From: a virus
Length of the DNA stretch: 64,000 nt
IMG/VR virus record: IMGVR_UViG_3300022939_000016
Location: 1 to 64,000 of that record
Direction: 5' to 3' (one strand)
The notes under the pieces: model-generated
Databases searched by the model: none
What the model saw: the letters and a program-made list of their open reading frames with translations, nothing else
Told to the model about the DNA's origin: nothing
Shown here: piece after piece, positions 1 to 64,000 of the stretch
How positions within the stretch are numbered: the stretch's first letter is position 1
Layout of the letters: the number at the start of each line of letters is the position of its first letter
Program-made: the position numbers and the translations under genes

Positions 1-474
1 AGTGGCAGCTTTCTCAAGACAGCGGAGCAACGTGGAGTGATATTGCTAGCGAAACGTCACCTAGCCTTACTTTCACTGGCTTGACGACTTCAGATGATGG
101 CAATAGCTATCGAGTGGTGGTTACGGCTGTGACTCCGGTCGAGACTGTAACCTTGAACAGCGATGCTGCAACCTTGAGCATACTACAGCCAAACTTGGAG
201 ATCTCAACCCATCCACAACACGTATCTGCATCTCAAGGAGATGCTAGTTTTAGCGTTGTTGCTAGCGAAAGTGCTTATAGCACTACGCTCGATTACCAGT
301 GGCAGCTTTCTCAAGACAGCGGAGCAACGTGGAGTGATATTGCTAGCGAAACGTCACCTAGCCTTACTTTCACTGGCTTGACGACTTCAGATGATGGCAA
401 TAGCTATCGAGTGGTGGTTACGGCAGTGACTCCGGTAGGGACTGTAACTGAGTATAGCGATGTGGCGACGTTGA
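1..474 (+). repeat. Tandem 297-bp Ig-domain repeats (array 1, runs off left edge)
   Basis: A near-identical block coding for WQLSQDSGATWSDIA occurs at 1 and 298, exactly 297 bp (99 codons) apart. The array continues to the left of the window. The DNA identity is far above what is needed to conserve the protein, so the copies are recent duplicates or are being homogenised. Confidence 0.8.
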
Positions 475-3400
475 GCGTTCCGGTTGAACTGGAAATCACC
501 TTGCAGCCCCAGAACACCACTGCATCTGGCGATGAGGCATCGTTTGCCGTGGCTGCGGCGATCAACGATGGGTCGGCGCTGACGTATCAGTGGGAAGAAG
601 AAAGGCTGCCTGTGGCTGGGGAGGTGTGGAAGCAGCGGACGCTGCCACAGTCAACAGGGTGGACAAGCGTCACCTACGGCAACGGCACGTTCGTCGCGGT
701 GGCATACGGCAACTACATCGCCGCGACCAGTACCGACGGAATAACATGGACGCAGCATCCGACGCTCCCGGCTTTTGGATCTTGGAGCAGCGTCACCTAC
801 GGCGATGGGACGTTCGTCGCGGTGTTAATGAACACAAACATCGCCGCCACCAGCACAGACGGAGGACAAACGTGGACGCAGCGGACGCTGCCAGTGACAG
901 TATTTTGGGAGAGCGTCACCTACGGCAATGGCACGTTCGTCGCTGTGGCCGGCAACACTGCCGCGACCAGCACAGACGGAGGACAAACGTGGACGCAGCG
1001 GACGCTTCCGGCGGCGGGGTACAGCAGCGTCACCTACGGCGATGGGACGTTCGTCGCGGTGGCATTGAACACAAACATCGCCGCCACCAGCACCGACGGC
1101 ATTACGTGGACTCAGCGGACGATGCCAGCGACAGCATATTGGCGCAGCGTCACCTACGGTAATGGTACGTTCGTTGCTGTGGGAGTCAGCCCCAGCAACT
1201 TCAACGTACAAATCGCCGCGACCAGTGCCGACGGCATTACTTGGACTCAGCGGACGATGCCAGCGACAACAGCATATTGGCGCAGCGTCACCTACGGCAA
1301 TGGTACGTTCGTCGCTGTGGCTGGCGGCACCAATATCGCCGCTACTAGCCCCGACGGGATTACTTGGACGCAGCGGACGCTGCCAGCGACAGAATCGTGG
1401 TACAGCGTCACCTACGGCAATGGTACGTTCGTTGCTGTGGTAGAGGCCAGCAACATCGCCGCGACCAGTGACTCGACCCTTCAGTTCGTCCCCATCTCCG
1501 GCGAGACTTCCTCGACGCTCAATCTCACCGACCTTACCACCGCCGATGATGGTGGGCGATATAGGGTTGTCGTGGACTCGCCGTCGGTGGAGCCGGTGAT
1601 AAGCGATGCTGCAACTTTGAGTGTACCACAACCAAACTTGGCTATCTCAACCCAGCCGCAAAACCAAACTTCCGATGTGAACGCCCAAGCCAGCTTTAGC
1701 GTTGTGGCTAGCGAAAGTGTTTACAGCACTACACCTACGTACCAGTGGCAGCTTTCTCAAGACAGCGGAGCAACGTGGAGTGATATCGCCAACGAAACGT
1801 CATCTACCCTTACTCTCGCTGGCTTGACGACTTCAGATGAGGGCAATAACTATCGAGTGGTTATTACGGCTGCGACTCCGGTAGAGACTGTAACCTTGAA
1901 CAGCGATGCTGCAACCCTGAGTATACTACCAAGCAATTTATACTTTCAGATTAATCCCACAGACTCTACATCTGATTCATCTGGTAATGTTACTTTCAGC
2001 GCTTTAGCAATAGAAGATGTTTATAACTCACCACCCACATACCAGTGGCAAAAATCTACAGACAGTGGACAGAATTGGTCTGATATTCAAAATGAAAATA
2101 GCGAAACGTTAACTTTATCAGTTTCAAGTTCAGATAATCTTAATCAATACAGAGTGATAGCCACCACGGTAACGCCTGTAGAAACCGTTTCATTAACTAG
2201 TAGTCATGCTATTTTAGAAGTTCCAGCTGGTGGAATAATTTTTGACACACAGCCAGCAAATACAATTTCTGATATAAACAGGACGGCTTCATTTACTGTT
2301 TTAGCTCATGAAGAAGATTATGGACAAACAGTTAATTATGAATGGCAAGAATCTAGCGATGGTGTTTCGTGGATCACTTTATCTGAAACTTCGACAACCC
2401 TTAATTTAACAAATTTAACTTTAGCAAAGAATAATTATCAATATCGCGTTGTAGCAACATCTGATACTGGAGTAATCGGTGAAGTGACTAGAAATAGCAA
2501 TGTTGCAACCTTGAGCATACTACAACCAAACTTGGTTATTTCAACTCAGCCCGTTGATACCACCTCTGATGTTAATGCTGAAGCCAGCTTTAGTGTTGTG
2601 GCTAGCGAAAGTGTTTATAGCACTACGCCAGATTATCAGTGGCAGCTTTCTCAAGACAGCGGAGCAACGTGGAGTGATATTGCTAGCGAAACGTCACCCA
2701 CCCTTGCTCTCACGGGTTTAACGACTTCAGATGATGGTAATAGCTATCGAGTGGTGGTTACGGCAGTGACTCCGGTAGGGACTGTCACTGTGAATAGCAA
2801 TGCTGCAACCTTGAGCATACTACAACCAAACTTGGTTATTTCAACTCATCCACAACACGTATCTGCATCTCAAGGAGATGCTAGTTTTAGCGTTGTTGCT
2901 AGCGAAAGTGTTTATGGTACTACGCCAGATTATCAGTGGCAGCTTTCTCAAGACAGCGGAGCAACGTGGAGTGATATCGCCAACGAAACGTCAGCTACCC
3001 TTGCTCTCACGGGTTTAACGATTTTAGATGATGGTAATAGCTATCGAGTGGTGGTTACGGCAGTGACTCCGGTAGGGACTGTCACTGTGAATAGCAATGT
3101 TGCAACCTTGAGCATACTACAACCAAACTTGGTTATTTCAACTCACCCACAACACGTATCTGCATCTCAAGGAGATGCTAGTTTTAGTGTTGTTGCTAGC
3201 GAAAGTGCTTATAGCACTACGCTCGATTACCAGTGGCAGCTTTCTCAAGACAGCGGAGCAACGTGGAGTGATATCGCCAACGAAACGTCATCTACCCTTG
3301 CTCTCACGGGCTTAAGGACTTCAGATGATGGTAATAGCTATCGAGTGGTTATTACGGCGGTGACTCCGGTAGGGACTGTAACTGAGTATAGCGATGTGGC

Positions 3401-4595
3401 GACGTTGGCGGTTCCGGCGACGTGGATTCAGGTCGGCGCAGACATCGACGGCGAAGCGGCTGGTGATTTCAGCGGTGCGTCAGTGGCAATGAGCAGCGAT
3501 GGCAGTCGGGTTGCGATTGGGGCGTATTACAATAGCGGCGCAGCCACCGAAGCTGGTCATGTTCGCGTTTACGATCTAGTCGGTTCAACGTGGACACAGG
3601 TTGGCGCAGACATTGACGGTGAAGCGGCTGGGGATTGGAGCGGATTTTCAGTGGCGATGAGCAGTGATGGCAGTCGGGTTGCGATTGGTGCGCGCTGGAA
3701 TGACGGCTTAGGCGCAGGCACCAACACTGGTCACGTCCGCGTGTATGATCTGGTTGGTTCAACATGGGCGCAGGTCGGTGCGGACATTGATGGCGAAGCC
3801 GTTGGAGATCAAAGTGGCTGGTCTATCGCGATGAGCAGCGACGGCAGCAGGGTTGCGATTGGTTCTTATCGTAACGACGATGCAGGAACCGACGCTGGTC
3901 ACGTTCGCGTCTACGACCTAATTGGCTCAACATGGACGCAGGTTGGAGCGGACATCGACGGCGAAGCGGCTTACGACGAGAGCGGCTACTCGGTCGCGAT
4001 GAGCAGCGATGGCAGCAGGGTTGCGATTGGGGCGATAGGCTTCAGCGACACAGGCGGAAACGCTGGTCACGTCCGCGTTTACGATCTGGTCGGCTCCACT
4101 TGGATGCAGGTCGGCTCCGACATCGCCGGCGAAGCGGATAGAGATTACAGCGGTGTGTCAGTGGCAATGAGCAGCGATGGCAGCAGGATTGCGATTGGGG
4201 CGGATGGAAACGGCGGCGCAGGCACCGACGCTGGTCACGTCCGCGTTTACGATCTGGTCGGCTCCACTTGGACGCAGGTTGGCGCGGATATTGACGGTGA
4301 AGCTATGAATGATCACAGCGGATTTTCAGTGGCGATGAGCAGTGATGGCAGTCGGGTTGCGATTGGGGCGTATGGAAACGACGATGCAGGCTTGACCGCT
4401 GGTCACGTTCGCGTCTACGACCTAATTGGCTCAACATGGACGCAGGTTGGAGCGGACATCGACGGTGAGGCGGCTGGTGACGCAAGCGGGCGATCAGTCG
4501 CAATGAGCAGCGATGGCAGCAGGATTGCGATTGGAGCGTATGTAAACGACGACGCAGGCACAAGTGCTGGTCACGTCCGCGTTTTTGATGTTTGA
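1..4595 (+). CDS. Giant Ig-like and beta-propeller repeat protein, 5' partial (tail fibre/adhesin candidate)
   Basis: The frame is open from base 3, so the gene begins outside the window; at least 1,530 residues are visible. Domains in order: about two Ig-like repeats of 99 residues; one Ig-like domain interrupted by seven short propeller repeats (SVTYGNGTFVAV, then AATSTDGITWTQ); several more Ig-like domains, one stretch of them (about 1,936-2,520) quite divergent; then seven 56-residue repeats reading QVGADIDGEA, SVAMSSDGSRVAIGA, GHVRVYDL. Such Ig and propeller arrays are known from phage fibres and adhesins that bind cell surfaces, and I infer that role. The propeller parts and Ig copies are much richer in G+C than the rest of the window, which suggests acquired or exchanged segments. 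It lies just before the neck genes, so a head or neck decoration role is also possible. Confidence 0.75.
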   Translation, partial: WQLSQDSGATWSDIASETSPSLTFTGLTTSDDGNSYRVVVTAVTPVETVTLNSDAATLSILQPNLEISTHPQHVSASQGDASFSVVASESAYSTTLDYQWQLSQDSGATWSDIASETSPSLTFTGLTTSDDGNSYRVVVTAVTPVGTVTEYSDVATLSVPVELEITLQPQNTTASGDEASFAVAAAINDGSALTYQWEEERLPVAGEVWKQRTLPQSTGWTSVTYGNGTFVAVAYGNYIAATSTDGITWTQHPTLPAFGSWSSVTYGDGTFVAVLMNTNIAATSTDGGQTWTQRTLPVTVFWESVTYGNGTFVAVAGNTAATSTDGGQTWTQRTLPAAGYSSVTYGDGTFVAVALNTNIAATSTDGITWTQRTMPATAYWRSVTYGNGTFVAVGVSPSNFNVQIAATSADGITWTQRTMPATTAYWRSVTYGNGTFVAVAGGTNIAATSPDGITWTQRTLPATESWYSVTYGNGTFVAVVEASNIAATSDSTLQFVPISGETSSTLNLTDLTTADDGGRYRVVVDSPSVEPVISDAATLSVPQPNLAISTQPQNQTSDVNAQASFSVVASESVYSTTPTYQWQLSQDSGATWSDIANETSSTLTLAGLTTSDEGNNYRVVITAATPVETVTLNSDAATLSILPSNLYFQINPTDSTSDSSGNVTFSALAIEDVYNSPPTYQWQKSTDSGQNWSDIQNENSETLTLSVSSSDNLNQYRVIATTVTPVETVSLTSSHAILEVPAGGIIFDTQPANTISDINRTASFTVLAHEEDYGQTVNYEWQESSDGVSWITLSETSTTLNLTNLTLAKNNYQYRVVATSDTGVIGEVTRNSNVATLSILQPNLVISTQPVDTTSDVNAEASFSVVASESVYSTTPDYQWQLSQDSGATWSDIASETSPTLALTGLTTSDDGNSYRVVVTAVTPVGTVTVNSNAATLSILQPNLVISTHPQHVSASQGDASFSVVASESVYGTTPDYQWQLSQDSGATWSDIANETSATLALTGLTILDDGNSYRVVVTAVTPVGTVTVNSNVATLSILQPNLVISTHPQHVSASQGDASFSVVASESAYSTTLDYQWQLSQDSGATWSDIANETSSTLALTGLRTSDDGNSYRVVITAVTPVGTVTEYSDVATLAVPATWIQVGADIDGEAAGDFSGASVAMSSDGSRVAIGAYYNSGAATEAGHVRVYDLVGSTWTQVGADIDGEAAGDWSGFSVAMSSDGSRVAIGARWNDGLGAGTNTGHVRVYDLVGSTWAQVGADIDGEAVGDQSGWSIAMSSDGSRVAIGSYRNDDAGTDAGHVRVYDLIGSTWTQVGADIDGEAAYDESGYSVAMSSDGSRVAIGAIGFSDTGGNAGHVRVYDLVGSTWMQVGSDIAGEADRDYSGVSVAMSSDGSRIAIGADGNGGAGTDAGHVRVYDLVGSTWTQVGADIDGEAMNDHSGFSVAMSSDGSRVAIGAYGNDDAGLTAGHVRVYDLIGSTWTQVGADIDGEAAGDASGRSVAMSSDGSRIAIGAYVNDDAGTSAGHVRVFDV
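628..1475 (+). repeat. Seven propeller repeats of 113-138 bp nested in an Ig domain
   Basis: The sequence coding for SVTYGNGTFVAV begins near 666, 789, 912, 1025, 1146, 1284 and 1403. Each copy is followed by AATSTDGITWTQ or a variant. Seven repeats fit one seven-bladed propeller related to the BNR/Asp-box or Ycf48 type. G+C is about 60%. Confidence 0.75.
2521..3415 (+). repeat. Tandem 297-bp Ig-domain repeats (array 2)
   Basis: Copies of the same Ig block lie at 2638, 2935 and 3232, spaced exactly 297 bp, with one more at 1744 outside the array. They are nearly identical to array 1 at the DNA level. This makes homologous recombination between the arrays, and hence domain-number change, likely. 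Confidence 0.8.
3421..4595 (+). repeat. Seven 168-bp repeats forming a terminal beta-propeller
   Basis: Seven copies of a roughly 56-codon unit (QVGADIDGEA, SVAMSSDGSRVAIGA, GHVRVYDL) end the gene. The unit resembles FG-GAP or integrin-alpha type blades. Residues flanking the SG in each D-x-SG-x-S motif differ in every blade while the surrounding residues stay fixed. Confidence 0.8.
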
Positions 4596-5103
4596 TGTTA
4601 ACTCATACTTTTATAATAATATGCCTATAAACGTACCACAATCTGTTTTCGATAAATACTTCGACGTTATCGACTCCACTTTTGATATATTTGGAGTTAC
4701 ATGTCAACTTGTGTCTATAGAGAAGCGCGAGGTCATCGTCAATAATCCAAACAACAACATCCCCAACCGCAACACTATTAATAATCGTAATCGTGGTGGT
4801 GGTGAATATGATGTTGGCACAAAGACAATTCGTGAAATAGAAACACTGACAGATATTAAACTTAAAGTCTATTGGGATACCAAGAATTTTATTGGCGTTA
4901 CCGATCAACTTAAAATTCCTGATGGTTCCATACAAACAATAGGTTTTATGTCCGATCTCCCCCAGATACTACAAGCGAAACAATTGTTAGTTCATAAGGG
5001 GATTAAAGATATTAAAGAACTTAGGTTTGAACGTATGGGCGAACATATACCTATGGGCCTCAAACAAGATAGATACTTTGGTTGTTTTTGGAAAAGAGTA
5101 TGA
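4588..5103 (+). CDS. Neck / head-closure candidate protein
   Basis: This is a 171-residue protein. I start it at the ATG at 4588, which overlaps the stop of the giant repeat gene by 8 bp; a GTG at 4564 and an ATG at 4621 are alternatives, and no start has a strong Shine-Dalgarno site. There is an Asn-rich loop near residue 60 and a C-terminal beta-rich part (KVYWDTKNFIGV, PDGSIQTIGF, RYFGCFWKRV). Small beta-rich proteins of this kind sit between the capsid genes and tail-tube gene in many tailed phages and act in head closure or tail completion. The call rests on size, position and general appearance. Confidence 0.45.
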   Translation: MFDVNSYFYNNMPINVPQSVFDKYFDVIDSTFDIFGVTCQLVSIEKREVIVNNPNNNIPNRNTINNRNRGGGEYDVGTKTIREIETLTDIKLKVYWDTKNFIGVTDQLKIPDGSIQTIGFMSDLPQILQAKQLLVHKGIKDIKELRFERMGEHIPMGLKQDRYFGCFWKRV

Positions 5104-5726
5104 TAAGCCTTAAATTAATAACACCCATCAGTGAAATAAAGGACAAAATTCATGAATCTTTGTCTATTCAGATGAATAAAATTCTACAATCAAACCAATC
5201 CTTTATAACCAAAGAGCTTCAAGGTTCTATTAATGGCTGGATACTAGAACAGCCAGAAATAATTTCTTTATTAAGCTCAAACCCAAATTCTTTAGCTGGC
5301 CAGTTTGGAATACCTTCAGGAATGGTTAATGCGGCGGTTGAGTCCATTATATATTCTATCAAAAATAGCATACGAGTTCATTTTCAGCCTTTTGACAAAA
5401 AGCTTAAGGGTAGTTTTAATATTAATGTTCAGCCCGATGACTTTAAAGACATTCTTTCTTTAGGAACCGGTCATGTTAACTACAAAGACGGTGATTTACA
5501 TTGGCTAGATTGGCTCATCACTTTGGGATCCTCCATCATTGTCGCAAACTATCACTACCAGCCGTCTGGCGGCAGAGGTCGGTCGGGCCTTGGTTTTATG
5601 TCTGTTGGTAAATCTTTTAGAGTGTCTCCATCTTTTTCTGGAACCATAGACGACAACTTTATAACTAGAGCGTTACGAGGCAGAGAGAGCTATATATCTT
5701 CTATATTACAAAAGGTTTTTTCTTAA
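5100..5726 (+). CDS. Neck/tail-completion family structural protein
   Basis: This 208-residue protein starts at the ATG at 5100, which overlaps the preceding stop as ATGA; a run GGAAAAGAG just upstream can serve as ribosome-binding site. The C-terminal half has the pattern LHWLDWLITLG, a Gly/Arg-rich loop, then FSGTIDDNFITRAL. From memory this layout recurs in phage proteins encoded beside head-tail connector genes. The N-terminal half is predicted helical. I infer a role in the neck or tail terminator; no enzymatic motif is visible. Confidence 0.45.
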   Translation: MISLKLITPISEIKDKIHESLSIQMNKILQSNQSFITKELQGSINGWILEQPEIISLLSSNPNSLAGQFGIPSGMVNAAVESIIYSIKNSIRVHFQPFDKKLKGSFNINVQPDDFKDILSLGTGHVNYKDGDLHWLDWLITLGSSIIVANYHYQPSGGRGRSGLGFMSVGKSFRVSPSFSGTIDDNFITRALRGRESYISSILQKVFS

Positions 5727-6665
5727 ATGTCTCCTCTAAAACACATAAATACCGTTTTCGATTCTACAGACTACAATGAGTTCCAAGATAATGTTGTAGA
5801 GTGGTTGGACTGGTCTCTTTTGGAAAAAGGTAATTATTTTAATGTAACGCTCAATGAGCTATCCCCTAATAATACAGATTACAGCTTGTTACAGCTTTCT
5901 AATAATAGCAATTTTTCCATAGGTCGAGCTTGGGATGGATTTCGCCCCAACTGGATTTGGCAAAGCGGAGTAGTTCCTCCAACGGGTTTCGCAGACCCAA
6001 TCGTTGGTGACAATGATTTGATCCCCGGAATTAGCGGTGTTTATGTTGATGATATTTTTTATCCTTCAGACACAACTGGGGATTATGCGCACCACGTAGA
6101 TTACTACAACGGCAGAGTTGTATTTGACACTCCTATCCCCACAGGCTCTAAAGTTCAGGCTGAATATAGCTATAAATATATCAATGTAATTTATGCTAAT
6201 TCCCTACCTTGGATCAGAGAGGTTAGCTATAATAGTCTTGTAAATGGTCCAGATGGTATTTTACCGCCAGAAATGGTCATAAACTTGCCTTGCATAGCCG
6301 TAGAGGTTGCAAGCAAAAAATCAATACCATTCTCTTTAGCCGGGGGCCAACAGGTTTTAACTGATTTAATTTTTCACTGCGTTTCAGAAGATGAGTACAC
6401 TAGGAATACCATGCTTGATATTTTAGTAAACCAAAGTGATACAATGTTGCCTATTTTTGACTCTAATTCAATTATTGCTAATAATGATGCTCCATTAGAC
6501 TACAAAGGCTCTCCAGTACCCAGCGCCCCAAGATATCCAGATCTAATATCCCAATACTCATCTTGCTCTGTTTTTCTGCGAGATATTCGCGTCGATATGG
6601 CTAAAACGTTAAATTCAAACATACACCTTGGGCTTGCTAAATGCTCAGTAGAAGTCTACAAATAG
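5727..6665 (+). CDS. Virion structural protein (neck/tail)
   Basis: A 312-residue protein whose ATG follows the preceding TAA directly. It is rich in Tyr, Asn and Asp and predicted mostly beta, with segments such as GVYVDDIFYPSD, YYNGRVVFDTPIP and VQAEYSYKYINV that look like a beta-sandwich. It is the last gene before the tail-tube leader, the usual site of a tail terminator or neck protein. I do not recognise the family with certainty. Confidence 0.45.
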   Translation: MSPLKHINTVFDSTDYNEFQDNVVEWLDWSLLEKGNYFNVTLNELSPNNTDYSLLQLSNNSNFSIGRAWDGFRPNWIWQSGVVPPTGFADPIVGDNDLIPGISGVYVDDIFYPSDTTGDYAHHVDYYNGRVVFDTPIPTGSKVQAEYSYKYINVIYANSLPWIREVSYNSLVNGPDGILPPEMVINLPCIAVEVASKKSIPFSLAGGQQVLTDLIFHCVSEDEYTRNTMLDILVNQSDTMLPIFDSNSIIANNDAPLDYKGSPVPSAPRYPDLISQYSSCSVFLRDIRVDMAKTLNSNIHLGLAKCSVEVYK

Positions 6666-6696
6666 GTGTTTTTTTGTTTTTTTTCTTATTTAATCA

Positions 6697-6727
6697 AAAT
6701 GTGTATCTAATAATAGATAATTATCAA
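6697..6727 (+). promoter_or_regulatory. Candidate phage promoter motif before the tail-tube gene
   Basis: A GTGTATCTA core, followed by an AT-rich stretch with TAATAATAG and GATAATTATC, lies 60-70 bases upstream of the tail-tube start. Essentially the same motif occurs before the gene at 39,063. No clear sigma70 -35 box goes with it, so a phage-specific late promoter is more likely than an ordinary host one. Confidence 0.4.
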
Positions 6728-6730
6728 CGA

Positions 6731-6746
6731 GGCGTACTTTAACGCC
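6731..6746 (+). promoter_or_regulatory. Small leader hairpin upstream of tail-tube RBS
   Basis: GGCGT at 6731-6735 pairs with ACGCC at 6742-6746 across a 6-base loop. It sits between the promoter-like motif and the ribosome-binding site AAAGGGAGA. It may stabilise the 5' end of an abundant mRNA, though such a short stem could be chance. Confidence 0.3.
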
Positions 6747-6765
6747 CAACAAAAGGGAGAATAAA

Positions 6766-7611
6766 ATGGCAAATATTTCTAGAATTAATTACGCCTTACA
6801 AAGCTTTAAAGTCGGAGGTTCCTTAATAGGCGGCGTACAAAGCGTTGGGGCAAGCTCTACAACAAACATCGAAACATTTAGTGCTTTTGGTAGCAATTCG
6901 GCTGTTCCAATTGTACAAGATATAGATCTTGAGATCACCGTAGAAGCCGCAATGGGCAGCTGGGCTTCTCCAGCAACAATTTGGGATTCGCCCGTGGATG
7001 TTGAAATCATTTACTCATCGGCTGGGGGTTTTAGCACTATAAAATTAAATGCCGTTGCCTCGTCTTATTCTTTACAGATGGGTGTAGATGGTCCAGCTAC
7101 TGAATCTGTAACATTCCAAAATACTGGCACTTCAACATTTACCAGCGGTAGCGCTTCTGCGTTACACAGTGGCGCTAACTGTTCTGTTATTACTCGTCCA
7201 GATTTTACAAGCTTTACAGCGACCAATAAAGGTGATTGCGATGGCGCTGGCGCTTCTGGCCCTGTCACTTATGGCAACGTTTTATCTGTTGGCATGAGCT
7301 GGGACGCTGGAGTAGAAAAGGTTAGCATATTAGGCCAAAGTTTACCAGCTGGAAAGTTTGCTACTTTCCCAATCGAGGTCACTACCGAAGTTGAAACTCA
7401 CGCTGCTGGCGCTCCCAGCCTTCCAAATAGTCAAGTAATTTCTAACAACAAGGCGGCTGGTTATCTTTATGACTTAGCAATAGGACTAGGTTCCAGAACT
7501 CGCGGCACTACTGGTGCTGTAATGGCGAGTAGTAGCATACAGGGAGGCGATGTGGGTGGCGGTAACGTCTCGCAAAGCACTAGCTGGACGAGTTACAGTT
7601 CGTGGTATTAA
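6766..7611 (+). CDS. Probable major tail tube protein
   Basis: This 281-residue protein is predicted almost entirely beta, rich in Ser, Thr, Ala and Gly, and ends in a Ser/Gly/Trp/Tyr-rich tail. It has its own promoter-like leader and a good ribosome-binding site (AAAGGGAGA, about 6 bases before the ATG), as expected for an abundant virion protein. It lies between neck genes and chaperone-like genes followed by the tape measure, the standard position of the tail tube in long-tailed phages. No separate sheath gene is visible. The family is inferred from order and composition; a major decoration protein is the main alternative. Confidence 0.55.
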   Translation: MANISRINYALQSFKVGGSLIGGVQSVGASSTTNIETFSAFGSNSAVPIVQDIDLEITVEAAMGSWASPATIWDSPVDVEIIYSSAGGFSTIKLNAVASSYSLQMGVDGPATESVTFQNTGTSTFTSGSASALHSGANCSVITRPDFTSFTATNKGDCDGAGASGPVTYGNVLSVGMSWDAGVEKVSILGQSLPAGKFATFPIEVTTEVETHAAGAPSLPNSQVISNNKAAGYLYDLAIGLGSRTRGTTGAVMASSSIQGGDVGGGNVSQSTSWTSYSSWY

Positions 7612-7626
7612 TGGTAGGATTTTTGC

Positions 7627-8541
7627 TTGAGGACAGACGAACAGGAAAAACTGATTAATTCAATTCGTTCTGGCACTGTTGTTTCTAAAAATATAACAAT
7701 AGTGCCAGCAACGTTTGATCAACTATCCTTAGCTAGCAATGTTTATTCTGAAAGTTTTTCAAATTGCTTAGATGAAGGTTTAATGACAGAGGAATCTTTG
7801 GAGAGATGGATGTTAGAAAATAATATTTTACCAATCGGTTTTTACGGCATTAAAAAATCGTTAATTGAAAAAATAGACTCTCTTAAAAAGGACTTGTTTT
7901 TTAATAGAAAGTCAAAATCTTCTATTAAACTTTTGAAGCAAGATTTACAAAATGCTAGATCTAGTTTGGCTGATTTGGTTAAACCTAAATCTGAATTCAT
8001 AACAAACACTTGCGAGTTTATTGCTCAGACTAAAAAAATAATATTTCTGCTCAAGAATACAACATACAAATCTGGCAAGCTCTATAGGCCGTCAAATTTT
8101 CAACATATTATAGATTTGTGGCAAAATTCTTTACTGTCTGAATCTTGCATTAGGTTTCTGTGCCGCACCGCTATCTGGAGTTCTGTCTGGAGTAACAGGG
8201 GTTTTGGCTTTGATTTATTTTGCGTTAGAAAAAATACGGACTTGACTATTAATCAAAGAAATATGTTAACTTGGTCTAGGGTATATGACAACATAAACGA
8301 GTCTTTAGATTGTCCACTTGATTTCGTAATTGAAGACGACGATATGTTAGACGGCTGGCTGTTAATCCAAAAAAGCAAAAGAGAAAAAGAGGCTAAAGAA
8401 CGAGATAAAGAAAATACAGGAGCGAGTCCTAAATTTAGTAAAAACCATCAACACTTATTTACTTACCAAAACGATGAAGATTTAAATGATGAATTTACAT
8501 CAAACACGTTTGAACATAATGTAGGAATCACAAATGAGTAA
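7627..8541 (+). CDS. Tail-assembly-chaperone-position protein A (paralogue of 8866-9738)
   Basis: A 304-residue charged, mostly helical protein with no signal peptide. The start is a TTG at 7627 preceded by AGGA at suitable spacing; the first in-frame ATG is 52 codons further on. Residues about 35-150 match the protein at 8866-9738 in layout: a helix, then MTEESLERWMLENN, a coiled-coil stretch and an ARSSLADL segment. The C-terminal 50 residues are charged and probably disordered. Placed between tail tube and tape measure, it fits a tail-assembly chaperone or related assembly factor by position only. Confidence 0.45.
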   Translation: MRTDEQEKLINSIRSGTVVSKNITIVPATFDQLSLASNVYSESFSNCLDEGLMTEESLERWMLENNILPIGFYGIKKSLIEKIDSLKKDLFFNRKSKSSIKLLKQDLQNARSSLADLVKPKSEFITNTCEFIAQTKKIIFLLKNTTYKSGKLYRPSNFQHIIDLWQNSLLSESCIRFLCRTAIWSSVWSNRGFGFDLFCVRKNTDLTINQRNMLTWSRVYDNINESLDCPLDFVIEDDDMLDGWLLIQKSKREKEAKERDKENTGASPKFSKNHQHLFTYQNDEDLNDEFTSNTFEHNVGITNE

Positions 8542-8869
8542 CTATGAAAGAAAGCGAAATTCTTTGCAGGATATTAGATCCAAGAAAATACTTTCAGATA
8601 ACATAAAGAAAAAAATAAAGACCACAATGATTGGTTCCATAAGTAGCATAGAAAAACATTTTACTTTTTTATGGGAAGAAAACATACTAAACGAGGATCA
8701 GAAGCATACTGTTTTAGAAAAATTTGAAAGTTTAAGATCAGAAATATTAGACAAGGGAAATCATCAAATTAGAAATGTTGATATAGAATTACAAAATTAT
8801 TACGTTCAATACGTGGAACCAGAAGGAAACCACATTAACTTTTTTATAAATAGAGGAGATTCCAGATGA
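8534..8869 (+). CDS. Small helical protein between the two paralogues
   Basis: This 111-residue protein overlaps the upstream gene by 8 bp and the downstream one by 4 (ATGA); AGGA lies just before its ATG. It is predicted helical, with a Lys/Arg-rich N-terminus and a C-terminal segment rich in Tyr, Gln and Asn. I do not recognise the family. Tight coupling to the two flanking paralogues and position before the tape measure suggest a shared role in tail assembly. Confidence 0.5.
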   Translation: MSNYERKRNSLQDIRSKKILSDNIKKKIKTTMIGSISSIEKHFTFLWEENILNEDQKHTVLEKFESLRSEILDKGNHQIRNVDIELQNYYVQYVEPEGNHINFFINRGDSR

Positions 8870-9738
8870 GTAAGGAAAAAAGAAAGAATTTTGAAGTCAA
8901 GCAAGAAAATGGCGAAACGATAAAAATGTTTGTAGTTTCTCCACCAAGTAGCGTTCTTTCTGGCGCTCAAAGAGTTGCCGCAAAGGTTTGGACGGATTGC
9001 GTTAGGGATAAAATCATGACAAAGCAAGAGTTGAAAAACTTTATGTACGAAAACAATTTATGGGACTCCTCAAAAGATGTTCAGCAAGTTGCTTTAAGTA
9101 ATGAAATTCAGCAGCTAGAAAAAGAATTATATATTGGAAAAAATGGCCAAAAAACAATGAAAACTTCCGAGGCTAAAGAAATTGCAATAAAGATGAGGAT
9201 AGCAAGATCAAAGTTACGAGATCTTATTGCTGAAAAAATGTCACTAGAACAGAACACGGCAGAGGCTATTTCGGAAAACGCCCGTTTTGATTTCATTGTT
9301 TCTAAATGCACTTTTTACGAAGACGGTAAAGCAGTGTACGAAAATCTTGATGATTATAACCAAAATTCAGATTCAGATATTGCCTTTGAAGCCGCTTCTA
9401 ATATGGCCCAATTGATTTATGCTCTTGATAAAGATTTTGAAAAAAATCTTCCTGAGAATAGATTCTTAACAAACAAAGGTCTGGTAAATAACGATTTAGC
9501 ATTGGTTAATAATGAAGGAGAAACTGTTGATACCAATGGGCGAAGGATTAATGAGTACGGTTATTATATTAATAATGATGGTCAAAGAACTGATATCGAT
9601 GGAAACTTATTAGATGAAGATGGGAATTATGTTCCATCTGTAGAATACGTTGACGACGAACAGGTTCCTCAAGAAGAAGTAAAAACCAATACTAAAACAA
9701 AGCGACGAATATCTAAAAAACCACAAAAAACAGTTTAG
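8866..9738 (+). CDS. Tail-assembly-chaperone-position protein B with 21-residue C-terminal repeats
   Basis: A 290-residue protein starting at an ATG coupled to the previous stop (ATGA), with AGGAG upstream. Residues about 30-150 resemble the protein at 7627-8541 (IMTKQELKNFMYENN, coiled coil, ARSKLRDL). Residues about 215-256 hold two copies of a 21-residue unit, the first starting NNEGETVDTNG and the second NNDGQRTDIDG. A basic tail (KTKRRISKKPQK) follows. By position it is a candidate tape-measure chaperone or an assembly factor. The repeat is not something I know from chaperone families. Confidence 0.45.
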   Translation: MSKEKRKNFEVKQENGETIKMFVVSPPSSVLSGAQRVAAKVWTDCVRDKIMTKQELKNFMYENNLWDSSKDVQQVALSNEIQQLEKELYIGKNGQKTMKTSEAKEIAIKMRIARSKLRDLIAEKMSLEQNTAEAISENARFDFIVSKCTFYEDGKAVYENLDDYNQNSDSDIAFEAASNMAQLIYALDKDFEKNLPENRFLTNKGLVNNDLALVNNEGETVDTNGRRINEYGYYINNDGQRTDIDGNLLDEDGNYVPSVEYVDDEQVPQEEVKTNTKTKRRISKKPQKTV

Positions 9739-9764
9739 CTTTATAACGTTCCCGGAGCCTAACA

Positions 9765-12700
9765 TTGTCTAAATTCGTACTAACAGCGCAGTTGCAGCTA
9801 CAAGCTCCAACGAACGTAAAGCAAGTTGTCAGCCAGATCCAAAAGCAATTGTCTGGCGTTTCTGTTAATCTGCAAATGACAGGAAGCCAGAAGGCACAGT
9901 CTCAGCTAAATCAGATAAAAAATTCTTTAGACGATGCTACCAAAAGCTCCTCAAAGCTCGGAAAAACTTTTGGTCAACAGGTAAGAAGATTCTCTGCTTT
10001 AGCAATTGCCACTAGGGCTGTTAGCCTGTTTACAAACACTTTAAGCTCTGCAATTCAAGAATCAATATCTTTTGAAAGAGAGCTTATTAAAATTGCTCAG
10101 GTTACGAACCAGACAATTCAACAACTGTCTTTTTTATCAAAAACAGTTTCTGATCTTTCAACTAATCTTGGAATATCTTCTAGTTCTTTACTTAGTGTTA
10201 GTAGAATTCTTTCTCAGGCTGGTCTTTCAGCTTCAGAAACAAGCATTGCTTTATCTACTCTTGCCAAGACCGAATTGGCCCCAACTTTTGATAATATTAG
10301 CCAAACCGCCGAAGGTGCAATTGCTATATTTAATCAGTTCAAGCAAGGGGCTGCCGCTCTTGAGGAGCAATTAGGTTCTATAAACGCTGTTGCTGGACAG
10401 TTTGCAGTTGAATCTGGAGATTTAATTTCAGTTGTTCGACGAACCGGTGGCGTTTTTCAAGCAGCTGGCGGTGAACTTAATGAGCTAATTGCATTATTCA
10501 CCAGTGTTAGATCCACAACGCGAGAGTCTGCCGAGAGTATTGCGACTGGCTTGCGAACTATTTTCACTAGAATTCAAAGACCAAGAACAATTGAATTCAT
10601 GAAAAAGTTTGGAGTAGAATTAACAGACTTGGAAGGCAAGTTTGTTGGCCCCTACGAGGCCGTTCGACGCTTAAGCTCTGCGCTTTCTGGCCTAGAACAA
10701 GGCGATATAACATTTGTTCAAATTGCAGAAGAGCTTGGCGGCTTTAGACAAATTGGCAAAGTTATCCCCCTCCTGCAACAGTTTAGTGTCGCTCAAGAAG
10801 CCTTAAATGTGGCCCAAAGAGGAAGTGGTTCCTTAGCAAGAGATGCTGCCACGGCGCAGCAATCTTTAGCGGTTCAAATTATTAAAGTCAAAGAACAATT
10901 CTTAGAGCTTATTAGAGGCGTTACTGAAACTCCAACGTTTCAAATTATGGCCCAAAGCGCTTTAACTTTAGCCTCTGCTTTAATTAAGGTTGCTGAATCC
11001 CTTAAGCCAATTCTTCCCATTATTAGTGCTATAGCAGCTGTTAAATTCGCCAAAGGAATGAGTGGTTTTTTGGGTGGATTAGCTGGAAGCTTGAGCGGAG
11101 CAAAGGGTTTTAATGCTGGTGGTAAAGTTCAAGCATTTGCAACTGGCGGCATGGTTCCCGGATCGGGGAATAGAGATACCGTCCCAGCAATGCTTACCCC
11201 CGGCGAGTTTGTTATGCGTAAGAGTAGCGTTCAGAAGATTGGCGCTAAGAATCTAAAGATGATGAATGAGGGTGGAAAAGCAGATCCCTTAATCCAAAAG
11301 GGAACACAGGTTGGCGGTGTTGGTATTTTTGATAGCGACATGATTGGCGCTGGAAGCAAGGGGATTCTTGGGAAACTCAAGTCTTCCGGTAAACAATACG
11401 AAGTGATTCATGGGCCAGCCGGTTCTGGTAAAACAACATTTGCGACAAAACGATTTGGCAGTAACTTTATAAAGTCCGAAGAAGATCTTGATAAATATAG
11501 TAAGTTTGTTGTACTAAGCGGCGCTGGCAAAGTAAAGGCCGGTGGCCTAAGTCCAGATGCTTCTTCTTTGTTTTCTGGTGCTACAAAAATAACAGGATTA
11601 TCACCAAGCCCAGAAACGGTTTTACAAAGAAGAGAACAAAGATTAGCCACAGGCTCCATAGACAAAAGGTCAGAAAAGGCACTTCGTGGCACTCTTAAAG
11701 CGCCAACTACATTTGATCAAGATTTATACAAAGGATTTAATAACGTTGAAATATTAGAAAAATTTGCAGATGGCGGCAAAGCAAAGGATAAGAAAAATAT
11801 TCTTGATGATGGCTTTACGATCAAGCCAAGCACACAAACTCACTTTACGCATTTGGACAGTGGCCAGACAAGCAATTTGCCAAAGGACTTCAGAAAAGTA
11901 TATACCAATATGGGTCTTGATCTTCCCGCTAATTGGAATCTTGACTGGGCTACCAACGTAACAAATCAAAAGGGCGCAATGGGTTCTGCTTTAGAGTCTT
12001 ATATTGCTGATCCTAGTCATAATATTTTTGACACGTTAACACGTCAAGGACGAGGCTCTAAAGCTTATGGCTTTAAAGGCCGATCCAAATCTCAAGCTTT
12101 TTCACTTCTGAGCGACCCTAGTAACCAATCAAAAATTAGAAGTAATTTAGTTGCTGCTATTAGTTCTAGTGAACAATTTGATACTGATCTTGATGTTAAT
12201 AAAACGTTGCCCAACGCCCTAACTACAGCTGTCGCAAAGTCTTTACCCAAAGAAGATGCCGCAGTCTTAAACAGCGGTCTAGAAGAGCAAAGCGCTTACG
12301 CAAAAGAAGGTAAATCTGGCAGAAGGAGATTGAGTAACAGAAGGCGACAGCAGCTTGCGCAAGCTCGATCTTTAGGTGGTGTGATACAAAAGTTTGCTGG
12401 TGGTGGTAAAGCTCAGGAAAAACCAGAGAAAAACTTTGGTAAGATTGGATTTAGATCTACTACTGGTGGCGAATTAACCGCGACATATCTTGGCAAGAAA
12501 GGCAGAACCGGAATGGTCTCAGCTAGATATAATAACGGTCTTTACACCGTTGCTTTATCTAAGGCTACTTCCGGCTATGGCCCCATGTTATACGATGTTG
12601 TCATGGAGCTTGCTACTGCAAATGGTAGCATGTTGACCTCAGACAGAAATCAAGTCAGCAAAGATGCTCAGGGTGTATGGGATTATTATTTTAACAAGAG

Positions 12701-15700
12701 GAATGATGTTACTAAGCATCCGCTAGATCCATCTCAGTGGACCAAGAATCAGTCACTGATTGATCCCAAGCTGTATGGCAAGAAAGAAACGTGGCCTCCT
12801 AAAACAGATCCGGCGTGGGTACTCCAGAGCGGTTACAAAAAATCTCAACGCATAACCACGGATCCAAACAGAGCTATCAATCTTAATGACCCTAAGTATG
12901 CTAATTTTATTAGACAATCTCAGATGTCTTATATGAAGCCTGCTCAGAAAAAACAGTTTGGCGGTATTATACAGAAGTTTAAAGATGGCTCAACAGGTAC
13001 TGGAGTAGCCCCTGCTAGAAACAGGATGGGAATGACTTCAGCACAAGTGGCCGCTGCTGAAGAAAGAAAGCGTTTAAGAGAGAAAGCCAAAGCCGGGGCT
13101 GGAGGAACTTTACAATTAAAGCCGGGTGTTGTCGGTGGGCTGTTTTTACAAAAAGGCTCTGGAGGTCAGAGCGGAATAGATAAGTCTCTTCAGGGCATAG
13201 AATTACCGGGATTTGCAGAAGGTTCTAACAGATTAAAAGCTAGTATATACACCGGCCAACTAAAACCAGAAGCTGGACAGGCCATAAGAAACGAATTAAA
13301 ACCAAACATCACACAAGCCGTGCAAAACGCTGCCTCTTCATCTATGGCAGCTTTGGAAATTAGCCCACTTGATATTGACGAAAAGTCGGCAGCAAAAAAG
13401 GCTGTTAATAAAATTGATTTAACTTCAATAGAAGGTTATATATTTGAGGCGTTCACCTCCGCACTAACTGGATTACAATTATCTGACGCTGGTGCTACGT
13501 TTGACTATGTTAATCCTTCTGGCAGAGCGAGAGAAAGAGTTGGACAATTATTTAGCTCTGGCTTAAGTGGCGAAAGACTTTTAGACGCGAAACGCACACT
13601 TAGTACTGAGAGTGTGCAGTCTGGTAAAAGCTCTATTGCTAACAAGATTGTAGCCGGTATTAAGGGTGGCTTGTTGGGTCCACAAGACTTTCAAAAATTT
13701 GCCACTGGCGGTATAGTTCCCGGAACTGGTAATAGTGATACTGTTCCCGCATCTCTTGGGGTTGGTGATTTTGTAATACGTAAAAGTAGTGTTAATAGCA
13801 TTGGCGCTGGAAATTTGCAAAAAATGGCTGGATATGCTACGGGTGGAAATGTCAGCGAATCTGTTCCCGCGCTTTTGACTCCGGGAGAATTTGTATTCCC
13901 CAAAAAGAAAGCCCAACAAATTGGCTACGGTAAACTTAACCGCATGAACAAGGTGGGTAAGTACGCCAAAGGTGGTGCGGTCCAAAGATTTGCCGGGGGT
14001 GGTAAATCAGGTGGGGGTGGTGGTGGATTCTTGGGGTTTGGAGGTTTGACAGAAGGATTAGTAGGAGTGCAAGTTGCGCTAAACATGTTAACCCCAACTG
14101 TCGATGAGAACAGTGGAACTTTTGAGAAAATGACGGCCAGTGTTTTAAGTTCTTTCGGCTCTTTAGTTAGCACAATAACCTTAACTCAAACGGCGCTTTC
14201 AACTTTTGGTGTCCAATTAAATTCTAAAGCTATAGGCAATTTCCTTAAATCTTTTGGTCACGCTCCTAAGACTATGGGAGAATTTTTGGGTTCTCTTAAA
14301 AAAGGCGTTGGTCGTGGTTCTGCCGGTTTAGGAGATATGATTGGTGGATTTCAAAAAGGCGGTCAGCGAACTAAAGGCGAAAGTTTTGCTGAAAATTTTG
14401 ATTTAAATAAAAGAGGTAGTAGTGTTAGAAGCGAAAGAGCTAAACAATTAGTAGAGATGAGAAAAAGAAATCCTATTGCAAAAGGGGGTTTCTCAAAACA
14501 GTCTGCATTACAAAGAAAAGCATTGCGACCCGTTGGCGGCAAAAGCATTTTAGCACAACTTGGCAAAAAGCTTGGAGCATCAAGAAGTATTGTGGGCAGA
14601 GGCGCTGGTATGGCTTTGCGAGCTGGCAGCTCGGCTGCTGGAGCATTAGGCGGTCTAGGCGGTGGTGCGGTTGGTGCGTTTGGAGCATCCTTAGCTGCTG
14701 CTGCTGGCCCTATTACCGCATTTGTTACCGCTGTAAAAATTGCTGGAGCTGCTATTTCTGGCTTTAGAGATTTAGAAAACAGATTAAAAGACGCAATTAA
14801 AGCCGAAGATACAGCCACTGCACAAAAACTTGCTACAGCCTCTTTAGTTGAACAAAATTGGGGCGGCGCTATCGGCGGTATCGCCTCTGTTCTTGACAAC
14901 TTATCATCTTCAGGATCTCTCGCTACAGATACGCTAGCAGCCATAGGCACTGCTTTTGGCGGTACTTCCTCTGCCGCGATCAAGGCAGACGTTGCGGCTA
15001 GAATATCTAGCGCAAAAACCGCCAAAGCCCTGACAGAGGCTCAGAAAGCTTCAGCTGAAGCAATGAAAGATCTAGAGAACGGTACTATTTCTGCAAGTCA
15101 AGCTCTGGCAAAAGTTCGATCATTTACTCAGCAAGCTGAACAAAATTCTAAGGCGCAAAGAGCTGCTATATCAACCGCCGCCGAAGGCAAGTCTACTGGA
15201 GCTTTGAGCTATGGTCGAGAAGCTATGGCTTATCTTAGCTTTGGTTATGTTGATTCTGCTAGACAAAGAAATGAAAAAATTGATGCTGAAAACGAAAAAA
15301 GAAGTCAAGACAGCATTAACCAAAGAAGGCAAGCAATAGGTATTCAAAGTCAAGCAAGTATGGCTACTGCTAGAAGCATACTTTCTACTGGTGGAAATAT
15401 AGATGAGGTTAAACAAAGACTTGGAGATGCTGGCCCTCAAAAACTTAGAGATGAAGCTATAGAGGTTAGACAAAAGGCAATCAAGGCAACCAAGGAAGGC
15501 GACACAGAAACAGCAAAGCTGCTTGAAGAAGAAGCGAAAATGCTTTCTGATGAAGCTAGAGCTTTAGAAAAATCTCTCATCAATCTAGCCAAAGAGGTCG
15601 AAAAGCAACAAAAATATTTTGCAGCTATGAACCTTGGGCTAAATTCTGCAACTGGCGCTGCTGGAGCTTTTAGTAACGCTATGTCTAATTACGCTGCCGC

Positions 15701-18053
15701 TCAAGAGGCTGGCAATGTTTCTGTCATGAGAAGCTTTGCTACTCTTCAAGCCGGTGTGACATCAGCTGCTGCCGGTATGGACCCAGCGGTTTTTCAAAAG
15801 GCAGCCTCAGAAGGCGCGAAAGCGTTACGAGAATTTGGAGCAACGAAAGAGGCTGATAAATTTGAAGCCAACTTAAATGCAATAAATAAAGCGCAAGCAA
15901 ATGCAGAAGCTGGTTTAAATTCCTTTAGGAATCAACTAAAAGACAGATCTGATAGCGGCCTTGGTTTAAAAAATGATGAACAAAAATTTGAAGGTTTATT
16001 TGATACAATAGTCAAGGGTTCTGGGATTGGCAAAGAGATGGAAGATCAACTCCGAGACATGCTTGGAGGAATGGACATTGATTATAGCAAGATTGCAAAG
16101 GGTGATTTTAGTCAAATCGAAGAAGTATTCAAACAGCTTGGAGATGAAACGTTACAGCAAGCTAAAGCTGTCATGGAAGCAGAGCAACTGTACCAAGAAA
16201 CTATTCGCGATGCAGCGCAAAAAAGAGCAGCCGCTGAAAACGATTTCATTTCAGCTTCAAGACAGAGACAAGATTACCAAAAAGAATCTAGAGAAATTAT
16301 AGCTTCAGCTGGGGGTCCAGCTTTTACTGCGCAGCAACAAAGGGAGATGGTTGTTGACCGTTATAATACTGGTAATAAATTTTCTAATCGTGACAATCTT
16401 GGTGGTGCTACCGCTAAAGACATTGTTGCCCAACAAAACGCCCTTAAGCAGCGTCAGGCTGAAATACAAAATGTTAGACTTCAAGCAGCACAAGGCGATG
16501 CCAACGCTGAAGCAAAACTTTCTGGAGAAAGAGGTGTTTCATTATCCAATGAAGAATCTCAAATCAATCAACAAAATCAAGAGCTATATAACTCAACCAA
16601 GCAGCTTATTGACATAAAAAGACAAGAAGTTAAAATTATTCAAGAAAAAAATAGACTTGAAAAACAATCAATGGAGTCTTTGCTTGCTGGTGATATAGAT
16701 AGCTTTTTTGATGCCCAAGCGTCCCAAGGAGCCATTGACGCTCTCGCTGGCGGTGGCAACGTCGCTGACTTTGATGCAGACACTTTATATAGTGCGTTTG
16801 AGGAGTTAAAAAGACAAGCAGCTGCTGGAGTTACGGAAGTTAATGGTCAGCAACTGCAAGGGCCGGGAGGTTTACTTGAACGAGCAGCTGCCGCAACCGC
16901 CGAAGCTCGCGGTCTTGATCCAGCACAAGCGGCTCTCGTTGCTCAAAAAGCAGCTGGACAAACACCCGCAGAGCAAGCGGCAAATAATGAAATACAACAA
17001 TTAGCTGCAACTTTGCCTGCGTTTGGCGATATGGCTATGAATTCTTCTCGGGTGCAAATGGCCGCAGCCGAAGCTCAAAGACAAGCGGCTGAGATTCAAA
17101 AAGAAGCCGCTGTTAAAAGATCTCAAGAAAACGCAGAAAGAACATTGCCAAAGCCAGACCAGCAACAGCCTCCACAGCAACAGCCCCCAGCAAGACCTTC
17201 TACGCCTCCACCGGGAGCTTCACCTCCCCCCGCCCCCATTCCTCCCTCTGCGTCTGTTTCTGCGCCGCCGCCACCTTCTGGTTCTAGCTCTTCTGTGGGT
17301 TCTACTCCTCCTGCACCCCCGTCTTCTACTGCTGACATCGCCGCAGCCGCCGCAGCTGCCGCTAGTCAGATACCTTCTTCAGTTAATGCAAATCAAACGC
17401 CACCAACTCAAGACCCGCAAACTATTGGTCAAGCCATCGCGCAAGCTTTTAGTAACAATGCTCGTGATTTTGCTTCATTTGCAACTGCCGGATATGTTAG
17501 ACCTAGCCAAGAAAATGAATCGCAGGGCGTGGGCATTCGCCAACTTGCCAACCTTAATCCAGCTATGGCTCTTGGTAATATGGCGGCTTCTAATCTTGGT
17601 TTAGACACTCAAGCCTTAACTTCGTTTACTAGCAATCAATTAGAATCTGTCTCTAATTTTGGCGCAGCCGTTAAGCAGTTTGAGTATATTGTTAAAGCTA
17701 TAAATACAACAAACGGCTCAAATAATACTTCTGTTAACAATGGCTCCACTCAAGCTCCAGCTAGCAACAATAATTCTGCTATTGGGTTCGATACTTCTTC
17801 TATGAATCAGTTTACTTCAGCCTTAAGTAAGTTTAACGACACAATACTACAAAGTATAAGCACTCTACAACAAACTAAATTTACTGTTAAGCTAGAACCA
17901 ACTAATATTAACATTAATTTAACTGGAACTTCATTCCTGCAAGCTCTTACTGGCGACCTAAAGTCTAGCTTGTTAAAGATAGTTAGTGAAAAAATAAGAA
18001 ACCTCAAGGTAGACAGCGCCGGAAGAGTAATAGAAAGTAATAGTAATTTGTAA
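9765..18053 (+). CDS. Tail tape measure protein with embedded enzyme-like modules
   Basis: A 2,762-residue protein starting at a TTG preceded by GGAG with 7-base spacing. Residues about 85-345 match the TP901-type tape-measure core. Three tape-measure motifs of the form GGMVPGSGNRDTVPA with TPGEFVMRKSS lie near residues 461, 1315 and 1360. Hydrophobic Ala/Gly-rich segments lie at about 1615-1665, long coiled coils follow, and a Pro-rich linker spans about 2465-2510. Between residues 540 and 1300 are modules unlike a coiled-coil ruler: a P-loop (GPAGSGKTT from 550), a GNAT-like stretch (GYGPMLYDVV at 937) and a PD-(D/E)XK-like pattern (E1228, D1247, D1274-A-K1276). They are separated by a recurring KFAxGGK spacer. 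At about 0.15 nm per helical residue the upper limit for tail length is near 0.4 micrometres, less if the modules are globular. Confidence 0.92.
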   Translation: MSKFVLTAQLQLQAPTNVKQVVSQIQKQLSGVSVNLQMTGSQKAQSQLNQIKNSLDDATKSSSKLGKTFGQQVRRFSALAIATRAVSLFTNTLSSAIQESISFERELIKIAQVTNQTIQQLSFLSKTVSDLSTNLGISSSSLLSVSRILSQAGLSASETSIALSTLAKTELAPTFDNISQTAEGAIAIFNQFKQGAAALEEQLGSINAVAGQFAVESGDLISVVRRTGGVFQAAGGELNELIALFTSVRSTTRESAESIATGLRTIFTRIQRPRTIEFMKKFGVELTDLEGKFVGPYEAVRRLSSALSGLEQGDITFVQIAEELGGFRQIGKVIPLLQQFSVAQEALNVAQRGSGSLARDAATAQQSLAVQIIKVKEQFLELIRGVTETPTFQIMAQSALTLASALIKVAESLKPILPIISAIAAVKFAKGMSGFLGGLAGSLSGAKGFNAGGKVQAFATGGMVPGSGNRDTVPAMLTPGEFVMRKSSVQKIGAKNLKMMNEGGKADPLIQKGTQVGGVGIFDSDMIGAGSKGILGKLKSSGKQYEVIHGPAGSGKTTFATKRFGSNFIKSEEDLDKYSKFVVLSGAGKVKAGGLSPDASSLFSGATKITGLSPSPETVLQRREQRLATGSIDKRSEKALRGTLKAPTTFDQDLYKGFNNVEILEKFADGGKAKDKKNILDDGFTIKPSTQTHFTHLDSGQTSNLPKDFRKVYTNMGLDLPANWNLDWATNVTNQKGAMGSALESYIADPSHNIFDTLTRQGRGSKAYGFKGRSKSQAFSLLSDPSNQSKIRSNLVAAISSSEQFDTDLDVNKTLPNALTTAVAKSLPKEDAAVLNSGLEEQSAYAKEGKSGRRRLSNRRRQQLAQARSLGGVIQKFAGGGKAQEKPEKNFGKIGFRSTTGGELTATYLGKKGRTGMVSARYNNGLYTVALSKATSGYGPMLYDVVMELATANGSMLTSDRNQVSKDAQGVWDYYFNKRNDVTKHPLDPSQWTKNQSLIDPKLYGKKETWPPKTDPAWVLQSGYKKSQRITTDPNRAINLNDPKYANFIRQSQMSYMKPAQKKQFGGIIQKFKDGSTGTGVAPARNRMGMTSAQVAAAEERKRLREKAKAGAGGTLQLKPGVVGGLFLQKGSGGQSGIDKSLQGIELPGFAEGSNRLKASIYTGQLKPEAGQAIRNELKPNITQAVQNAASSSMAALEISPLDIDEKSAAKKAVNKIDLTSIEGYIFEAFTSALTGLQLSDAGATFDYVNPSGRARERVGQLFSSGLSGERLLDAKRTLSTESVQSGKSSIANKIVAGIKGGLLGPQDFQKFATGGIVPGTGNSDTVPASLGVGDFVIRKSSVNSIGAGNLQKMAGYATGGNVSESVPALLTPGEFVFPKKKAQQIGYGKLNRMNKVGKYAKGGAVQRFAGGGKSGGGGGGFLGFGGLTEGLVGVQVALNMLTPTVDENSGTFEKMTASVLSSFGSLVSTITLTQTALSTFGVQLNSKAIGNFLKSFGHAPKTMGEFLGSLKKGVGRGSAGLGDMIGGFQKGGQRTKGESFAENFDLNKRGSSVRSERAKQLVEMRKRNPIAKGGFSKQSALQRKALRPVGGKSILAQLGKKLGASRSIVGRGAGMALRAGSSAAGALGGLGGGAVGAFGASLAAAAGPITAFVTAVKIAGAAISGFRDLENRLKDAIKAEDTATAQKLATASLVEQNWGGAIGGIASVLDNLSSSGSLATDTLAAIGTAFGGTSSAAIKADVAARISSAKTAKALTEAQKASAEAMKDLENGTISASQALAKVRSFTQQAEQNSKAQRAAISTAAEGKSTGALSYGREAMAYLSFGYVDSARQRNEKIDAENEKRSQDSINQRRQAIGIQSQASMATARSILSTGGNIDEVKQRLGDAGPQKLRDEAIEVRQKAIKATKEGDTETAKLLEEEAKMLSDEARALEKSLINLAKEVEKQQKYFAAMNLGLNSATGAAGAFSNAMSNYAAAQEAGNVSVMRSFATLQAGVTSAAAGMDPAVFQKAASEGAKALREFGATKEADKFEANLNAINKAQANAEAGLNSFRNQLKDRSDSGLGLKNDEQKFEGLFDTIVKGSGIGKEMEDQLRDMLGGMDIDYSKIAKGDFSQIEEVFKQLGDETLQQAKAVMEAEQLYQETIRDAAQKRAAAENDFISASRQRQDYQKESREIIASAGGPAFTAQQQREMVVDRYNTGNKFSNRDNLGGATAKDIVAQQNALKQRQAEIQNVRLQAAQGDANAEAKLSGERGVSLSNEESQINQQNQELYNSTKQLIDIKRQEVKIIQEKNRLEKQSMESLLAGDIDSFFDAQASQGAIDALAGGGNVADFDADTLYSAFEELKRQAAAGVTEVNGQQLQGPGGLLERAAAATAEARGLDPAQAALVAQKAAGQTPAEQAANNEIQQLAATLPAFGDMAMNSSRVQMAAAEAQRQAAEIQKEAAVKRSQENAERTLPKPDQQQPPQQQPPARPSTPPPGASPPPAPIPPSASVSAPPPPSGSSSSVGSTPPAPPSSTADIAAAAAAAASQIPSSVNANQTPPTQDPQTIGQAIAQAFSNNARDFASFATAGYVRPSQENESQGVGIRQLANLNPAMALGNMAASNLGLDTQALTSFTSNQLESVSNFGAAVKQFEYIVKAINTTNGSNNTSVNNGSTQAPASNNNSAIGFDTSSMNQFTSALSKFNDTILQSISTLQQTKFTVKLEPTNININLTGTSFLQALTGDLKSSLLKIVSEKIRNLKVDSAGRVIESNSNL

Positions 18054-21000
18054 TGGACGTATGCTTTATATTATCTAATAATAATTCTTCGAAAGCTAGG
18101 GGAAGTTTTAAGCTTCTGGCTAAAGATAATTTACGTCAAAGAGCTAAAGCTAATTGTAAAATTAACTGTTCGCTAAAAGCTAATATTACTAAAAATGTTT
18201 ATCTTAAGTCTAGACTAGACAGCCTTGTAAGATTTAAGACAGCGAGAAAAGATACGCTTTCTGCTTCTGCTAAATTGCCAATATCTTCTAGTATTAGAAG
18301 TAAACTTTCAGGAGTTTTTTTAAACTCTTCGCACATTAAGTGTGAATCAAAGGTTTTAGTATCTTATGTAGATAAATTTAATACAAGTATAACAGTTAAA
18401 GATAAACTTCACAAATTTCAACATGTTGAAAAACTTTATCCCATAGGGGATGTCTCAAATGATTATAATGGTAACTTTATAGTAAACGAAAAAAGAGAAA
18501 CCGTACTCTATGAAAGCGTCAACGAGGGAATATATCTAGGAAATCCCACACAAAATTTTGGCCATAGCGTTTTGGTTTCTGATGAGAAAGAAACATTTAT
18601 ACATCCATCCTCTATTTACTCTACTGGAACATTTAAGTATGTATGTGTGGTAGATACTCCTTCTTCCGTTCCCACTCATAGCTTTTTACATATACGAGCC
18701 GCTGCTCCAATCAAAAACTATGCTTCTAATTTTCCACCTTCTTACAAGCTTTACGAAATATATCTTAGAGATACTGGAGGAAAAGAAGTTGTTAAATATA
18801 AGGACGTTACAGTAAAAGGAGACGCTGATTATCAAGACTTAAGTAATAAAAATTTTTCTACATACATAGTTGACGAAGAAATCAATAACGCCAGAAGGCT
18901 TTTCAGCGACCCCTTATTTCCCACCTTTGATAACACCTCTACAAGTATTAAGACTCAGAGTGGCGATATTTTAATCACTCAAGATGGTTCTCAGATAGTT
19001 TCCCAAAGGGGAGATTTTACATTAGAGTTTTTACTTGATATCTACTGTGAAGACAAATCATTTAACGACGGCTTTAGTCACGGTTACGAAGACAGGGTTT
19101 GCGAAACAAATTTTTCAAACACCTCTGAGAACAATCATCTTTCTGTTGCCGGTGGTCCACTTAGTTCTCAGTCTCTGTCTCATCAAATAAATCCTTCTGA
19201 TCACATTAGAATTACCGCCATAGAAATAGCAAACTCTGGAAGCTCTTTTGGTTTTTCTGCCTCTGACGCTATACCTCTGTCAGTAGAAGTTGATTCTTCT
19301 GGACAGAGGCTTAGTCGTGAGATATTAGTCAGCAATATTGAACTAAACAATTACACCAATAACATTTATCCCGAAACAATTCATAATTCTTGGGAGTCTA
19401 TTAATAGCGTTAATAATAGTAGCGAGGAAGGTTGTTCTGGCATTAGAAATGTTTTAAGGTCTTATGACACAAAAGATTACATTACATTAAACCACACCAC
19501 CATTTCTGAGTCAGGAAAGTTAATACTAGAGTTTTCCCACGAACCCCCGCGCCCCATAGAGAGATATATCAACGGCGCTTTTAAAATTGGCTTTAATTCA
19601 GAAAATAAAGAGTTTGATTACGCCGGATACAAGACGGTACAGGAAACTGATTCTTACTTTGAAATAGATGATATATACCTTAAGGTCATTGCTAAAAAAG
19701 ATGCAAACAGCACAGAAGATTTTTATCTAGACGTTGTGGGATATAGTGATGATAATTTCCTTGCTGTTACTTCTAGAGTTGGAGGATTCTTACAAAACAT
19801 AAGCGGGACAGGAAGCGAACCTCTGGCTTCTGGTTTTATTAGATCTGACGAGTTATCTATTTCTTCAGAATCATTTTCTGAAAAAGATGAATTTTATGTT
19901 CGGTCTGACTTACACAATGCTGGTGGAGATCATTACTTGGTAGACCAGTCTAGCTCCGCACATGTAACATCCACAGATTTCCAAGAATATCTCGTACCTT
20001 TAAAGATTTACAAAAATTCTATCTTAAATAAGAATCAAAACTTTAATATCAGTTCTTTCTTTGAACACTTGCATTTAGATTTATGTCCAATTCCAAGTGG
20101 CGCTTCTATAGCATATATATCATTACTTGCTTTTTACAAGCCCTCAAATGCTATTCCCTTGTACACTCTTGGCTATAAAGGTGCAGAGGTTGGTAGTGCT
20201 GACGCTAAACTCTTTCCTTCATCTAGAAAAGAATACGATAATCCAATTAATACCGGATTAGATTATACGCCCCTTTCTTCTTTAAGCAACATTCCTCATG
20301 GCTACGGTTTTGATAGCTCTTTAAAAACAAATTACTCTCGCAGGTGGAGAAACACAGATGGATTAGTTGCTGTTGGTCCATTTGACTTCAATGGGTTCGA
20401 TTTTTCCTTTTATAACCCGCAGCTTGCTAAACCATTTTTTGGTGGATATTTCTCATTCAATGACGATGTTGGAAATAATATTATTTCTGAAGAAATGTAT
20501 GACTTGGTAACAGTTCAGGGTTCTTATGTTGGAAATTATGACAAGATTCATAACGTCGGACTAAGGTTTAATTCTAGCTCTCTTTTTAATAATCCAACTA
20601 GTCACACCACCATAGACTGGACAAGCATTAATGGATACCAAAGTGATCCACTGTACGGACAAATAGCTGACTCTTTTGATAATGCGATTAGGGTGTCTGG
20701 AGATCTTGGTTATATTTCTTTTCCCACGATTGATTTGTCAGATGGCTGTGCTATTTTTGTTAGATTTAGTCCAGACGTTTCAATGAGCGGAATTGACTAC
20801 AATTTATACAATTCTGGAATTATATTCTCAAAGCATGATGCAGGAAATAATTTAGAGTTAGCGCTCGGTTATGACAATGGATATTTAACAGCTTACGCGA
20901 CAGACTCTAGTAATAATATTATCTCTATTCAGGATTCTATTTCATACTCTAATTATACCTATCCCCTATCGGTCTTAGTTACCTATAATAATAACAATGA

Positions 21001-22072
21001 CAGTAAGTTAGTTCTTTATACAGACAACGAAAAAGATTCTTATGGATTTAGCAGACTTAGAGCAGAGTCAGGCGCGTTTGTTATTACTCAGAGCTTGAGT
21101 GATTTAACTTTTGGCTTCAGTCACGGCGAGGGTGTTGGCTTTAATGGATTTATTACAGATATTGCAATTTCTGCGCCAAGCACTCAGGTCATTGATGTTC
21201 CACTATCTTTCAATCCAGACACATTTTTAGATTCTATTCACACGAAATATTGGTCTCAGTCTGAAAGCCACCTACAAGACACCAATACTTCTTGGTCTTA
21301 TGTAGATAAAGACTTAGACGAATGGCATTTGGGAGCTTTTAATATCTGTGAATTCTCCCCGTCTTTTGATAGATTTACCAGCAGATTTGGCAAAGATTAT
21401 GTTATACACAGAATAAAGAGCGACGGAGTTGCTTATAGTCAACATGCGAATCTTTCTTTACCGCAAAGCGTGGACTCTTCAGCCTCTTATCATACTCAGA
21501 TTGAAAACGACATGTTGCGATTCCCCCTTTCTGCTAAACCAGAATCTTTTGCTTCTCCCGGCGTTATGGAGGGCGTTCGTCCTAGAATATCAAACTCATT
21601 TGTAAGAGGATATTCTATATTCGAAGAAGCTTTTGTTGTCGATACTGTTATAGACCACGTAACATATAATGATATCATTTGGGATAATGGTAAAATAGGT
21701 CCAAAATTAATTGTTAGTTTATATACTAAGAATAAGGATGATCCAGAAAAGCCATATAAAAATCTTGGCCTAATTAATCGTTCAACTCACTACTTGGCTC
21801 CATCTGGATGTATAAACAAAATTAGCAGCAAGTTTAGTTTTGAAGATTTATTCAACGAAGATAGTGAGGAGTGGTCTAGCTTCGATCAATCTCAAAATAG
21901 CAGTGAGCTTGATAATAAATTTATGTCCAAAGACATTGAAGACATGTTTCTTCAGTATGACATTGTTTATCCGTCAGGCTTGCCTTATGATTCAAGTTTA
22001 AGTATTTATGGAATTACAGTAACATTAACAGAAGCTTTACACAAAGCAAGAACTCTTAACAATTTGACATAG
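18053..22072 (+). CDS. Large tail-tip / distal tail structural protein
   Basis: A 1,339-residue protein whose ATG overlaps the tape-measure stop (TAATG). The first 120 residues form a degenerate short repeat of about 16 residues (KxxLxAxx and similar). The rest is beta-rich, and residues about 880-1040 look like a LamG/concanavalin-type jelly roll (GIIFSKHDAGNNLELALG and later FGFSHGEGVGFNGF). Such domains bind glycans or decorate tail tips. Position directly after the tape measure suits a distal-tail or tail-tip component. The specific family is not recognised. Confidence 0.55.
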   Translation: MDVCFILSNNNSSKARGSFKLLAKDNLRQRAKANCKINCSLKANITKNVYLKSRLDSLVRFKTARKDTLSASAKLPISSSIRSKLSGVFLNSSHIKCESKVLVSYVDKFNTSITVKDKLHKFQHVEKLYPIGDVSNDYNGNFIVNEKRETVLYESVNEGIYLGNPTQNFGHSVLVSDEKETFIHPSSIYSTGTFKYVCVVDTPSSVPTHSFLHIRAAAPIKNYASNFPPSYKLYEIYLRDTGGKEVVKYKDVTVKGDADYQDLSNKNFSTYIVDEEINNARRLFSDPLFPTFDNTSTSIKTQSGDILITQDGSQIVSQRGDFTLEFLLDIYCEDKSFNDGFSHGYEDRVCETNFSNTSENNHLSVAGGPLSSQSLSHQINPSDHIRITAIEIANSGSSFGFSASDAIPLSVEVDSSGQRLSREILVSNIELNNYTNNIYPETIHNSWESINSVNNSSEEGCSGIRNVLRSYDTKDYITLNHTTISESGKLILEFSHEPPRPIERYINGAFKIGFNSENKEFDYAGYKTVQETDSYFEIDDIYLKVIAKKDANSTEDFYLDVVGYSDDNFLAVTSRVGGFLQNISGTGSEPLASGFIRSDELSISSESFSEKDEFYVRSDLHNAGGDHYLVDQSSSAHVTSTDFQEYLVPLKIYKNSILNKNQNFNISSFFEHLHLDLCPIPSGASIAYISLLAFYKPSNAIPLYTLGYKGAEVGSADAKLFPSSRKEYDNPINTGLDYTPLSSLSNIPHGYGFDSSLKTNYSRRWRNTDGLVAVGPFDFNGFDFSFYNPQLAKPFFGGYFSFNDDVGNNIISEEMYDLVTVQGSYVGNYDKIHNVGLRFNSSSLFNNPTSHTTIDWTSINGYQSDPLYGQIADSFDNAIRVSGDLGYISFPTIDLSDGCAIFVRFSPDVSMSGIDYNLYNSGIIFSKHDAGNNLELALGYDNGYLTAYATDSSNNIISIQDSISYSNYTYPLSVLVTYNNNNDSKLVLYTDNEKDSYGFSRLRAESGAFVITQSLSDLTFGFSHGEGVGFNGFITDIAISAPSTQVIDVPLSFNPDTFLDSIHTKYWSQSESHLQDTNTSWSYVDKDLDEWHLGAFNICEFSPSFDRFTSRFGKDYVIHRIKSDGVAYSQHANLSLPQSVDSSASYHTQIENDMLRFPLSAKPESFASPGVMEGVRPRISNSFVRGYSIFEEAFVVDTVIDHVTYNDIIWDNGKIGPKLIVSLYTKNKDDPEKPYKNLGLINRSTHYLAPSGCINKISSKFSFEDLFNEDSEEWSSFDQSQNSSELDNKFMSKDIEDMFLQYDIVYPSGLPYDSSLSIYGITVTLTEALHKARTLNNLT

Positions 22073-22081
22073 GATAATAAA

Positions 22082-25000
22082 ATGGCAGGTTTTAATTTAT
22101 TCGTTGGCGGCGATTACTACCAAAAAGATGATATCAATCTTTTTGCCAACGGCAAGGAATATTCTTATGATCAATTAAATTTATATCATTCTGGACAAAC
22201 ACCTCCAGAATATGAAATGAATCTTTATGCTTCTGGCGATAATGTTTATTACTCCTCAATGTCTCTTCATACCCTAACAACATTTTCTTTTAACAATCCT
22301 TTCATAAACCAAGACGATGAAGATGGAGGAGGGGAAGGAGGAGGCGGTGGAGATGGTGGAGGCGATAATAATCTAGACCCATTTGACTATATGCCCATAT
22401 TTGTTAATGGTGCTGAAAATATACTTTCAGATGAAGACAATCCTTATCTCAATCTGTTTGTAGCTAAAGATAATCCACCCGGACTGCCGTTAGACAATTT
22501 ATTGCATTTAAGCATTGACGTTGCTGACTATAGTGTTTCAGAGTCATCATTGATGCTTTCTTTATGGCAGCTTGAGTTTTCAAGAACCCCCGTTGAGACT
22601 TCTTCATGTAGCTTATATATTTCTGGCTTTTTCCAAGAAGCACCCGCAGCCGAAGGGATGTCTCTATATCTTGAAAATTATGTATCATCTCAAGCTATTT
22701 CTGATAGCCTTGGTTTATTTTTGGCTAATAACTATTTAATTAAATGGGACTCTTATGACTTCGGACTGAATTCTGAGCCTAACGACGATATTTATGCAAC
22801 CGTTCCCGCCACAGATGCTATTCGTGGCGTTCAACTTATTTGTTACGGCGCTTGCGGTCAAGGCACTTGTGAAGACGTAAGCGTTGAAACTCATGACACC
22901 GTTTGGTTTGATCCAGTTTGTGTTGACGGTGGTATTTTTAGGGCTTCAGATGTTTATACTAATTTAGATATAGATGCTTTTGGATCTGAAGTTCCTTATA
23001 GCGGGCATTTTTATGGTTTTAGAAAACTTGACAAGTTATTACCTTTGCAAAAATACTTCATAAATATCATAGGCCAATCTGGATCCTCGGCAAAGATTAC
23101 CGCCCCGAAAGAATTAGCTAGTTGGGAATATACTATTGATGGCAGCGACGTTGCCTACTCTGGATTGAAGCTTATTGGTGATAGTCCATTTGTTCAAAAC
23201 GGAAGAAATGCTGGAGATCAGTATGGTAGCAGCCTTTCTATGAATGGAGATTTACTCGCCGTTGGATCCCCCCACTTTTCTTTTCCAGACGAACTGGGAT
23301 ATACTCTTCAAGACGCAGGAACAGTTTTTCTTTACAGAAGAGGACCAGAGCCTGATTTTGACCAAATTGTTAGCAATAAAGCTGGATGGGATTTAGAAGG
23401 ACAGCTGAGACTTCCATCTGGAATACTGAGAGATTATTATACTGATACTCCAACAACGCAGGAAGATGGTATTGATATCGTTTTGAGAAATTGGAATCTT
23501 GGTCAAGAGGGCAGAAATTTTGGAAGTAGTGTTCACGTATGCTCTATTACAAATGATGACCCTTGGATTACTAGTGACAATAGAGAAATAATTGCCGTTT
23601 CTGCTCCAAACGCCCAGTGGTCTAGAACATTTCCCGACCTACAAATACAAAGCAACGACATCATTTTCTTTGTTTTTACCGACGAATTCCTGCCCAGCTT
23701 TACTGTCACAATAAGGGGTGAAGAATACACGTTGACCTATAGAGACATTGTTAAATCCATTACTTCTAAAAATCTATTGTATACTTATTACTCGCTACCA
23801 ACCATCTCTTTGAATATAAATATCGTAATCTTCCATCCGATTGATGCAGACATACAGCCAAGTCCAAGTTTTCCAGAACCACAACCTTCTTTTATTGTCA
23901 AAAAACCAATCACTAGACACAGAGAAGAGGCTTATGGCAGTCAAGAATTCTTAGATATAGATGACGAAATATTAGAGCAAATAAAAAATGTTTTCTATGA
24001 ACTTTATCCATATGATACAAACAAGCAGCACAATAATATACCAGCCATTCTTGGGGTTTATGTTGATAATTCTAGATCTTTGGGTTCTCAAGCAATAGAG
24101 CCAGCCCTTAGTAGGTTTAAAGAGCATTACCAAGAATACGCCTTTCAAAGTGGCGTTGCGGATGTTTTTGGAAACCCTTCCTCTGGAGCCGTGCTTTCTA
24201 CCACCTCTTTGGATGAAAATTGGATTTTACAAACAACTACTGTTATTGACTTCACACTAGATAGCGGAAGACTTGCTACTAATAATCATTTAAGCCTTTT
24301 GACAGACCCTTCTACTTTTGGAGTTTTCAATGAAAATCTCCCCGAGTTTAACATTCCACCCAGCAGCGGTGGTTGTGTTTACTTATTCGAAAAAGAATCT
24401 GATTCTTGGAATTTGATTCAACAAATTAATTCTCCCACCGAAGATAATACTATCACTCCTGACCTGTTTGGTAAATCTATTAAGATGAGTGAGGATGGGT
24501 CTATTTTGGCGGTAGGATCGCCATATATCAATGAAGCCATAATGGTTTACGAAAGAGATCCAAGAGAACAGAATAGAATGTATAGCAATATTGAAAGTTG
24601 GGTAGATTATCATTTAGAAAAAGACGAGCTAAACGAAAGATACGCTTATTTAAAATTCACTATAGAAAATTTGAGAGCTTCTGGTAATTTTACAGATGGA
24701 GATTCTGGTGTATATAGATCTTTATTCTTTGAGCTTTCACATCAGGAAAAATACGATTACAGAAATGATTATGATTTCTGGGGTGATAAACCAATACAAG
24801 AATACAAGCACAATTTCACCTATCGTTATACAGACATTGACTACAAGGGTACTTACCTAAGCTTATTAGAAGAGTTTGCGCCAACTTCTAGAATGGGATA
24901 CAGCGTAGCCGTAGAAGACGCTGGAGAATCTGTTGCGTTCGGTTGTCCAACCGATAGCTTGGACGAGCTAGATGACACAAACTCATACTATCACCCAGAT

Positions 25001-28000
25001 AATTCCGGGCAGATACTATGGCCTTCCTACGTTAACGCTGGAGCCGTTAGAGTCCTAGATTCTATTAAGTACTTTAGGCATAATCGCGTTGTAGAGTATT
25101 CCAAATTTGGAAACAAGCATAAAGCTTTATATGAACAAAATTTCCCCGAATCATTCGATCATTTTTCAAATTTGTTTAGCCCTTCTGGAATATCTTTTGA
25201 GAGAACAGACTTTAGTGACTTTGAGATACCTCAAGACGCTGGAATGCTTATGATTATTTGCCCAGAAGTAGATTTTAGCAACATTGAGGTTATGAATAGA
25301 ATTAAAAACTGGCTAGATCTGGGTGATAGAAACTTAGTTCTTGTTGGCGATGATGGAAATTTTGAGCAAGCTGGAAGATTTAATCAATCTAATCCTATCT
25401 TGAACAACATACTCTCCAAATTAGATTCTTCTATGAGGCTAGTGAGCGCCCCCAACACTGAAAGTGCCATTCTCAGCGCTCAAGGTTCTTGTCCTCTTAG
25501 GCCCAACATATTACCTTCCTTTAGGCCAGAAAATTCTATAGATACATACGTTGATACAAGTGCTAATATCTTTGGAAACGGAGTTGCAGATATTAGAATT
25601 CATGCTCCAGATGTTTATGAAGACTATTCATGCTCAGAGTATTACAGGCAGCATAACGATTATTGTTCTCCACCCTTGGCTCATTCTGGAGACTTAAGAA
25701 CTAGCTGGGATAGTGAAGACGGTATAATGAATTGGCCTAATTTATTTTCGGAGCGATTTCAAGGCAAACAACCTCCAGTTCCATTAATGGTAGCTGGATA
25801 TTACAAAGAACCACAAGTAGTAAACATTCCTGCCATACCGCCAACGTCTGGGCTTTTCCAATATTACGATTATGTACAAACCGATGTTTCTCCAGCCTAT
25901 GGAAATCTTACAACCGGAGAAATTGAATTTGGGTGGACAGAAGAATTAGAGCTATACAATAGCTTAAACACAAATGTCAATTTAAATTCTAACGCTAACA
26001 AGTTTTTCAACCCGCCTTACAAGATGGGTTTAAATGCTTTGTTACAATCAAAAGCCTCTAATGGAATTGATACAACCCTTGGAGAGGTTTTGGCTTCTGA
26101 TGCGTGTCATTTAGCTGCCTCTGAGAACATTCCAGATGCTAAAAATAGTCAATTGTTTTTGATAGGAACTTTATTTACTGAAAATCTAGAAATCCTTTAT
26201 ACTGGCCTCGGTGATAAAAATATTAATTTCTACTTCAATATGGTTGCTAAAAACCGATTCGGCTCTTCTTACGTGGCTCAAATAAATTCTTGGACTGGTC
26301 GCTCTAGCTTCAAGGACGCTAATCCAGATTCTATCATTGAGCTTGTTCTAAGAAATACTGGCAATACAGTTTCAGCCAATGTTAGTTTGTCTCAACTAAT
26401 TTCTGGACATCCTAACGGAAATAGATACGACGTTTGCTGGGTTGCCAATCCTCTTAACGCCCCATCGGATCAAGACATCAAGACACTTAAAAAATGGCTT
26501 AATCAAGAAGATAAAAAAATAATCGTAACTTATGATAACGAGATTTCGGCAAAGAATGCAGAAATATTGTTAGAAAAACTTGGCCTAACCATGAAGCCGC
26601 TTTATCTAACAAACAAGTCTAGATACGCGCATAATACGCAAGACGTTGATTACAATAACAGAAACTTTTATTTCTTACAAAGATTCGAAACAAGTTTAAG
26701 TAGATTTTATCCCGATATCAATCCCTACAACTATCGTGCTAGATATGGATTTATTCCAAGTAGAGATGATATTTATGAGATTACATTAGACACAAGAACT
26801 TCTAACTTTATACCTATTGATCTTCAGGGTGGCACAGCTATAGCGTCTCTGAATCATGGAATTGTTGATGATAAATTTTACGATCTTGGCTTTTACTACA
26901 TGAAGAGTGGCACTGCTCGGATTTCTTTTCCTGTTCGCCCCAATACTGCTTATAGAGTCTTTTTAGATACTGCTGCTTATTCATTCTACGAAAAAGAACC
27001 AATAACCGTTTATGTAACTAATTGCAACGCCTTACCTAGTTTTACTTCTCCATTTGTTCCTCCCGATCAAGACATTTACAACTTAAACTCCGATGACACT
27101 TTCAGCTCTGTTTTTTATGGTCCAGTTGGCGTTATTGCTCAAATTGGGGGAAGAAGTCAAGACACACTACTTCAATCTAATGTAATAGAATTTCACACCC
27201 TCCCCGGTGTAGATGAAGTTTCTTTCTTCATTTCTGGTAATAGCTCTCGCGTTAGCTTTAAATATGATGAAGCGCCAAGCACAGTTGCCTTAGTTAGCAT
27301 TTCTGGCGCGCTGGTTGACATAGTTGAGTCTCCATTAATGTCTCGCGTTCCTAGATATGAGTGGGAGATTATAGATCCGGGTTCTGAGGCTTTTACTACT
27401 ACCGTAGAGTTTCCTGACCCTTTCCCAATTCACTCTAATAGTAATAAATATTGTCCCGGCAATGTTGATTTTTTCAGTCTAGACGACTGTAGCAACATTT
27501 TTGCAGATTCGAAAATAGATGATGGTCCAGTAGTGGTTGCACAGGAGTTGTATTATGGAAGTCCCAAAAGGCAAGGTATAAATCAATCTAGGATTACGCT
27601 TATTAGTGATGCTAGTATTATTGAGGGTCCATGCGTTTTTCGTAGTGGAGAAGTGATAGAGGAAAATGCAAGCTTCATTAGAAGTCTTTATCCAGATACT
27701 ATTTTTCCAGAAAATGAAAATTCTAAACTTTTTTCTCCTACTTCTATTACAAAAATTATTTCCCCAGAAAGAAGCAGTCCCGCAAGATTGTTTGCTAATA
27801 TTGGCAATAGTGGTTTGATAGAAAGGTTTATTCCATACAATAACCCCATAGTAAACTCTGGCAACAATCTGTATATGTTTAATGAAACATTAAACTACGA
27901 AACAGTTCAAAGACCAGAGTTAACAAGCGAAAATTCTTCAAGTGTTTTTTCTAAGTTTATAGATAGTCAAAATTTTTATGGTTCTAATTCTAAGTTCAAT

Positions 28001-29569
28001 CAAGAAGTGGATGGTGTTTATTATCAAGACTCCAGCGTGCTTGGCGGCAAACCGTCTATTATTGATGCTTATGGAGCAGATTTTATAGATCCAGATGTTT
28101 TTGTTTCTGGGTATCCCGGAGACCTTTTTGGATATTCGATAGATTACCACAGAGGAAAGCTTGTTGTAGGCTCTCCATTTGCTGCTTATTATGAAGAGCA
28201 GCCCATTAGCTGGAGCGGTGTCGTTGCAGAAACGGAAAGTTACACACAGCCATTTGGTACTATTACCAGTAGAAATGGCGGGGCGGGATCAGTTTACATA
28301 TATGAAAAAACAGGAGAAGGAGTAACTCTTTCCGGTCGCGGTATACCTTGGCAATTTACTAACAAATTAAGACCAAAAAGCATAGGCGTTGGCCAAGACT
28401 TAGACAGCTCAATAGAATCTAAACTTATAGAACACTTGGGCGAAAATGACTACTCCCTAGATGACCTTTTAAAGTATTCAACTTTCACTGATCAGTTTGG
28501 AAGCTTTGTAAAAATCTATAGCGACTTGCTGGCCGTGGGAGCGCCGGGGCATGACTATTCTATTAATGTAGACTTGTCTAGTACAACCATCATCGAAGGA
28601 GCTTTTGAGTTTAGGTCTTTTAATTTTGAATACGACGCTAAAGCTAGAGAGCTTATAGACTTGGGTGATCCAGAGGTCAGGGACTTAATTGGTATTATTA
28701 GTGGTGTCATGAACAATGGCGCTGTCTATACTTTTGAAAATAAGATTACTAACGCCAAAACAAAAGAGCAATCTTGGGCCTTGGTTGAAAAACTTATACC
28801 TGATGGTTATAAGTCGAGATTACAACAAAGTTATGATGAGCTATCTCAAGTTGTTGCTTCTGGTACAGAAAACGAGCATTTTGGAAGAAATATAGCTCTT
28901 TTCAGACCTAAGCGAACCGACGCTGATTATACAATAGCAATTGGAACTCCTAATCACAAGTTTGCAACGAGTGGCACACACATTTCTGGAGATTTGGAAA
29001 AAGCAGGGGCCGCTTTTCTCTTTGACGCTATGCTTAGAGATACTCCCCCGTTTGTTCCAGACGAGCAATGTTTTATGAACGCTAGTGTATTTGGTTATCC
29101 CAACCAAAAAGTAAGCCTTAGTATTGACAATAGCACTCTAGACGCAACGTATCACACAACCGGATTTATTTATAGCAATACAGAAGGAGAAATCTTTATA
29201 GAAGCTTCTGGTCAAGATAATAACCTTAAGGGTTTTTCAGTACACAGACCCGTAATAAAGGCTGTTTACGGCAGGGTTGCAGATGACGAAGGAGACCTAG
29301 AATCTCAATCATTATCATTATATACAAAATCCGTTTTAGGCCTTTCTAGCATTGATATTCCTCTTTATTGCAGTGTTCCAGACAATTCTAATGTGTATAA
29401 TACTTTAGGATTAAGCACAATAGCACTTGGAAACATACAGGAAGGAAATGATATAAATCTATATTCTCATTGCCCTTCTGGTACAAACAGTGTTGCTTAC
29501 GTTGGTTTAGTTACCAGCGGTGTAAGTTTTACTGATATTAATTTTTCATTATTTTCTTCTGGGTATTAA
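22082..29569 (+). CDS. Giant tail-tip adhesin with split FG-GAP-type propeller
   Basis: A 2,495-residue protein with a Gly/Asp-rich linker near residue 85. FG-GAP-like blades (for example FGKSIKMSEDGSILAVGSP) occur near residues 377, 475, 792, 934, 2010, 2134 and 2263, so a seven-bladed propeller appears split four plus three by about 1,000 residues. Two alpha/beta segments inside the insert, near 1052 and 1449, share a pattern of a helix ending in WL, then K/R-N/K-[IL]V and a D, reminiscent of GATase-like Rossmann domains. Short INLYxxG-type repeats occur at both ends. It is probably a tail-tip host-recognition protein. Domain assignments are by eye. Confidence 0.55.
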   Translation: MAGFNLFVGGDYYQKDDINLFANGKEYSYDQLNLYHSGQTPPEYEMNLYASGDNVYYSSMSLHTLTTFSFNNPFINQDDEDGGGEGGGGGDGGGDNNLDPFDYMPIFVNGAENILSDEDNPYLNLFVAKDNPPGLPLDNLLHLSIDVADYSVSESSLMLSLWQLEFSRTPVETSSCSLYISGFFQEAPAAEGMSLYLENYVSSQAISDSLGLFLANNYLIKWDSYDFGLNSEPNDDIYATVPATDAIRGVQLICYGACGQGTCEDVSVETHDTVWFDPVCVDGGIFRASDVYTNLDIDAFGSEVPYSGHFYGFRKLDKLLPLQKYFINIIGQSGSSAKITAPKELASWEYTIDGSDVAYSGLKLIGDSPFVQNGRNAGDQYGSSLSMNGDLLAVGSPHFSFPDELGYTLQDAGTVFLYRRGPEPDFDQIVSNKAGWDLEGQLRLPSGILRDYYTDTPTTQEDGIDIVLRNWNLGQEGRNFGSSVHVCSITNDDPWITSDNREIIAVSAPNAQWSRTFPDLQIQSNDIIFFVFTDEFLPSFTVTIRGEEYTLTYRDIVKSITSKNLLYTYYSLPTISLNINIVIFHPIDADIQPSPSFPEPQPSFIVKKPITRHREEAYGSQEFLDIDDEILEQIKNVFYELYPYDTNKQHNNIPAILGVYVDNSRSLGSQAIEPALSRFKEHYQEYAFQSGVADVFGNPSSGAVLSTTSLDENWILQTTTVIDFTLDSGRLATNNHLSLLTDPSTFGVFNENLPEFNIPPSSGGCVYLFEKESDSWNLIQQINSPTEDNTITPDLFGKSIKMSEDGSILAVGSPYINEAIMVYERDPREQNRMYSNIESWVDYHLEKDELNERYAYLKFTIENLRASGNFTDGDSGVYRSLFFELSHQEKYDYRNDYDFWGDKPIQEYKHNFTYRYTDIDYKGTYLSLLEEFAPTSRMGYSVAVEDAGESVAFGCPTDSLDELDDTNSYYHPDNSGQILWPSYVNAGAVRVLDSIKYFRHNRVVEYSKFGNKHKALYEQNFPESFDHFSNLFSPSGISFERTDFSDFEIPQDAGMLMIICPEVDFSNIEVMNRIKNWLDLGDRNLVLVGDDGNFEQAGRFNQSNPILNNILSKLDSSMRLVSAPNTESAILSAQGSCPLRPNILPSFRPENSIDTYVDTSANIFGNGVADIRIHAPDVYEDYSCSEYYRQHNDYCSPPLAHSGDLRTSWDSEDGIMNWPNLFSERFQGKQPPVPLMVAGYYKEPQVVNIPAIPPTSGLFQYYDYVQTDVSPAYGNLTTGEIEFGWTEELELYNSLNTNVNLNSNANKFFNPPYKMGLNALLQSKASNGIDTTLGEVLASDACHLAASENIPDAKNSQLFLIGTLFTENLEILYTGLGDKNINFYFNMVAKNRFGSSYVAQINSWTGRSSFKDANPDSIIELVLRNTGNTVSANVSLSQLISGHPNGNRYDVCWVANPLNAPSDQDIKTLKKWLNQEDKKIIVTYDNEISAKNAEILLEKLGLTMKPLYLTNKSRYAHNTQDVDYNNRNFYFLQRFETSLSRFYPDINPYNYRARYGFIPSRDDIYEITLDTRTSNFIPIDLQGGTAIASLNHGIVDDKFYDLGFYYMKSGTARISFPVRPNTAYRVFLDTAAYSFYEKEPITVYVTNCNALPSFTSPFVPPDQDIYNLNSDDTFSSVFYGPVGVIAQIGGRSQDTLLQSNVIEFHTLPGVDEVSFFISGNSSRVSFKYDEAPSTVALVSISGALVDIVESPLMSRVPRYEWEIIDPGSEAFTTTVEFPDPFPIHSNSNKYCPGNVDFFSLDDCSNIFADSKIDDGPVVVAQELYYGSPKRQGINQSRITLISDASIIEGPCVFRSGEVIEENASFIRSLYPDTIFPENENSKLFSPTSITKIISPERSSPARLFANIGNSGLIERFIPYNNPIVNSGNNLYMFNETLNYETVQRPELTSENSSSVFSKFIDSQNFYGSNSKFNQEVDGVYYQDSSVLGGKPSIIDAYGADFIDPDVFVSGYPGDLFGYSIDYHRGKLVVGSPFAAYYEEQPISWSGVVAETESYTQPFGTITSRNGGAGSVYIYEKTGEGVTLSGRGIPWQFTNKLRPKSIGVGQDLDSSIESKLIEHLGENDYSLDDLLKYSTFTDQFGSFVKIYSDLLAVGAPGHDYSINVDLSSTTIIEGAFEFRSFNFEYDAKARELIDLGDPEVRDLIGIISGVMNNGAVYTFENKITNAKTKEQSWALVEKLIPDGYKSRLQQSYDELSQVVASGTENEHFGRNIALFRPKRTDADYTIAIGTPNHKFATSGTHISGDLEKAGAAFLFDAMLRDTPPFVPDEQCFMNASVFGYPNQKVSLSIDNSTLDATYHTTGFIYSNTEGEIFIEASGQDNNLKGFSVHRPVIKAVYGRVADDEGDLESQSLSLYTKSVLGLSSIDIPLYCSVPDNSNVYNTLGLSTIALGNIQEGNDINLYSHCPSGTNSVAYVGLVTSGVSFTDINFSLFSSGY

Positions 29570-29570
29570 T

Positions 29571-31106
29571 ATGTCTTGTGAACAAGAGATTACATTTTCT
29601 CAATCAAGTGTAGCTGGATCTTCAGGTGCTAACTCCGCATCCATTATAGTTAAAAAAAGAACCGGCGGCAGCTTCTACATAACACCACCCCCACAGATAG
29701 GTTGGTCTGAAAACCCTGTCATTCAAGGAAATCATCTGCTTGGATATGAAACTACTGTTACCTTGTCCTGTTTCGCAGTGGGGTGTGGCTCAACGTCTAA
29801 TCTTGGGCAATTAGTTAGTGTTGAAAGCTTCTTCAGTGATGCGACTACTTTAGAAGTCAAATCTTCAGCTTCTCAGTCTGGCGGCACGGTGTTTAATATA
29901 ACTAATCCAAGAGTTTCCGTTCAGCCTTCTAACTTCGCGGGCGTTACTAGGTATGATATTGTTTTTGATTCTTTTAGTCCATCTGAATCTACTAAGGGAG
30001 CTATTACTAGCGAGACGCACGGAAATACAAGCAACAAGCAGGCAGTACCCTTAGCTTCTTTTTCAGATGTGTTTTCTTATGAACCAGATGATTCGCTTGG
30101 AAAACTGTACGACGATCCGGGCGCTCAGGTATATAGATTTACCAGAACCTGTAGTGCTAAAGGCAGACCAGCTGTTGGCGCTGATGTTAATAACACATCA
30201 ACTTTTTACGCAAATGCATGTAGTGGAGTTAAAGCTTTTGTGGATAGCAGGATGGCCATAAATGAATATTCACCATATGTTGTTACAGACCATTATAAAT
30301 ACATTCAGGGCGCTTCCATAATGCGAATGTCTACCGCTGTTAATATAGACTTAGCCGAATTGAGTTATTCAGTCACTATTAATGGGTACTGGGCCAATAG
30401 CTCAGGCGGCACTCTGAGACAAATTGGAGCTTTTGAAACTTTTAACACCACCGTTCAAAATGACGCAAGCTCAAGATTAGTTTCCGTAACCGTAGACGGA
30501 AAACTTAACGGATATTCAATAGGAGCGCCAACTGATCCTAGACAATCGGTTCTTGCCGGGGCTGGGGGCGGCGCTCAAGATGTATTAAACCGCATTTCTG
30601 GCAATGGTAGTTATGGAATGGGTTCGGTTGTGTACTCTAGGGCGCAAAGTGCTTGCGGCTCTGTCCTAAACGCTATTCCTAAAAGTGTTTCTGTTGCAGA
30701 TTCAGCTAGCGCTGATGGTGCTATTAGTTACAACGTCACCTATGACAATAGGCCTACCAATGTGGTTACTGGATCTATTTCTGAAAGTATCAGTGTTTCA
30801 GATTCTTATCCTACCGATGTTTATGCTTCTATCCAGATAATGGGCAAGAGAGATGGCCCCGTGTTTCAATATATGAACACGACCACAGAATATGAAAGAA
30901 CTTTAAACGTAGAATTAATTATGAGCGACAACATTACCGCCAGCCCTTCTGTTCACAGCGACACCAGAGATCAGATAAATAGTCTAATAAGTAACGCAGT
31001 GCCGTCAGCTTCATCTGCTGGATACGTTATGCTTAAGCAGGCTACAGAAAATTGGAACTCTACTGAAGGTCAGTATTCACTAAACATGTCTTGGGCTTAT
31101 AAATGA
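29571..31106 (+). CDS. Tail/baseplate structural protein
   Basis: A 511-residue, beta-rich, Ser/Thr/Asn-rich protein without transmembrane segments. It has an N-terminal Ser/Gly linker and ends NSTEGQYSLNMSWAYK. It sits between the giant adhesin and the hub-like protein and is coupled to the next gene by ATGA, so it is very likely a tail-tip component. The family is not recognised. Confidence 0.5.
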   Translation: MSCEQEITFSQSSVAGSSGANSASIIVKKRTGGSFYITPPPQIGWSENPVIQGNHLLGYETTVTLSCFAVGCGSTSNLGQLVSVESFFSDATTLEVKSSASQSGGTVFNITNPRVSVQPSNFAGVTRYDIVFDSFSPSESTKGAITSETHGNTSNKQAVPLASFSDVFSYEPDDSLGKLYDDPGAQVYRFTRTCSAKGRPAVGADVNNTSTFYANACSGVKAFVDSRMAINEYSPYVVTDHYKYIQGASIMRMSTAVNIDLAELSYSVTINGYWANSSGGTLRQIGAFETFNTTVQNDASSRLVSVTVDGKLNGYSIGAPTDPRQSVLAGAGGGAQDVLNRISGNGSYGMGSVVYSRAQSACGSVLNAIPKSVSVADSASADGAISYNVTYDNRPTNVVTGSISESISVSDSYPTDVYASIQIMGKRDGPVFQYMNTTTEYERTLNVELIMSDNITASPSVHSDTRDQINSLISNAVPSASSAGYVMLKQATENWNSTEGQYSLNMSWAYK

Positions 31107-31900
31107 CTCTCCCCACTGCGCCATTTCCACCGCTTGATACTTCTTATCTAGAGGAAGTTATATTACATTACGAAGATGGTATATACCCATCTGATCATGT
31201 TTCTGAAATTGGGAATTTTGATAATACTGATCAGAAAAATGCTCTAAAGCTTAGTATTTCTTTTAACAACTACAAAACATACCTAGAAGATTATATAGAC
31301 TTTGATGAATTTAACGTTCTTTACAGTGGAGGAATACCATCATTCGCTTCTACAACCTTTGGCTTATTAAGAGGAAATACTGGTTCAGATAAATTTAATC
31401 TGGAAAGCCTTCAAGACTATAACGATCCCTCTGACGAAACTGTTAAAGGAAAATTTAATACTAAGTCAGAGTTTGAGTCGGCTCAACAACTGTCTAATCT
31501 AGATTATTATTATAGTAGTTTCTCGTATATGGAAATGTCGGATGGTGTTCAGGCTCCAGTTCGTCGTGATGTAAATATGACACATTTTGGCTTAGACGAC
31601 GTTGTTGTTGTGGAGACACACTCCAGTGTTGAAAATTTTAATAGACCAAATTATTCACCTACCAATATTCCAGAAAACACTTCAGATTCTGGGGGGTCTG
31701 TTTTTGATCCAGATTATTTCAATCCAGACAGACATCCCGCTGGACCTTCTGACGACTATAAGTCACCAAGCTCACCCTCTGGTCAATCGAGTAACAACAA
31801 TCAAGATGATCAGGATCAAGATGATGACACAGGGAATTTCGAAATGATGCCCCCTCCCCAAATGGCCACACTGTTTATATCTTCAGCGCCCTCTAACTAG
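31103..31900 (+). CDS. Tail-tip-associated protein with acidic disordered tail
   Basis: A 265-residue protein starting in an ATGA overlap with the previous gene. The first 190 residues are acidic and rich in Tyr and Phe. From about residue 195 the sequence turns to Pro/Ser/Asn/Asp low complexity (GQSSNNNQDDQDQDDD), ending in a short hydrophobic segment. No recognised family. Coupled location between tail genes suggests an assembly or accessory role. Confidence 0.45.
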   Translation: MTLPTAPFPPLDTSYLEEVILHYEDGIYPSDHVSEIGNFDNTDQKNALKLSISFNNYKTYLEDYIDFDEFNVLYSGGIPSFASTTFGLLRGNTGSDKFNLESLQDYNDPSDETVKGKFNTKSEFESAQQLSNLDYYYSSFSYMEMSDGVQAPVRRDVNMTHFGLDDVVVVETHSSVENFNRPNYSPTNIPENTSDSGGSVFDPDYFNPDRHPAGPSDDYKSPSSPSGQSSNNNQDDQDQDDDTGNFEMMPPPQMATLFISSAPSN

Positions 31901-31908
31901 GATCTTAT

Positions 31909-34900
31909 ATGTCTACTAATTCCACAGATTCCGTTGTTAAAGATTGGACTGGACCTCTTGATAATTCTCTTGCTACAAGGGAGGAGGTTAGAAGTACAGG
32001 TGGCTTTTTCCCGGAACAGCAAACTTTTCTTGGCGCAACTATAAAATCGTTTAGCGCTCAAGCCGGTGGGGGGTCTTCACCGACTACTCTGAATGTAGAA
32101 CTTATAGTTGATCCAAATGGAACCAACCCAACAATAGACGATCCGTCAAAGTCTAAAGGCGTTTATGATCCATATCACACCGGTACTGACGCTTTCTCTC
32201 CCCCGGGGGTTGGAATGCCTGTATTTTTTGTTTATTCTAACCCTAGAGCTACCATTAGAGACGCATTCGAAGGAAATAGTACTGGTTCTGTATTAAAATT
32301 TGGCGGGTTATTACAATCATTTCATAGCACCAGTAGCATATCTGGGCATTCATACTCTGTCACCGTCGTTGACCCAAGAGAAATCTTGTCTAACATTTAC
32401 TTAATACTAAACCATTCTGACGATAAAGTTGGAGAAGTAGAAAATAATGTTTACAATGTTTTTGGTTTTCTTGAATATAATCCAACCTTAAGCACACGAT
32501 CAATTTTTAAATCATACACTAAAAATATTGCCTCTAGAGGCACAAACGGTTTAGCTGGTGATGACATGTACTATTCTGGTGCTGCCGTTGGAGATTCATA
32601 TTTCAGCAACCCCGGATACCAAAACAAATTTCCAGTAACCGGAACGGCAATGTCTAGAAGAAGTTCTTCAGGCATTCCTTATTACAGAATAATGCAAGCA
32701 CTTGCGGCTATGAATAGCACTTTACCCAACAGTGAATATTCTGGATTTTCTGGCGGCATTTATTACAGAGGTCTTAGCTATTACATCAGCTTCCATAACT
32801 TACCCGCGCTAGATCCTCTGTATTTTTTCGATCAAGACAATATAGACTTACTTGCTTTTGTCATGGAAATTGCTGAAAGCTGTGGGTATGAAATTGATGT
32901 TTCTCTAAGCCCTTATTTTGGAAACGATACTGGGGTTGGTGGAACAATTAGTATCAATTTTATTGATCGGTCTAACGAAAGTGCTGTTGGTCAAATAAAT
33001 AGCTTTATAAATAATACTGGTAACTTTCCTGTCCACACTAGCGATGACGGAAATACATATTCATTGTTAGAAAAAACCGACATTGGATATGAATTAACAA
33101 ATCCAACTACTAGCAAAGTTTTGTTTGGTGCTAATCGAGTTGATTTATATGCTTTTACTTCTAGTCACGACGGTGGAGCTTATCACGGAGGAGGTGGCGC
33201 TGGTAACTTGGACCAGATCATTCCATTTTACGGAACTTTAAGTGGAAACGTTGTTGTTCCGGTTAAAGGTAGCGGTCCTTGGAAACAAATATTACTAGAT
33301 AGCAGCGGCGTTGGCGCTTTTGGTGTAGGAAATTATTACGTCGCTACAGAAACAGAATTAAGATACGCCTTGAAAGGATTTAAAGCTTGGAAAAACTTTT
33401 TAGAATTCTACAACGCGAGATTTTTAGAAGTTGTTAACAAAAATCCTAAATATTCAGAGACTTTAATTGGTAACGGGATTAGCGTTCAAGACGATGAAAA
33501 CGGAGATCATATAAAGGGGCTTAAAGCGCCTAGATGTCTATTTACGAACGATGCTGGCTATGGTGCTGGTGGCATGTTGCTTAACCCATGCTGTCCACCA
33601 TTCGGCTATCCTCTGTACTACAACAGGGCTGTTGCATTAGGATTAACCGTCAAGAAGGTTTTTGACGAAAGGGCTAGTGTGGTGGCAGATCTTAGGGTAC
33701 TAAGCAGTCTGGAAGGCTCTTCAAATCCCGCAGGTGTTGCTCAAGTTGTCAACGCCTTGCTTGAAAAGTATAAACAGTTAAGAAAAGTTAGAAAATTGAG
33801 CCAAGCTGAAAATGATGCCGTTAAAATTATCAGCAGTCAAGGCGCAGGCGTAGACTCATCTTATCTAGATAGTATTATTTCTTCTATGAGCGGCCAGATG
33901 GTTATCGTTAAGAAAAATGTAGAGACAAGAAAAGAAAATGCTCAAAAAGTATTCAATTTTGTAAAGAGCGTTGCAGAAGAATGTTACGGAAAAAAATGGT
34001 TAGTGAGATTGCCTCCAAAGCCAAATTACAAATTTGGCGTTCCTAAGCTTTCGGCAGACAAAAAAACTTATGAATCAGGTCCGTTTGGGTTCTATCCTAT
34101 TGGCAATGGAGATTTATCCGCTGCTGCTAATAACGGCTCTTTTGTTGAAGCTTCTAACAATCCGGTTTTTACGGCGGCTCAATCTCAGTTTAAATCAGGC
34201 TTTATATCAACTTACAATCCAATAGATGATAGCCTTAACTACAACTACATCCCGGATAGTGCTGGGGGTTTTGTTAGTTTAGATGTCTACAATCTTGGTG
34301 TTACTTCGGCGCTCATGCCAGCAAATTTACAGGGCTTTGGTGCTAACCACAGAATTAAAGCATATGTTCGATATGACTATGCAGAAAATCTTAATGTTTC
34401 TAGTGCTAACAGTAGGGTTTATACCGAACCGGTAGGTGATAGAATTATCCCCCAAACAGACCCTAATAATTCTGCCCAGATGATTGCTTTTATTCCAGCA
34501 GAATTAGACACTCAGGTTTACTATCTGCCCGTAACACACACCAGAAGTGTCATGCAATGCAATGGCAAGAGGCCGGTTACATATCACATGCCATTACCTG
34601 TCAATCTAGACGCTTCTGGGAATGTTCCTGACGGCGCTGGACAATTAAAAACTAACATTCAATACGAACCTCTGTTTTCTGGTAGCAATGTCAATATTTC
34701 AGATTTTCCTAGATCTAACAATGGACAAATTATTCCTTATCCAAACCTAGATTACGCCTATGCTTTAATAACAATAGGTAGTGTTGTTTCTCCAAAAAGA
34801 GATAGTCTAGCAGATATACCTAAAAAACAGAAATTTAATACTGCCGCATATCCATCTTATTTTACTGACAACGACACTCTGGGAACAGTCACTGCTGTAT

Positions 34901-35889
34901 CTATTTCTAGGAAAATAGATTTAGATAATTATGGCTCCAGTTTGACTTTTTATAATCCAGATAGGCTATTTTCAGTACCTCCCTGTGTAAAGCCAGACCT
35001 AGCAGTTTTACCTCTAGAAAATCAACAGTCTTGTTACGGACCTTGGTATAGCGGGCCTGTTAAATTTAAAAATCTTCAAGGCCAAGATGAATATAAGTTA
35101 TTAAAGAACATTGGTGGAAAAGTAGACATTCAAACAGACGGAAGCTTGGCCCCTTGGAATTTTGGCTCTTATGGTTTAATGAACATAGCCGCTAATAGTA
35201 GAGTTTCTTTAGCTGGAACTTTATACCTTGCTTCAGAAAAAGGCTCTGTAAGCTATCCCGGTATGCCTAATGGCAATATTGATATTGGCAACCTGATATC
35301 CACAGGTGGCCCAATTTTAGATAGTATTTCTCTAGACGTTGGGATAGACGGAGTGAGGTGTTCTTACAGATTTCAAACCTACAGTAGAAGCATGGCTCAC
35401 GTTCAAAGGCAGCAGCAAAAACAAATAGATATAGTAAAAAATCAATATCTTAAAAATAGTGCGGCCCAGTTTGATTTGTTCAGCAAGAGTTTAATTAAAA
35501 ACAAGTTCAAAGGAGCGCCCCCTCCCGCTCAAGTATTAAAACCTTATGTATCTGCCATAGACCCCAATTACACAAGCCCGGGAACAAATAATTTATCTAT
35601 ATCTAGTGTGTCGTCAGTTGGCCAAGAAACCGCCTTTCAGTCTTCTGTTGCTTCCTCAGAATCTATGCAAGAAGTCTTGGAGCAGGACAACGACACATTA
35701 TCTCAGTATAGAGACAGATATAATTCTGCTTTAGAAAATTTATCTGACCAAAAAATTGCCGTCTCTCGACAGCACCACCACTTGTTGCCTTCAATGAGGG
35801 CGGCTGATCTTGAGCAGCTAGAAACCCTCTATGACAGCCCCCTTGATCCATTCAATAGAGATGAACACCACATAACATACTGGAGTTAA
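31909..35889 (+). CDS. Baseplate hub-like tail protein
   Basis: A 1,326-residue protein. The N-terminal 300 residues show a hub-like pattern: beta strands ending in LNVELIVDPNG, then GVGMPVFFVYSNP, FGGLLQSF and YSVTVVDPREILSN. This is the arrangement of a strand-rich tube-initiation domain (gp27/hub type) as I recall it. The centre is beta-rich with Gly loops. A helical segment at about 1150-1190 precedes a Pro-rich part and a C-terminal coiled coil. It probably forms the tube-capping hub of the tail tip. Confidence 0.55.
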   Translation: MSTNSTDSVVKDWTGPLDNSLATREEVRSTGGFFPEQQTFLGATIKSFSAQAGGGSSPTTLNVELIVDPNGTNPTIDDPSKSKGVYDPYHTGTDAFSPPGVGMPVFFVYSNPRATIRDAFEGNSTGSVLKFGGLLQSFHSTSSISGHSYSVTVVDPREILSNIYLILNHSDDKVGEVENNVYNVFGFLEYNPTLSTRSIFKSYTKNIASRGTNGLAGDDMYYSGAAVGDSYFSNPGYQNKFPVTGTAMSRRSSSGIPYYRIMQALAAMNSTLPNSEYSGFSGGIYYRGLSYYISFHNLPALDPLYFFDQDNIDLLAFVMEIAESCGYEIDVSLSPYFGNDTGVGGTISINFIDRSNESAVGQINSFINNTGNFPVHTSDDGNTYSLLEKTDIGYELTNPTTSKVLFGANRVDLYAFTSSHDGGAYHGGGGAGNLDQIIPFYGTLSGNVVVPVKGSGPWKQILLDSSGVGAFGVGNYYVATETELRYALKGFKAWKNFLEFYNARFLEVVNKNPKYSETLIGNGISVQDDENGDHIKGLKAPRCLFTNDAGYGAGGMLLNPCCPPFGYPLYYNRAVALGLTVKKVFDERASVVADLRVLSSLEGSSNPAGVAQVVNALLEKYKQLRKVRKLSQAENDAVKIISSQGAGVDSSYLDSIISSMSGQMVIVKKNVETRKENAQKVFNFVKSVAEECYGKKWLVRLPPKPNYKFGVPKLSADKKTYESGPFGFYPIGNGDLSAAANNGSFVEASNNPVFTAAQSQFKSGFISTYNPIDDSLNYNYIPDSAGGFVSLDVYNLGVTSALMPANLQGFGANHRIKAYVRYDYAENLNVSSANSRVYTEPVGDRIIPQTDPNNSAQMIAFIPAELDTQVYYLPVTHTRSVMQCNGKRPVTYHMPLPVNLDASGNVPDGAGQLKTNIQYEPLFSGSNVNISDFPRSNNGQIIPYPNLDYAYALITIGSVVSPKRDSLADIPKKQKFNTAAYPSYFTDNDTLGTVTAVSISRKIDLDNYGSSLTFYNPDRLFSVPPCVKPDLAVLPLENQQSCYGPWYSGPVKFKNLQGQDEYKLLKNIGGKVDIQTDGSLAPWNFGSYGLMNIAANSRVSLAGTLYLASEKGSVSYPGMPNGNIDIGNLISTGGPILDSISLDVGIDGVRCSYRFQTYSRSMAHVQRQQQKQIDIVKNQYLKNSAAQFDLFSKSLIKNKFKGAPPPAQVLKPYVSAIDPNYTSPGTNNLSISSVSSVGQETAFQSSVASSESMQEVLEQDNDTLSQYRDRYNSALENLSDQKIAVSRQHHHLLPSMRAADLEQLETLYDSPLDPFNRDEHHITYWS

Positions 35890-35891
35890 AC

Positions 35892-38800
35892 ATGGGACTT
35901 AGTTCTGGGAACGCCTACTCTTCTTCAACCGAATTTCATTCTTTTGTTACTAATGACCCCAAGATGGTAGCCGTAGGTCTCGGGTCATTTACAAGAGATA
36001 GCTTAAATAAGGCTCTAGTAGAACTCAAAAGTTTTGAAGACGAAATAGGAGACGAAGATTTTTTTAATGATATTAAATCGGCCAACGGCAGCAACGGTCT
36101 TCAAATTCTATTCAACACGATTAATTCGGGATCTTGGGAAGGGGGAGGGGGTTCAAAATCATCTAATGATATTATTGGATTAATTTCTACCTTTGAATCA
36201 ACTATTGAAGGTTTAATTGTAGAAAATAGTAACGATAAATCAGCTTCTGTTAGTAAAGTTAAGGGCGCAAAAAAGTGGCTAGAAGCGAATATAAGCCCAG
36301 TTAAAGAAACGTCTAGTAGGTGTTATACTTTAATGGGTGGACTTTTTAGCAAAAATGATCCATCTGTTTATACCAACTTGTATTTTCACATACCCGGAGA
36401 AGGGGTTGATAGGCAAGAAAGAGTAACTGCACAAAAAGGTTCTCAAATTATTTCAGACGTTGCGGTTTCTGCCACCGGACTCAAGTATTCTAAATCAAAA
36501 ACAGAAGCAGCAAGATCTTCGCTACATGCTGGAGTTTACGTCAGGCCAGACGACATGTCTGGAAATTCTATTAATGATTTAGCCACTGGTAAAATCAGGC
36601 TTTCTTACAACGACTCTCTAGGATCTTGGGAATCGACCCAAACCATTTTAGCCAGACTTATAACCCCCGTTGCTGCTGCTGGCAACACCGCTTTCCAAAT
36701 GCCAGACGAAGACAGCGACGGCTTTTTGCAAAATGACGCAGACGGAGACTTATTTTACTCTAGAGGGTCTGAATACTATACAGGCAATTTTTCTTCAGGA
36801 TTGGCTGTTCCAGTTTCGGCGCAGGATGGAAATCCAAATTTATTCGGTCCTAATATTATTATTGAATATAATGCGAAGAGAATAGAAAAAATTAGAGTTA
36901 TTAATAGGTCGGAAAAATCATTTACTGCTGGAACTCTTGTTATGTGTACCCTAATAGGTTCAGAATGGATCATTCAAGAGTTCAGTATTGCTGGTGAAGG
37001 CCTTCCCACAAAAATGGGCGCTTGGACATTTTCAAAATTAATTGCTAATTCAGATGCTTTTTTTAGAGACGCTGGCATGTCTAATGAAATGTGGAGTGCT
37101 GGGAAATATGAGTATAAGGCTAGACAGAATTGGTATTTCTCATGGAAGAACAGTATTGCCGGGGGTAGCTCTTCCATGCTTCCGTTTCATGATGCTACGG
37201 AAATAATGTCCTTAAACGATGGATCTAATGTCGCCTTCAATCCTAGTCTTGGGTATTTTGCAGCATCTTCTTTTGATAGCGCTAAATATATTCAGTATAC
37301 AAATGTTACTACCGCTATGGCCGCATTTACCACTGACGCTCTTATGGGATCGCATTTAAAAAATTGGTGGGGGCCAAGTTTTCCAGATGGCTATCAGGCT
37401 TCATTGGCCACTGGAGTTAATGATTCTGGACCGGCTGGTATCAATAGTAGCCTTTATTTTCCCGGATATAGTTTCAATGGACCCAGAGAAGATACTCCAG
37501 CAGATATGGCTGTCAATGGCTATTATAGTGATGATAATAGTAGTTCTCCAATATTACCCTTGGATTATTGGCAATCTCTTTTAAATGGCAATACTCTGTA
37601 TTCAGCTGCTTCACAATATAGGAGTGAAATATATAATTCTCAAACCGTTATGCAAAGCAGAGGCCTCACACCCGCAAATCCAAATCATATACAATTTTCT
37701 CCCCTTCAAGCAGAAATGGTTATACAATCTGACCCTTTAGTTTCAAGCTTGCCTGATGGGGCAGAAAGAAAAGATATACAAGAACGAATGAATGGAGCAG
37801 AAGGCGCAAATGGTGATTCTCATATGTTTGGCAATATGTTTAGTCGTTTTAGCAGCTTGAACGTGGGGTCTTACCTACCTTACGACCACCACATTAAATC
37901 GACTCCTCTTAGCAAACCCCTTGGGACATTATTATTATACAATGACGACGACATAGAAAAAGAAGGATTAAATTTAGTGGGGATTACAGCTGCTATTAAT
38001 AGATTTACTAGGCCCGGAGGCGGCACTGTCAACATGGAGGTTTACGAAGACTTTGGACCGCCCATGTTTCAGAGCGCTCTTCCGGGGCAAGCTCCTCAAT
38101 TTAGCACTGTGGCTGCCTTTTTTGGCGTTGTAGCATTTACCCCCGGGACTGCTCCTCGCAGCATTGGGTGGAACCAATATGGAAGCCCTATTGGTGGTCA
38201 TAACTATTTTGGAACAACCGCCTTACACTGTAGGGTTTTTGACGCTTGGCCCAGAGAAGACACCATATGGGATACAAGATACTTTGCAGCTCTACATTTT
38301 AATTCTAGTGGCCCAGAAGTAGACTTTCCTGTTCCCACCCTTAGTGATGGGTCTTTCCCATCCGTAGGCTCCTCGGTGACGCACGAAAGTGGATTTAAAG
38401 CAACATCTGACTGGACCAAAGATCCCATAAGAAGAGGAATGTTATTAACATCTGGTGGTTTTGCGTACAAAAAATTAACCATTGGATTGTCGCCCTCTAG
38501 CATGAAAGTCATAAAGGGTCCAATTTCTGCGGGTAATTTTTTAGATAAACGGGGAAATATCGAAATGACCTTTGATTCTTCTGGAGGCGTTAGCTTTGGG
38601 TCTGACGAATTCGGTAATACTCTATCGGGAGAAGACCTAAATCCCGGATCTTTTGGGGATAGGTACTACGACGACTCTGACCCAAACAATATCATAGACG
38701 AGACTGGCTATATCGTAAAGCTAGATGGGGGAGGCGTTGTTTCCTTCCAAGGACAAGTAAGGTATATTACTAAGCTAGATACAGGGCCAAAAGAGCATGG

Positions 38801-39011
38801 TGGAATTAAGCGCCTTACAAGCGGAACTGGAGACGAGGCCGGAAGAATTACAGGAAATAAAAGTACTGAATTTGGTTTAGATCCCAATGATTCTGGACAA
38901 TATGATGCCTATTTCTTCTTTCATAATGATATTAGCCACACTTTTCAGTTTCAATATGGAAGAACTCAATACCCCGGATATGCTCAGTATGTTACGTTAA
39001 ATATTAGTTAA
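35892..39011 (+). CDS. Large baseplate/tail-tip structural protein
   Basis: A 1,039-residue protein. GGAG overlapping the end of the previous gene serves as ribosome-binding site. The N-terminal 130 residues are helical and charged and contain a Gly-rich linker (GGGGSK); the rest is beta-rich. Near residue 272 a loop of the form DEDSDGFLQNDADGD matches a calcium-binding DxDxDG pattern. It is the last gene before the second promoter-like motif. Family not recognised; a tail-tip or fibre-attachment role is inferred from order. Confidence 0.5.
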   Translation: MGLSSGNAYSSSTEFHSFVTNDPKMVAVGLGSFTRDSLNKALVELKSFEDEIGDEDFFNDIKSANGSNGLQILFNTINSGSWEGGGGSKSSNDIIGLISTFESTIEGLIVENSNDKSASVSKVKGAKKWLEANISPVKETSSRCYTLMGGLFSKNDPSVYTNLYFHIPGEGVDRQERVTAQKGSQIISDVAVSATGLKYSKSKTEAARSSLHAGVYVRPDDMSGNSINDLATGKIRLSYNDSLGSWESTQTILARLITPVAAAGNTAFQMPDEDSDGFLQNDADGDLFYSRGSEYYTGNFSSGLAVPVSAQDGNPNLFGPNIIIEYNAKRIEKIRVINRSEKSFTAGTLVMCTLIGSEWIIQEFSIAGEGLPTKMGAWTFSKLIANSDAFFRDAGMSNEMWSAGKYEYKARQNWYFSWKNSIAGGSSSMLPFHDATEIMSLNDGSNVAFNPSLGYFAASSFDSAKYIQYTNVTTAMAAFTTDALMGSHLKNWWGPSFPDGYQASLATGVNDSGPAGINSSLYFPGYSFNGPREDTPADMAVNGYYSDDNSSSPILPLDYWQSLLNGNTLYSAASQYRSEIYNSQTVMQSRGLTPANPNHIQFSPLQAEMVIQSDPLVSSLPDGAERKDIQERMNGAEGANGDSHMFGNMFSRFSSLNVGSYLPYDHHIKSTPLSKPLGTLLLYNDDDIEKEGLNLVGITAAINRFTRPGGGTVNMEVYEDFGPPMFQSALPGQAPQFSTVAAFFGVVAFTPGTAPRSIGWNQYGSPIGGHNYFGTTALHCRVFDAWPREDTIWDTRYFAALHFNSSGPEVDFPVPTLSDGSFPSVGSSVTHESGFKATSDWTKDPIRRGMLLTSGGFAYKKLTIGLSPSSMKVIKGPISAGNFLDKRGNIEMTFDSSGGVSFGSDEFGNTLSGEDLNPGSFGDRYYDDSDPNNIIDETGYIVKLDGGGVVSFQGQVRYITKLDTGPKEHGGIKRLTSGTGDEAGRITGNKSTEFGLDPNDSGQYDAYFFFHNDISHTFQFQYGRTQYPGYAQYVTLNIS

Positions 39012-39020
39012 AAACACAAA

Positions 39021-39050
39021 AAAAGTGTATCTATAATTAGTTATAAATCT
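39021..39050 (+). promoter_or_regulatory. Candidate phage promoter motif before 39063
   Basis: GTGTATCTATAATTAG followed by TTATAAATC lies in the 51-base gap before the next gene. It shares GTGTATCTA and the following AT-rich pattern with the leader at 6697. TATAAT at 39,032-39,037 may be the -10 box. A strong Shine-Dalgarno site (AAGGAG) follows. Confidence 0.4.
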
Positions 39051-39062
39051 AAGGAGTTTTAT

Positions 39063-39806
39063 ATGCCTGCTTCACTTCAATTTTATGCCAATATTGGCGA
39101 CCCAGACTCAACCGAGACGGTGATTGATCACCAAAACGGAGAAGGTTTAGGCTTTTATGGCTTAGGCTTTGGCTTGTCTGTTCCTGTTGGATCTGTTCAA
39201 AATACCACTTTTGTTACTAATGCCGCTGGCACTATTGCGGGAGTTCAATGCAATAACACATCTATGATTTCGGTGGGAGATGCAAACACCGCCGGGGTTG
39301 TTGAAGCTAATGGCGTTAGTATGCCCTTACCAAATCTACCCAATTATTTATGCCCCCTTAATATTAGATTTACAAATGACGATCCGGTTAGGGTTCAAAA
39401 TTGTAAACTACGTATTTTTGATAGAGATAACCCCGAAAATGCCGCGAGTGGAGTAACCACATATGTTTATGAATCTCGACACCCAGCGGCTGAAACTAGC
39501 TATTCTAACCTTCATTTTCGCGCACGTAACAGAGATACTTGGGTTGAGTTTGGTCAAGGCATCAGCAGCATTGACGACCAAACTTTCAATGGTGCTTTAG
39601 AAATGACTTTTACACCTTCTCCCGGAATGCATGGGGAAAACTCTGATTCCTTGGAGACTGATAGTGGCCTTGGATATCAAACTACAGAAGGCGTGGAACA
39701 CCTTTCTACCCAGCATGACTGGTATGTTGCCATAAGTGCTGAACCAACCAGTATTGGCAGTAAAACCCAGTATGGATTATTTTTTACTCTAGAGTATTTA
39801 GCTTAA
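39063..39806 (+). CDS. Abundant virion protein candidate (decoration/adhesin)
   Basis: A 247-residue beta-rich protein with its own promoter-like leader and strong ribosome-binding site (AAGGAG). It contains a few Cys (QCNNTS, NYLCPLNIRF, NCKLRIF) and no signal peptide. Its separate promoter, shared in motif with the tail-tube gene, suggests high late expression. I do not recognise the family. Confidence 0.45.
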   Translation: MPASLQFYANIGDPDSTETVIDHQNGEGLGFYGLGFGLSVPVGSVQNTTFVTNAAGTIAGVQCNNTSMISVGDANTAGVVEANGVSMPLPNLPNYLCPLNIRFTNDDPVRVQNCKLRIFDRDNPENAASGVTTYVYESRHPAAETSYSNLHFRARNRDTWVEFGQGISSIDDQTFNGALEMTFTPSPGMHGENSDSLETDSGLGYQTTEGVEHLSTQHDWYVAISAEPTSIGSKTQYGLFFTLEYLA

Positions 39807-39831
39807 CAATCTACAAACAAGGAGATCCTTT

Positions 39832-40152
39832 ATGTCAGCCTCAAATTTAAGTGATATTACAGATGTTTTTGTTGGCGCATCTGACGACGGAGCCAACGTC
39901 ACCATTCCAATTTCAAGTTTAGAAAGTTACTCGACCGGCAATGATGGCAAAGAGCTTTGCATGAGCCTTCTTTTGGCCGTTAACAAAGCTATAGCTGGCT
40001 CAGATCTGACAAAAATGACTACATCTACAGGTCAAGTTGCGACAGACGCTGACACTTTAACTAAAACTTTTAACTTTTCGGCCCAGCTTGCTTATAGTTT
40101 TGGCAATTTGGATATCGAAGCAGAACCAACCACTACCACGCCCGCTCCGTAA
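39832..40152 (+). CDS. Small structural protein with Thr/Pro tail
   Basis: A 106-residue protein preceded by AAGGAG. It has a central helix (KELCMSLLLAVNKAI) and ends in EPTTTTPAP. It is probably co-transcribed with the gene at 39,063. Function unknown; late co-expression points to a virion role. It is the last + strand gene. Confidence 0.45.
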   Translation: MSASNLSDITDVFVGASDDGANVTIPISSLESYSTGNDGKELCMSLLLAVNKAIAGSDLTKMTTSTGQVATDADTLTKTFNFSAQLAYSFGNLDIEAEPTTTTPAP

Positions 40153-40176
40153 CGGTAGATTCTGTGATTTAATCAA

Positions 40177-40222
40177 TAAAAAAAGGCTACCCCAACCAAT
40201 TGGAAGGGGCAGCCTTCTTTTT
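40177..40222. terminator. Bidirectional rho-independent terminator
   Basis: AAGGCT at 40,183 pairs with AGCCTT at 40,211, and CCCC at 40,090+100 (40,190-40,193) pairs with GGGG at 40,206-40,209, with one A-C mismatch between. An A run precedes the stem and a T run follows it, so it can work for both converging operons. Confidence 0.85.
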
Positions 40223-40236
40223 TAGCCTGTGATCTT

Positions 40237-40569
40237 TTATTCCATTTGCTTTGACTTTGCGTTCCACTTCATCCATCCACCATCTGGAAGCCAAGTGTCA
40301 CCATCTTTACGTCGTGGAAACAATCCACCGCCCTTTTTATGCGCCCCAAAGCCAAGCTTTGCTCCACAAGAACTGCACTTCAATTCATAATACTGATTGT
40401 CGTCAACCGTTCTTACAACGTACTGAATATCTTCTCCTTTGCACTTTCCGCAGACATCATTTTCAAAGACTTCTTGGAACTTATTTAGTTCCGCGAACAG
40501 TTCTCGCTGTGATTCTGCTTCAATTTCTACTTGTAGCCTATTGTTTTTAGTTGTATAAGATAGTCTCAT
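40237..40569 (-). CDS. Conserved phage zinc-ribbon protein
   Basis: A 110-residue protein with C40-x2-C43 and C65-x2-C68, the arrangement of a four-Cys zinc ribbon. After it comes the segment GFGAHKKGGGLFPRR and a Trp-rich end (WLPDGGWMKWN). I recall similar proteins as conserved hypotheticals in phages. It is last in the - strand operon, directly after the Rad52/ERF-like gene, and may act on nucleic acid; this is inference. Confidence 0.55.
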   Translation of the reverse strand: MRLSYTTKNNRLQVEIEAESQRELFAELNKFQEVFENDVCGKCKGEDIQYVVRTVDDNQYYELKCSSCGAKLGFGAHKKGGGLFPRRKDGDTWLPDGGWMKWNAKSKQME

Positions 40570-41331
40570 TTATGATCTCCACTCTTCGTTATAGCCAACA
40601 ATACTTTCCGGTATTGAACCCTTGTCACGTTGATATTCATTAAGACGATCAATGATATCGCTAGCGACCTTTTTAGAAACCTTGCGGTTTTGATCTACAT
40701 TAAATACTTCCTTTAACAAACGTCCTCCGTCCACGTTTAGTTGCTTGCACTTAATATCTATGAAGTTAGACTGTGCATCGCTCATTCTGCCCTGATCGTC
40801 GTAGTCTCCACTAGTGCTATTTGTCTGCTTGGAAATATCACGAACAATTTTGGCAGTATCTTTCTTGGTTAATTCTTCTGCTGCTACACCCTTTATTTTG
40901 AGGGCTTTACGTAAAGCTCTAGCCTCCGCTCTGGTGCTAGCAATGGCAACGGCGTAGGCACAGAACATATCATCAGTGTTGCCCTCCCAAGCGTCAGCAA
41001 CCTCAGAATATTCAGAACCATTGGCAAATCTCACAGTAAATACCACAGTTGCCCTACCGTGATGGTCATCTCTAGTCACTGGAAATACTTGGGTTGGGCC
41101 ACTATACATAATTTGCCCCAAAACAAGCTCAGAGACCCTTCTAAGGCCTGTTACTAAGGGATGACCATTCATAAGCTCATCTTCCTCAAATAGGCTCATA
41201 GCGTAATCGTGCCACTCTGAGGATAGCATATCTGGAGCATCATTTAAAACAACATTTTTTACTGACGTATCGGTGTTTGACGGTGTACTCAATTCTTCAA
41301 CTCCTTCAAATAAGTCTTGTTCAACAAACAT
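40570..41331 (-). CDS. Rad52/ERF-like single-strand annealing candidate
   Basis: A 253-residue protein preceded by a strong AAAGGAGG. Residues about 40-150 show strands RATVVFTVRFANG, then a Gly/Trp loop and a long helix ending STRAEARALRKALKI. That beta-hairpin plus helix order with A/R repeats recalls Rad52/ERF-type annealing proteins. The C-terminal 70 residues are a charged helical part. I also recall it as a conserved phage hypothetical beginning PDMLSSEWHD. It lies in a replication and recombination operon. The annealase assignment is tentative. Confidence 0.4.
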   Translation of the reverse strand: MFVEQDLFEGVEELSTPSNTDTSVKNVVLNDAPDMLSSEWHDYAMSLFEEDELMNGHPLVTGLRRVSELVLGQIMYSGPTQVFPVTRDDHHGRATVVFTVRFANGSEYSEVADAWEGNTDDMFCAYAVAIASTRAEARALRKALKIKGVAAEELTKKDTAKIVRDISKQTNSTSGDYDDQGRMSDAQSNFIDIKCKQLNVDGGRLLKEVFNVDQNRKVSKKVASDIIDRLNEYQRDKGSIPESIVGYNEEWRS

Positions 41332-41343
41332 TTAAACCTCCTT

Positions 41344-42111
41344 TTATGCTTCAATTTCAATATATCTCTTACTTTTGGGTGGAAATTTAATCTCAATATT
41401 CTCTAAAATTCCAGCAACTTTGTTCTTCAGATCTTCTTTTTCGGTCAGCGATAAAGAGTCTGACATATGCTTGACTCTAATGATAACAAAGCCTTTGCTC
41501 AAAATCAAGCCCGTTTTATTGCTGTCTGCCTTAATTTGCTTTTGCAGCTTTTCTTCTCCCCATATTGGAACAAAGTGAGAAGGCCCATCTATCTCTATGA
41601 TAGCCTTAATCTTTGGGAAAAACATGTCGATCTCAAGATTTTGATTAGGTATAAGATTCTTTTTGTGAATTTCTACAGTATGCCCCAGCTTTGTAAATTC
41701 GTTTTTCAAAAATTTTTCCAGCTTAGAGCCTTCCTTTCCGGCGTTCTGTATAGCTTTAATGGCCAGTCTTCTCATGTTTTCTTTTTCTTCCTGTGGCATA
41801 TTCTTCCATCTATTTTTAGCTTTCTGCACATGGGAATCATATTTATCCTTTGCCATTTTTTTCCATTGATTTTTTTGCGACTTGCTTATTTTTAATCTTT
41901 CTTCTTTGCTTCTCTTTCTTCCTTCCGTGGGTATTTTTGCTTTACCTGTTTCCAGTGCATTTCTTTGCGCCTCGCTTTTACTTTTAAGATTCACTTTATT
42001 CTTGATCAGTATCCTTCTTATTTTATTTGGATAGGTATTCATAATGTCCGCTATTTCATATGTGCTTTTGTTTTCTTTTTCATATAATTTTACTACTTGG
42101 ATTTCGTTCAT
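41344..42111 (-). CDS. Free-standing homing endonuclease, Vsr-like (EDxHD-type)
   Basis: A 255-residue protein starting in an ATGA overlap with the upstream gene. The N-terminus carries a helix-turn-helix (KSTYEIADIM, IRRILIKN). The centre has RSKEERLKISKSQKNQW, a NUMOD3-type DNA-binding repeat followed by basic helices. The C-terminus has a Vsr-like nuclease pattern with E132, D162 (EIDMFF), then EIDGPSH (E173, D175, H179) and D196. This matches the fold and residue order of EDxHD homing endonucleases such as I-Bth0305I. It is probably a selfish mobile gene, inserted at the end of the glycan cluster. Confidence 0.7.
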   Translation of the reverse strand: MNEIQVVKLYEKENKSTYEIADIMNTYPNKIRRILIKNKVNLKSKSEAQRNALETGKAKIPTEGRKRSKEERLKISKSQKNQWKKMAKDKYDSHVQKAKNRWKNMPQEEKENMRRLAIKAIQNAGKEGSKLEKFLKNEFTKLGHTVEIHKKNLIPNQNLEIDMFFPKIKAIIEIDGPSHFVPIWGEEKLQKQIKADSNKTGLILSKGFVIIRVKHMSDSLSLTEKEDLKNKVAGILENIEIKFPPKSKRYIEIEA

Positions 42112-42545
42112 GTCAAACCTCTTACTAAATTTTCCACACCATCAAAAACTTTGATTTTCACATTATTCCCAATGATTCTTTTTATCCTTTCTTCTATTTC
42201 CCCACTTTGTGCTAATATTGTAAAGTCGTCATTGATGCTCATGAGAAAAACTGGATCTATGTGATTTTCTGTTGTTGGCACATAATACGATTTTATTTCA
42301 GATGTTTTATTTGCAATTCTTTTAATCATCTTGAGTGATGTATTTAAAACAATTCCACAAAACCCCCACAACTGCTCTATGTTTAAAACGGATGTCTTAA
42401 AATCAAAAGACACGGGGCCGGATGTGTCATAGAATACAACGGGGTTCTTATCTGTTTTTTCTTGAAGATAATCGCACACTTGTTTCGCTAGCAATCTTTG
42501 TGATTCAGATTGCATGTCTACACATATTCCAATATTTTTATTCAT
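42108..42545 (-). CDS. Unknown protein of the glycan cluster
   Basis: A 145-residue protein. I start it at the ATG at 42,545, with GGAG 7 bases before it and one base after the preceding stop. It has a predicted alpha/beta layout with N-terminal strand NIGICVD and later SYYVPTTENHID. It may be a small Rossmann-like half-domain such as the N-terminal lobe of a GT-B enzyme, but no motif supports that. It is coupled to a glycan gene upstream and to the homing endonuclease downstream. Confidence 0.4.
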   Translation of the reverse strand: MNKNIGICVDMQSESQRLLAKQVCDYLQEKTDKNPVVFYDTSGPVSFDFKTSVLNIEQLWGFCGIVLNTSLKMIKRIANKTSEIKSYYVPTTENHIDPVFLMSINDDFTILAQSGEIEERIKRIIGNNVKIKVFDGVENLVRGLT

Positions 42546-42546
42546 A

Positions 42547-43419
42547 TTATTTCTCCATGCCTTCCAGAAAAACATGCGTTTCTTTTATTTGTGAAAAAAT
42601 TTGTTTCAGTCTATTTCTTGGCTTATGCCTGTCTCCTATTTTCAAGCGTACTTTGTCTTCATTATATATCTTTGCTTGATTAAAATCAAACATTGTTTCA
42701 TCGTCTAGCATCTTTGATAGCGATGACTGCAAAGCAATAGCCTCTTCTTTATTGTCATTATCAAAATACACCTTGGAGTTTGATAGCATTATTGCGTTAA
42801 AAAAACTTTCTGGAATCAAATTGGGTTTAATGTTCCTAAAAATAATTTCATGATAATTGTGTAAAATACCAGCCATAGAGAATGGGTTCAAGTTTGAATC
42901 TGCCCCAACGTCTTCTGGAGCATTGGAAAGGAAGTGATAAGAGCCTGAATATTCTTTCTTGTCTTCTTTTTTGTTAATTATTATAGCTTTGTCTATTTTA
43001 AAATCTATATCAGACTTTTCAATCTTATCATTAGCGCACTGCAAAACATGCTCATAGGGTATTCCGAAATCTTCCTTCTTATGATTTATGTTTGAACTGA
43101 ATGCCAGCGGGCAATTTATTTCTTTTTGATTTAGTATTTCTTTAATTAGTGGAATATGTTTGTCTTCAACTAAGTCTATGTTTATAATGTGCTTAACTTT
43201 TTTGGCAGAATTTTGATTGTAGTGTATCACGTTTCTCATGTCAGTTCCGATATTCATAATTACAATATCAGGCAATGTTCTGTCATAAACATAATACAAG
43301 TTTTCAGTTCCACCATTTACCATTATACATTGACAATCCGGTATCTTATTAATTTCTTCGTGTAGATACATTGGCTGAGAAGAGTCTTTTGTGCTATAAT
43401 TAAATATTACAAAGTTCAC
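42547..43419 (-). CDS. Divergent glycosyltransferase-like protein
   Basis: A 290-residue protein if started at GTG 43,419, which has AGGGGG nine bases upstream; an ATG at 43,446 would add nine residues but lacks a ribosome-binding site and overlaps the previous gene. Alpha/beta layout throughout; near the C-terminus NLIPESFFNAIMLSNSKVYF resembles the donor-side element of CgeB-like or other GT-B transferases. The usual nucleotide-sugar signature is weak. It is placed inside a run of glycosyltransferase genes. Assignment tentative. Confidence 0.4.
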   Translation of the reverse strand: MNFVIFNYSTKDSSQPMYLHEEINKIPDCQCIMVNGGTENLYYVYDRTLPDIVIMNIGTDMRNVIHYNQNSAKKVKHIINIDLVEDKHIPLIKEILNQKEINCPLAFSSNINHKKEDFGIPYEHVLQCANDKIEKSDIDFKIDKAIIINKKEDKKEYSGSYHFLSNAPEDVGADSNLNPFSMAGILHNYHEIIFRNIKPNLIPESFFNAIMLSNSKVYFDNDNKEEAIALQSSLSKMLDDETMFDFNQAKIYNEDKVRLKIGDRHKPRNRLKQIFSQIKETHVFLEGMEK

Positions 43420-43432
43420 TTTTATATACCCC

Positions 43433-44149
43433 CTAGTGCTTGGCATTGCTTAATTTAGTTATTGATTCGCCGCCTTGGTAAGGTAATATTTTTATCCCCT
43501 TTTTAATCATGTGGTTTATTACCTCGTAGAATATCTTGTTGTTGAAATTACCAGAATTGATGATCTTGTTGAATTCATCATTAATGCTTGATTCTTCCAT
43601 GTTCAAAACTTCACACCATCCGTCCCCCAAGCTTCCAAACGACATGTGTTCTATAGTTTTCGTTTCTTTATTTAAATTTACTTTAATGTCTAAGGTTCCG
43701 TCGCTAGATGTAACTATATGTTTTTTTTCTCTCAGCAGACCCTCAAGATCTTTCGGTCTTACTATATAATTACCATTTATTATCAGCGTTCGTTTATTTT
43801 TCGTATTATTTATAGCTAATCTAATTGATTCACATATTCCAGAATTTTCGTAATTAATGTTTTCTACACACCTGATGTCAACATTCTTGTATTTACTGTA
43901 TACATACTTCCTAATTCTTTTAGAGTCATATCCTGATGCAATAATTATTTCAAAGTCTTCTATTGCTTGCTGTATAGAATGTATTTGATAATCTATAACT
44001 TTCTGGCTGCTGTTTCCGATTGGGATAAAAGCTGCGTTTCCATAAGATTTCATCTTTGGTATAAAAGAATGATAAACCAGTATTACGGTTATCTTTCTTT
44101 TTTTTCTGTTTTTCTTTTTACTTTTTGATGTAATGTACTGTATGCTCAT
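43433..44149 (-). CDS. Nucleotidyltransferase-like (GT-A fold) protein, degenerate
   Basis: A 238-residue protein starting in an ATGA overlap. It has the strand order of sugar-phosphate nucleotidyltransferases of the LicC/GlmU type: KVIDYQIHSIQQAIEDFEII, then ASGYDSKRI, VDIRCVENINYENSG, SIRLAI and LIINGNYIV. The N-terminal GxGxR loop and the usual Asp pair (here NGN) are missing, so catalysis is doubtful. It could have become a binding protein or have shifted substrate. Context is glycan synthesis. Confidence 0.5.
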   Translation of the reverse strand: MSIQYITSKSKKKNRKKRKITVILVYHSFIPKMKSYGNAAFIPIGNSSQKVIDYQIHSIQQAIEDFEIIIASGYDSKRIRKYVYSKYKNVDIRCVENINYENSGICESIRLAINNTKNKRTLIINGNYIVRPKDLEGLLREKKHIVTSSDGTLDIKVNLNKETKTIEHMSFGSLGDGWCEVLNMEESSINDEFNKIINSGNFNNKIFYEVINHMIKKGIKILPYQGGESITKLSNAKH

Positions 44150-44565
44150 TTTTTTGTAAACTTAATATTGTATTTACTTTCAGAAGGTGAAAACTCTAAC
44201 GTACTACAAACCAAAGACATTTCTGCCATAATTTGTTTAACTAAAATAGCCGGATGAATATTGCTCTTGTCTTTTATGGCCTTGTTAAAATAGTCTTTAT
44301 CTCTATTTCTTATTGTGTTTTTACAAAGTAGGTCAATGTCGGTATCTTGTATGAAGCACTCTCCACCCATCCTGAGCTTTTTAGCACAAAAGCTCAAGCA
44401 CTTAATGAAATCATCATTGTCTACATAAGAAAGAGCGTCTTCAACGATTATCTGCATAATCGAATCATTAGGAAGTAGGTCTTCAGATATTTCCGCTATC
44501 TCTACGGTTTTTATGTTTTCTATTATACTACTACTATTTTTTTTGCTGTATATCTGCAATTTCAT
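44146..44565 (-). CDS. Methyltransferase-like small protein
   Basis: A 139-residue protein. I start it at ATG 44,565, which has GGAG 8 bases upstream; the earlier TTG would add only eight residues. The segment VEDALSYVDNDDFIKCLSFCAKKLRMGGECFIQDTD looks like strands 4-5 of a class I SAM methyltransferase, but the Gly-rich SAM-binding motif is missing. It may be a truncated or regulatory relative. Coupled to the nucleotidyltransferase-like gene (ATGA). Confidence 0.4.
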   Translation of the reverse strand: MKLQIYSKKNSSSIIENIKTVEIAEISEDLLPNDSIMQIIVEDALSYVDNDDFIKCLSFCAKKLRMGGECFIQDTDIDLLCKNTIRNRDKDYFNKAIKDKSNIHPAILVKQIMAEMSLVCSTLEFSPSESKYNIKFTKK

Positions 44566-44566
44566 T

Positions 44567-45553
44567 TTATAAACTCCGTGTTGCCTCAAAGGTTTGGTTC
44601 CAATGTTCTAAAAAGACATCTTCTCTAAAATCAGCTAATATTTTTTTTCTGGCGTTGTCGCCCATTTTTCTCGCCAGTTCTGGATCGTCTAAAAGTTGCT
44701 GAGTATATTTTTTTAACTCTTTTTCATCATTTGATATAAAACCCTCTACCCCATGAGTAATAACTTCCGGTATCATACATGTTGCTTTTGACACAACGGC
44801 GCACCCACAAGACATTGCTTCTAACACTGATTTTGGTATGGGACTAAACGTTGATGAGTTTAAAAATACGGAATGAGAATTATAAATATCAACTAGCTTC
44901 TCGACAGATTCAGTTGGCTCTGACAGACCGGGATTATCTCCAACCAAGGTAAAATCTAAGCCTTCTACTATATCCTTCCACCCCGTAAAATTCAAGCAAT
45001 AGTCTCTATTGATAAAATCGTTAGCGACCGTTAATACTTTATTTTCTCTACTTTGTTTTTGATTGTGAAAAACTTTGGTATCGATAGAATGTTTAATTAC
45101 TGTTGAGTTATATACAATTCCCCATTCAGATCTGGAATATTCGGAAATAAAAACATTAACATCCCCAACCATTTCTCTCATGGCGTTTATTTGTCCACTT
45201 GCCACAAGGTTGGGTGTTGGCGTTGTATGTTCTAGGGAAATAAGGGGTATTTTTAAAATATTTCTTAGCCTATGAGCAATATTAAATTGATCAAATCTAC
45301 TTTGGGCCAATATTAAATCAAAGCTCAAGTACGATAACAGCTTGTCCTCTGGCATTATTAGGTAGTTTTCTGGTATGCTTGCATATTCTTTTTTCCACTT
45401 CTTTCCCCCTCTTGCGTTTACTGCATAAAAATTATGTCCCGTTTTGCAAAGTTGGGTTTCATACCTTTCGTGCGTGGGGAAGGTGAGTATATTTAGCTTT
45501 CTACTTTTATTTTTATTGTTGGCTTTTTCTATGATTTCCTTGACTTTATTCAT
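44567..45553 (-). CDS. GT4-family glycosyltransferase
   Basis: A 328-residue GT-B protein. Near residue 234 the sequence PIPKSVLEAMSCGCAVV, followed by PEVITHGVEGFI, is the GT4 donor-binding pattern with its E-x7-E-like helix. The C-terminus has the usual DDPELARKMGDNAR helix. It is soluble and cytoplasmic by prediction. It overlaps the next upstream gene by 8 bp. Substrate unknown; it probably transfers a sugar from a nucleotide donor together with its neighbours. Confidence 0.8.
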   Translation of the reverse strand: MNKVKEIIEKANNKNKSRKLNILTFPTHERYETQLCKTGHNFYAVNARGGKKWKKEYASIPENYLIMPEDKLLSYLSFDLILAQSRFDQFNIAHRLRNILKIPLISLEHTTPTPNLVASGQINAMREMVGDVNVFISEYSRSEWGIVYNSTVIKHSIDTKVFHNQKQSRENKVLTVANDFINRDYCLNFTGWKDIVEGLDFTLVGDNPGLSEPTESVEKLVDIYNSHSVFLNSSTFSPIPKSVLEAMSCGCAVVSKATCMIPEVITHGVEGFISNDEKELKKYTQQLLDDPELARKMGDNARKKILADFREDVFLEHWNQTFEATRSL

Positions 45554-46664
45554 TAATAATTTCCTTTATCTTTTCGCCAACCGTTTGTAAATTAAAATTT
45601 AAAGCCTGCTTATATCCCTCTTCGTTTTTCGGTTTATTTTGTTCAAAGTAAAATCGCATAGCTTCTACTGCCATTCTTTCGTCTGGTCTCGCCCAATATT
45701 CGTTTCCTGTGAATATGTGTTCAAAGGCAGCGCCTTCGTTAGAGCAAATCTCTTGGGATCTTTCTATTAAGTATCCCGTATCTCGATTGTCTTCTAAAAT
45801 ATAATCACATGGCCCTCCCCATCTCGTGCATATGGGGTGGTTTCCATGACTCATTGCGTCGAATGATGGTATCGACCAAGCCTCTCCGTGAGAAAGATTT
45901 ACAAAACAATCGCAAAGTTGATGTAAATTTTTTATCTCATTCTCAGAAAACCTTTCCGCAATAATAATTATATCTCCATAACTATCGTGATCTTTATATA
46001 TAGCTAAATCTGTTCTTATTTTCTTGCACATTTCTTCCATGTGCATAAAAATTTGTCTTGGGTTGACTCCGAATTTTCCCACCTTTAAAATTAAACTTAC
46101 ATTTTCTTCTGGGCTAAATGCGCTATAATAACATTTGATTATGGATTCTATATTTTTTCTTTTAGTTAAATCTGATATCGCATAAAACTTGTACGAAGAC
46201 GTTGCGTTATATCTTTCAAAATTTACTTCCATTTTGTTTTCTTGTTTTATGATTTCCGTGTCGCAAGGTATTGGTACAACTTTAACATTTTTAATTCCGG
46301 CTTTTACTAAATCTGTTTTGTTTTCATTGCACGGAACCCAAACCTCATCCATTATTTCAAGATAATTAACCCAAATATTATGCTGTATATTATTAGATTC
46401 AAACATTGCATAAGCTATGTTTTTCTTAAATTTGTTAGTTCCAACAAGCATGTGTGGCAAAACGTGCTGAATGCAAATATCGATGTCTTTTTCTTCTTTT
46501 TGTTCTAGTTCTGACAGCCAATCTGGAATAGCACTATCTTTTGTGAGCGTAATATTTCTGCAAACAACTTCTATGCCAGCCTTAGTCATTGAAAGAATGA
46601 TTCTTTCTGCCGACTTGGCCCAGCCGGTTCCTTCTTTGTAATGACCTATGTATAGTACTTTCAT
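45546..46664 (-). CDS. GT4-family glycosyltransferase
   Basis: A 372-residue GT-B protein. The N-terminus MKVLYIGHYKEGTGWAKSAE has the Gly-rich loop of this family. The donor site HGEAWSIPSFDAMSHGNHPI lies near residue 258, followed by WGGPCDYI. It starts in an ATGA overlap with the 552-residue transferase gene. Acceptor and donor are unknown. Confidence 0.8.
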   Translation of the reverse strand: MKVLYIGHYKEGTGWAKSAERIILSMTKAGIEVVCRNITLTKDSAIPDWLSELEQKEEKDIDICIQHVLPHMLVGTNKFKKNIAYAMFESNNIQHNIWVNYLEIMDEVWVPCNENKTDLVKAGIKNVKVVPIPCDTEIIKQENKMEVNFERYNATSSYKFYAISDLTKRKNIESIIKCYYSAFSPEENVSLILKVGKFGVNPRQIFMHMEEMCKKIRTDLAIYKDHDSYGDIIIIAERFSENEIKNLHQLCDCFVNLSHGEAWSIPSFDAMSHGNHPICTRWGGPCDYILEDNRDTGYLIERSQEICSNEGAAFEHIFTGNEYWARPDERMAVEAMRFYFEQNKPKNEEGYKQALNFNLQTVGEKIKEIINE

Positions 46665-48319
46665 AAATTAAAAACCTCTGCTCTTTTTGTTTCCCATAGA
46701 TTTATGTTGTTTCTTTTGTTCACTAGTTGTTCGTGTGCGTATTTGATTGTAAATGGTTGATTTTCAATTTTTTTAGAGAGAGATACCACTGAATCATCTT
46801 CATTAAAAAATGAACCTATAATTGGAGATGTACTAAATCCATATATCAAATTATTCAAGATGTTGTCATATTCATAATTGTATTTGTCTTGTGGTTTGCA
46901 TAAAGCTTTATCAAACAGCCAATTTACCACATCTGGGTATGGGACATTGTTAAGTTCTTCTGGTATGTTACGTTCTGGTTTTTGTATATCTACTGGAGAT
47001 TTCCAAGATTTTTCCAAACTTAAAGTTTCAACTGAGTCAAAATATGATTCCCAAACCTTTCCGCTAATTTCCCACTGGAATTTTTTCAAAAAGTTTTGCC
47101 GCATTTCAAATCCTTCTTTTTTTCTCATAGCTAATGGTTTTGAGAAAAATTCAGAAAACATTTGTGCGGCAGCGTCATTGTCTGGTACTGCTCTTTCGCA
47201 TCCGGTTTCCATTTCTTTATAAAGAGACTTATAAGGTATAGCGTACCCATTTAGCTTTTTAATAACGCTAGACATGGCAGAGTAGTCAATGCTCATAACG
47301 GGAATTCCGCACGAAGCCGCCTCTACTTGTGGTAGCCCAAAGCCTTCCGAGTTTGCGTATTGAACGTATAAATCAAAACAATTCATAATTTTCGCCAAAT
47401 CTGGATAAGATAGTCCGTTCTTAACATTAGCCAGTTTAGCGGAAAATTTACCAGTAAAGGGAGATCTTGTTACCGCCCCGTGAAAATGTGAGGCAAAAAA
47501 TCTACCAGTTTCTAGGCATACATATGTAAATAAAACATATGAGTGCAGAGAATGCTCTGATAATATCTCTGGCAAATCCCATCCAGCATCTGGATAGCTT
47601 GTGTGGCAATATAGCTTATACTCATTGGGATTATTTGATGAGGATAAAAATTTTCTAAAAGCACTGAAGAGATCTGGGTAAAGCTTTCTTCTTTGATTTC
47701 TCATTACAGTCCCAATAATTTTTGTATTAGGATCAATTCCTAAACTTTCTCTTAAAGATTCTTTGTTTTCTATTGGTTTATATGAAAGGTCTGCCGAAGG
47801 AGACGCAGTTCCTATATAATTAATTTTATTTCTGGATTGCTTTTTAAGCACTTCTCCAGACCAGTCTGAATAACTGAGGCAGGCATCTGCCGCGCTGTAC
47901 ATGTTAATCCACTCTTTTGCTTGTGGGTATGCATCTACCGTTGGCATCAAAGCCCACTTAAAGAATTTCCTAAAGGGGGAATTGTGAACAAAGTCTGTCA
48001 TCCAGAAATCTCTAATATCACAAACAATGTCTGGTAAAAATTCTAGGCACACCCTTTCAAAAGCAAAGCCTCCAAACTGACTTTTTGGATTACTTTTATA
48101 TAGATTGGTTAATTCTTGGTTCGAAGGATCTGGCATGACACCAAAAAATTTCCAAGGGGCTTTTGATCTGGGGTCTTTGTCCATACCATAAGCAGCTAAT
48201 TCTGCTATTTCATATTTACCAGTACTATACAAATATTTAAGTATTTCCCTTGTGTAAGTAGCGTACCCAGTATTAAGAAAGGTAGCTTCAGAACAGAACA
48301 GTATCCTAGTTTTTCTCAT
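46661..48319 (-). CDS. GT4-family glycosyltransferase, long
   Basis: A 552-residue GT-B protein, longer than usual. N-terminal RILFCSEATFLNTGYATY, then near residue 324 the donor motif NSEGFGLPQVEAASCGIPVM. About 120 extra residues follow the usual end of the family and have no recognised domain. It starts in an ATGA overlap with the GT32-like gene. Substrate unknown. Confidence 0.8.
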   Translation of the reverse strand: MRKTRILFCSEATFLNTGYATYTREILKYLYSTGKYEIAELAAYGMDKDPRSKAPWKFFGVMPDPSNQELTNLYKSNPKSQFGGFAFERVCLEFLPDIVCDIRDFWMTDFVHNSPFRKFFKWALMPTVDAYPQAKEWINMYSAADACLSYSDWSGEVLKKQSRNKINYIGTASPSADLSYKPIENKESLRESLGIDPNTKIIGTVMRNQRRKLYPDLFSAFRKFLSSSNNPNEYKLYCHTSYPDAGWDLPEILSEHSLHSYVLFTYVCLETGRFFASHFHGAVTRSPFTGKFSAKLANVKNGLSYPDLAKIMNCFDLYVQYANSEGFGLPQVEAASCGIPVMSIDYSAMSSVIKKLNGYAIPYKSLYKEMETGCERAVPDNDAAAQMFSEFFSKPLAMRKKEGFEMRQNFLKKFQWEISGKVWESYFDSVETLSLEKSWKSPVDIQKPERNIPEELNNVPYPDVVNWLFDKALCKPQDKYNYEYDNILNNLIYGFSTSPIIGSFFNEDDSVVSLSKKIENQPFTIKYAHEQLVNKRNNINLWETKRAEVFNL

Positions 48320-48960
48320 TTTGTTAAAAATCCCATTCCCCTTGTATAGTTTTCATACCTCGACATAGCTATTAATTTTCCTTGACAAACACAAGCATAT
48401 TTATTACCAAGGCTTACCTCTTGTGCTAACTGTATATTCATGTTTTCTATTTGATATTGACCCATTCTTAATTCTTTTTTATTTACGACATTGCTTACGT
48501 TCTTATACATGTCTTCTGTTGTGTAATAAAAATCATGCCGTGCGGTTTCTGGCTTCATTATATCTTTAATGCACTCATAAATAATCTCGTTGTCTTTTTC
48601 CGCATAAAGCAATGCCTGAAAAATCATAGGCCCAATAGCAGATATCACACTAAAAAAATTCAAGTTTTTTATGACATATGATGAAATTGGCATTTTGTGT
48701 TCAATGTCTATATCGCAGTAGTACCCACCTCTTTTAAGAAGATAACAATATCTGAAAAAATCCCCCTTGGTACAACCTTTTTCTAGCGTATGAAAAAAAT
48801 CTACATAAGATTGATCATACTCTTTCTTAAGAAAGTTTACAACATCTTCGTCTGAAAAAAATAAAACATCCTTTTCAGGATTTAATTTTTTAATATTGCT
48901 AATTATATAGCTGGGGATTTTATTGTCTCTGTAGGTTAATATAATATTATCTGGAATCAT
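48316..48960 (-). CDS. GT32-like DxD glycosyltransferase
   Basis: A 214-residue protein. KGDFFRYCYLLKRGGYYCDIDIE at residues 65-87, written here as K65-G-D67, R70 and D83-x-D85, is the OCH1/GT32 and capsular-synthesis signature in which DxD binds the metal and nucleotide sugar. N-terminal IPDNIILTYRDNKIP also fits. It is coupled to SSB upstream by TAATG, and is the first of the glycan genes after SSB. Confidence 0.75.
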   Translation of the reverse strand: MIPDNIILTYRDNKIPSYIISNIKKLNPEKDVLFFSDEDVVNFLKKEYDQSYVDFFHTLEKGCTKGDFFRYCYLLKRGGYYCDIDIEHKMPISSYVIKNLNFFSVISAIGPMIFQALLYAEKDNEIIYECIKDIMKPETARHDFYYTTEDMYKNVSNVVNKKELRMGQYQIENMNIQLAQEVSLGNKYACVCQGKLIAMSRYENYTRGMGFLTK

Positions 48961-49274
48961 TAATCTTCTTCTTCTTCATTACATATATCAAATTCGTTGA
49001 CCCTAAATATTAATTCGTCATCATCCTTAGATCTATGCTTTACAGAGGCGTGAATGGTTATCTTGCTTCCTTTTCTTGTATTTCTTTCTATTATTTCTGC
49101 CCCGGTGTGCCACGCTTCGCATTGTATGTATGTTGGCGTTCTGTTTTTTTCTCCCGTCTTTTTTGTTTTTCTGTAGCTATAAACAACCATTACAAATTCA
49201 GACAGTAAAACATCGCCAACAAAATTAGTCCTTGGATTTTCTACCAAATATCCAGTAAAACAACAGTGATTCAT
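48960..49274 (-). CDS. ssb: Single-stranded DNA-binding protein (SSB)
   Basis: A 104-residue OB-fold protein with the order of bacterial SSB: MNHCCFTGYLVENP, FVMVVYSYRK, YIQCEAWHTGAEII, then KGSKITIHASV. It ends in an acidic tail NEEEED that may recruit replication partners, though it lacks the classic terminal Phe. Shine-Dalgarno AGGAGG sits close before the ATG. It should coat ssDNA during replication and recombination. It leads the glycan run and lies just after the polymerase genes. Confidence 0.8.
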   Translation of the reverse strand: MNHCCFTGYLVENPRTNFVGDVLLSEFVMVVYSYRKTKKTGEKNRTPTYIQCEAWHTGAEIIERNTRKGSKITIHASVKHRSKDDDELIFRVNEFDICNEEEED

Positions 49275-49321
49275 AATACCTCCTATCGTAGTATATTAGC
49301 TGCTACACCACAAAAAAACAA

Positions 49322-50887
49322 CTAAACTTCGTGAATTTTCTCAATAATAAAAGACGAGTCGTTTTTAGCAACAGACCCGCATAGAATTAAATTATTACCT
49401 TCGTATAAAATGTATTTATATTTTTGCTTTGTTTTCGGAAAAGCTATAACGCTGTCTAGTACGCAGGTGTCGTCTTCTATGGTTAAAAACGACATTATTT
49501 GCCCCTTTGAGTCTCCCTTGCTTATTTTATAATCTGACACTCGCTGTATATTAGCTACCACGCATAAGTTCTGCCCATGTTTGCCATTAATTATTTCCTT
49601 GCAAGTTGTGTTGGCGGCAGATGTATCTGAAACGTCTATTTTTGATAATGTTATTGGGCAGCCCAAAAACTTTACTTCTTGGTCAATTATCCAAGTTGGT
49701 TCATCTTCCAAGCTGTATGGTGGATTTTCTAATAAATTTACTTCATTGTTGATGATCTGTTTCCTTTCTTGTTTGCTAGTTCCTCCCCCCTCTTTCTTTG
49801 TTGGAGCTAAATCTATAAGTGCAGATGTAAAATCTTTCCACTTTTTACTTTCATAGTTGTTAGCAAGCCATTTCTTTTCTGCTTGAGTCAAAACCCTGTA
49901 TATTTCGTAATCGTATAGAGCCTTATTCCTCGTGACCTTGCCGTTAAAGTCTCTAAAGAAACCTATAGATGCCAGAGCCTTAAAGGCAGTAGAATTAATA
50001 CGAGGAGAGAAAAACAATAGCAATTCCACCCATGAAAACTTTGTTATTTTTTTATCCAATTCTAATTCTGATTCTAATATTGACCTTAGTACAGAATCTC
50101 CAGTTTTTCCTGTTAGAGATTTGATATCCTTAATACCAAAATATATTTTATGTTTTTTTGCATTAAACTTTTCTTGATAATTAGCAATGCTAGGCGTTTT
50201 GGTATGAATTTCAAAAAGCTTTGCTTCTGAAACTAATTCATATATCTCCTGATGCGGATCTTGCTTCTCGTTAGCGTAATATAAGTAAGATAGAAAGAAT
50301 TCTTCTGGATTGTGGGCCTTTTGATACGCACTCCAATATGAACATACGGCGTATGATATACTGTGAGACTTGTTAAAGGCGTAACGTGACGATGCCTGAA
50401 TCCATCCAAAGATTTGTTCTGCCTCTTCCTTAGTTACAATCTTGGCCTTCTTAGCTCCAGCTATGAACTTTTTCTTAACCTTAGCCATTAGGTCAGCCTT
50501 TTTCTTTCCGATGGCTTTACGAAGCTCGTCAGCTTCTTGTAGATCGAATCCAGCGATCTTTTGGGCGATACGCATGGACTGCTCCTGATAAACCAGAACG
50601 CCATATGTTGGTGCTAGGATTTCCTCTAACGCTTCATGCAAGTATGTTACTTCTTCACGGCCATGCTTACGGTCAATGAAGTGCTGTGTCATAGACTTAC
50701 CATCAACATAAGCCTTGAGGCATCCCGGCCTAATAATTGCAATAAGTGCGGACAGTTCTTCGATATTACTTGGAGCAAGTTTCTTTGACCACGATTTACC
50801 AAGGTTGCTTTCTAGCTGAAAGACACCTTTAGTTTTACCGTCTGCAAATAGTTGCCAAGTTTTCTTGTCATTATATTCCATTGTCAT
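49322..50887 (-). CDS. dnaE: DNA polymerase III alpha, C-terminal half (split DnaE)
   Basis: A 521-residue protein that begins where the other half ends. It carries the finger and later parts of DnaE: VFQLES at residues 22-27, FIDRKHGREEV, APTYGVLVYQEQSM, LRKAIGKKK and FNKSHSISYAV. A C-terminal OB-like segment starts near NLCVVANIQRV. The catalytic Asp residues are on the other half (52,058-53,617). No intein sequence is present at its N-terminus. It starts at an ATG overlapping the preceding gene by 17 bp. The two halves presumably assemble into one polymerase. Confidence 0.88.
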   Translation of the reverse strand: MTMEYNDKKTWQLFADGKTKGVFQLESNLGKSWSKKLAPSNIEELSALIAIIRPGCLKAYVDGKSMTQHFIDRKHGREEVTYLHEALEEILAPTYGVLVYQEQSMRIAQKIAGFDLQEADELRKAIGKKKADLMAKVKKKFIAGAKKAKIVTKEEAEQIFGWIQASSRYAFNKSHSISYAVCSYWSAYQKAHNPEEFFLSYLYYANEKQDPHQEIYELVSEAKLFEIHTKTPSIANYQEKFNAKKHKIYFGIKDIKSLTGKTGDSVLRSILESELELDKKITKFSWVELLLFFSPRINSTAFKALASIGFFRDFNGKVTRNKALYDYEIYRVLTQAEKKWLANNYESKKWKDFTSALIDLAPTKKEGGGTSKQERKQIINNEVNLLENPPYSLEDEPTWIIDQEVKFLGCPITLSKIDVSDTSAANTTCKEIINGKHGQNLCVVANIQRVSDYKISKGDSKGQIMSFLTIEDDTCVLDSVIAFPKTKQKYKYILYEGNNLILCGSVAKNDSSFIIEKIHEV

Positions 50888-51407
50888 ATTCTTGATTCTT
50901 AGTTAAACATAACTCTTCAAACGTTTTACATCTAAATTCTTCAAATTTAGGTATAGTATCTTCTTCTGTCTTGTAACCGTAGTTTATCGAACCCTGTTTG
51001 TTTGTAGGGTGTATGCTTACCATTTTAATCCAATTTTTTTTAGGCAATGCGTAATACATTACATTTTGTTTTATGGAGTTGTATACAACTACTCTTAGAG
51101 TTCCATGTTTTTCTTTTCCCCCATGTGAAACAACTCTATCGACCAATCCTCTTTTCCTGTTATTTATAGTAGAAGATTTACAATCGCTTCCGTCGCTAAA
51201 GTCCATGTGGTGACAATCTATTCTCTCGTACCCACCAACGTATGACATCGCCTCTTCTAATAGTAGAGAAACATCAAACCATTCTGGATTAATTTTTTCG
51301 ATGTTAACAGCTTCTGCAAAAGTTGGATGATAAGGTATAATTACTTCCTTTATCAATATTTGCTTTTTTGTTTGTGTCAACGCGCTATTTAATGTAGAGA
51401 TTTCCAT
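50871..51407 (-). CDS. Unknown protein between polymerase halves (possible nuclease fold)
   Basis: A 178-residue protein. I start it at the ATG at 51,407, overlapping the exonuclease by 23 bp; an upstream alternative start would add six residues. The central segment IDCHHMDFSDGSDCKSST followed by LRVVVYNSIKQNVMYYALPKKNW resembles a D-x(n)-K nuclease core I recall from conserved phage hypotheticals, but it cannot be called with confidence. It overlaps the polymerase C-half start. A polymerase accessory role or a mobile insertion are both open. Confidence 0.5.
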   Translation of the reverse strand: MEISTLNSALTQTKKQILIKEVIIPYHPTFAEAVNIEKINPEWFDVSLLLEEAMSYVGGYERIDCHHMDFSDGSDCKSSTINNRKRGLVDRVVSHGGKEKHGTLRVVVYNSIKQNVMYYALPKKNWIKMVSIHPTNKQGSINYGYKTEEDTIPKFEEFRCKTFEELCLTKNQEYDNGI

Positions 51408-52065
51408 CTGCAAACGCCCTTTCAAATTCGATGTTTTGGTAAACTGCTCTATGTGTTTTCAGCAGCTTTATGAATATGTTAGCGGTGTCTTTAACGTCCT
51501 GTAAGGCATCGTGAGCATTTTCCGAAGATAAGCCCATGCGCTCACGTAAAGAATCCATACTAATTGATTTAACGCTAGGATCACTCTCAGTCCACAAGAA
51601 AACATTATCCATAAGATCCACTTTATATACTTTGCTAAACAGTTTTTGCTGCAATCTTCCATCGTCCCAAGGTCCATATTGCCTGCATAATCGATTGATA
51701 ATTACCATATCAAAACCAATGATATTATAGCCCACGGGAATTGGGGCGAAGAAAGGTTCACCCTTCCAGTTGTATTGATCAACAAATTTTGTAAACTTAT
51801 TCCAAACAGACTTTAAAGCAGGTGCTTTAGATAACCCCTCTCTGGTTTTACCAGTGACCTTTAAGGCTCCTTCTTCAATTGGATCTATTCCGGCAGCAAT
51901 TGCTTCGTCATCATCAAGAATTGGTTTAATTTCACTATTAAAAGTTCCCTTAAGCGTTAGGCTTCTTCCATCAAGAGCCACTGCGGCTATCTGTGTAGGC
52001 TGTGTTTTGTTAGGATTGCGAGATCCTGTTTCAAAGTCAAATACAATATAATCCCTATTAGCCAT
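51385..52065 (-). CDS. DEDDh 3'-5' exonuclease (proofreading, DnaQ-like)
   Basis: A 226-residue protein with all five DEDDh residues: D10-F-E12, D119 (NIIGFD), H185 (AHDALQD) and D190. This is the DnaQ/epsilon type that removes misinserted bases for DnaE polymerases. GGAG precedes the ATG, which overlaps the N-half stop by 8 bp. Placement between the two polymerase halves, together with a PHP domain that lacks its metal ligands in the N-half, suggests it supplies proofreading. Confidence 0.85.
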   Translation of the reverse strand: MANRDYIVFDFETGSRNPNKTQPTQIAAVALDGRSLTLKGTFNSEIKPILDDDEAIAAGIDPIEEGALKVTGKTREGLSKAPALKSVWNKFTKFVDQYNWKGEPFFAPIPVGYNIIGFDMVIINRLCRQYGPWDDGRLQQKLFSKVYKVDLMDNVFLWTESDPSVKSISMDSLRERMGLSSENAHDALQDVKDTANIFIKLLKTHRAVYQNIEFERAFADGNLYIK

Positions 52066-53617
52066 TTTTTATCTCCTGTATTTTCATTAGTTTATCTAGG
52101 AGATTAATTCCTAGAACATCAAACTTTACATGACCTAGAGCTTCTAAGTCAGACATTTCCAATCCTGCGATCTTTTCTGACGATCCTTTCTGTTTAACCA
52201 TTGGACACACTTGGTGTAGAGGATCTTTTGATATGACAACGCCAGCGGCATGTTTGCCTTGAGTCTTAAAAGTCCCCTCAATGTCTATGGCCTGCTGGAA
52301 ATATTGGGCATAATCACCTTCTAGTTTTCCATTTTCCAGAATGTGACAAAAATCCCTCAACTCATCAGCACGATTCAATAATGACCAACGAATAATAGAT
52401 CTATCTTCATCATCCATATCTGCAAGTTGGTCAGAAATATCTGCTTCGTTTGGTATACTCTTTGTTATAGCGTTCATCTCGCCAAAAGAACAAGCGTCAT
52501 TTATGCGCAGCACTTCTTTTATTGCGCTTCGCCCTTGCAGTCTACCAAACGTAATCATTTGACTTACATGATCCTTGCCGTATTTACCCTTGAGATAATC
52601 TATAACATCATCACGCCTCTTTCCCGGAACGTCCATGTCAATATCTGGTAGAGATACGTGACCATCAGTGTTTCGTCCAGCATTGTAAAATCTTTCAAAC
52701 AGTAAGTCGTATTCCACTGGGTCAATTTTTGTAATTCCAATTAAATATGATATCAAGCATCCAGCTGCCGATCCTCGTCCCGGACCAGCCAAGCATCCCA
52801 TATCATGCTCTACGTGCCTGATAATATCCTGCACGATGAGGAAGTAGCCAAATAGATTTGCATCTTTAATGACTTGTAGTTCTGAATTAAATCTATCTAG
52901 ATATTTCTGCTTATCTTCTGGCTTCTTTACTTTACCAGTGTCAATAAGATGACGTTTCCAGCCTTCTCTGGCAAGCACCTTGAGGTAATCTTCTTCAGAT
53001 AATCCTTCTGGACAATCGAACTTGGGAAGCATGGGAGGACTGAGAATATCATAGTCTTCACATACTTCATAGATATGCTGCAACTCCTTTGTTACTGCAA
53101 CGGGTTGTATACACTTGTCATCGTGCGTAAAGTATTGCGATACCGCTTTGTCCAGTTCGTTCTTGCGAAGCTGTTTTTGTATTTTAGGCAACGTGGTCTT
53201 TAGTGCTGAACATAATAATACTCTATGTAAACCAGCCTGTTTAGAATCAACATAATAGCTTGGTTGAATATTTTTACTTATAGATATGAGATTGTCCCTT
53301 GACATAATCTCTTGACAGAATTTTATATTAACATTTCCATCTTCGTCTAAAGATGATACCATTTCTATTAAGTCAAACCATCCATCTTTATTTCTCGCAA
53401 AGACTGCATTATTGTCAAAGGAGCAGCCAAGGATTGGCTTAACACCAACCTTCTTGCAAGCCTGAAAAAACGAAACACAACCAGAAATAGATTTGTAATC
53501 TGCAATACCACATGCTGGATAATCATTATCAGCACAAATCTTGGCAAGTTCAGTTGGTTTTGAGAATCCTTTTAGCAAACTGTAATGTGTAAAATTACGC
53601 AATGGAAACCAATTCAT
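52058..53617 (-). CDS. dnaE: DNA polymerase III alpha, N-terminal half (split DnaE, catalytic)
   Basis: A 519-residue protein with the PHP and palm parts of DnaE. The catalytic residues are all here: D325 and D327 in LPDIDMD and D500 in VKFDVLG, with AGPGRGSAAG near 278 as the nucleotide-binding loop. The protein stops soon after D500, where full-length DnaE continues into the fingers, and the missing part is encoded separately at 49,322-50,887. In the PHP domain the usual H-x-H near the start is replaced (NFTHYS), and the region before the palm is about 75 residues shorter than in E. coli. A sigma70-like promoter lies just upstream. No intein. Confidence 0.9.
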   Translation of the reverse strand: MNWFPLRNFTHYSLLKGFSKPTELAKICADNDYPACGIADYKSISGCVSFFQACKKVGVKPILGCSFDNNAVFARNKDGWFDLIEMVSSLDEDGNVNIKFCQEIMSRDNLISISKNIQPSYYVDSKQAGLHRVLLCSALKTTLPKIQKQLRKNELDKAVSQYFTHDDKCIQPVAVTKELQHIYEVCEDYDILSPPMLPKFDCPEGLSEEDYLKVLAREGWKRHLIDTGKVKKPEDKQKYLDRFNSELQVIKDANLFGYFLIVQDIIRHVEHDMGCLAGPGRGSAAGCLISYLIGITKIDPVEYDLLFERFYNAGRNTDGHVSLPDIDMDVPGKRRDDVIDYLKGKYGKDHVSQMITFGRLQGRSAIKEVLRINDACSFGEMNAITKSIPNEADISDQLADMDDEDRSIIRWSLLNRADELRDFCHILENGKLEGDYAQYFQQAIDIEGTFKTQGKHAAGVVISKDPLHQVCPMVKQKGSSEKIAGLEMSDLEALGHVKFDVLGINLLDKLMKIQEIKNG

Positions 53618-53656
53618 TCAATATCCTTATTTCAAAGTAAGTCCTGTCAACAATTT

Positions 53657-53685
53657 ATTATAGCAATCGAACCATTTTTTTGCAA
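53657..53685 (-). promoter_or_regulatory. sigma70-like promoter before the polymerase genes
   Basis: Reading the - strand, TTGCAA (53,685-53,680) and TATAAT (53,662-53,657) are separated by 17 bases. It is 40 bases upstream of the polymerase N-half start, in a 71-base gap, one of the few real gaps in this operon. AGGA before the ATG is the ribosome-binding site. Confidence 0.6.
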
Positions 53686-53688
53686 ATT

Positions 53689-54351
53689 TTAAACCCACCA
53701 ATCCAAAATCATTTCTGGCAAAGTGTGTGTGTTTGGAAAATCAAGCCCATCAACTGGGAAAGCAGATGTTTCTTTTTCTGGCTCTTCTGAAAATAGGTTT
53801 TTGTTTACATATGTACACTCTAAAACTTGAGGAATGCCTTCTTCGGTTAGCTTCTTGTGGTTATTTCCGTGCATGTGTATCAAGTAAAAGTATTTATTTA
53901 TTTTGTCAAAGATTTCTTTTATGTTTTTATTTTTCGTAACATGTGGATAAAAATGAAATTCTATAATCATTTGCCAAACGTTAGAGAAAAATCCTTCATA
54001 AGAAGATAAGCAATCGAATTCTGACCCTTCTATGTCCATCTGAATTACTGTTGGTAGTTTATGTTCTATAACGTTCTCTAGATTGTCTACCCTTTCCTTA
54101 ATGAAGAAAACGTTTTCTTCTTTAGATGCCAGATCGCAAGATCCTTGAAGGTCATAAATTTTACATTCAAAGTTTTTTCGTTTATTGTGTTTTAAAAAAT
54201 CTTCTTCAAAGCCGGTTTGATTGCTACATCCCAGCGACAACAATCTTTCAACCTGAATTAAATTTCCGGCTACTACATAACCACCATCTCTGTTTGGCCC
54301 CAGTCTTATTTTGTTTCTATATGCGTATGGAATTAGCAATTTTTTTAACAC
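53689..54351 (-). CDS. FkbM-family SAM-dependent methyltransferase
   Basis: A 220-residue protein with a GTG start preceded by AGGA at 6-base spacing. RLGPNRDGGYVV, the acidic loop MDIEGSE at 105-111 and LIHMHGNN fit FkbM-type methyltransferases, which modify sugars or glycans. The substrate is unknown. It lies near the GT2 gene, so capping or decorating a phage- or host-made glycan is plausible. Confidence 0.75.
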   Translation of the reverse strand: MLKKLLIPYAYRNKIRLGPNRDGGYVVAGNLIQVERLLSLGCSNQTGFEEDFLKHNKRKNFECKIYDLQGSCDLASKEENVFFIKERVDNLENVIEHKLPTVIQMDIEGSEFDCLSSYEGFFSNVWQMIIEFHFYPHVTKNKNIKEIFDKINKYFYLIHMHGNNHKKLTEEGIPQVLECTYVNKNLFSEEPEKETSAFPVDGLDFPNTHTLPEMILDWWV

Positions 54352-54360
54352 AAACTATCC

Positions 54361-54603
54361 TTATTGTTGAAGTGAATTTTTAGAATTTTTAATTTCTTCT
54401 TCATGATCAACAAAATCAATTTCCAACTTATGCACCAGCTTGCTGCCAGCATGTCTGTAAAAACATGGCAAGATTCCATGTATGCATAAATAAATTCCGG
54501 CCCTAATACATCCAAGGCCGTGGCCAACCGCAAACACAAAGTGTTCACAGTAGGTCATGTTATTTTTAGAAAGATGTTCTTTCCATTTTTTTGTTAGAGT
54601 CAT
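54361..54603 (-). CDS. Small membrane-associated protein, DUF6356-like
   Basis: An 80-residue protein. TYCEHFVFAVGHGLGCIRAG and the following hydrophobic stretch up to GILPCFY resemble a phage-rich small family (DUF6356) as I recall it. Residues about 20-48 could form one membrane segment. The C-terminus is acidic and charged. Function unknown. Confidence 0.55.
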   Translation of the reverse strand: MTLTKKWKEHLSKNNMTYCEHFVFAVGHGLGCIRAGIYLCIHGILPCFYRHAGSKLVHKLEIDFVDHEEEIKNSKNSLQQ

Positions 54604-54606
54604 ATA

Positions 54607-55464
54607 TCACCAAGCACGACACGACCAATAACGAGCTTTCCATTTTGGACCCGGATTATCACAGTTATGTCTAGCCCTGAAGCTTTTTCTTCTCTTTGGA
54701 TTGTCCTTCTTAATTTCCATATTAGGATCGCCAAAGTTGACTTTAACTACGTTACCCTTGTCGTTCTTGACATATACGCTCATTTTCTTGGGACCATCTG
54801 GAGTTCTAAAAGGCTTATTTAGCTTTACCTTGCGACCTTGATATTCTACAGCATAAGATTCTTCTTTTTCAGTTTCTCTAACGTCTGTATATTTCATGTA
54901 ATCGTATGCTGACGCGACATGGGCTTCGGCTTTAGAGATATTATCTTGAACCCAAGCTTCAATTTCCATGTCTTCTGTCATCATGTTGTAAAGCTCCATA
55001 GCTTGCGATGCAATCTTTTTCAATTGAGCCTTAGACATTCCTCCCTCTCCACCTTCTCCAGACTGGGCTTTTTTCCAAGCTTCTGGATCTGGCCTGTCTT
55101 TGTCACCTCTTTTGGCTGGCTTATAGTTTTTTCCTTCACGTTCTTTCTTTTTGCGAATATTTTCCCAAAGACCGGGACGATCAGCTGCCACATCCCATTC
55201 TACCACATCTTCACCAAAGTCAACATATTCTGCGTCAGGGGGAGCATAAAAATTATTTTCTGTAATTTCTTCTTCGTATCCATATTCATTGAAGTAAAGC
55301 TCAAAGTCTGCCTGAGCAACCGTGCTTAAATCTTCCGACGCTTTGCTCAAGCATATAGAAGTTCTTTGTTTTGGTGCATATTCTTTTTTCATCGTTTCGT
55401 CGCTCATGCACCTAGACAAAAACTCTGTCCTTTCTTCGCCATTTTTTTTATTTGGAATTGGCAT
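54607..55464 (-). CDS. MPIP-family conserved phage protein
   Basis: A 285-residue protein. I start at the ATG at 55,464, as GGAG lies six bases before it and the resulting N-terminus, MPIPNKKNGEERTEF with the RCM-x5-M-x2-EY pattern, recurs in phage head or protease-linked proteins. A start 4 residues earlier is possible. The acidic middle part leads to a C-terminal basic motif (FGDPNMEIKKDNPKRRKSFR) with Cys residues that I also recall from phage genomes. Function unknown; a virion or core role is a guess. Confidence 0.5.
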   Translation of the reverse strand: MPIPNKKNGEERTEFLSRCMSDETMKKEYAPKQRTSICLSKASEDLSTVAQADFELYFNEYGYEEEITENNFYAPPDAEYVDFGEDVVEWDVAADRPGLWENIRKKKEREGKNYKPAKRGDKDRPDPEAWKKAQSGEGGEGGMSKAQLKKIASQAMELYNMMTEDMEIEAWVQDNISKAEAHVASAYDYMKYTDVRETEKEESYAVEYQGRKVKLNKPFRTPDGPKKMSVYVKNDKGNVVKVNFGDPNMEIKKDNPKRRKSFRARHNCDNPGPKWKARYWSCRAW

Positions 55465-56323
55465 TCTGCTCTCCATTGGTTTTTATAGCCTGTTTTAGTA
55501 TCATGTTCAATCTTCTTTCGGGAATTCTAGTCTTAAAATTTTCATATATTTCCTTAATCATGGGGTGTTCTGGATCTTGTTTAAGCTCCATCCAGCCCAA
55601 GAAATAATTCCATATTCTATCTTCTAAGGACAGCTTATAAGGCACTCCATCAGGCCTTCCAAATCTATGCAACCATTTAAACTCAGGCAAGCATATTGCC
55701 TTGCCTCCATTTTGCCTAAATTTTTCATGTATGTAGCCCTCTTCTCCCCCGAAGCCTCTGAATTCCTCATTAAATCCTAGCCAGTTTTTTGTTTCGCATG
55801 AAAAAGTTCCAAGACCCATCATGGGAATTTCAAATGGTTTTCCCGACTTAACGCCTTCTTCGTTTTTGGCCCACTGTCCATACATGTCTCCACCCCAAGT
55901 TGGCTTAAAGTGGGTGGCAAAGCCCACATGGTTATCGTACATCATGGGTCCAGATACAATGTTTTTGCAATCTGTATTTTTCTCATAATAATTCATTAAG
56001 GCATCTATACTGCCGACAGGAAATAATACATGACAATCCATCGAGATGCAATATTTCCCTTTTGCGTTTTTAAAGATTTGATTTCTAGATGCTGTTGTTG
56101 TTTTTTCAGTATATGGTATATACCTTACCTTGTTCTTTAGCCAGCCCCCTACAACAGATTGCAGTTGTTTTCCATGCCTTCCTGATGGATTGTTATCAAT
56201 AATGATTATTTCTGTGGTTGGCTCTCTAGCAATTTTGTGATATAATAATAATGATTGTATACTAAAGTACACGCCGTGGTAATCATCGTATGTGGCCATC
56301 CCAATCGTTAGTTTTTTTTCCAT
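55448..56323 (-). CDS. GT2-family glycosyltransferase
   Basis: A 291-residue GT-A protein. LTIGMATYDD and EIIIIDNNPSG at the N-terminus, a metal site of the DxH form (D96-C-H98), and GFGGEEGYIHEKFRQ later fit family 2 transferases. No membrane segment. It overlaps the MPIP gene by 17 bp. Donor and acceptor are unknown. Confidence 0.8.
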   Translation of the reverse strand: MEKKLTIGMATYDDYHGVYFSIQSLLLYHKIAREPTTEIIIIDNNPSGRHGKQLQSVVGGWLKNKVRYIPYTEKTTTASRNQIFKNAKGKYCISMDCHVLFPVGSIDALMNYYEKNTDCKNIVSGPMMYDNHVGFATHFKPTWGGDMYGQWAKNEEGVKSGKPFEIPMMGLGTFSCETKNWLGFNEEFRGFGGEEGYIHEKFRQNGGKAICLPEFKWLHRFGRPDGVPYKLSLEDRIWNYFLGWMELKQDPEHPMIKEIYENFKTRIPERRLNMILKQAIKTNGEQNANSK

Positions 56324-56337
56324 GTTTTCCTCTTTTC

Positions 56338-57363
56338 TTAGCCGGGAGCTTCGTAAAAACCTATGTCAAAACCCTCTCTAGTGCAATTAGCAATGGTTTT
56401 TTCCATTCCGTGTTTTTGCAGATGGTTCTCTATATACATACACATATTTTGATCTGAGTCTTTCCAATTGTTTTTGCAAAAATGGCACAATTTAGTGCAT
56501 TTCCAGTGACTTCTATCGCTAGAAATGGGTCTGGGTGTATCATTTTTCTGTATTTCTTCAAATCTATCTTTCAGCATATTCAAGAATTTTTTCTGATCAG
56601 ATTGGTCAAAACACATAGAAAATGGACCGCCATCTTTAATGAAGAAAATGCTCATAATAGCTTGTTTATATTCTGGGAATAGTTTAGAGATGGCATAATT
56701 ATAAAGCAGCAGTTGCGGATCCGAGCATAGTTTTTCATATGTTTTTTCTTCTCCCGTCGCCCAGTCTAGTCGCCTTCCCGTTTTCCAGTCTATTACCTCT
56801 ATTGTTTCGTCGTCTACTTTGGTAACTAAATCTATAGTACCCTTAATTGCCAGTTGGCCTTTTACCGTTTTTCCGTCTGGCATTTTATATTCAAACTTGG
56901 CCCAGTCTTCTTCGATTGGTATATCAAAATGAGGTTCTGGTTCAAGAACGTCTCGTTGTCTGGGATCAAATTGTCCAGCGTTGTACTTTAATGTCTTCCA
57001 TATTAAGTTATGGCACATGTGTTTATCGGACATGTCCCAAGAGTGTACCGATGAGCCAGTGTAAAACTTAAAACTTGCATCTAAAAGCTCGTCGATTAGC
57101 TCTTCTGACATTAACTCAGAGCGCCTACACTTAATCTCTTTCAGTGCATCGTCTTTTATCTTTAAATATTTTACTCTTGCGCTTGCGTCTTGGTCGGCCT
57201 TTTTAAGGCCAGCTAGACACTCCATGACTTTGTGGACAATCGTGCCAAGTTCGGCCTTTTTACCACTTACAGACTGATGCCCAAGAACATATGTTATAAA
57301 GTACTGCATTTGACAGTAGGCATAGTTATTGTAACTCGATGATCTTACGTATGTAATTAGCAT
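56338..57363 (-). CDS. RecB/Cas4-like PD-(D/E)XK nuclease with Fe-S cysteines
   Basis: A 341-residue protein starting at the ATG at 57,363, which overlaps the preceding stop (TAATG) and has GGAG before it; a TTG 12 bases earlier is less likely. The nuclease core is visible as LGTIVHKVME, DLVTKV and IEVIDWKTG. Cys at residue 17 and a C-terminal cluster C289-x3-C293-x2-C296 with C308 resemble the iron-sulphur site of Cas4, AddB and related nucleases. The likely role is processing DNA ends in recombination. Confidence 0.75.
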   Translation of the reverse strand: MLITYVRSSSYNNYAYCQMQYFITYVLGHQSVSGKKAELGTIVHKVMECLAGLKKADQDASARVKYLKIKDDALKEIKCRRSELMSEELIDELLDASFKFYTGSSVHSWDMSDKHMCHNLIWKTLKYNAGQFDPRQRDVLEPEPHFDIPIEEDWAKFEYKMPDGKTVKGQLAIKGTIDLVTKVDDETIEVIDWKTGRRLDWATGEEKTYEKLCSDPQLLLYNYAISKLFPEYKQAIMSIFFIKDGGPFSMCFDQSDQKKFLNMLKDRFEEIQKNDTPRPISSDRSHWKCTKLCHFCKNNWKDSDQNMCMYIENHLQKHGMEKTIANCTREGFDIGFYEAPG

Positions 57364-58067
57364 TAATTTCTCCAAATATGATTCATGAGCAATGTCTGTT
57401 CTTGTAGTTCTGATATATTGTATCCCTGATTATCAATAACGTAGTCAAATATATCCCAGTCAAAAACGTCTTTATTCAACGCTGACTCACATGCATGAGT
57501 ACTCTGCTTTGTGTCTCTGGTAAGCCTGATGACAAAACCTCCAGCGTCCTTGATTGCGTGAACTTCGTTTGGAAATCTTACATCTGGTATTACAGCGATT
57601 ACAGACTGCTCTTCTTCAATAGTTTTCATAGTTCTGTCTAGCCATACAGTGTCTTTAATTTCTCTCATAATGTTTGTGCCAAAGTGCTGCAAAAACTCTC
57701 TTGCTGTCATTCCATATTTTGTATAGGTATTTTTATCTTCGTCGGTTCCGTAAGCCTGCTTAGGCTCAAAATCAAAAAGGTCTACACAAATCATTTTCAG
57801 GTAATCTGCAAAGTGATGTATCTTGATGTATGGCCAAATGTTATATTCAGCATAAGAAACAAAATCATCATCTCGCCTGAGCAAATCTAATATCCCCCAG
57901 CCACTAACATTGTTTTTATTAGTAGTTAAGATATTTAATTGGCCATTGTCGTCTATTCTGTAGTCTTGAACCATGCCCAAGCTCTTTAAGACATCTCCGT
58001 TAATAATGTTTGCAACAGTATTTTTCCCGGATTGCTTTCGTCCAGATATTCCTATAATTTTGGTCAT
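57363..58067 (-). CDS. Deoxynucleoside monophosphate kinase
   Basis: A 234-residue P-loop kinase. GISGRKQSGKNT at residues 6-17 is the Walker A motif; DVRFPNEVHAIKDAGG is the characteristic motif of T4 gp1-type dNMP kinases. It should supply dNDPs for phage replication. It is coupled to the primase gene by ATGA and to the RecB-like gene by TAATG. Confidence 0.85.
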   Translation of the reverse strand: MTKIIGISGRKQSGKNTVANIINGDVLKSLGMVQDYRIDDNGQLNILTTNKNNVSGWGILDLLRRDDDFVSYAEYNIWPYIKIHHFADYLKMICVDLFDFEPKQAYGTDEDKNTYTKYGMTAREFLQHFGTNIMREIKDTVWLDRTMKTIEEEQSVIAVIPDVRFPNEVHAIKDAGGFVIRLTRDTKQSTHACESALNKDVFDWDIFDYVIDNQGYNISELQEQTLLMNHIWRN

Positions 58068-59098
58068 CTTTTAATTCCTTTATTGATTTCTAATATTTGC
58101 TCTTTAATTTCTTTAGGGTTCATTTCTCCAACGTCTTTTCTTGTTAATTGAGGAAATGTTAATGTGTACATTCTTCCCAGCTGCCTTTGTATTTGTATTC
58201 TTGCTTCTTTCCCAGCTTGATCGTTGTCCATTAAAACGACAATATTTGTAACAGCTAATTTTCTGAGCTTTTTTTCCTGTTGATCAGACAGGGTTTTGCC
58301 AAATATACTCACCGCGTTTTTAGCACCCGCTTCATACATTTTCCAAACGTCTCCTTGCCCCTCTAATAAGTAGATGCTGGACAGTGCATTTGCTTCTTTT
58401 TTTGCTCTATGATAATTATATAGATACTGCCTTTTCTCAAAACCTTTTGGATATAATAAAAATTTAGGAACCTTATATTCTTTGGTAGATCTTCCTATGT
58501 ATCCGACTATTTTACTGCCATCGTCATTGTGAATTGGTATTACGGCTCTGTCTTTCATTATACTTTCTTTATCACAATCTCCCACTCCAAAATATCTTAG
58601 AGTTGATTTTTTAAAAGCTCTGTTATAAAAATAATTTGATGGCAGCTGTACTTCGAATTCGTAATCTAGCGCTTTATCTTCTAGCTTATCGTCTTGCTTT
58701 TGGAGTATCTCTAGCAGTTCATAAATAGACGGTTCTACTTCTTCATCTTGCTCTTGGCTCGTCGTGTTAAAACTGTATAGGCGACCGATGTTAAAATTAG
58801 AAGAAACCCAAGACATTACTTCTTTAAATGAAACCTCTTTGCCAGCTTGTAAAGATAACGCCCCTTGTATTAAACCAAACACATCGTTTTTATATTCGTG
58901 TTGACAATCTCTAGTCCAGCACTTCCATATACCCTTATCAACAGAAAAAGAGAATGCCCTTGGGTTATCACTGTTTTCATGAACCGGGCAGGTTGAGTAT
59001 ATATTATCAGAGAAAAGCTCATACTTTATTTCTAATTTAGTAAGAACTTGTTCTATCTCTTTGTTTAGCTTATTCTTTATTTTCTTCAGGTTCATCAT
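58064..59098 (-). CDS. DnaG-type primase
   Basis: A 344-residue primase. The N-terminal zinc site uses C37, H40, C60 and C65. The TOPRIM core shows IYLLEGQGDVWKMYEAG and VVLMDNDQAGKEA. It should make RNA primers on ssDNA; the overlap (29 bp) with the helicase gene suggests they work together. The ATG at 59,098 is followed at once by a second ATG. Confidence 0.88.
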   Translation of the reverse strand: MMNLKKIKNKLNKEIEQVLTKLEIKYELFSDNIYSTCPVHENSDNPRAFSFSVDKGIWKCWTRDCQHEYKNDVFGLIQGALSLQAGKEVSFKEVMSWVSSNFNIGRLYSFNTTSQEQDEEVEPSIYELLEILQKQDDKLEDKALDYEFEVQLPSNYFYNRAFKKSTLRYFGVGDCDKESIMKDRAVIPIHNDDGSKIVGYIGRSTKEYKVPKFLLYPKGFEKRQYLYNYHRAKKEANALSSIYLLEGQGDVWKMYEAGAKNAVSIFGKTLSDQQEKKLRKLAVTNIVVLMDNDQAGKEARIQIQRQLGRMYTLTFPQLTRKDVGEMNPKEIKEQILEINKGIKR

Positions 59099-60542
59099 TT
59101 AAGTCAATATTTCCTATCTTGTCTGCATCTATTAGGCCAGTATCTCCTATTGGCTGATTTTTAAACTCGTTGCGAGTTTTTAATTCTATCAGTTTTGCGT
59201 GAGATCCAACCATTTGCATATTTATATAGTCCCCATCGTCTAGGCCAGCGCCGTGTCTAGAGACAATGGGTACTAGCTTTCTATTGCCAGCATTTGGACC
59301 ATCTTCCGCAAGTTCTTCTGGCGATTTTGCTTTAAAAATACTAAAAGAAGTACATAGCCAAATTAAACGATCTGATCCACTAACGGCATCGGTACTCTCT
59401 TTGGTAATGCCGTCACGATTCAATTGCACGAAGGATAGACAAGGTATGTCTAGCTTAACGCATAAATTATGTAGAGAGGTAATCTGGAATCCTAATGCTT
59501 GATATTCCTGAATATTGTTTGTAATAGACGAGGATGACATCAATTTTAGATAATCATATATGATGAGGCATTCGTTTGTTTTTCCGCTCTCGTCCGTTTT
59601 AACTTCCTGCACTATCCAGCGCTTAATTAAATTCAAAATGCCTTCAAACGGCTTGCCAGCAACACTAATATAACTATAAGGAACGCTGTTAAGCTTTGCT
59701 ACGCTTTCGTTTACTTTAGACAGTTTCTCTTCGTCGTCAACAAATTTACCAGTTGCTATCTCATTAATTGTTACGCCGCTAATATTTGCTAAAAGTCGAT
59801 TCAAGTGATCCTCTTTGGACATTTCTGTATCTAGTACCAGAACGGGAATACCTAATGAAGACACATTAAGGGCAACATTATCAGCGAACACTGATTTACC
59901 AACTTTGGGTCTTGCAGATACAAGGTCAACGCATTTTCGTCTAAGACCACCCCCAATGGCTTCGTCATATCTAGAGAATCCCGTGGGTATACCAATGATA
60001 TCGCATTTATTTTCTGATAAAAATTGTACATAATCTTCTACGCCTTCACCTATTTTTTCTGGATTTTCGCTACCGCTATCTTCTCTCAAGAAATCGGTTA
60101 CTGGATTTTCAAGTACTCCAATAATTTCATCTATTGTTTCAGAGCCATCAATTTTATCTATGTCTTTATGTACTTTTAATGATAGCTTTTTTATTTTCCT
60201 TGCAAACTCAAATTTCTTTAATTGTGCAGCAAACTTAATTATGTTATCCTGATTAACAGGGAAGTCAAAAAGCGATTTGATGTATTTAATTTCTTGTTTT
60301 GTGCTAATTGTTTCAATTAAATTAAGCTTTTCTGCGGAAGCTAATAACGAAGCTATATCTACAGATTTTTCTTCTAGTATAATATCTTCCAAGCACTTGT
60401 ATATAGCTTGATTGTTTGTATTAACAAAGCTATCTGAGGTAACGAGATCGGATATGCGAACATATACGTCTACTCCGTATTGCATTAATCCTGCCAATAC
60501 AGCCCTTTCCGAACCAACATCTAATAATTTATTTGAGTTCAC
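59070..60542 (-). CDS. DnaB-type replicative helicase
   Basis: A 490-residue protein with a DnaB-like N-terminal domain (SERAVLAGLMQYG, NQAIYKCLEDI) and a RecA-like core. Walker A RPKVGKS is at 211-217, the catalytic Glu follows at 240 (LDTEMS), and ECLIIYDYLKLM is the Walker B strand. It unwinds DNA at the fork with the primase, whose gene it overlaps. No helicase loader is visible, unless a neighbouring small protein serves. Confidence 0.9.
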   Translation of the reverse strand: MNSNKLLDVGSERAVLAGLMQYGVDVYVRISDLVTSDSFVNTNNQAIYKCLEDIILEEKSVDIASLLASAEKLNLIETISTKQEIKYIKSLFDFPVNQDNIIKFAAQLKKFEFARKIKKLSLKVHKDIDKIDGSETIDEIIGVLENPVTDFLREDSGSENPEKIGEGVEDYVQFLSENKCDIIGIPTGFSRYDEAIGGGLRRKCVDLVSARPKVGKSVFADNVALNVSSLGIPVLVLDTEMSKEDHLNRLLANISGVTINEIATGKFVDDEEKLSKVNESVAKLNSVPYSYISVAGKPFEGILNLIKRWIVQEVKTDESGKTNECLIIYDYLKLMSSSSITNNIQEYQALGFQITSLHNLCVKLDIPCLSFVQLNRDGITKESTDAVSGSDRLIWLCTSFSIFKAKSPEELAEDGPNAGNRKLVPIVSRHGAGLDDGDYINMQMVGSHAKLIELKTRNEFKNQPIGDTGLIDADKIGNIDLNDEPEENKE

Positions 60543-60549
60543 TTAGCTG

Positions 60550-60951
60550 TTATCCTATGCACTTGTCGCATCTGTAAAACTCGCCATAAACAAGCCCTGC
60601 ATTTATCTTGCTTTTTTGCCCACACTTGTGGCATGTAACAGTTGTTTTTTTAGGCTTAGATCTATTGCGAGGAGTAATACTAGCATCTGGAGTTTCGATG
60701 TGCCTGTCTTCTCCAGTGTCCTTCCAAGTATTTTTATTGGCTCTCACTGCTTCTTTGCGTTTCTTAGAAATATTATTTTGCTTTATTACCTTAAAATCGC
60801 TGTTGACTTTTATTTCTTCTTGATCGTCTTGCATCATTTCCTTTAAGTGTGGAGGCATAGTTGTCCAAGATGTTGAATTTTCTGTTAGTATATCAAGCAG
60901 CTCTGCTCTTTCTTCTATCGTTAAGCCATCTACGAAATTCCGTAAGTTCAT
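60550..60951 (-). CDS. Zinc-ribbon protein of the replication operon
   Basis: A 133-residue protein. The first 50 residues are acidic helices, then a Lys-rich linker, then a C-terminal ribbon with C107-x2-C110 and C128-x2-C131. It is coupled by ATGA to the upstream gene and lies next to helicase and primase. It may help load or regulate them; that is inference from context. Confidence 0.5.
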   Translation of the reverse strand: MNLRNFVDGLTIEERAELLDILTENSTSWTTMPPHLKEMMQDDQEEIKVNSDFKVIKQNNISKKRKEAVRANKNTWKDTGEDRHIETPDASITPRNRSKPKKTTVTCHKCGQKSKINAGLVYGEFYRCDKCIG

Positions 60952-61409
60952 AACCTTTTCCCCTTTTCCATTAGTATATCACCTTTTCGTTTTAATTCGT
61001 ACACTTTGCCATCTAGCTCTTGTATCCTCGCTTCTGCGACTTGTTTGTAATTATCAATAGATGCGGCATATTCATTGTCAACAACTATCATTTGCATTCT
61101 TATTTCGTGCTTAGTATATGGGTTAAACTTGTCGTTGTATTTAGCTACCATTTTTTGTAATTGGTCATTGCATAAATTAAATACAACTTTTTGTCTATTG
61201 ATTTGATCCTGAATATATGAGGCATAACCATATAGAGCATAGGCATAATCAAAAAGCTCTTCTTGATTAAGCTTTTTAACTTGCTCCATCTCCATGTCGG
61301 CAGCTAATAGAAATTCTTCACGAAATGTGGCAAACTTTGTGTTTGTTTCATTTGTAAATTGATCTAGCTTTTCAAGGAAATTTTCAACGGTTTCTTTAGC
61401 TGTTTTCAA
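60948..61409 (-). CDS. UvsY-like coiled-coil candidate
   Basis: A 153-residue, almost wholly helical protein. The start is a TTG preceded by GGAGAG with 6-base spacing; no in-frame ATG occurs in the first 37 codons. It ends in a basic coiled coil (AEARIQELDGKVYELKRK). Size, helical character and proximity to UvsX suggest a UvsY-type recombination mediator, but sequence similarity to T4 UvsY is not clear by eye. Tail chaperone or unknown coiled-coil protein remain possible. Confidence 0.4.
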   Translation of the reverse strand: MKTAKETVENFLEKLDQFTNETNTKFATFREEFLLAADMEMEQVKKLNQEELFDYAYALYGYASYIQDQINRQKVVFNLCNDQLQKMVAKYNDKFNPYTKHEIRMQMIVVDNEYAASIDNYKQVAEARIQELDGKVYELKRKGDILMEKGKRL

Positions 61410-61818
61410 TTTGTTCTCTCCATTGCTCGTCTGTGTCCGAATGCTTCAACTCAATCAAGTCAATTTTGTTCAACTTGCACCACTCTATTTTATCTTCATC
61501 CTTGGCTTTTGCCAACACAAAATCTGCTTTCGTCTTATGGAAAAATGGCGTGAATTCATAATGTTGTTGACCGTGAACTTCTATAGCAAGCATTATTTGT
61601 GGCACATAAAAATCTAAATATAAAACTCCCTTTCTGTGTCTTGGTGTACTTCCCGGTAGCTTAACTTCTTCAAGTATTCTATAACTATGGAAGATAGTCT
61701 TCAAGAGTTTTCTTGCGCGAACGTGGTACTTTGACCGCCTTCTTGTGTCGTTCGCGTCCACGGAATAATTTCTTAAATCCCAAGCGTACTCTCTGCCATT
61801 TAAACCCTTAACTTTCAT
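61396..61818 (-). CDS. Vsr-like PD-(D/E)XK endonuclease
   Basis: A 140-residue protein. A basic N-terminus is followed by EEVKLPG (E50/E51), LYLDFYVP (D69) and LAIEVHGQQHY (E80, H82, H86). This is the layout of Vsr-type short endonucleases and close in form to the homing endonuclease at 41,344. Without a DNA-binding domain it may act on mismatches or recombination intermediates rather than as a homing enzyme. It overlaps the micro-protein gene upstream by 11 bp. Confidence 0.6.
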   Translation of the reverse strand: MKVKGLNGREYAWDLRNYSVDANDTRRRSKYHVRARKLLKTIFHSYRILEEVKLPGSTPRHRKGVLYLDFYVPQIMLAIEVHGQQHYEFTPFFHKTKADFVLAKAKDEDKIEWCKLNKIDLIELKHSDTDEQWREQIENS

Positions 61819-61903
61819 TTTCTGGCCTGTACAAATAAATAAATAGAATTACCCAAACAGTCAATAGCCCAATAATCTTAGGCCACATGTCATTACTCAT
61901 TGA
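61808..61903 (-). CDS. 31-residue single-pass membrane micro-protein
   Basis: A short ORF, ATG at 61,903 overlapping the stop of the upstream micro-gene, 31 residues. It has a short polar N-terminus, a hydrophobic span IIGLLTAVWVILFIYLY and a charged tail RPENES. The size and coupling suggest it is translated. It could affect the membrane or be a lysis accessory; no family recognised. Confidence 0.5.
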   Translation of the reverse strand, partial: SMSNDMWPKIIGLLTVWVILFIYLYRPENES

Positions 61904-62039
61904 CCACCTTCTTTAATTTCTTTTCTGCGTTACGAATAGTCCTCTTTGCATACTCAGTTAATTCGTAGTCTTTCTTATATACCCGAATAGCGTCTAGTAT
62001 TCTCCAAGCTTCCGTTTTTGTTAGTTCTACTTGAGCCAT
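61896..62039 (-). CDS. 47-residue helical micro-protein after UvsX
   Basis: A 47-residue ORF whose ATG overlaps the UvsX stop (TAATG). It is predicted helical with a Lys-rich C-terminus (RNAEKLKKVVNE). Coupling on both sides supports translation. Function unknown; a UvsX partner is possible. Confidence 0.5.
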
Positions 62040-63148
62040 TAAAATAATTCCTTAATCTTGTCGTAAATGAATGATGATATATCAGGATTTTCATTTAAAA
62101 ACTCAAGAGTATTATTAGCACCCTGAAATTTAAAAAATCTCTCGATATCTTCTTCTTTATCTCCAACGTTGTTATCCTTAAGAAGTTTTTGAATAGTTGG
62201 GTGTTGAACGTCATCCAATGCGCACTGAATTGTATACCAAGCTCCAGCAGTCTTAATTAGTCTAAACTCGCAGGCAATCTGTACAACTTCCTGTGTTTCG
62301 TCAATACCAATTCCATAACGTATCCAACTTTCGGCTGTGCTGTTTGGAAGACCGCCAGCGCAAGATGTTTTTATTGCCCAGTTGGCAATTTGCCCAACGT
62401 GCGGGCCGCTATCTTTTGGCACTTGCCATCTTCCACGGTGCGTAATAACCATGTTAGTTCCAGCTTGATATTGTAGCATGTTTCCGCAATCAGCCATTTT
62501 GGATGGAGAATATGGTGATCCACCGGTATTGGCAATGTTGTGCGTAATACATGTCAGTATGGTTTTATTCTTCATAAGCGTACCGCTGATTCGCTTGAAG
62601 AACATAGACAGCAAACGTGGCAACGCATTGCGAACTCCTGTTCTTATTTCTCCATCAAGTTCATCTTGGGGAACCATGTTGGATAATGAGTCAGCAATTA
62701 TTAAGCATCCGGGATCGTTATTGATATAGTATTCAATAATGTTTAGAAAATCTTGTGCTGATAATATTTTATCATCTGTTGATTCTATAATTAATATCTT
62801 GTCTGCTTTTAAGCCTTTGATGCCGTCGAAATTCTGTCGTGATAATCTACCCTCCGTGTTAACATAAATCACACGCTTGCCAAGAGCTTGGCATTTTGAA
62901 GCAAAATGAAGGGCGGTTGTGGTTTTACCGGATTTAGGATCTCCAGTCATTACCACAACACTACCCTCCCGTAAACCGCCACCCAAGGCAATGTCTAGGG
63001 CAGGTGACACTCCAATAACTTGAAGACTATTTATAGATTCAAGGACTTCTGTGCCACTCCTAACAACATCTCCATACTTACTAACGATTGAATTGCTAAC
63101 AACGTCGCTATCAAACTTGCTTGATGATTTTTTCTTTAGCTTACTCAT
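62039..63148 (-). CDS. UvsX/RecA-type recombinase
   Basis: A 369-residue RecA-fold protein. Walker A GDPKSGKT is at 69-76, the catalytic Glu at 99 (YVNTEGRLS) and Walker B at CLIIADS (148-154). It forms filaments on ssDNA for strand exchange. GAGG precedes the ATG, which overlaps the upstream stop as ATGA. N-terminus is Ser/Lys-rich. Together with SSB, RecB-like nuclease and possible UvsY- and Rad52-like proteins it forms the phage recombination set. Confidence 0.88.
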   Translation of the reverse strand: MSKLKKKSSSKFDSDVVSNSIVSKYGDVVRSGTEVLESINSLQVIGVSPALDIALGGGLREGSVVVMTGDPKSGKTTTALHFASKCQALGKRVIYVNTEGRLSRQNFDGIKGLKADKILIIESTDDKILSAQDFLNIIEYYINNDPGCLIIADSLSNMVPQDELDGEIRTGVRNALPRLLSMFFKRISGTLMKNKTILTCITHNIANTGGSPYSPSKMADCGNMLQYQAGTNMVITHRGRWQVPKDSGPHVGQIANWAIKTSCAGGLPNSTAESWIRYGIGIDETQEVVQIACEFRLIKTAGAWYTIQCALDDVQHPTIQKLLKDNNVGDKEEDIERFFKFQGANNTLEFLNENPDISSFIYDKIKELF

Positions 63149-63669
63149 ATGTTCCTCAATTTATTTATGATGCTTTGGTTTTTACTTGCTGTAACTTTTC
63201 TTCTTTGTTTAAATTCCTTTTTTTCTTCTACAATTTCTACCTCTTTGGTTTTCTCTCTAAGCTTAATAGACTCTTCTTCCTCCTTATTGTACTTTCTAAT
63301 GGCTTCTAATGCAACCTGATTATACTTCCACCCCCTTGGTCCATATGCCTTTAATCCTATGTGGTATATGTTTGCAAAATAATCAGATTTTATCGCTTGC
63401 AAAATGATTCTTTCTGCAAACTTTTTCTTTAGGGAGTGCGCGGCTTTCATGTTTCGCATAAAAACCTCGTGATATTTATCACCCACGGTCCAAAACTTAT
63501 AAGACGGCTTGTCCATCTTAAAAGCATCCGTCCACCTTATAACCAACAATTCTGCAACATAAGCTTCAAACGTGCAGTGTTCGCCAGTATGTATATGTGT
63601 GTATTTATGCTTTTCAGACCAGCGCTTTTGATATTCTTTATTAAATAGCTTTGGTTTGTTTTTTTTCAT
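63145..63669 (-). CDS. Conserved phage hypothetical protein
   Basis: A 174-residue, Lys/Tyr/Trp-rich protein, mostly helical, with a long charged C-terminal coil (NKEEEESIKLREKTKEVEI). No family recognised. It overlaps the upstream gene by 29 bp and UvsX by 4, so it is expressed with the recombinase. Confidence 0.45.
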   Translation of the reverse strand: MKKNKPKLFNKEYQKRWSEKHKYTHIHTGEHCTFEAYVAELLVIRWTDAFKMDKPSYKFWTVGDKYHEVFMRNMKAAHSLKKKFAERIILQAIKSDYFANIYHIGLKAYGPRGWKYNQVALEAIRKYNKEEEESIKLREKTKEVEIVEEKKEFKQRRKVTASKNQSIINKLRNI

Positions 63670-64000
63670 TATTAATTATAGCTTTTTCAAACGACTCAGC
63701 TATTGTGTCAACTGAGTTAAACGCAAGTGTTAGTTCAGGCACAATCCATGTAGATTTTTCAATTTTATCATCAATTACTTTACCAACGGTATAACAATGC
63801 TTTGGTTTTAATCCAAAGTCTGCTTTGATTGATCTAACTAAATATATACCACTCCAATCAGAAGTATTTTCAGTAACCCTATTGGTTCTGTATTGCAAGC
63901 CAACCTCTTTTATTGTTAAAGTGTTTTTCTTGCAATACTCATCAACGGTTAGCCAGTCTTCGTATTCGTCTAAGAATACCGTTGAGTCATTAGAAAATTT
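63641..64000 (-). CDS. Hypothetical protein, 5' partial
   Basis: The frame is open to the right edge of the window, so the start is outside; 119 residues are visible. A TTG inside the frame is not needed as a start. Visible sequence is alpha/beta with SIKADFGLKPKHCYTVGKVID near the centre. No recognised family. Confidence 0.45.
   Translation of the reverse strand, partial: KFSNDSTVFLDEYEDWLTVDEYCKKNTLTIKEVGLQYRTNRVTENTSDWSGIYLVRSIKADFGLKPKHCYTVGKVIDDKIEKSTWIVPELTLAFNSVDTIAESFEKAIINNEKKQTKAI

Follow-up and report, generated by a model that had tools for sequence, protein, structure and literature searches.

The stretch of DNA analysed here, hereafter the window, is 64,000 nucleotides long and comes from a virus record of 78,729 bases (IMG/VR record IMGVR_UViG_3300022939_000016). 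It encodes a large tape measure protein (TMP), the features of which are collected in Table 1. Residues 126-312 of this protein match PhageMin_Tail in Pfam (PF10145, E 4.6e-22), and PHROG TMP families match it too, the best being phrog_4211 (E 5e-22). An upstream gene at positions 6766-7611 matches a major tail protein profile; thus, both the profile match and the position after tail genes identify the protein as a TMP. The reading frame and the tape measure identity given in the original prediction were both correct. Elsewhere in the window, on the minus strand, two ORFs (49322-50887 and 52058-53617) match positions 627-1070 and 244-612, respectively, of the single DNA polymerase family phrog_405 and are parted by two small ORFs, constituting a split DNA polymerase gene. 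Also on the minus strand is an adjoining pair of glycosyltransferase-like genes (45546-46664 and 46661-48319; phrog_2170).

Table 1. Features of the tape measure gene in the window (residues refer to the TMP).
Feature	Coordinates	Strand	Basis
TMP gene, 2762 aa, TTG start	9765..18053	+	ORF; PhageMin_Tail; PHROG TMP families
PhageMin_Tail domain, residues 126-312, inside the conserved N-terminal TMP region (1-450)	10140..10700	+	Pfam
Bay-bounding unit A, residues 458-505, FATGGMVPGSGNRDTVPAMLTPGEFVMRKSSVQKIGAKNLKMMNEGGK	11136..11279	+	Sequence comparison with relatives
Putative P-loop (kinase-like) module, residues 525-668	11337..11768	+	hhalign to TMP P-loop modules; Walker A
Walker A motif GPAGSGKT, residues 550-557	11412-11435	+	Motif
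Helical module, residues 681-865	11805..12359	+	AF2 mostly helical, moderate confidence
Predicted GNAT acetyltransferase module, residues 888-1034	12426..12866	+	AF2, Foldseek, VIA; 18-19 homologues
PD-(D/E)XK-like module, residues 1105-1310; E1228, D1247, D1274-A-K1276	13077..13694	+	20 homologues
Degenerate extra bounding unit, residues 1312-1352, FATGGIVPGTGNSDTVPASLGVGDFVIRKSSVNSIG...	13698..13820	+	Sequence
Bay-bounding unit B, residues 1357-1404, YATGGNVSESVPALLTPGEFVFPKKKAQQIGYGKLNRMNKVGKYAKGG	13833..13976	+	Sequence comparison with relatives

A search of IMG/VR gave 172 candidate stretches with relatives of the N-terminal domain (N-domain). The best 80 of these 172 loci were taken, and in them the N-terminal TMP region retains 46-80% identity. 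The NCBI phage collection gave distant N-domain matches only (22-33% identity) together with matches to one short repeated unit, and our searches of phage isolates found none carrying a system of the window type. Bacterial MAG contigs with TMP relatives span SAR202, Verrucomicrobia, Alpha- and Gammaproteobacteria and other phyla; these are probably mis-binned viral contigs. The TMP of the closest full relative (L002, 10001-16610) is read as two ORFs of 1508 and 628 aa, a split that is due to a frameshift or an assembly error. An assembly chimera as the source of the module arrangement described below was ruled out, since that arrangement recurs across many independent contigs.

The variable part of these TMPs is the stretch between two conserved DTVPAxLTPGEFV units, which in the window TMP bound what we term the bay. 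Unit A directly follows the N-domain and reads FATGGxVPGSGNxDTVPAMLTPGEFVxRKSSV..GA.NL..MN, while the consensus of unit B is GTDTVPALLTPGEFVVNKxSAQxIGYxNLNRMNK. Units of the A type also occur in Gordonia phage TMPs and in proteins of T4-like cyanophages. In two of the latter (H104, OR473000.1 155641-155877; H142, MK867354.2 164238-164393) the LTPGEFV unit adjoins endolysin annotations, and therefore the unit is used outside TMPs too. We compared 69 distinct TMPs that have two or more units. Their first and second units lie 203 to 2280 residues apart, and the stretch in between contains one or more recognised modules in 60 of the 69 and two or more in 23. Because the module seeds came from the bay region, the concentration of modules there is partly a matter of ascertainment, although the profile searches covered whole TMPs. 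Extra units with modules on both sides are present in L026, L101 and L102, and a zincin-like module is located outside the bay in L009, L022, L046, L050 and L085. This HExxH module, seen in the TMPs of L009, L022, L046, L085 and L058, mostly after unit B, matches Peptidase_M90 weakly and is possibly a protease for TMP processing. A transmembrane scan found no above-threshold segment in the window TMP and hydrophobic stretches after the bay in several relatives. FAxGG linkers recur between modules and may be hinges or cleavage sites.

The best-defined cargo of the window TMP is a GNAT module. Its AlphaFold2 model has a pLDDT of mostly about 90 and the strand and helix order beta-beta-beta-beta-alpha-beta-alpha-beta. 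The top Foldseek matches are all GNAT enzymes, the best being human GCN5 and PCAF (probability 1.00, E 2e-3), with other GNATs and the anti-CRISPR acetyltransferase AcrVA5 among the further matches; VIA-align superposes the model on human GCN5 (5trm) with a Z of 8.1 and an rmsd of 3.5 A over 116 residues. The acyl-CoA motif G-x-G-P is present as GYGP (G937-P940) at the start of helix alpha3, and its two glycines are invariant or nearly so among about 18-19 homologues. The modelled structure confirms a GNAT fold, and a GNAT-like segment first placed at residues 900-1010 is thereby extended at both ends; the module is a predicted acetyltransferase. Pfam searches with every sequence aligned for the GNAT and for the PD-(D/E)XK-like module returned no named enzyme family, and PDB sequence searches with the two profiles no convincing relatives. 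Structure predictions from alignments were run with one module family at a time because MAFFT had placed PD-(D/E)XK-like fragments on the GNAT and misplaced P-loop fragments.

The PD-(D/E)XK-like module displays the E..D..(D/E)xK pattern of this nuclease group. In 20 homologues, most of them 17-30% identical to the window module, G1224, E1228, D1247, K1276 and K1294 are strictly invariant and position 1274 is D or E. Its AF2 model, with a mean pLDDT of 62, is weak; Foldseek gave no PDB match for it and VIA nothing usable, and for that reason we assign the segment as PD-(D/E)XK-like at the level of motifs. Of what had been proposed for residues 1150-1300, the catalytic pattern is therefore supported, and no fold match was obtained. 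A second PD-(D/E)XK-like family, found in 44 TMPs, is related to that of the window (profile probability 99.2%). PD-(D/E)XK-like modules are the commonest cargo of the bay. Some copies of the second family (for example those of L002, L040, L086 and L091) have DAT, DVT or DTT in place of DxK and have thus lost the catalytic lysine, so some of the cargo may lack activity. L035, L053, L056 and L089 carry a third type, with RxDA..EIKS, for which profile comparison detected no relationship.

A Walker A motif alone is weak evidence for a P-loop domain in a protein this long. However, residues 526-668 align with a P-loop module shared by the TMPs of L004, L101 and L102 at a probability of 90% (hhalign, E 1.8e-6), where unrelated module pairs score about 0-1%, and the P-loop is invariant across these three homologues. 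The isolated segment has a weak Pfam match to AAA_33 (0.002), its AF2 model is of low pLDDT and its profile match is limited to other TMP modules. The P-loop originally predicted at residues 540-680 is thus borne out by motif and profile and not by fold. Between it and the GNAT, residues 685-890 are mostly helix in a single-sequence AF2 prediction (pLDDT ~50-80), and no homologue of residues 681-865 was found among the fetched loci. Searched in isolation against Pfam and PHROGs, the window modules gave sub-threshold matches only.

The related TMPs carry other enzyme-like modules. ADP-ribosyltransferase (ART) modules with R..STS..ExE motifs are found in L041, L044 and L088; that of L041 matches PF03496 above the cut-off (E 4.7e-6), and that of L088 is of a different type with a match to PF18760, ART-PolyVal, below it (E 1.2e-4). 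The ART profile found no convincing relatives among PDB sequences. HAD-type modules carry the motifs DFDxTL (DxDxT), TARP and DD; another family, with DxDRT, is related to them (probability 83%). In L004, L101 and L102 a HIGH nucleotidyltransferase adjoins the P-loop, with a PF16581 match below the cut-off. The L004 TMP is a single polypeptide of 5102 aa that unites P-loop, nucleotidyltransferase, HAD and GNAT modules. In the smallest bay (203 aa), residues 492-665 of the L017 TMP contain, by eye, a staphylococcal-nuclease-like motif (DGDT..GYDAYE); this segment has no match in Pfam.

Cargo changes rapidly relative to the protein that carries it. In pairs of TMPs with N-domains 70-95% identical, the recognised cargo differs in 131 and agrees in 23. 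For example, L028 and L044 have N-domains about 90-92% identical, and L028 carries a PD-(D/E)XK-like module with X28, a bay module without an assigned identity, where L044 carries a PD-(D/E)XK-like module with an ART. The ARTs of L041 and L088 share 83% identity, against 51% for their N-domains, whereas for L041 and L044 the values are 57% and 81%; similarly, the window GNAT is 57% identical to that of L004 (N-domains 52%) and 35% identical to that of L026 (N-domains 69%). Because the module phylogeny disagrees with the TMP backbone, we conclude that the modules are exchanged. The dN/dS of cargo modules is 0.06-0.25, compared with 0.09-0.12 in the N-domain (Nei-Gojobori, pairs not saturated at synonymous sites), although several dS values exceed 1 and the ratios from these are rough. 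Catalytic residues are mostly intact across the relatives. These sequence comparisons indicate that the cargo modules are under purifying selection.

The view that the TMP contains enzyme modules is thus upheld: the fold supports the GNAT, and profile matches or catalytic motifs support the others. The modules are recurrent, exchanged and conserved. They also lie, as had been claimed, within normal tape-measure sequence, since relatives whose N-domains are 68-80% identical share the same flanks and differ in their inserts. A comparison of module content across related TMPs showed that the bay recurs with other module mixtures in about 70 of them, and it is more general than the original prediction recognised.

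Homologues of the window GNAT also exist as standalone proteins of other uncultivated phages (profile probability 99.7%, E 4e-26). In most of these, M.LLREYIRELLTEA or a comparable helix opens the protein and AKGPxDLP comes next. The tag, MNLLREYIRELLTEA, is found on 1-9 ORFs in 10 of the 11 records with a standalone GNAT and is therefore common to unrelated proteins in many records. In T4, likewise, diverse internal proteins have only the capsid targeting sequence in common (PMC3012670), and the standalone GNATs appear to use a T4-like tag. A T4-type prohead protease (S77) is present in three of these 11 records, most of which are fragments. The protease was absent from all five TMP-GNAT records searched and no tag was detected across 14 TMP-type records, absences that carry little weight since most records are fragments. 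The simplest reading of these sequences would be that the window-type GNAT is a virion-delivered enzyme, carried by the head in some phages and by the tape measure in others. L011 (9776-11181) has a standalone GNAT and, after it, a P-loop kinase-like (zeta-like) ORF; each bears an N-terminal tag of the LLREYIRELLTEA type, and a tRNA nucleotidyltransferase-like ORF lies upstream. In L106 (3216-6008), a 931-aa frame fuses a nucleotidyltransferase-like segment, an internal tag copy, the GNAT and a PAP2-like segment.

A fixed, bounded slot in which enzyme domains differ between close relatives suggests that the ruler is also a protein-delivery vehicle at infection. We believe, with a probability of roughly 0.7, that the window TMP also serves to carry effector enzymes in the virion, held in the bounded bay, a reading drawn from sequence and predicted structure. 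It is also probable, in our judgement, that in widespread uncultivated tailed phages the TMP serves as a modular effector chassis, its bay filled with host-modifying enzymes (acetyltransferase, ADP-ribosyltransferase, nuclease-like, kinase-like and phosphatase) that are swapped in by recombination and delivered to the cytoplasm before the genome. In our model, recombination would place foreign enzyme domains into the bay between LTPGEFV units, while the TMP domain at the N-terminus, together with the lengthy C-terminal part, would set tail length and help with DNA ejection. The modules would travel in the tail lumen partly unfolded, exit with the TMP before the DNA and refold in or at the cytoplasm. 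In the first minutes they would alter host proteins or nucleic acids for take-over or counter-defence, an early role proposed for polyvalent proteins after injection and known for T4 Alt.

The proposed delivery is supported by published work on TMP ejection, by the polyvalent-like domain repertoire and by the tagged standalone GNATs. TMPs are described as phage cargo that leaves the tail lumen on ejection and inserts into the cell membrane (PMC13277306), the lambda TMP is located at the inner membrane while DNA enters (PMC13190303) and cargo proteins pass the narrow tail partly unfolded (PMC10172136). By analogy with this TMP biology we infer that the modules may enter the host cytoplasm; we likewise infer how they would be packaged, that they would be enzymatically active, what they would target and whether they would be released by proteolysis. 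Counting against a carrier role are the copies of the second PD-(D/E)XK-like family that lack the catalytic lysine, the weak structural models of the P-loop and PD-(D/E)XK-like modules, the ascertainment in module clustering and the absence of the system from the isolates searched. A folded domain of 15-20 kDa would also be tight in the tail lumen. To our knowledge, moreover, other TMPs are known to reach only as far as the periplasm and inner membrane.

The modules might instead be structural filler or degenerate remnants, captured by recombination, that add length or bulk or stabilise one tail end without catalysis. The range of bay lengths, from 203 to 2280 aa, fits such a role in that exact length seems unimportant there, as do the low-confidence models for the P-loop and helical regions and the loss of the catalytic lysine from some second-family PD-(D/E)XK-like copies. 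However, these very divergent modules have few positions that are invariant or nearly so, and the catalytic residues belong to that small set; dN/dS is 0.06-0.25 and standalone homologues of the GNAT exist, and we consider filler unlikely. The PD-(D/E)XK-like module could also be a selfish or recombination-promoting (homing-like) nuclease that maintains the bay and drives its reshuffling, with the remaining modules as passengers. That it is the commonest cargo and has exchanged neighbours would agree with this, but it is fused in-frame rather than being free-standing or part of a splicing element, no empty target site was identified and copies without the catalytic lysine persist, so that we regard a selfish nuclease as very improbable.

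It is quite unlikely, in our estimation, that the modules work inside the producing cell or while the virion assembles, in DNA end processing or in late modification of tail or host proteins, or that they are cut out and released there. The TMP gene does lie among structural genes, a class normally expressed late, the recurrent FAxGG linkers could be cleavage sites, and many DNA-processing enzymes have PD-(D/E)XK folds. Nevertheless, a repertoire of ART, GNAT, nuclease-like, HAD and nucleotidyltransferase domains with fast exchange fits host conflict better, whereas an assembly role should be conserved, and the standalone GNATs bear a tag typical of packaged proteins.

If the TMP is indeed a carrier, its nearest counterparts are the polyvalent proteins of phages and conjugative elements, which combine several unrelated enzymatic domains in one polypeptide, including ART and GNAT, and for which injection with the DNA has been proposed (PMC5512222). 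The window TMP has the same multi-enzyme build, with the at least two disparate catalytic domains that define this group (GNAT, PD-(D/E)XK-like and P-loop, by predicted domains); its relatives show polyvalent-type combinations of ART, HAD, NTase and GNAT, and the sub-threshold match of the L088 module is to ART-PolyVal itself. However, the carriers of polyvalent proteins include MuF, portal and conjugative-transfer proteins, whereas here the carrier is a TMP with its cargo in a bounded internal bay. A text search of PMC5512222 for 'tape measure' found no mention. Sle1 and Tme, effectors of contractile injection systems (PMC13277306), are TMP-like proteins that are themselves the delivered effector, and their functional domains vary among relatives; they belong to bacterial contractile systems and their functional domain is C-terminal, in contrast to the internal multi-enzyme bay of a phage TMP. 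Enzymatic domains are likewise embedded in the TMP of mycobacteriophage TM4, for which a peptidoglycan hydrolase motif is cited in PMC13277306, and in SPbeta YomI, which has a lytic transglycosylase domain. These act on the cell wall for entry, whereas the window modules are of an intracellular type.

The T4 internal proteins and Alt, an ADP-ribosyltransferase, are also virion-borne, delivered with the DNA, diverse and exchanged (PMC3012670; PMC5512222). The internal proteins are packaged in the head via the capsid targeting sequence, whereas the window modules are fused into the tail ruler. PhiCrAss001 stores cargo in its tail, and extrusion of that cargo into the cell in a partly unfolded state has been proposed (PMC10172136); there the cargo consists of separate proteins in the tail barrel, whereas in the window it consists of domains of the tape measure. 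Multi-enzyme injected proteins, TMP-like effectors of contractile systems and wall hydrolases inside TMPs are already known, and the bounded, exchangeable bay would be the new element. We found no description of a TMP with such a multi-enzyme bay in the literature searched, which lay mostly outside subscription journals.

Injected phage effectors are known to be head-packaged or fused to portal and MuF proteins. If our reading is true, an exchangeable enzyme bay in the tape measure would add a tail-based delivery route, and it would explain the great length of some TMPs, which reach 5102 aa here. The paired LTPGEFV units would offer a bioinformatic handle for finding early take-over and counter-defence enzymes that are as yet unknown. 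Furthermore, the bay bears on the question of how much of the TMP crosses the inner membrane.

What the first reader, a model, noticed from the sequence alone, without database searches (positions are those of the whole stretch)
49322..53617. DNA polymerase III alpha fractured into two genes without an intein
The N-half (52,058-53,617) ends shortly after the third catalytic Asp and the C-half (49,322-50,887) begins with the finger region. Together they cover DnaE with no conserved block missing. A DEDDh exonuclease and an unknown gene lie between them. Cyanobacterial split DnaE is joined by split inteins; here neither half has one, so the halves must assemble non-covalently. A working two-chain C-family polymerase would be unusual.
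Basis: partly seen in the sequence, partly recalled or inferred. Interest (0 to 1): 0.8.

Follow-up and report, generated by a model that had tools for sequence, protein, structure and literature searches.

The report
Phage replicase made of two proteins
This phage, and a large family of uncultured phages like it, encodes its DNA-copying enzyme (a bacterial-type DNA polymerase III) as two separate proteins with a proofreading gene between them, so the halves almost certainly have to dock to work; the break is old, conserved and not an assembly error.

Summary
The N-half (52058-53617, -) carries a PHP remnant and the complete palm with all three catalytic Asp. The C-half (49322-50887, -) runs from fingers to OB fold. 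The break maps to E. coli alpha about 574-587, between palm and fingers. Between the halves lie a DEDDh exonuclease and a small ORF specific to this subclade. It is not an artefact: 133 distinct viral loci, down to about 42% identity in the C-half, have the same break, and none is fused, whereas 78 of 80 loci from a bacterial/archaeal genome scan are fused. Forty relatives (36-200 kb) have exactly one palm and one fingers gene; 48 have no PolA or PolB. Both halves evolve under strong purifying selection, and their trees agree. No intein or catalogued intron occurs at the break, although the same scan detects inteins, even split ones, elsewhere in relatives' C-halves. Best reading: a two-chain replicase assembled non-covalently. 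Precedents are T4-like gp43A/B and a 'minimal' split Pol III alpha of jumbo phages, but the latter breaks elsewhere (before the catalytic Asp) and accompanies a PolB. One correction: about half of the PHP domain, with its metal ligands, is missing here. Complex formation and activity are inferred, not shown.

The parts
52058..53617 (-). N-half of DnaE (alpha-N): PHP remnant (about residues 1-190) plus complete palm/thumb with catalytic Asp D325, D327 (PDIDMD) and D500 (KFDVLG); ends 19 residues after D500
   Evidence: AlphaFold2 pLDDT 88.9, pTM 0.86, last strand 497-504 and helix 505-518 complete; best PDB matches are DnaE structures
49322..50887 (-). C-half of DnaE (alpha-C): fingers (GVFQLES, RPG, YQEQ, FNKSH), HhH region, OB fold; no tau-binding C-terminal region
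   Evidence: AlphaFold2 pLDDT 86.2; PDB matches DnaE
51385..52065 (-). DEDDh 3'-5' exonuclease (DnaQ-like, candidate proofreading subunit), start overlaps the end of the N-half by 8 nt; motifs DFETG, GFD and HDALQD present
   Evidence: (phrog_192 DNA polymerase exonuclease subunit, E=2e-26)
50871..51425 (-). unknown ORF, 184 aa from TTG (probable start is the internal ATG, MEISTLN...); only in this subclade, so not part of the core arrangement
52040..52090 (-). N-half/EXO overlap with a ribosome-binding-like GGAG before the EXO ATG (translational coupling, inferred)
   Evidence: sequence read
50363..50377 (-). FNKSH motif of the C-half (residues 171-175); in relatives L128 and L206 a split intein sits between K and S here
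48960..49274 (-). SSB, next gene downstream (replication context)

Best explanation
The phage's only detected replicative DNA polymerase is a DnaE-type (C-family) enzyme made of two chains. Chain alpha-N holds the palm with all catalytic Asp. Chain alpha-C holds the fingers, helix-hairpin-helix region and OB fold. The chains are made from one overlapping gene cluster together with a DEDDh exonuclease (the probable proofreader). They dock non-covalently along the natural palm/fingers interface to rebuild one active site. The gene fission most likely happened once in the ancestor of a large group of uncultured tailed phages and has been kept since. Shown: the break, its position, its conservation, purifying selection, absence of an intact copy and of PolA/PolB in the records held, absence of intein or catalogued intron at the break. 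Inferred: complex formation, activity, the exonuclease's role, translational coupling.
For: Same break in 133 distinct viral loci, none fused; 78 of 80 loci of the genome scan are fused, the other two being probable phage contigs binned in MAGs. One palm and one fingers gene per record in 40 records, always in different frames. No PolB or PolA in 48 records of up to 199,884 bp, so the split enzyme is the only replicase seen. dN 0.015-0.16 against dS 0.55 to saturated for N, EXO and C. N and C trees agree: groups I+II+III together, same inner order; distance correlation r=0.96 over 118 loci. The break falls in a linker after a complete palm helix. N alone folds with high confidence; in C alone the lowest-confidence parts are the RPG region and FNKSH, which carry conserved polymerase motifs. 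The three genes occur in every frame combination and with distances from overlap to several kb, so no single fused polypeptide is made by a conserved frameshift. Published precedent: split 43A/43B of Aeromonas phage 25 co-purify and have polymerase activity (PMC2988022).
Against: No biochemical evidence. All family members are uncultured contigs, none called at least 90% complete, so a further polymerase outside the contigs cannot be fully excluded. Protein-primed PolB and other polymerase types were not searched. No sliding clamp gene was found and no canonical clamp-binding motif is obvious, so processivity is unexplained.
Confidence: 0.88

Rival explanations
1. The halves are covalently joined after translation by a split intein, as in cyanobacterial DnaE.
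For: Split DnaE in cyanobacteria works this way, and relatives L128 and L206 really do carry a split intein elsewhere in the C-half.
Against: The N-half tail beyond the palm is 1-17 aa and the C-half head 0-53 aa; the tail is too short for an Int-N. No Hint/intein match in window N or C, although the same Pfam scan detects the Int-N half in L128/L206 and the full intein in L201.
Confidence: 0.01
2. The gene is rejoined at RNA level (group I/II or trans-splicing intron) or by programmed frameshift/bypass.
For: N and EXO overlap by 8 nt in the window; introns do interrupt phage polymerase genes (PMC2993671).
Against: No Rfam intron in 48.5-54.5 kb. The interval holds conserved protein genes under purifying selection. 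Frame relations and distances vary freely, N and C lie 5-8 kb apart in group III, and a ribonuclease HII gene lies between them in L319.
Confidence: 0.03
3. The locus is a decaying or non-functional dnaE, the phage relying on the host polymerase.
For: The PHP domain is truncated and has lost its metal-ligand pattern in this subclade; no clamp gene.
Against: Catalytic and fingers motifs are invariant over the family; strong purifying selection on both halves; both halves always present.
Confidence: 0.03
4. The two chains have separate jobs (for example alpha-C as a DNA-binding factor) and do not form one active site.
For: Genes are far apart in group III.
Against: The conserved GVFQLES, YQEQ and FNKSH motifs of the fingers are, to my knowledge, only known to work at the palm active site; co-inheritance is complete.
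Confidence: 0.05

Closest known systems
Bacterial DnaE (DNA polymerase III alpha)
   Same: Polymerase domains and catalytic residues; best sequence and fold matches.
   Different: Two genes; PHP half lost; no tau-binding C-terminal region; DEDDh exonuclease gene between the halves.
Minimal split Pol III alpha of group 2.2 jumbo phages (Iyer et al. 2021, PMC7824862)
   Same: Phage C-family alpha in two stand-alone proteins without an intein.
   Different: There only the core domain is kept, genes lie far apart, and a family B polymerase is present. In Atu_ph07 the break lies before the catalytic Asp (N ends YDLDFSEFLE, C starts MKNIPDIDIDF), so all catalytic Asp are on the C protein. Here all are on the N protein, the enzyme is near full length and no PolB or PolA is found.
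Split gp43 (PolB) of Aeromonas phages 25 and 44RR
   Same: Replicase split into two proteins; 43A and 43B of phage 25 co-purify and are active (PMC2988022).
   Different: B family, not C family; described in few phages; linked to a homing endonuclease or untranslated insert. Here the fission is old and family-wide, with a conserved exonuclease gene between in groups I and II.
Cyanobacterial split DnaE (Ssp/Npu DnaE inteins)
   Same: DnaE in two genes.
   Different: Joined by a split intein near FNKSH, about 170 residues further on (site recalled from memory); the window's break has no intein.
Rossellomorea phage phiT1 gp20/gp18 (PV767480)
   Same: Cultured phage with the same palm/fingers break, a 49-aa gene (gp19) between, no intein.
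   Different: Falls outside the family on both trees, so probably an independent fission; no exonuclease between.

Membership tests
C-family DNA polymerase, DnaE type | three catalytic Asp in the palm (E. coli D401, D403, D555) | tested here: met
   D325, D327, D500 in the N-half, invariant in A2
C-family DNA polymerase, DnaE type | fingers domain PF17657 | tested here: met
   E=6e-50 in the C-half
C-family DNA polymerase, DnaE type | complete N-terminal PHP domain | tested here: not met
   window PHP truncated by about 100 aa and HxH/DH/DxH pattern lost; groups II and III and L063 keep it
C-family DNA polymerase, DnaE type | single polypeptide | tested here: not met
PolC | exonuclease domain inserted within the polymerase polypeptide's PHP domain | tested here: not met
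   EXO is a separate gene; N-half fold matches to PolC entries have 12-15% identity against 22-25% for DnaE
Split-intein DnaE (cyanobacterial type) | intein halves at the break | tested here: not met
   positive control L128/L206/L201
Minimal split Pol III alpha (Iyer 2021) | break before the catalytic Asp, catalytic residues on the C protein | tested here: not met
   Atu_ph07 read; window break is after the third Asp
Minimal split Pol III alpha (Iyer 2021) | co-occurs with a family B polymerase | tested here: not met
   PF00136 absent from 48 records
Split phage replicase that works as two chains (gp43A/B-like mechanism) | chains co-purify and polymerise DNA | not testable with these tools
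   needs co-expression and a primer extension assay

The most novel reading that the evidence does not exclude
A major group of uncultured tailed phages replicates with an obligate two-subunit Pol III core (alpha-N plus alpha-C) whose fission is ancestral. In groups II and III and L319 the C chain carries a conserved N-terminal CxC...C element that could be a metal-bound clasp to the N chain. In the window's group the exonuclease gene nested at the fission has replaced the lost PHP activity, giving a co-translated alpha-N/epsilon/alpha-C polymerase.
Probability: 0.3. Interest if true: 0.78.

Novelty: new variant of a known kind. Interest (0 to 1): 0.64.

Why it matters
Apart from intein-joined cyanobacterial DnaE, C-family replicases are known (as far as I found) as single chains, and the one published intein-free phage split is a minimal enzyme that sits beside a PolB. 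A near-full-size replicase that has apparently stayed in two chains across a diverse phage family shows that the palm/fingers linker is dispensable. It gives a natural two-part Pol III for studying how fingers and palm communicate and for building split or switchable polymerases, and it warns that annotation pipelines may call these genes broken. The family also shows a graded swap of proofreaders: full PHP without a detected DEDDh exonuclease in most of group III, both in group II, degenerate PHP plus DEDDh in most of group I.

Tried and rejected
Assembly error or local frameshift: rejected (133 loci). Intein, intron, frameshift joining: rejected or unlikely (see rivals). Second polymerase: none found for PF00136 and PF00476. 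Same thing as the jumbo-phage minimal split: rejected by break position. Idea that Cellulophaga phiST gp38/gp39 and Bacillus phage Jayan are the same break: rejected, they break at FERF|PDID; Jayan's could be an intron, but there is no Rfam hit at gathering level. 'Staphylococcus phage Kay' as an intact phage relative: rejected, it looks like S. aureus chromosome. Unknown ORF 50871-51425: no family in Pfam or PHROGs; not resolved. Literature searches for a described N-exonuclease-C arrangement found nothing beyond PMC7824862, in an open-access library only. No sliding clamp found with PF02768.

Full report
What is in the window. On the minus strand lie, in order of transcription, a 519-aa protein (52058-53617), a 226-aa DEDDh exonuclease (51385-52065), a 184-aa ORF without known family (50871-51425), a 521-aa protein (49322-50887) and an SSB (48960-49274). 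The 519-aa protein matches PHP plus the complete Pol III alpha palm model (2-260 of 260). The 521-aa protein matches the fingers model and aligns with DnaE through to the OB fold. In E. coli alpha numbering the break falls between about residues 574 and 587. All three catalytic Asp (D325, D327, D500; E. coli D401, D403, D555) are in the N-half, and GVFQLES, RPG, YQEQ and FNKSH are in the C-half. The genome context is a phage replication module: DnaB, primase, UvsX-like recombinase, dNMP kinase, ribonucleotide reductase, PhoH.

Is it real and more than local? Four scans of IMG/VR brought in relatives from 100% down to about 42% identity and beyond, and one scan of bacterial and archaeal genomes served as contrast. 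Reading every frame with profiles of both halves gave 133 distinct loci with the N part and the C part in separate ORFs; this count includes phiT1 and L319, discussed below. None is fused. In the genome scan, 78 of 80 loci are fused ordinary DnaE; the other two (a 9.4 kb contig in a Flavobacteriales MAG and a 15 kb contig in a Lokiarchaeota MAG) have N-EXO-C and are probably phage contigs binned with the MAG. In 40 whole records each of the palm and fingers models hits exactly once, in different frames. That disposes of assembly error and of an intact second copy in those records.

Shape of the family. Both trees unite three groups. In group I (the window) and group II the order is N, exonuclease, C. 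In group III (up to 181 kb) N and C are 5-8 kb apart with glycosyltransferase- and methyltransferase-like genes between. One further contig, L319, has a ribonuclease HII gene between the halves. The break position is constant: N ends 1-17 aa beyond the conserved palm and C begins at the same fingers position. Group III has a full PHP domain but a detectable DEDDh exonuclease in only 1 of 10 records. Group II has both. In the window's group the PHP has lost about 100 aa and its HxH, DH and DxH pattern, while L063, a group I member, still has a full PHP. This suggests, without proving it, that the exonuclease took over proofreading. Groups II, III and L319 share a CxC...C element at the start of the C chain (about 54 loci by pattern, excluding one false match upstream of the phiT1 start); the window's group lacks it.

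How it must work. dN is 0.015-0.16 while dS is 0.55 to saturated, for N, exonuclease and C alike. N and C trees have the same order of groups and pairwise distances correlate at 0.96 over 118 loci, as expected for co-inheritance. No PolA or PolB model hits any of 48 records up to 199,884 bp. So the two chains are most likely the phage's replicase. The AlphaFold2 model of N alone is confident (pLDDT 88.9, pTM 0.86), with the last palm strand and its helix complete at the C-terminus. In the model of C alone (pLDDT 86.2) the weakest stretches are the RPG region and FNKSH, which is suggestive of an unsatisfied interface, not proof. Both models match DnaE structures best. The halves are not joined by an intein (tails too short, no Hint match, while the same scan finds the Int-N half in L128/L206 and the intein in L201). 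No catalogued intron lies there. A frameshifted fusion would need a conserved frame relation, but many combinations occur. The remaining possibility is non-covalent assembly, as shown experimentally for split gp43 of Aeromonas phage 25 (PMC2988022).

What is known. Cyanobacterial DnaE is split but intein-joined. A survey of about 2000 bacterial genomes mentions only intein-split and frameshifted alpha genes (PMC3919608). Iyer et al. 2021 described a minimal Pol III alpha split into two distant genes in group 2.2 jumbo phages, beside a family B polymerase (PMC7824862). I read that pair in Atu_ph07: its N protein stops before the catalytic motif and its C protein starts with it (PDIDIDF). The same place is broken in Cellulophaga phiST and Bacillus phage Jayan. 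The window family breaks at another place, after the third Asp. The cultured Rossellomorea phage phiT1 has the window's break (gp20/gp18 with a 49-aa gene between) but sits elsewhere on both trees, so it looks like an independent fission and offers a laboratory system.

Verdict. It is a new variant of a known kind rather than a new kind. What is not shown: physical association, activity, the exonuclease's partnership, and how processivity is obtained, since no clamp gene was found.

Noticed in passing
L128 4173-7020; L206 4112-6999: Three-piece DnaE: besides the intein-free palm/fingers break, the C-half is broken again by a split intein between K and S of FNK|SH (Int-N matches PF14890/Hint; Int-C ends GIATSN|SHAVSY).
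   Followed up: partly
L201 5989-8325; L222, L223, L225, L227, L229: C-halves contain contiguous intein-like inserts at several sites; L201's (with an HNH domain) is confirmed by Pfam, L225 appears to carry two.
   Followed up: partly
L070, L145, L185, L206, L215, L223, L231, L232, L319 (start of the C-half): Conserved CxC...C element at the N-terminus of the C chain in groups II and III and L319, absent from the window's group; possible metal site at the chain junction.
   Followed up: partly
L311 2989-6271 (Rossellomorea phage phiT1): Cultured phage with the same palm/fingers break and a 49-aa gene inserted; an apparently independent fission.
   Followed up: partly
L082 5680-9280; L312 3483-6890; L324 and L328: A second natural break site (FERF|PDID, before the catalytic Asp) is used in Cellulophaga phiST, Bacillus phage Jayan and the Atu_ph07 minimal alpha; group III N-halves have an insert of about 90 aa at that place.
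   Followed up: partly
window 50871-51425: 184-aa ORF between exonuclease and C-half, conserved (81-92%) in a few relatives only; no family match.
   Followed up: partly
window 41344-42111: Homing-endonuclease-like protein (phrog_559, phrog_9084).
   Followed up: no
window 42547-48960: Cluster of glycosyltransferase-like genes (by eye) just downstream of the replication genes; similar genes lie between N and C in group III (L215).
   Followed up: no
L083 (OR844993.1): Record named Staphylococcus phage Kay looks like S. aureus chromosome (intact dnaE of 1065 aa beside housekeeping genes).
   Followed up: partly
L195 3222-5113; L205 5977-7582: Frameshifts within N (L195) or C (L205) in single contigs, probably sequencing errors.
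   Followed up: no
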